Shown: positions 1 to 8,787 of the stretch, one piece after another
Position numbering within the stretch: the stretch's first letter is position 1
How the letters are laid out: each line of letters opens with the position of its first letter
From: Nanoarchaeota archaeon
GTDB lineage: Archaea; EX4484-52; LFW-46
DNA length: 8,787 bases
Assembly: GCA_018897155.1 (NCBI GenBank)
Contig: JAHILE010000052.1
Location: forward strand, 1 to 8,787
Reading direction: 5' to 3'
Translations under genes and position numbers: made by a program
Notes under the pieces: generated by a model
The model's database searches: none
What the model was told of the DNA's origin: nothing
Seen by the model: only the letters and a program-made list of their open reading frames with translations

Positions 1-1
1 A

Positions 2-490
2 TGGCTTGCTCGCTATGAAAACGGCTGGAACAAGCTGAAGACGGATTTGCTCAATTCAACCGCGACTGTGAATTATTACCGTGCATATACTAACGCATTT
101 TCTTATTTTGCGATTGTCGGAGAGAAAGCGCAGGCGGCTCAGGCGCCTGCACCTGTTGTAGAGCCTGTAAATGAGAATCCGGCGCAACAGAAGTCTGTGA
201 ATGAGGAAACGCCTAAAGAACAATTAACGCCGAGCGAACCGGAAAAGTCCAAGCCTTCGTATGTCGGGTATGTTATTGCAATTCTGGTAATTATTGTCGG
301 CGTATGGGTGGCAAGAAGCAAGGTATTGCACAAAGCAATGAAAGAGACTATTAAAGAGCAACCTGCGCCCGTAGTAAAAAACATCTTTACAAAACCAAAA
401 ATCTCGCGTAAAGTGAATTCTTCAAAAACCAAAGACCTCGACGATATCCAGAGGCGCATAGACGGAATAAAGAGGAAGAGTAGGAAATAG
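2..490 (+). CDS. C-terminal part of a PGF-pre-PGF-type archaeal surface protein (5' end outside window)
   Basis: The frame is open from base 2, so the start lies upstream; 162 residues are visible. Residues 1-40 (beginning WLARYENGWNKL and ending FSYFAIVGE) have the pattern of the end of the PGF-pre-PGF domain of archaeal cell-surface proteins: a 'RY..gW..L.T' strand, then 'FSYFAI'. A Pro/Glu/Gln-rich linker follows at about 46-86, then one membrane segment at about 87-104 (VGYVIAILVIIVGVWVA) and a basic tail of about 58 residues rich in Lys and Arg. The likely topology is an extracellular domain held by a C-terminal membrane anchor with a cytoplasmic tail. I see no PGF sorting motif. The domain call rests on pattern recognition; the anchor is seen directly. 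A TTG at 47 could be taken as a start, but it would cut the domain, so I reject it. Confidence 0.75.
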   Translation, partial: WLARYENGWNKLKTDLLNSTATVNYYRAYTNAFSYFAIVGEKAQAAQAPAPVVEPVNENPAQQKSVNEETPKEQLTPSEPEKSKPSYVGYVIAILVIIVGVWVARSKVLHKAMKETIKEQPAPVVKNIFTKPKISRKVNSSKTKDLDDIQRRIDGIKRKSRK

Positions 491-501
491 GCACATCAAG
501 C

Positions 502-509
502 TTTTATAC
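502..509 (+). promoter_or_regulatory. TATA box of the abiE operon
   Basis: TTTTATAC is centred about 26 nt before the ATG at 532, with no Shine-Dalgarno sequence between. This is the spacing of an archaeal leaderless transcript that starts at or beside the start codon. Confidence 0.6.
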
Positions 510-531
510 TTCTTACACACATAATATACCT

Positions 532-1353
532 ATGGTATCAAAATCTGTTACTTTGAGCGAAAAAAGAAAAGGATTATCTAAAAAAGAAGCGTACTTGTTA
601 GCTTTCCTTTCCGAGAACAGAAAGAACATATTCTCCCTACACAACGTCATGACCGTATTAAAATGCAGCTATGAAAATGCAAAAGTTATTGTCGGACGGA
701 TGAAGAAAAAGAAATGGATTATAAGCATAGTAAAGGGAAAATATCTCATTGTGCCTTTGGCCGCAGGCGTTAAAGGCGAATACACAGAACACGAATTTGT
801 GCTTGCATCATTGGTAGCAGAGCCGTGTTATATCGCGTACTGGACTGCCCTAAACCATTATGGGTTTACAGAGCAGGTCCCAAGCACGGTTTTCGTCGCA
901 ACGAGGAAAAAGGCAAAGGACCGGGAAATTTTCGGGATAAAATATAAGTTCGTATTCATTTCAGCCCATAAGTTTTTTGGATTTAGAGAGATTCCAGTCT
1001 CAAGCTACAAGGTAAAGATTTCTGATAAGGAGAAAACGATTATCGACTGTCTGGACAAGCCAAGATACTGTGGCGGCATAGAGGAAATAGTCAAATCGAT
1101 GCATTATGCAAAAGACGAGCTTAACTTTGATAAGCTGGCGACATATGCCTTGAAAATGAAAAACAATGCAGCGATAAAAAGGCTTGGATTCATCCTTAAT
1201 TTTCTCGGTTTAGAAACAAAGACAAAAAGCCTTGAAAATAAAGTTTCTGCCAGCTACTCGATTTTAGACCCAACGAAAGAGAAGAAAGGCAAACTAAATT
1301 CAAAATGGAAACTGCGGATAAACGTAAGCGAAAATGAACTGACAAAGTGGTAA
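532..1353 (+). CDS. abiEi: AbiEi-like winged-helix antitoxin/regulator (type IV toxin-antitoxin)
   Basis: 273 aa. Residues about 15-75 form a helix-rich winged-helix-like region ending in 'KGKYLIVPL'. The middle carries the family-type stretch YIAYWTALNHYGFTEQVPS (100-118), and then 'DKEKTIIDCLDKPRYCGGIEEI' is found at 165-186, split here as DKEKTIIDCLD and PRYCGGIEEI; both are typical of AbiEi/DUF4095-like regulators. In characterised AbiE systems this protein binds the operon promoter and opposes the AbiEii nucleotidyltransferase without needing a stable complex. Its stop is 1 nt before the next ATG, so the two genes are one transcription unit behind the TATA box at 502. The ATG at 532 is chosen because it fits that promoter. 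The family call rests on remembered motifs and on the partner gene; the regulatory role is inferred. Confidence 0.85.
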   Translation: MVSKSVTLSEKRKGLSKKEAYLLAFLSENRKNIFSLHNVMTVLKCSYENAKVIVGRMKKKKWIISIVKGKYLIVPLAAGVKGEYTEHEFVLASLVAEPCYIAYWTALNHYGFTEQVPSTVFVATRKKAKDREIFGIKYKFVFISAHKFFGFREIPVSSYKVKISDKEKTIIDCLDKPRYCGGIEEIVKSMHYAKDELNFDKLATYALKMKNNAAIKRLGFILNFLGLETKTKSLENKVSASYSILDPTKEKKGKLNSKWKLRINVSENELTKW

Positions 1354-1354
1354 T

Positions 1355-2134
1355 ATGCTGACAGAAGAGGACATAAGGCGAATTGCAAGGGTGCGGGGCA
1401 TGAATGTCGGCCTTACTGAAAAAGACTATGCGATAGATTGGTTGCTGAAAGGAATATATGCGTCCAAAATCGGGAAAAGTCTACTATTCAAAGGTGGAAC
1501 AGCCATCAAAAAGGTTTACTTTCAGGAAACATGGCGATTCTCGCATGACGTAGACTTTACTGCCTTAAACCTTAAGATTTCGGATATGGAAAACCTGCTA
1601 AACGAGGTTTTCAGAAACATTGAAAGCGAATCATCTGTCCGGATGGATTTTGGCTCGTTTCATAAGACTGAAGGTAGCATAATTGCAAGCGTGCAGTTTA
1701 TCGGGCCGCTAAATGCCAAGAACAGGATACGTGTGGACATAACGTTTAACGAGAAAGTCATTGAAAAACCGGCTCATAAAACAATAAAATCGCCGTATCC
1801 AGATATTGAATCGTATTCAGTTTATGCGTACTCCCTTAACGAAGTATTGGCTGAGAAAATAAGAAGCATCATACAGAGAGGCAAAAGCAGAGATTATTAT
1901 GATGTCTGGCTCCTGCTGAAAACCCAAGAGTTTGATATGAAAAAAATACGGGAACTTTTGGATGAAAAATGCAGGTTCAAGGGAATAGAGTTCAGGAAGG
2001 AGCTGATTTTTGAGAAGGAAAAGAGGAAAACCGCGAAAAGTTTCTGGGAAGCGGGGTTGAAAGAGTTGGTGAAGAATCTGCCTGATTTTGAGCAGGTCAT
2101 AAACGAATTGGAGCTTATGTTAAAAAAACTATAA
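1355..2134 (+). CDS. abiEii: AbiEii-like nucleotidyltransferase toxin
   Basis: 259 aa. The nucleotidyltransferase signature is clear: KGGTAIKK at 46-53, then RFSHDVDF at 61-68 with the metal-binding pair D65 and D67. A further acidic strand, RIRVDITF, lies at 124-131 (D128). The C-terminal AbiEii signature is at 163-187: EVLAEKIRSI, then RGKSRDYYDVWLL. Family members transfer nucleotides to RNA or protein targets and act as the toxin of type IV toxin-antitoxin or abortive-infection systems. All the catalytic positions I would look for are present, so the protein looks intact and of usual length. It follows abiEi with a 1-nt gap and depends on the upstream promoter. It lies just outside the cassette array and converges with the array genes. 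Confidence 0.88.
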   Translation: MLTEEDIRRIARVRGMNVGLTEKDYAIDWLLKGIYASKIGKSLLFKGGTAIKKVYFQETWRFSHDVDFTALNLKISDMENLLNEVFRNIESESSVRMDFGSFHKTEGSIIASVQFIGPLNAKNRIRVDITFNEKVIEKPAHKTIKSPYPDIESYSVYAYSLNEVLAEKIRSIIQRGKSRDYYDVWLLLKTQEFDMKKIRELLDEKCRFKGIEFRKELIFEKEKRKTAKSFWEAGLKELVKNLPDFEQVINELELMLKKL

Positions 2135-2174
2135 TGTAGGGTGAATCAGAGTAATGATAATTGCTTTAACGGAA

Positions 2175-2214
2175 CGACGGCGGGAACTCCCCCGTCGGAA
2201 ATGGAAATTTTATT
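2175..2214 (+). terminator. Possible terminator after the abiE operon
   Basis: A 9-bp hairpin with one bulged base (CGACGG-c-GGG, loop aact, CCC-CCGTCG, 2175-2197) is followed by a T-containing stretch at 2208-2214. It lies 40 nt after the abiEii stop. The T-run is short and displaced, so this could equally be part of the repeat-rich array edge. Confidence 0.35.
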
Positions 2215-2296
2215 GAGTTTCACTCTGCGCTTTAACGAAGTCACGAAGTGATTTGGGAAACTCCGCAGAGTTTCCGTTAAAGCGCATGTTAGGCTC
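2215..2296. repeat. attC-like three-way-junction repeat S1 (left end of array)
   Basis: Boxes GAGTTTCAC (2215-2223) and GTTAGGCTC (2288-2296). A perfect 11-bp outer stem pairs GCGCTTTAACG (2227-2237) with CGTTAAAGCGC (2275-2285). Hairpin A is AGTCAC/GTGATT (2239-2253), with a G-T pair at its second position. After TGGG, hairpin B is AAACTC-cgca-GAGTTT (2258-2273). The left box has CAC where the other six repeats have AAC. Confidence 0.8.
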
Positions 2297-2393
2297 CCGC
2301 TCATCAATAGAACCAAAGCGGTCGAGCACCGCAGGGCGAAGCCCGAGGAACGGAGAAGTCGGCGGCGGCTCGCAAGTGCGTCCAGATATTTTT

Positions 2394-2828
2394 CTATACT
2401 TCTAAAATTCCTTCTACTTCGAAATAAAATGGTGGCGAATCGCTGGCTTCACCAACATAATGGATTGTACCTTCAAAAGTTATTGCATGATATTCAATAA
2501 GACTGTAGTTGCGTCCGTCAAAAGTATAACTCACAGTTCTTGAGAGATCAAGAAGGCTAGAACCTTCTTTTGGTATCAATGCAATCTGGTCTGCAGTTTC
2601 CACGTTAAACTCTTTTGAATTATCAAATACCGCTAATTCGTATTCTGGACCAAAGAAATTTCCCACGTTTCTTACTACGACGCCACTAAGAGTAACAGCC
2701 TTGCCATCATACGACTGCGGATTGTCTATAATATCAGAAGCGTTAACTTGTTTTGGTTTTTCTCCAATACACCCGCTAACAAGGAGTATCCCCAGTATCG
2801 CCAACGCCAAAAGATATTTTTGCTTCAT
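2394..2828 (-). CDS. Archaeal lipoprotein with a possible OB-fold-like domain
   Basis: 144 aa. The N-terminus is a lipoprotein signal: MKQKY, a hydrophobic run at 6-17, and lipobox LVSGC with C20 as the predicted lipid-modified residue. The mature part opens with 'ASDIIDNPQSYDGKAVTLSGVV' at about 30-51 (quoted here as ASDIIDNPQSYDGK and VTLSGVV) and then continues as alternating beta-strand-like segments ending 'YFEVEGILEV'. The 'dpe.yDGk.VtvsGvV' pattern is common in small OB-fold lipoproteins of archaea and bacteria, often of unknown function. The protein is probably tethered outside the cytoplasmic membrane. The ATG at 2828 is supported both by the signal peptide and by a TATA box centred 27 nt upstream. 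It is the only gene of cassette I. The lipoprotein call is firm, the OB-fold is tentative, and the function is unknown. Confidence 0.82.
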   Translation of the reverse strand: MKQKYLLALAILGILLVSGCIGEKPKQVNASDIIDNPQSYDGKAVTLSGVVVRNVGNFFGPEYELAVFDNSKEFNVETADQIALIPKEGSSLLDLSRTVSYTFDGRNYSLIEYHAITFEGTIHYVGEASDSPPFYFEVEGILEV

Positions 2829-2850
2829 GCCTTAACATGTGTCTTACCGT

Positions 2851-2858
2851 ATTTATAT
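2851..2858 (-). promoter_or_regulatory. TATA box of the cassette I lipoprotein gene
   Basis: On the - strand this reads ATATAAAT, centred about 27 nt before the ATG at 2828, which implies a leaderless transcript. It lies inside the cassette's inverted repeats, so it would move with the gene. Confidence 0.6.
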
Positions 2859-2912
2859 GCTTTCTGAAATTGTTCGGTAAAAGCCGAATAGTCGTGCGAG
2901 CCGCCGCCGATT

Positions 2913-3007
2913 GAGTTTAACTCGGCGGGTTTACGAAGTCCGAGCGTGGCGAGGATTTGGGTGAAAGCTACGGAGTAGCTGAAACCGTAAAGCCGCTTGT
3001 TGTGCGA
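2913..3007. repeat. attC-like three-way-junction repeat S2
   Basis: Boxes GAGTTTAAC (2913-2921) and GTTGTGCGA (2999-3007); the two boxes do not match each other (4/9). The outer stem GCGGGTTTACG (2925-2935) pairs with CGTAAAGCCGC (2986-2996) with one mismatch. Hairpin A is AGTCC/GGATT (2937-2957) with the G-T pair. After TGGG, hairpin B is a perfect AGCTAC-gga-GTAGCT (2966-2980). Confidence 0.8.
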
Positions 3008-3128
3008 CCCGAAGGGCAAATTGCGAAGCAATTTGAGTTGCGAGCCCGCCCCCGTCGTTGTATCCGCTTAATTTTTATTCGACCATTATACAATATTCTG
3101 ACACAATACCCAAAGAATTTGACAAAAT

Positions 3129-3812
3129 TTACATCACCGGCCGTCGCATTACTTTTTCTACAAGTAATTTATATAACTCGTTTGCAATTAACCTTGCTCC
3201 TTTTTCATTTGGATGGACGGCATCTGAAAAACAATCATCATTAAGAACGGAGCATATGTCTACGAGATATATGTTTTTTGAGTCACAATATCGTTTTAAC
3301 CTTTGGTTGTGGTAATCTCTTCTCTTTTTTGATTCAGCTATAAATTCCCTTGGAGTCATTGATTCATTTAAATACGGAACATTGATTAAAATCGGTTTTG
3401 CCCTTTCCGAAATGACCTGTATCACTTTATTGTAATTATTTATTATTTCCTCGCTAGTTGATTCTAAATCAGACTCCTGTCCCATATCATTTGTTCCAAA
3501 TCCAAGAACAACATACTGGGCATTTGGAAACCGCGTTAGAGCATCTTTTACATAAACTAATTCATCTCTACTGAGTGCTCCAGATATTCCATAGTCTGCG
3601 ACGCCTAATATTTCCGATAGTTTTTCCTGAAGAAATTGAGGGTATGTTGGAAATGGTCCGCTATAAGTTCTTAGTTTTTCCATTCGGATGTTATTCCAGC
3701 CTGTTATGCTATCACCAACACATATAACATCAATTGCCTCTCTTTTTTCTTCAAAGTCAACACTGTCCGCGTCTGAAAAATACAATATTTTAGGTTGTGT
3801 TTTGATCATCAT
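3129..3812 (-). CDS. SGNH/GDSL-type hydrolase
   Basis: 227 aa. All SGNH blocks are visible in order: block I VICVGDSIT (29-37, nucleophile S35), block II glycine in DYGISG (73-78), block III GFGTND (104-109, N108), and block V DAVHPN (197-202, D197 and H200). These supply the Ser-His-Asp triad and the oxyanion-hole Gly and Asn of the fold. Family members deacylate lipids, glycans or other esters; the substrate cannot be read here. There is no signal peptide, so it is probably cytoplasmic. The start is the first of two tandem ATGs; a TATA box is centred about 25 nt upstream and no ribosome-binding site is seen. Its length is usual for a single-domain SGNH enzyme. It sits downstream of the transglutaminase-like gene with a 42-bp gap but has its own promoter. 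Confidence 0.88.
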   Translation of the reverse strand: MMIKTQPKILYFSDADSVDFEEKREAIDVICVGDSITGWNNIRMEKLRTYSGPFPTYPQFLQEKLSEILGVADYGISGALSRDELVYVKDALTRFPNAQYVVLGFGTNDMGQESDLESTSEEIINNYNKVIQVISERAKPILINVPYLNESMTPREFIAESKKRRDYHNQRLKRYCDSKNIYLVDICSVLNDDCFSDAVHPNEKGARLIANELYKLLVEKVMRRPVM

Positions 3813-3833
3813 AACATATTACTGTATTTCAAG

Positions 3834-3841
3834 TTATAAAA
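3834..3841 (-). promoter_or_regulatory. TATA box of the SGNH hydrolase gene
   Basis: TTTTATAA on the - strand lies in the 42-bp gap between the two cassette II genes, centred about 25 nt before the ATG at 3812. A separate leaderless transcript for the second gene is likely. Confidence 0.6.
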
Positions 3842-3854
3842 GATGATACCTTAC

Positions 3855-4523
3855 TCATTCACTAACTTCATTAATTGGGTCAAGAACATAACCAATCCTT
3901 TCAAATTCTTCTACAGGTAAAACGAGGCCGTGAGACTTGATATAAGAACTACAGATACCATGAGGCATAGTAGAATGCCTATAAAGGTCTAATTCGGTGG
4001 GATCAATAATAGCCACGTATTTTTTATCACCAATTTCAAATTCCTTTGCTAAAAAAGTATGAGCCCTCATAGTTCCACTCTCACTAATTCCATGGTAAAG
4101 TTTCCAATCCTTTAAAGCCTCCATCAGTAACAATGTCTCTCCCGTGCAATCAAGCAGGCTGGAATTGATTAATTGGCTTAGTTTAACATTCCCGCTTTCC
4201 AATAATTTCAAATATTCATAAAATATGGCTCTTTGATCTGCATGGGTTGCTCTTGTTTCATTAAGATTTTTATATCGTAAAAAAGGAAGATCGTCTTGCA
4301 TCTTTTTTGAAAATTGATTTGAAGCATTCAATAAGTCTTCAACGTTCATATCAAAGCCTAATCCACCAAATAGTTCTTTATAGTCATCGATTATTTTTTC
4401 TTTGTATTCAACAGGAATATTATCAACAATAATTCTTTGATCCATATCGTCCTTACTTATACCGGGGGCAAATTCTCCAAAATTTTTATGTATAAAACTG
4501 TAAACTTTTTCCAATGTTACCAC
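3855..4523 (-). CDS. Transglutaminase-like (papain-fold) protein
   Basis: 222 aa from a GTG start at 4523. The C-terminal half has the order and spacing of a transglutaminase-like Cys-His-Asp triad: C126 in LLDCTGETLLLMEALK, H155 in MRAHTFLAKEF, and D174 in VAIIDPTE. The sequence 'vDpT' after the His strand is typical of that superfamily, whose members are proteases, amidases or cross-linkers. The N-terminal half (about 1-110) is helical and unrecognised. There is no signal peptide, so it is probably cytoplasmic. The frame is also open from a TTG at 4544, but the TATA-like box at 4546-4555 would then lie almost on the start. A GTG at 4523 (or the adjacent TTG at 4526) gives the 25-28 nt spacing seen at neighbouring genes. 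The superfamily call is moderate and the substrate is unknown. Confidence 0.68.
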   Translation of the reverse strand: MVTLEKVYSFIHKNFGEFAPGISKDDMDQRIIVDNIPVEYKEKIIDDYKELFGGLGFDMNVEDLLNASNQFSKKMQDDLPFLRYKNLNETRATHADQRAIFYEYLKLLESGNVKLSQLINSSLLDCTGETLLLMEALKDWKLYHGISESGTMRAHTFLAKEFEIGDKKYVAIIDPTELDLYRHSTMPHGICSSYIKSHGLVLPVEEFERIGYVLDPINEVSE

Positions 4524-4545
4524 CAATTGATGTTCTATCAGCAAA

Positions 4546-4555
4546 TATTTAAAAA
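4546..4555 (-). promoter_or_regulatory. TATA box of the transglutaminase-like gene
   Basis: TTTTTAAATA on the - strand is centred about 27 nt before the GTG at 4523. This spacing is the main reason for preferring GTG 4523 over the upstream TTG. Confidence 0.5.
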
Positions 4556-4624
4556 TGCCTTACCGCACAATAAATCTACGTACTTTAGCACAATTCGTCG
4601 TATCGTTGGGGCGGGCTCGCAATT

Positions 4625-4709
4625 TCGCACAACTCGGGAATTTTACGAAGTCGCCGTTAGGCGATTTGGGATTTTCCGCAGAAAATCCGTTAAAGCGCAT
4701 GTTAAGCTC
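4625..4709. repeat. attC-like repeat S3 with mismatched outer stem
   Basis: Boxes TCGCACAAC (4625-4633) and GTTAAGCTC (4701-4709) do not match each other (5/9). Hairpin A is a clean AGTCGCC/GGCGATT (4649-4666) with the G-T pair, and hairpin B is a perfect ATTTTC-cgca-GAAAAT (4671-4686). The outer stem is poor: GGAATTTTACG (4637-4647) faces CGTTAAAGCGC (4688-4698). The right arm through the box is nearly identical to that of S1. Confidence 0.75.
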
Positions 4710-4792
4710 TCCGAACGAAGTGAGGACAAGCCGCCGAAGGCGAGCGAAGAGTTCGAAAACCCGCTAACGTATGATGCGGGGCGCAGAAAACA

Positions 4793-5434
4793 TTAGAGAG
4801 TAGCATCCATATTTCCGTGAGAGACAAAGTGCCTCAAATCCCACCATAGAAACCGTGCCAAACTGGCATCCGCAATGGTACTTCCTAATGATTTGACGAG
4901 ATTCTTTCTAAGAAGATTTTCTGTTCTTTTCCGCGATTCATCTACGGTGTTACCTTTTATCAGCGAATCTACAAACAGATTGGATGGCTCAAGAAATAGT
5001 TTCGCGGTTCCGTCATGAAGCGGCCTCGAAATATTTTCTGGCTCATAAGAGAAAATGAAATCATCGTCGTAACCGGTATAGCTTATTGCTCCTGATTCTA
5101 CGCTTTTTGGTCCGAGAATTTTTGCAGACCTGCACGATAAAGCATAAACGATTTTTGACTTTAGCAGACTTTCATTTTCCCCTGCTTTTACTAACGGTTG
5201 ATTATTATGTCCTGTAACCGTGTTGTCGTCTCCGTGGCCGTTTAGCACCACGAGATTGGGAGACATTTTGATTATCATGCTTTCGAATTTTTGCCGGTTT
5301 GCATCCTCACGATTGAGATCCAAAACTTTCATTCCTTTCTTTTGAGCCGCGTTTATCATCTCTTTGTTCCAATAGGATAAATAATGCGTAGTAGTGTCAT
5401 GTTCTGGTCTTGTAACGAGATACGTCTTACTCAT
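4793..5434 (-). CDS. Caspase/gingipain-like (clan CD-type) His-Cys protein
   Basis: 213 aa. The pattern fits a clan CD cysteine peptidase fold (caspase, C25 or CHAT-like). A hydrophobic strand ends in His (NLVVLNGHGDDN, 60-71, H67). About 30 residues later a second strand ends in Cys (SKIVYALSCRSAKILG, 93-108, C101), followed by GAISYTGYDDDFIF (115-128). The order strand-HG, strand-C matches the catalytic His-Cys dyad. The C-terminus (about 140-213) is helical and basic. There is no signal peptide, so a cytoplasmic location is likely. The ATG at 5434 overlaps the end of the 71-aa gene by 8 nt, so translation is probably coupled. In prokaryotes such proteases are often effectors of defence or regulated cell death, but that role is only inferred here. 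Family level moderate; exact family not identified. Confidence 0.65.
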   Translation of the reverse strand: MSKTYLVTRPEHDTTTHYLSYWNKEMINAAQKKGMKVLDLNREDANRQKFESMIIKMSPNLVVLNGHGDDNTVTGHNNQPLVKAGENESLLKSKIVYALSCRSAKILGPKSVESGAISYTGYDDDFIFSYEPENISRPLHDGTAKLFLEPSNLFVDSLIKGNTVDESRKRTENLLRKNLVKSLGSTIADASLARFLWWDLRHFVSHGNMDATL

Positions 5435-5642
5435 ACATTACGCCTTCTTTTATCGCCCTTAAGAACTCCAATTCTACCTCTATCATCTTTTTGCCTATTG
5501 AGTCTTCCTTTTTAACATGATCTATCAGCTCGTCCTTTGTAAACTCGCCTTGTGATCCTATTGAGATTTTCCTATTCGATGGCAGGGTTTCTAAGCGAAC
5601 GATTACAAGCTTCTTTATATCCTCTGAAAGTTCGTCGGTCAT
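5427..5642 (-). CDS. Small acidic protein of unknown function, middle gene of the cassette III operon
   Basis: 71 aa, charged, with no membrane segment and no cysteines. It is predicted mainly helical, with 'GEFTKDELIDHVKKED' at 32-47 followed by a longer helix, KKMIEVELEFLRAIKEG (51-67). I do not recognise the family. Its ATG overlaps the stop of the 60-aa gene in the form ATGA (4 nt), and its own 3' end overlaps the His-Cys protein gene by 8 nt. The tight coupling implies co-translation in fixed proportion. The size and position suggest an adaptor, regulator or antitoxin for the downstream protein, which is inference from layout only. Confidence 0.7.
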   Translation of the reverse strand: MTDELSEDIKKLVIVRLETLPSNRKISIGSQGEFTKDELIDHVKKEDSIGKKMIEVELEFLRAIKEGVMYE

Positions 5643-5821
5643 ATCAATTTCAACTCTTCTAATTTTTTAAGTATCTTTTTGCTTTTATCGGTTTTATTAA
5701 ATATTTCAACATACGCGACATTCCACGTTATCGGCTCGTTGTCAAACACAAGGATTATTTCCTTTCTTAGGTTCAGAGGAATGTTTGCGTATATCTTCAA
5801 AAAGCGCTCTCGAGGGTCCAT
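5639..5821 (-). CDS. Small protein of unknown function, first gene of the cassette III operon
   Basis: 60 aa. It opens MDPRERFLKIYANIPLNLRK, then continues through EIILVFDNEPITWNVAYVEI to a lysine-rich helix, KSKKILKKLEEL (47-58). It has no membrane segment. The composition suggests a small alpha/beta or helical domain, perhaps for protein-protein contact; I cannot name a family. The ATG at 5821 is preferred over an ATG 6 nt upstream in another frame, and a weak TATA-like stretch (5843-5851) is centred about 26 nt away. It leads an operon in which all three genes overlap (60 aa, 71 aa, 213 aa), so the three products probably act together. Confidence 0.65.
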   Translation of the reverse strand: MDPRERFLKIYANIPLNLRKEIILVFDNEPITWNVAYVEIFNKTDKSKKILKKLEELKLI

Positions 5822-5842
5822 GGCATAATATAGACTAGTTTA

Positions 5843-5851
5843 GAATTTAAG
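5843..5851 (-). promoter_or_regulatory. Weak TATA-like box of the three-gene operon
   Basis: CTTAAATTC on the - strand is centred about 26 nt before the ATG at 5821. It is a poorer match than the neighbouring boxes; the operon could instead be read through from the gene upstream. Confidence 0.35.
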
Positions 5852-5887
5852 CTTTCAAGCGACGGATACTTTTCATAAATTAACAAA

Positions 5888-6331
5888 CTATCGCGGATAA
5901 TTTGACTGAATTCCGGTTTGACTTTTGTTTTCAATATTAATGGGAATTACATCCTTAACGATTATCTCTTGACAAGCACGCTGCCATTCAGAACACTTTA
6001 CACCCTTAACTAAATTAGAACCATCCTGAGTACAACGGTATATGATATTTTCACATTCAACAAGTCGTCCATCATACGGGGCCTCAGGAATAGGACAACC
6101 CGTTTTCCTTTGACTAAGCGCAAGTTCAAAACCTCTACAATTTTTAAACTTAGCATAATGATTTTCCAAACTAGAATTTTCGACAACAAGCCAGGTAAAT
6201 CTTTGAGTCTCCATAGTAGTATAGCCAAAACAAAGCCTTTTAGATGCACATGTAGAAGTATCTTTTGGAAACGCGAAAACAATCAATAGACCCATAACCA
6301 AAATTAAAAGTGTCCTTTTTGTAATTTGCAT
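5888..6331 (-). CDS. Secreted or membrane-anchored cysteine-rich protein, unknown function
   Basis: 147 aa from the ATG at 6331. The N-terminus MQITKRTLLILVMGLLIVFAF is a signal peptide or N-terminal anchor (basic start, hydrophobic to about residue 21; listed here as MQITKRT plus LLILVMGLLIVFAF). The rest has eight cysteines (C28, C34, C65, C79, C93, C100, C113, C120), an even number that suits four disulfides in an extracellular domain. I see no lipobox or known fold. A GTG at 6346 in the same frame would add five residues before the basic start; the ATG gives a better signal peptide. No strong Shine-Dalgarno sequence is seen, and a TATA box about 69 nt upstream would give a leader of roughly 40 nt. 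It precedes the three-gene operon by a 66-bp gap in the same cassette, but no functional link is evident. Confidence 0.72.
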   Translation of the reverse strand: MQITKRTLLILVMGLLIVFAFPKDTSTCASKRLCFGYTTMETQRFTWLVVENSSLENHYAKFKNCRGFELALSQRKTGCPIPEAPYDGRLVECENIIYRCTQDGSNLVKGVKCSEWQRACQEIIVKDVIPINIENKSQTGIQSNYPR

Positions 6332-6395
6332 CGCATATAACCCCACACAAATCGGTCTTTGTATTGCTGCTTCTATGAACTATTAGTCATCCCTG

Positions 6396-6404
6396 TTTAA
6401 ATAC
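6396..6404 (-). promoter_or_regulatory. Candidate TATA box of the Cys-rich protein gene
   Basis: TATTTAAAC on the - strand lies 65-73 nt before the ATG at 6331, so the transcript would have a leader of about 40 nt. This is unlike the leaderless neighbours. The rest of the stretch 6347-6665 between genes holds the inner inverted-repeat arms, repeat S4 and its tail. Confidence 0.4.
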
Positions 6405-6518
6405 ATTTCCATTCATACCCCATCATACCGAATAATTAATTGTTGAACTGATCGTTGTCATTCCTCAAATCTGCGCCCCACTCACGTAAATGTGAAAAAG
6501 TAGGCGGGTTTTCGAATT

Positions 6519-6602
6519 GAGTTTAACCTTTGGGATTTTGTCGAGTCGCGTAGCGATTCGGACGGAGCCATAGGCGTAGTGACAAAATCCTTTGTTAAGT
6601 GA
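6519..6602. repeat. attC-like three-way-junction repeat S4
   Basis: Boxes GAGTTTAAC (6519-6527) and GTTAAGTGA (6594-6602) match only 5/9. A perfect 10-bp outer stem pairs GGATTTTGTC (6533-6542) with GACAAAATCC (6581-6590). Hairpin A is GAGTCGC-gta-GCGATTC (6543-6559) with the G-T pair. Hairpin B is AC-gga-GCC-ata-GGC-gta-GT (6562-6580). The linker is GG, shorter than the TGGG of the others. Confidence 0.8.
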
Positions 6603-6665
6603 CCTCAACCAATATCAACAAAAGGCGACGGAGCGAAGCGGAGGAGAGTCGAAAGAAAGAGCACG

Positions 6666-7589
6666 TTATAATATGTTATTCAGAATTATCTCCGATTGCA
6701 AATTTTTTCTTTTTTTCAAAAATTCTTTAATAGCATTTATTCCCGAATCTGTATCTTTCATTGTTTTTGCAATATTTCTAAATTCTGGAGGTTTAAGGCG
6801 CAACAAAGAATATTGAACGTCCTTTTTTTCAGCAGAATCTTCTTCCTCGCTAAGAAGTATTTTGTCATATGCTGCTAATGTAGGGTTTATTTTTCTCAAA
6901 CTATCGTAAAACTTATAACCCATATAGAATAGACCAATGCCCCCTACGGAATACCCCGTATCCGAATTTAAAACTGCAAGAAATTCTGATATACTTCCTA
7001 AGTAGATATTTCCGTAAACGAAAACTTTTGCAATTTCGCCCGATGGGTGATATTTTTCAATTTTAGATAACCTATTTATACTATTCTCTTCTGGCAACCA
7101 TTCGTTAGATCTCCAAGGTAGTATGAATGAATTTGGATGAACATATGCACTTAATGGATCCCGAATACATTCTATGATTTCATGCCGTTTTATTTTTTTG
7201 AAATACTCCAAATCATCTTCTTTTCCAAAAGATACTTCTGCAATAGGAATTTTAGTTTTGTCTAATTTTATCCATTTCAGTTGTCCGCCAAAATATCCTT
7301 GTTCTCCCTCAATTATGGAAACCCAGTCGGGATTTGTGTTATATTCCGAAATAAAATATTCATAGGTTTCATCGGCTAATTCTAATTTCCTTTTTTTAGT
7401 CATTCCAAATTGATACCAATGTTTTTTGAAAAAATTGTTTTGCTCAAGTGTATCAATGGCTTTTTGTTTCAAATCATCTTTAAGTTCATAGGCTTTTTGT
7501 AAAAAGGTTTCTCCGCGAGTTGAAAATTCTTTTGGTGTTTCTTTTTCAAAGGGGAATACTCCTAAGAAATCTAGTTCGTCAACATACAT
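6666..7589 (-). CDS. 307-aa protein of unknown function
   Basis: 307 aa, no signal peptide and no clear membrane segment except a short glycine-containing hydrophobic stretch at about 213-227 (VGGIGLFYMGYKFY, within 214-228). Aromatic residues and lysine are abundant. A HEIIE motif at 136-140 followed by H151 recalls metal-binding motifs of some zincins, but the surrounding sequence does not fit a peptidase family I know. Other conserved-looking segments are YVHPNSFILPWRSNEWLP (149-166) and VFVYGNIYLGSISEFLAVL (about 190-208). The C-terminus is lysine-rich. The ATG at 7589 is set by a good TATA box centred about 27 nt upstream. The gene is visibly more A/T-rich than the abiE genes and is the only gene of cassette IV. 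It could be a defence or phage-derived protein, but nothing in the sequence proves it. Confidence 0.75.
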   Translation of the reverse strand: MYVDELDFLGVFPFEKETPKEFSTRGETFLQKAYELKDDLKQKAIDTLEQNNFFKKHWYQFGMTKKRKLELADETYEYFISEYNTNPDWVSIIEGEQGYFGGQLKWIKLDKTKIPIAEVSFGKEDDLEYFKKIKRHEIIECIRDPLSAYVHPNSFILPWRSNEWLPEENSINRLSKIEKYHPSGEIAKVFVYGNIYLGSISEFLAVLNSDTGYSVGGIGLFYMGYKFYDSLRKINPTLAAYDKILLSEEEDSAEKKDVQYSLLRLKPPEFRNIAKTMKDTDSGINAIKEFLKKRKNLQSEIILNNIL

Positions 7590-7612
7590 ACTTTAATTAC
7601 TTATTGATGGTT

Positions 7613-7620
7613 TTTATAAA
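7613..7620 (-). promoter_or_regulatory. TATA box of the 307-aa protein gene
   Basis: TTTATAAA is centred about 27 nt before the ATG at 7589, with no ribosome-binding site between. It is the best TATA match in the window and implies a leaderless transcript. Confidence 0.65.
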
Positions 7621-7665
7621 TATTCTCCTTTTTGTAAATAGACATTTGTGCTCTTTTTTTCGATT

Positions 7666-7749
7666 TCACTTAACGTATCGCGGATAAAAGAAGTTGCCGA
7701 AGGCAATTTGGGCGGAGCGTAGCGAAGCCTTTTATCCGCTGTTGTGCGA
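7666..7749. repeat. attC-like three-way-junction repeat S5
   Basis: Boxes TCACTTAAC (7666-7674) and GTTGTGCGA (7741-7749) match 6/9. The outer stem GCGGATAAAAG (7680-7690) pairs perfectly with CTTTTATCCGC (7729-7739). Hairpin A is AGTTGCC-gaa-GGCAATT (7692-7708) with the G-T pair. Hairpin B is GGC-gga-GC-gta-GC-gaa-GCC (7711-7729), sharing its last base with the outer stem. Bases 7678-7749 are identical to 8078-8149 in S6. Confidence 0.85.
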
Positions 7750-7796
7750 GTGCGATAGTACCGAAGCGTAGCGGAGAGTTCACGGAGCCCCGCCAG

Positions 7797-7985
7797 TTAT
7801 TTTTTCTCGTAAAATTTTGGATTAATAATAGATATTAATAAACCAATTATTAATCCAACTGCCATTCCTTTTGCGTATGGATTTAAACTGAAAATATCTC
7901 CTAAAAATTCTACAAAGATTCCAGTTATTGCTCCAACAACTGCAAGTATTCCCAAAGTCAATAAGAGTTTTTTGGTATCCATCAT
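7797..7985 (-). CDS. Small two-helix membrane protein, unknown function
   Basis: 62 aa. Two membrane segments are clear: about 7-27 (LLLTLGILAVVGAITGIFV) and about 38-55 (AKGMAVGLIIGLLISIIN). A short loop containing FLGDIFSLNPY lies between them, and the tail is charged (KFYEKK). It begins with tandem ATGs. Unlike its neighbours it has a good ribosome-binding site, AAAGGAG, ending 11 nt before the first ATG, and a TATA box 41-49 nt upstream that would give a leader of about 20 nt. A second A/T-rich box at 8004-8012 would give a leaderless transcript instead. It is the sole gene of the shortest cassette. Small two-helix proteins can be toxins, holin-like proteins or subunits of larger complexes; none of these is shown. 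Confidence 0.72.
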   Translation of the reverse strand: MMDTKKLLLTLGILAVVGAITGIFVEFLGDIFSLNPYAKGMAVGLIIGLLISIINPKFYEKK

Positions 7986-8025
7986 AATTTAACATCTCCT
8001 TTCTTTTAAATAGTTTTTATTCGAC

Positions 8026-8034
8026 CTTTAAATA
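8026..8034 (-). promoter_or_regulatory. TATA box of the 62-aa protein gene
   Basis: TATTTAAAG on the - strand lies 41-49 nt before the ATG at 7985. It would give a short leader carrying the AAAGGAG ribosome-binding site. A competing box, TATTTAAAA at 8004-8012, sits about 23 nt before the ATG. Confidence 0.45.
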
Positions 8035-8065
8035 ATCTTCTTTTTGAGGCGGGGCGGAGTGAATT

Positions 8066-8149
8066 TCGCACAACGTTTCGCGGATAAAAGAAGTTGCCGA
8101 AGGCAATTTGGGCGGAGCGTAGCGAAGCCTTTTATCCGCTGTTGTGCGA
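8066..8149. repeat. attC-like three-way-junction repeat S6
   Basis: The boxes TCGCACAAC (8066-8074) and GTTGTGCGA (8141-8149) are perfect complements, the only repeat in which this holds. The outer stem GCGGATAAAAG (8080-8090) pairs with CTTTTATCCGC (8129-8139), with unequal spacers of 5 and 1 nt. The inner hairpins are identical to those of S5. Confidence 0.85.
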
Positions 8150-8164
8150 AGTTGCAATATTATG

Positions 8165-8611
8165 TCACCCCATTTTTTTCTTAACATATGCTAGGCATTT
8201 TTCATTTTTGCATTCCTTACAAACAAATAGTTTGATTTCAGCAAATGCTATAATAAACAACACCCAAAAGACAAACAATAAGATTTTTGTTTTCCAAAGC
8301 CAAAATTGAGGAAATACAAATAGGACTGTCAGGGGTAGTATCGCTCCTAATATATCCCAAAAACTATAATTACTTTGTTTCCTTGGTGGCAGCCACTTTG
8401 ATAACTTACCTGGGAAAATATGACCACATGAATCTAACCTACAAATACACTTTGAGCAATAGGAGTAAATGAGTATTGGTATAGAGATCAGAATGGTTGC
8501 AATATACACTAACCCCATCAGAAAGGATTCGCCCAATATAGCTAATAGTCCAATCAAAATTGATAAGAATATCAAAGACAAACTGGAAACACCATGAAAT
8601 CTATTATTCAT
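8165..8611 (-). CDS. Polytopic membrane protein with cysteine clusters, possible zinc-binding
   Basis: 148 aa from the ATG at 8611. Hydrophobic segments at about 10-30, 31-51, 87-103 and 109-128 suggest four membrane passes. Two cysteine clusters flank the second pair: C52-x2-C55-x-C57-x4-C62-x-H64 after helix 2, and C131-x2-C134-x4-C139 near the C-terminus. Both would lie on the same side of the membrane and could together bind metal, like a split zinc ribbon. The frame is also open from a TTG at 8638, but that start would fall 11 nt from the cassette edge and precede any promoter. The ATG has a GGTGG stretch about 7 nt upstream and an A/T-rich box at 8627-8635. Family and function are not recognised. 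Confidence 0.7.
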   Translation of the reverse strand: MNNRFHGVSSLSLIFLSILIGLLAILGESFLMGLVYIATILISIPILIYSYCSKCICRLDSCGHIFPGKLSKWLPPRKQSNYSFWDILGAILPLTVLFVFPQFWLWKTKILLFVFWVLFIIAFAEIKLFVCKECKNEKCLAYVKKKMG

Positions 8612-8626
8612 TTTAAATCCACCACC

Positions 8627-8635
8627 TATTTTTAG
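8627..8635 (-). promoter_or_regulatory. Weak TATA-like box of the polytopic membrane protein gene
   Basis: CTAAAAATA on the - strand is centred about 20 nt before the ATG at 8611. It abuts the cassette edge, so any promoter for this gene must lie in the last 38 bp of the cassette or in the neighbouring repeat. Confidence 0.3.
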
Positions 8636-8640
8636 CAATT

Positions 8641-8728
8641 TCGCACAACTCTGGGTTTTTGCGAAGTCGTGAGCGAAGCGAACGATTTGGGCGAACCAGA
8701 GTGAGCCGTAAAAACCCTTGTTCAGCGA
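8641..8728. repeat. attC-like three-way-junction repeat S7
   Basis: Boxes TCGCACAAC (8641-8649) and GTTCAGCGA (8720-8728) match 7/9. The outer stem GGGTTTTTGCG (8653-8663) pairs with CGTAAAAACCC (8707-8717), with one G-T pair. Hairpin A is AGTCGT-ga-GC-gaa-GC-ga-ACGATT (8665-8687) with the conserved G-T pair. After TGGG, hairpin B is short (GGC/GCC). The right box sequence is new in the window, so a different cassette should start here. Confidence 0.8.
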
Positions 8729-8787
8729 TCCGAACGAAGTGAGGGCAAGGCACGAAGTGCCGAAGAGTCGCCCCCGCCCGTCAAGAA
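8720..8787. other. Left end of a seventh cassette, cut by the window edge
   Basis: After GTTCAGCGA the sequence has the G/C-rich tail seen after S2, S3 and S5, with a small hairpin (GCAC-gaa-GTGC, 8750-8760) and a run CCCCCGCCC at 8771-8779. The run resembles the inner inverted-repeat arm of cassette II. No coding region is visible before the edge. Confidence 0.5.

Follow-up and report, generated by a model that had tools for sequence, protein, structure and literature searches.

A Probable Integron-Like Gene-Cassette Array with Branched Sites and Linked XerA-Type Recombinases in an Archaeal Order

Seven structured repeats separate blocks of genes in an archaeal contig, which raises the question of whether this DNA belongs to an integron, to another system that moves genes as cassettes, or to a family of repeats that takes no part in recombination. 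Single-strand recombination is attributed to the extra domain of IntI, which is also credited with having made integrons possible (PMC7790495). Published archaeal integrons were detected by means of IntI and attC models, and their IntIs have this domain; the main text of the article, as searched, does not appear to name the present order (PMC9668308). In an integron-like subgroup of tyrosine recombinases the insertion is not fully conserved, and in the accessible portion of the article that describes it, cassette arrays are not tied to any member without the insertion (Smyshlyaev et al. 2021; PMC8138268). Judging from the features described below, the window (the whole stretch analyzed, 8,787 bases) probably forms part of an array of mobile gene cassettes that belongs to an integron-like system in this archaeal order.

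Layout of the Array

The window is the entire contig C52 (8787 bases) of a 1.43-Mb, 96%-complete archaeal assembly, so that the array runs off its right end; no continuation was found when the S7 outer stem was matched against the same genome. Seven structured sites, S1–S7, bound six gene blocks (table 1). All seven repeats of the preliminary description were recovered with their AAC (CAC in S1) and GTT triplets, and its one-strand gene blocks were borne out, the longest ORF lying on the minus strand in all six enclosed blocks. The repeats reach past AAC...GTT, with outer stems and, on the GTT side, a branch. In plus-strand order, which is that of the predicted folding strand, a cassette consists of C, a spacer, an 11-bp core stem with two inner arms, the GTT box, branch hairpins, an outer stem, a minus-strand gene, the outer-stem complement, AA, and a box ending in AA.

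Cassette 3 gave the only long match of a window cassette in another genome of the genus (86% identity); the homology stops with the final base of AAC, at window position 6527. As the homologue sits at a different locus, cassette order is not fixed (one other same-genus genome compared), which contradicts the same gene order in relatives that the preliminary description had set against its own reading. The flank at 1–2214 is not conserved, and the gene region of cassette 1 has a 66% homologue in a genome of another family.

Table 1. Sites, Cassettes, and Outer Stems of the Window
Feature	Position	Strand	Details
S1 site core	2221–2290	+	CAC at 2221, GTT at 2288; last site, integrase-distal
S2 site core	2919–3001	+	AAC at 2919, GTT at 2999
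S3 site core	4631–4703	+	AAC at 4631, GTT at 4701
S4 site core	6525–6596	+	AAC at 6525, GTT at 6594
S5 site core	7672–7743	+	AAC at 7672, GTT at 7741
S6 site core	8072–8143	+	AAC at 8072, GTT at 8141
S7 site core	8647–8722	+	AAC at 8647, GTT at 8720; gene past contig end
Cassette 1	2223–2920	-	S1 core up to AA of next box; 144-aa lipoprotein-like protein 2394–2828 (-), without Pfam match
Cassette 1 outer stem	2359–2374 / 2895–2910
Cassette 2	2921–4632	-	SGNH/GDSL hydrolase 3129–3812 (-) and unknown protein 3855–4544 (-)
Cassette 2 outer stem	3038–3052 / 4608–4622
Cassette 3	4633–6526	-	Unknown proteins 4793–5434, 5427–5642, 5639–5821, 5888–6346 (all -)
Cassette 3 outer stem	4752–4764 / 6504–6516
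Cassette 4	6527–7673	-	Unknown protein 6666–7589 (-)
Cassette 4 outer stem	6649–6664 / 7648–7663
Cassette 5	7674–8073	-	62-aa membrane-like protein 7797–7985 (-)
Cassette 5 outer stem	about 7779–7794 / 8048–8063		Imperfect
Cassette 6	8074–8648	-	157-aa membrane-like protein 8165–8638 (-)
Cassette 6 ends			Facing boxes run straight into short outer stem; without branch insert
Cassette 7 start	8649–8787	+	S7 core, box, branch, and beginning of outer stem; truncated by contig end

Fold and Distribution of the Sites

S1–S7 share a common fold, whose 11-bp core stem is free to vary in sequence while its pairs are kept. The core is Y-shaped, with an AAGTN...NATTTGGG junction; one inner arm of S1–S7 is flanked by AAGTN...NATTT, and the second begins with GGG. 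The branched inner fold of the preliminary description was thus confirmed, with strong base-pair covariation: in the window sites alone, 13 of the 24 pairs of the consensus structure show double changes, and in an alignment of 77 matches (three of which are the opposite-strand reading of a site already included) stem cells are paired in 94.4%, a figure favored by the fitting of the alignment to the structure, versus 68% in shuffled alignments and at most 54% with the partner slid. Single-site folding energies are not significant for all seven sites, the plus-strand z values being -2.4 to -5.3 for S1, S2, S4, and S6, and only -1.2 to -2.0 for S3, S5, and S7.

A covariance model built from S1–S7 detected nine further sites in the same genome at E ≤ 0.01, spread over five other contigs and several of them in arrays, and sites in 26 of the 34 genomes of the order, a count that was equal with a wider model (R2). 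Model R2 did not match a class 1 integron region, and the site pattern was not found in viral contigs. Among 100 sites, the right box keeps GTT in 95, of which 30 read GTTRRRY and 43 GTTATRY; 98 have no extrahelical base and two have an extra base. The central spacer is unpaired and, in most sites, asymmetric (3–5 nt vs. 1–2 nt).

Several features point to the plus strand as the one that folds. Its stem pairs comprise 199 G.T versus 36 A.C, one conserved pair supplying 96 of the G.T, and it carries 59 C-GNA-G mini-hairpin loops, a type exceptionally stable in DNA (PMC4686876), versus none on the other strand and 1.8 in shuffles. Genes lie opposite this strand in 44 of 57 cassettes, including all six in the window; in the remaining 13 the longest ORF is on the folding strand. 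Since the bottom strand folds in integrons (PMC2727003), the arrangement predicted here, with genes opposite the folding strand, equals the integron bottom-strand rule.

Facing Boxes and Outer Stems

If cassettes pass through a circle, the facing boxes of neighboring sites are expected to match, because they were once in one hairpin. Over 60 neighboring site pairs, the facing boxes agree in 7.88 of 9 bases and 26 pairs are perfect, whereas the two boxes within a site agree in only 6.05 of 9, equal to shuffled pairs (6.05; maximum of 6.58 in 10,000 shuffles). The leftover facing-box mismatches are mostly G.T wobbles (29 vs. 5 A.C). Read in this way, the rule is the signature of cassettes that would move around and insert anew at AA^C (G^TT on the gene strand).

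Each cassette also has a private outer stem of 12–19 bp, with one half at each of its ends. In 36 of 58 pairs, the complementarity outside the box lies above the 99th percentile of the null. On the AAC side the gap between box and outer stem is exactly 2 nt, on the GTT side usually 28–69 nt; there the insert in many cases forms small hairpins and, for the most part, has GAAGAG or GAGAAG at its end. The partners of both box and outer-stem pairing span whole genes and lie up to 4.5 kb apart. When circle junctions were made in silico for window cassettes 1–6, each gave one tree-like fold of -29.7 to -58.1 kcal/mol, versus -15.8 to -39.3 kcal/mol with the ends apart. In canonical class 1 cassettes, the box rule was present in two pairs (8 of 9 each) and the outer stem absent, a weak control for the stem as it comprises only two true neighboring pairs and one non-adjacent pair. 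Cassette-specific outer stems bear on the question of how a new gene gains its site. Because each gene sits within the base of its own hairpin, a templated (fold-back) formation of the site is suggested, which we offer as speculation.

Recombinases Linked to the Arrays

The preliminary description had called for a recombinase with the IntI-specific insertion, an expectation that was not borne out. An NCBIfam profile search found no IntI above the TIGR02249 cut-off in the 34 genomes of the order, the only matches being enzymes without the insertion; as positive controls, IntI1 and a Shewanella phage IntI scored 506 and 394 bits (cut-off, 265). The window genome encodes three related XerA-type enzymes, on contigs C19 (presumed housekeeping), C43 (intact), and C46 (broken frame). 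Those of C43 and C19 and two array-linked relatives reach 235–266 bits against the NF040815 cut-off of 220 and fall below the IntI cut-off, whereas both true IntIs are below the former and above the latter. In an alignment to IntI4 of PDB 2a3v and IntI1, some 40 residues of the IntI-specific insertion region are missing from the array-linked enzymes. The genome is not devoid of site-specific recombinases, a possibility that the preliminary description had held against an array, since it contains two enzymes of the array-linked clade, one of them intact.

Seven array-linked recombinases fall within one clade of 14 members (support 94/94), apart from ten XerA-type genes. The coordinates of the array-linked loci, all read from MAG fragments, place the recombinase always on the GTT side of the array, and its gene occurs in two orientations among the layouts. 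No site was detected near the other seven clade members, six of which are on contigs that end near the expected array position; one such site-less contig opens with the platform's own bases, TAAC. The larger group that contains the array-linked clade also includes the IntI pair (support 87/90), a placement based on two IntIs only. Close relatives of the C43 recombinase were sought in named genomes, with only two remote bacterial matches. About 4 kb separate the C43 array from its recombinase, a stretch in which no further sites were detected; the link between the two is a 9/9 box match.

Beside 12 of the 14 clade recombinases there is a simple hairpin that starts directly after AAC. The part of this platform past AAC is similar among relatives and the box before AAC is variable; in the platforms of G005 and G017, which belong to two different families, homology starts exactly at AAC. 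Compared with the GTT box of the array site closest to it, the left box of the platform agrees in 59 of 63 bases, versus a permutation mean of 41, with 2 of 5040 permutations as good. The platform is a hairpin with a G^TT boundary (it starts AAC; GTT on the gene strand) and not an unstructured site, and it gives the expected picture of a putative attI-like insertion point.

Alternative Readings

Could the sites do without the linked recombinases, or without recombination altogether? Structured RNA elements, such as terminators or regulators, or REP-like intergenic repeats could have a conserved branched fold with covariation like the one seen here. We reject this reading because the pairing crosses genes, box and outer-stem partners being found across whole genes; the loops of DNA mini-hairpin type and the linked recombinases and platforms also argue against it, and we regard it as extremely unlikely. 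Transposon terminal inverted repeats were ruled out, as the window encodes no transposase and the boxes go with those of neighboring sites.

A reading closer to known systems is that of a canonical integrase-less integron array (CALIN), mobilized by an ordinary IntI from elsewhere. Archaeal IntIs and CALINs have been published (PMC9668308), the AAC/GTT boxes and one-strand genes are in agreement with this reading, and the facing-box rule is shared with the two canonical class 1 cassette pairs. However, the profile that detects both true IntIs finds none above its cut-off in the 34 genomes, extrahelical bases are missing from nearly all sites, outer stems are missing from the few canonical cassettes tested, and a different recombinase clade, with its own platform, sits at the arrays, so that we consider a CALIN improbable. 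Alternatively, the housekeeping XerA might recombine the sites as folded dif mimics, as with Xer-exploiting elements, the linked recombinases being incidental. Every recombinase concerned indeed belongs to one XerA-type family, and a gene of the XerA clade (G016:C45) lies less than 2 kb from a site. Yet in the separate clade 7 of the 14 genes adjoin arrays, invariably at the same end and with their own platform whose box matches the array, and 6 of the remaining 7 are on contigs that end near the expected array, which makes a role of the housekeeping enzyme quite improbable.

Proposed Mechanism and Relation to Known Systems

Anatomy, covariation, folding strand, facing-box rule, outer stems, recombinase clade and polarity, and platform are all documented at the level of sequence. 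From them we infer the cutting chemistry, the exact crossover base, the circles, and recombination itself, as well as the recombinase that serves the window array, whose contig ends before the recombinase gene. The strand opposite the coding strand would become single-stranded and fold into the branched site. A member of the array-linked clade of XerA-type tyrosine recombinases would then cut at AA^C (G^TT on the gene strand), which would free the cassette as a circle with its own box-stem and outer-stem halves rejoined. This circle would finally enter another site, or the attI-like hairpin beside the recombinase gene. No recombinase lacking the IntI insertion is known to recombine folded single strands in the manner of integrons.

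Array, platform, linked recombinase, predicted single-strand sites, and gene orientation make for an integron-like way of working. Features in common with integrons (IntI/attI/attC; archaeal, Ghaly et al. 2022, PMC9668308) are the AAC...GTT boundaries, cassette-wise box complementarity, the gene opposite the folding strand, an asymmetric central spacer, a branched terminal structure like that of large VCR sites, a recombinase gene and platform site at one end, high cassette diversity, and defense cargo. Unlike integrons, the system has a XerA-type recombinase without the IntI-specific insertion, a Y-shaped core without extrahelical bases, private outer stems with a GTT-side branch, a platform that is itself a hairpin, and a box that mostly reads GTTATRY. 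Because two defining features, the insertion and the extrahelical bases, are missing, a plain integron is not supported, and we describe an integron-like system with a XerA-type recombinase and not an integron as defined. The preliminary reading of an integron-like cassette array in an archaeon therefore stands as regards boxes, one-strand genes, linked tyrosine recombinase, and attI-like platform, but not as regards integron membership as defined; its suspicion of a divergent type proved correct.

With archaeal XerA and XerC-like chromosome dimer resolvases (NF040815, PDB 4a8e), the linked recombinases share protein family, length, and a score over the cut-off, but they form a clade of their own that is associated with cassette arrays and platforms, and the presumed housekeeping XerA is a different gene of the same genome. 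In the case of the CTX phage, which exploits Xer for single-stranded integration, a Xer enzyme likewise works on a folded single strand, as one would here; the phage uses XerC by a route other than that of the integron, relies on dif mimicry and not on diverse sites, and has no cassette arrays, recombinase, or platform of its own (PMC7790495). A literature search found no other report matching the system. On balance, we lean toward a separate system of single-strand cassette capture, with an insertion-less XerA-type recombinase and its own sites (Y-core and private outer stems), either parallel to integrons or from a stage before the extra domain of IntI. If true, a cassette system that folds single strands without the IntI domain would represent another solution or a missing intermediate. 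Searches requiring IntI would miss such systems, and this little-studied group of archaea would have interchangeable genes in integron-like arrays with differently folded sites.

Other Loci of the Window Genome

On C46, the order is SecY gene, site, alpha-amylase-like cassette, platform, and broken recombinase. C43 carries an archaeal aIF-2 gene, which, together with SecY on C46, argues against bacterial contamination. At the end of the C43 locus, a 3.9-kb stretch with DNA methyltransferase genes adjoins the platform and recombinase, and an upstream cassette of this locus contains a GmrSD-type restriction gene.

Variant Sites, Decayed Recombinase Fragments and Array Surroundings

In three genomes the site also occurs in a circularly permuted form, as five near-identical copies in total. 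In these copies the ATTTGGG arm comes first and is followed by a stem, a loop with a GTTA box, the returning stem and, last, the AAGT arm. Several of them lie near a platform or a recombinase gene; they are perhaps products of aberrant hairpin processing, or else a separate element. In two genomes, a decayed recombinase fragment of about 95 aa adjoins an ATPase-like gene, the same one in both; these two fragments are possibly platform remnants. The platform-array junction falls at or near the end of metagenome contigs L127 (at position 1), L128, L129, L131, and L141, as expected if the population varies in neighbouring cassettes.

Coordinates of variant sites, recombinase fragments and associated genes (L, loci or contigs of the genomes compared)
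Feature	Locus	Position	Strand
Permuted site	L032	3920	
Permuted site	L110	697	
Permuted site	L110	6350	
Permuted site	L111	5934	-
Permuted site	L126	2533	
Recombinase fragment	L112	2139-2429	-
Recombinase fragment	L137	216-491	+
Further site	L034	6583	
Further site	L034	7272	
Further site	L035	6542	
Further site	L036	2390	
Defence-like cargo	L032	2044-6525	
Apparently split polymerase gene	L037	10174-14808	
AbiEi/AbiEii-like pair	Window	532-2134	+

The further sites, single or paired, belong to the window's genome, and no recombinase was detected near them. At L037, the RNA polymerase B subunit appears, from translations only, to be encoded in two parts, by genes for 501 aa and 611 aa that are separated by other genes.

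The cargo of the L032 array is defence-like: among its genes are one for a GmrSD-type restriction enzyme and two for DNA methyltransferases. Immediately past the terminal site S1 of the window lies an AbiEi-like/AbiEii-like gene pair (PF09407, PF08843), transcribed convergently to the cassette genes.
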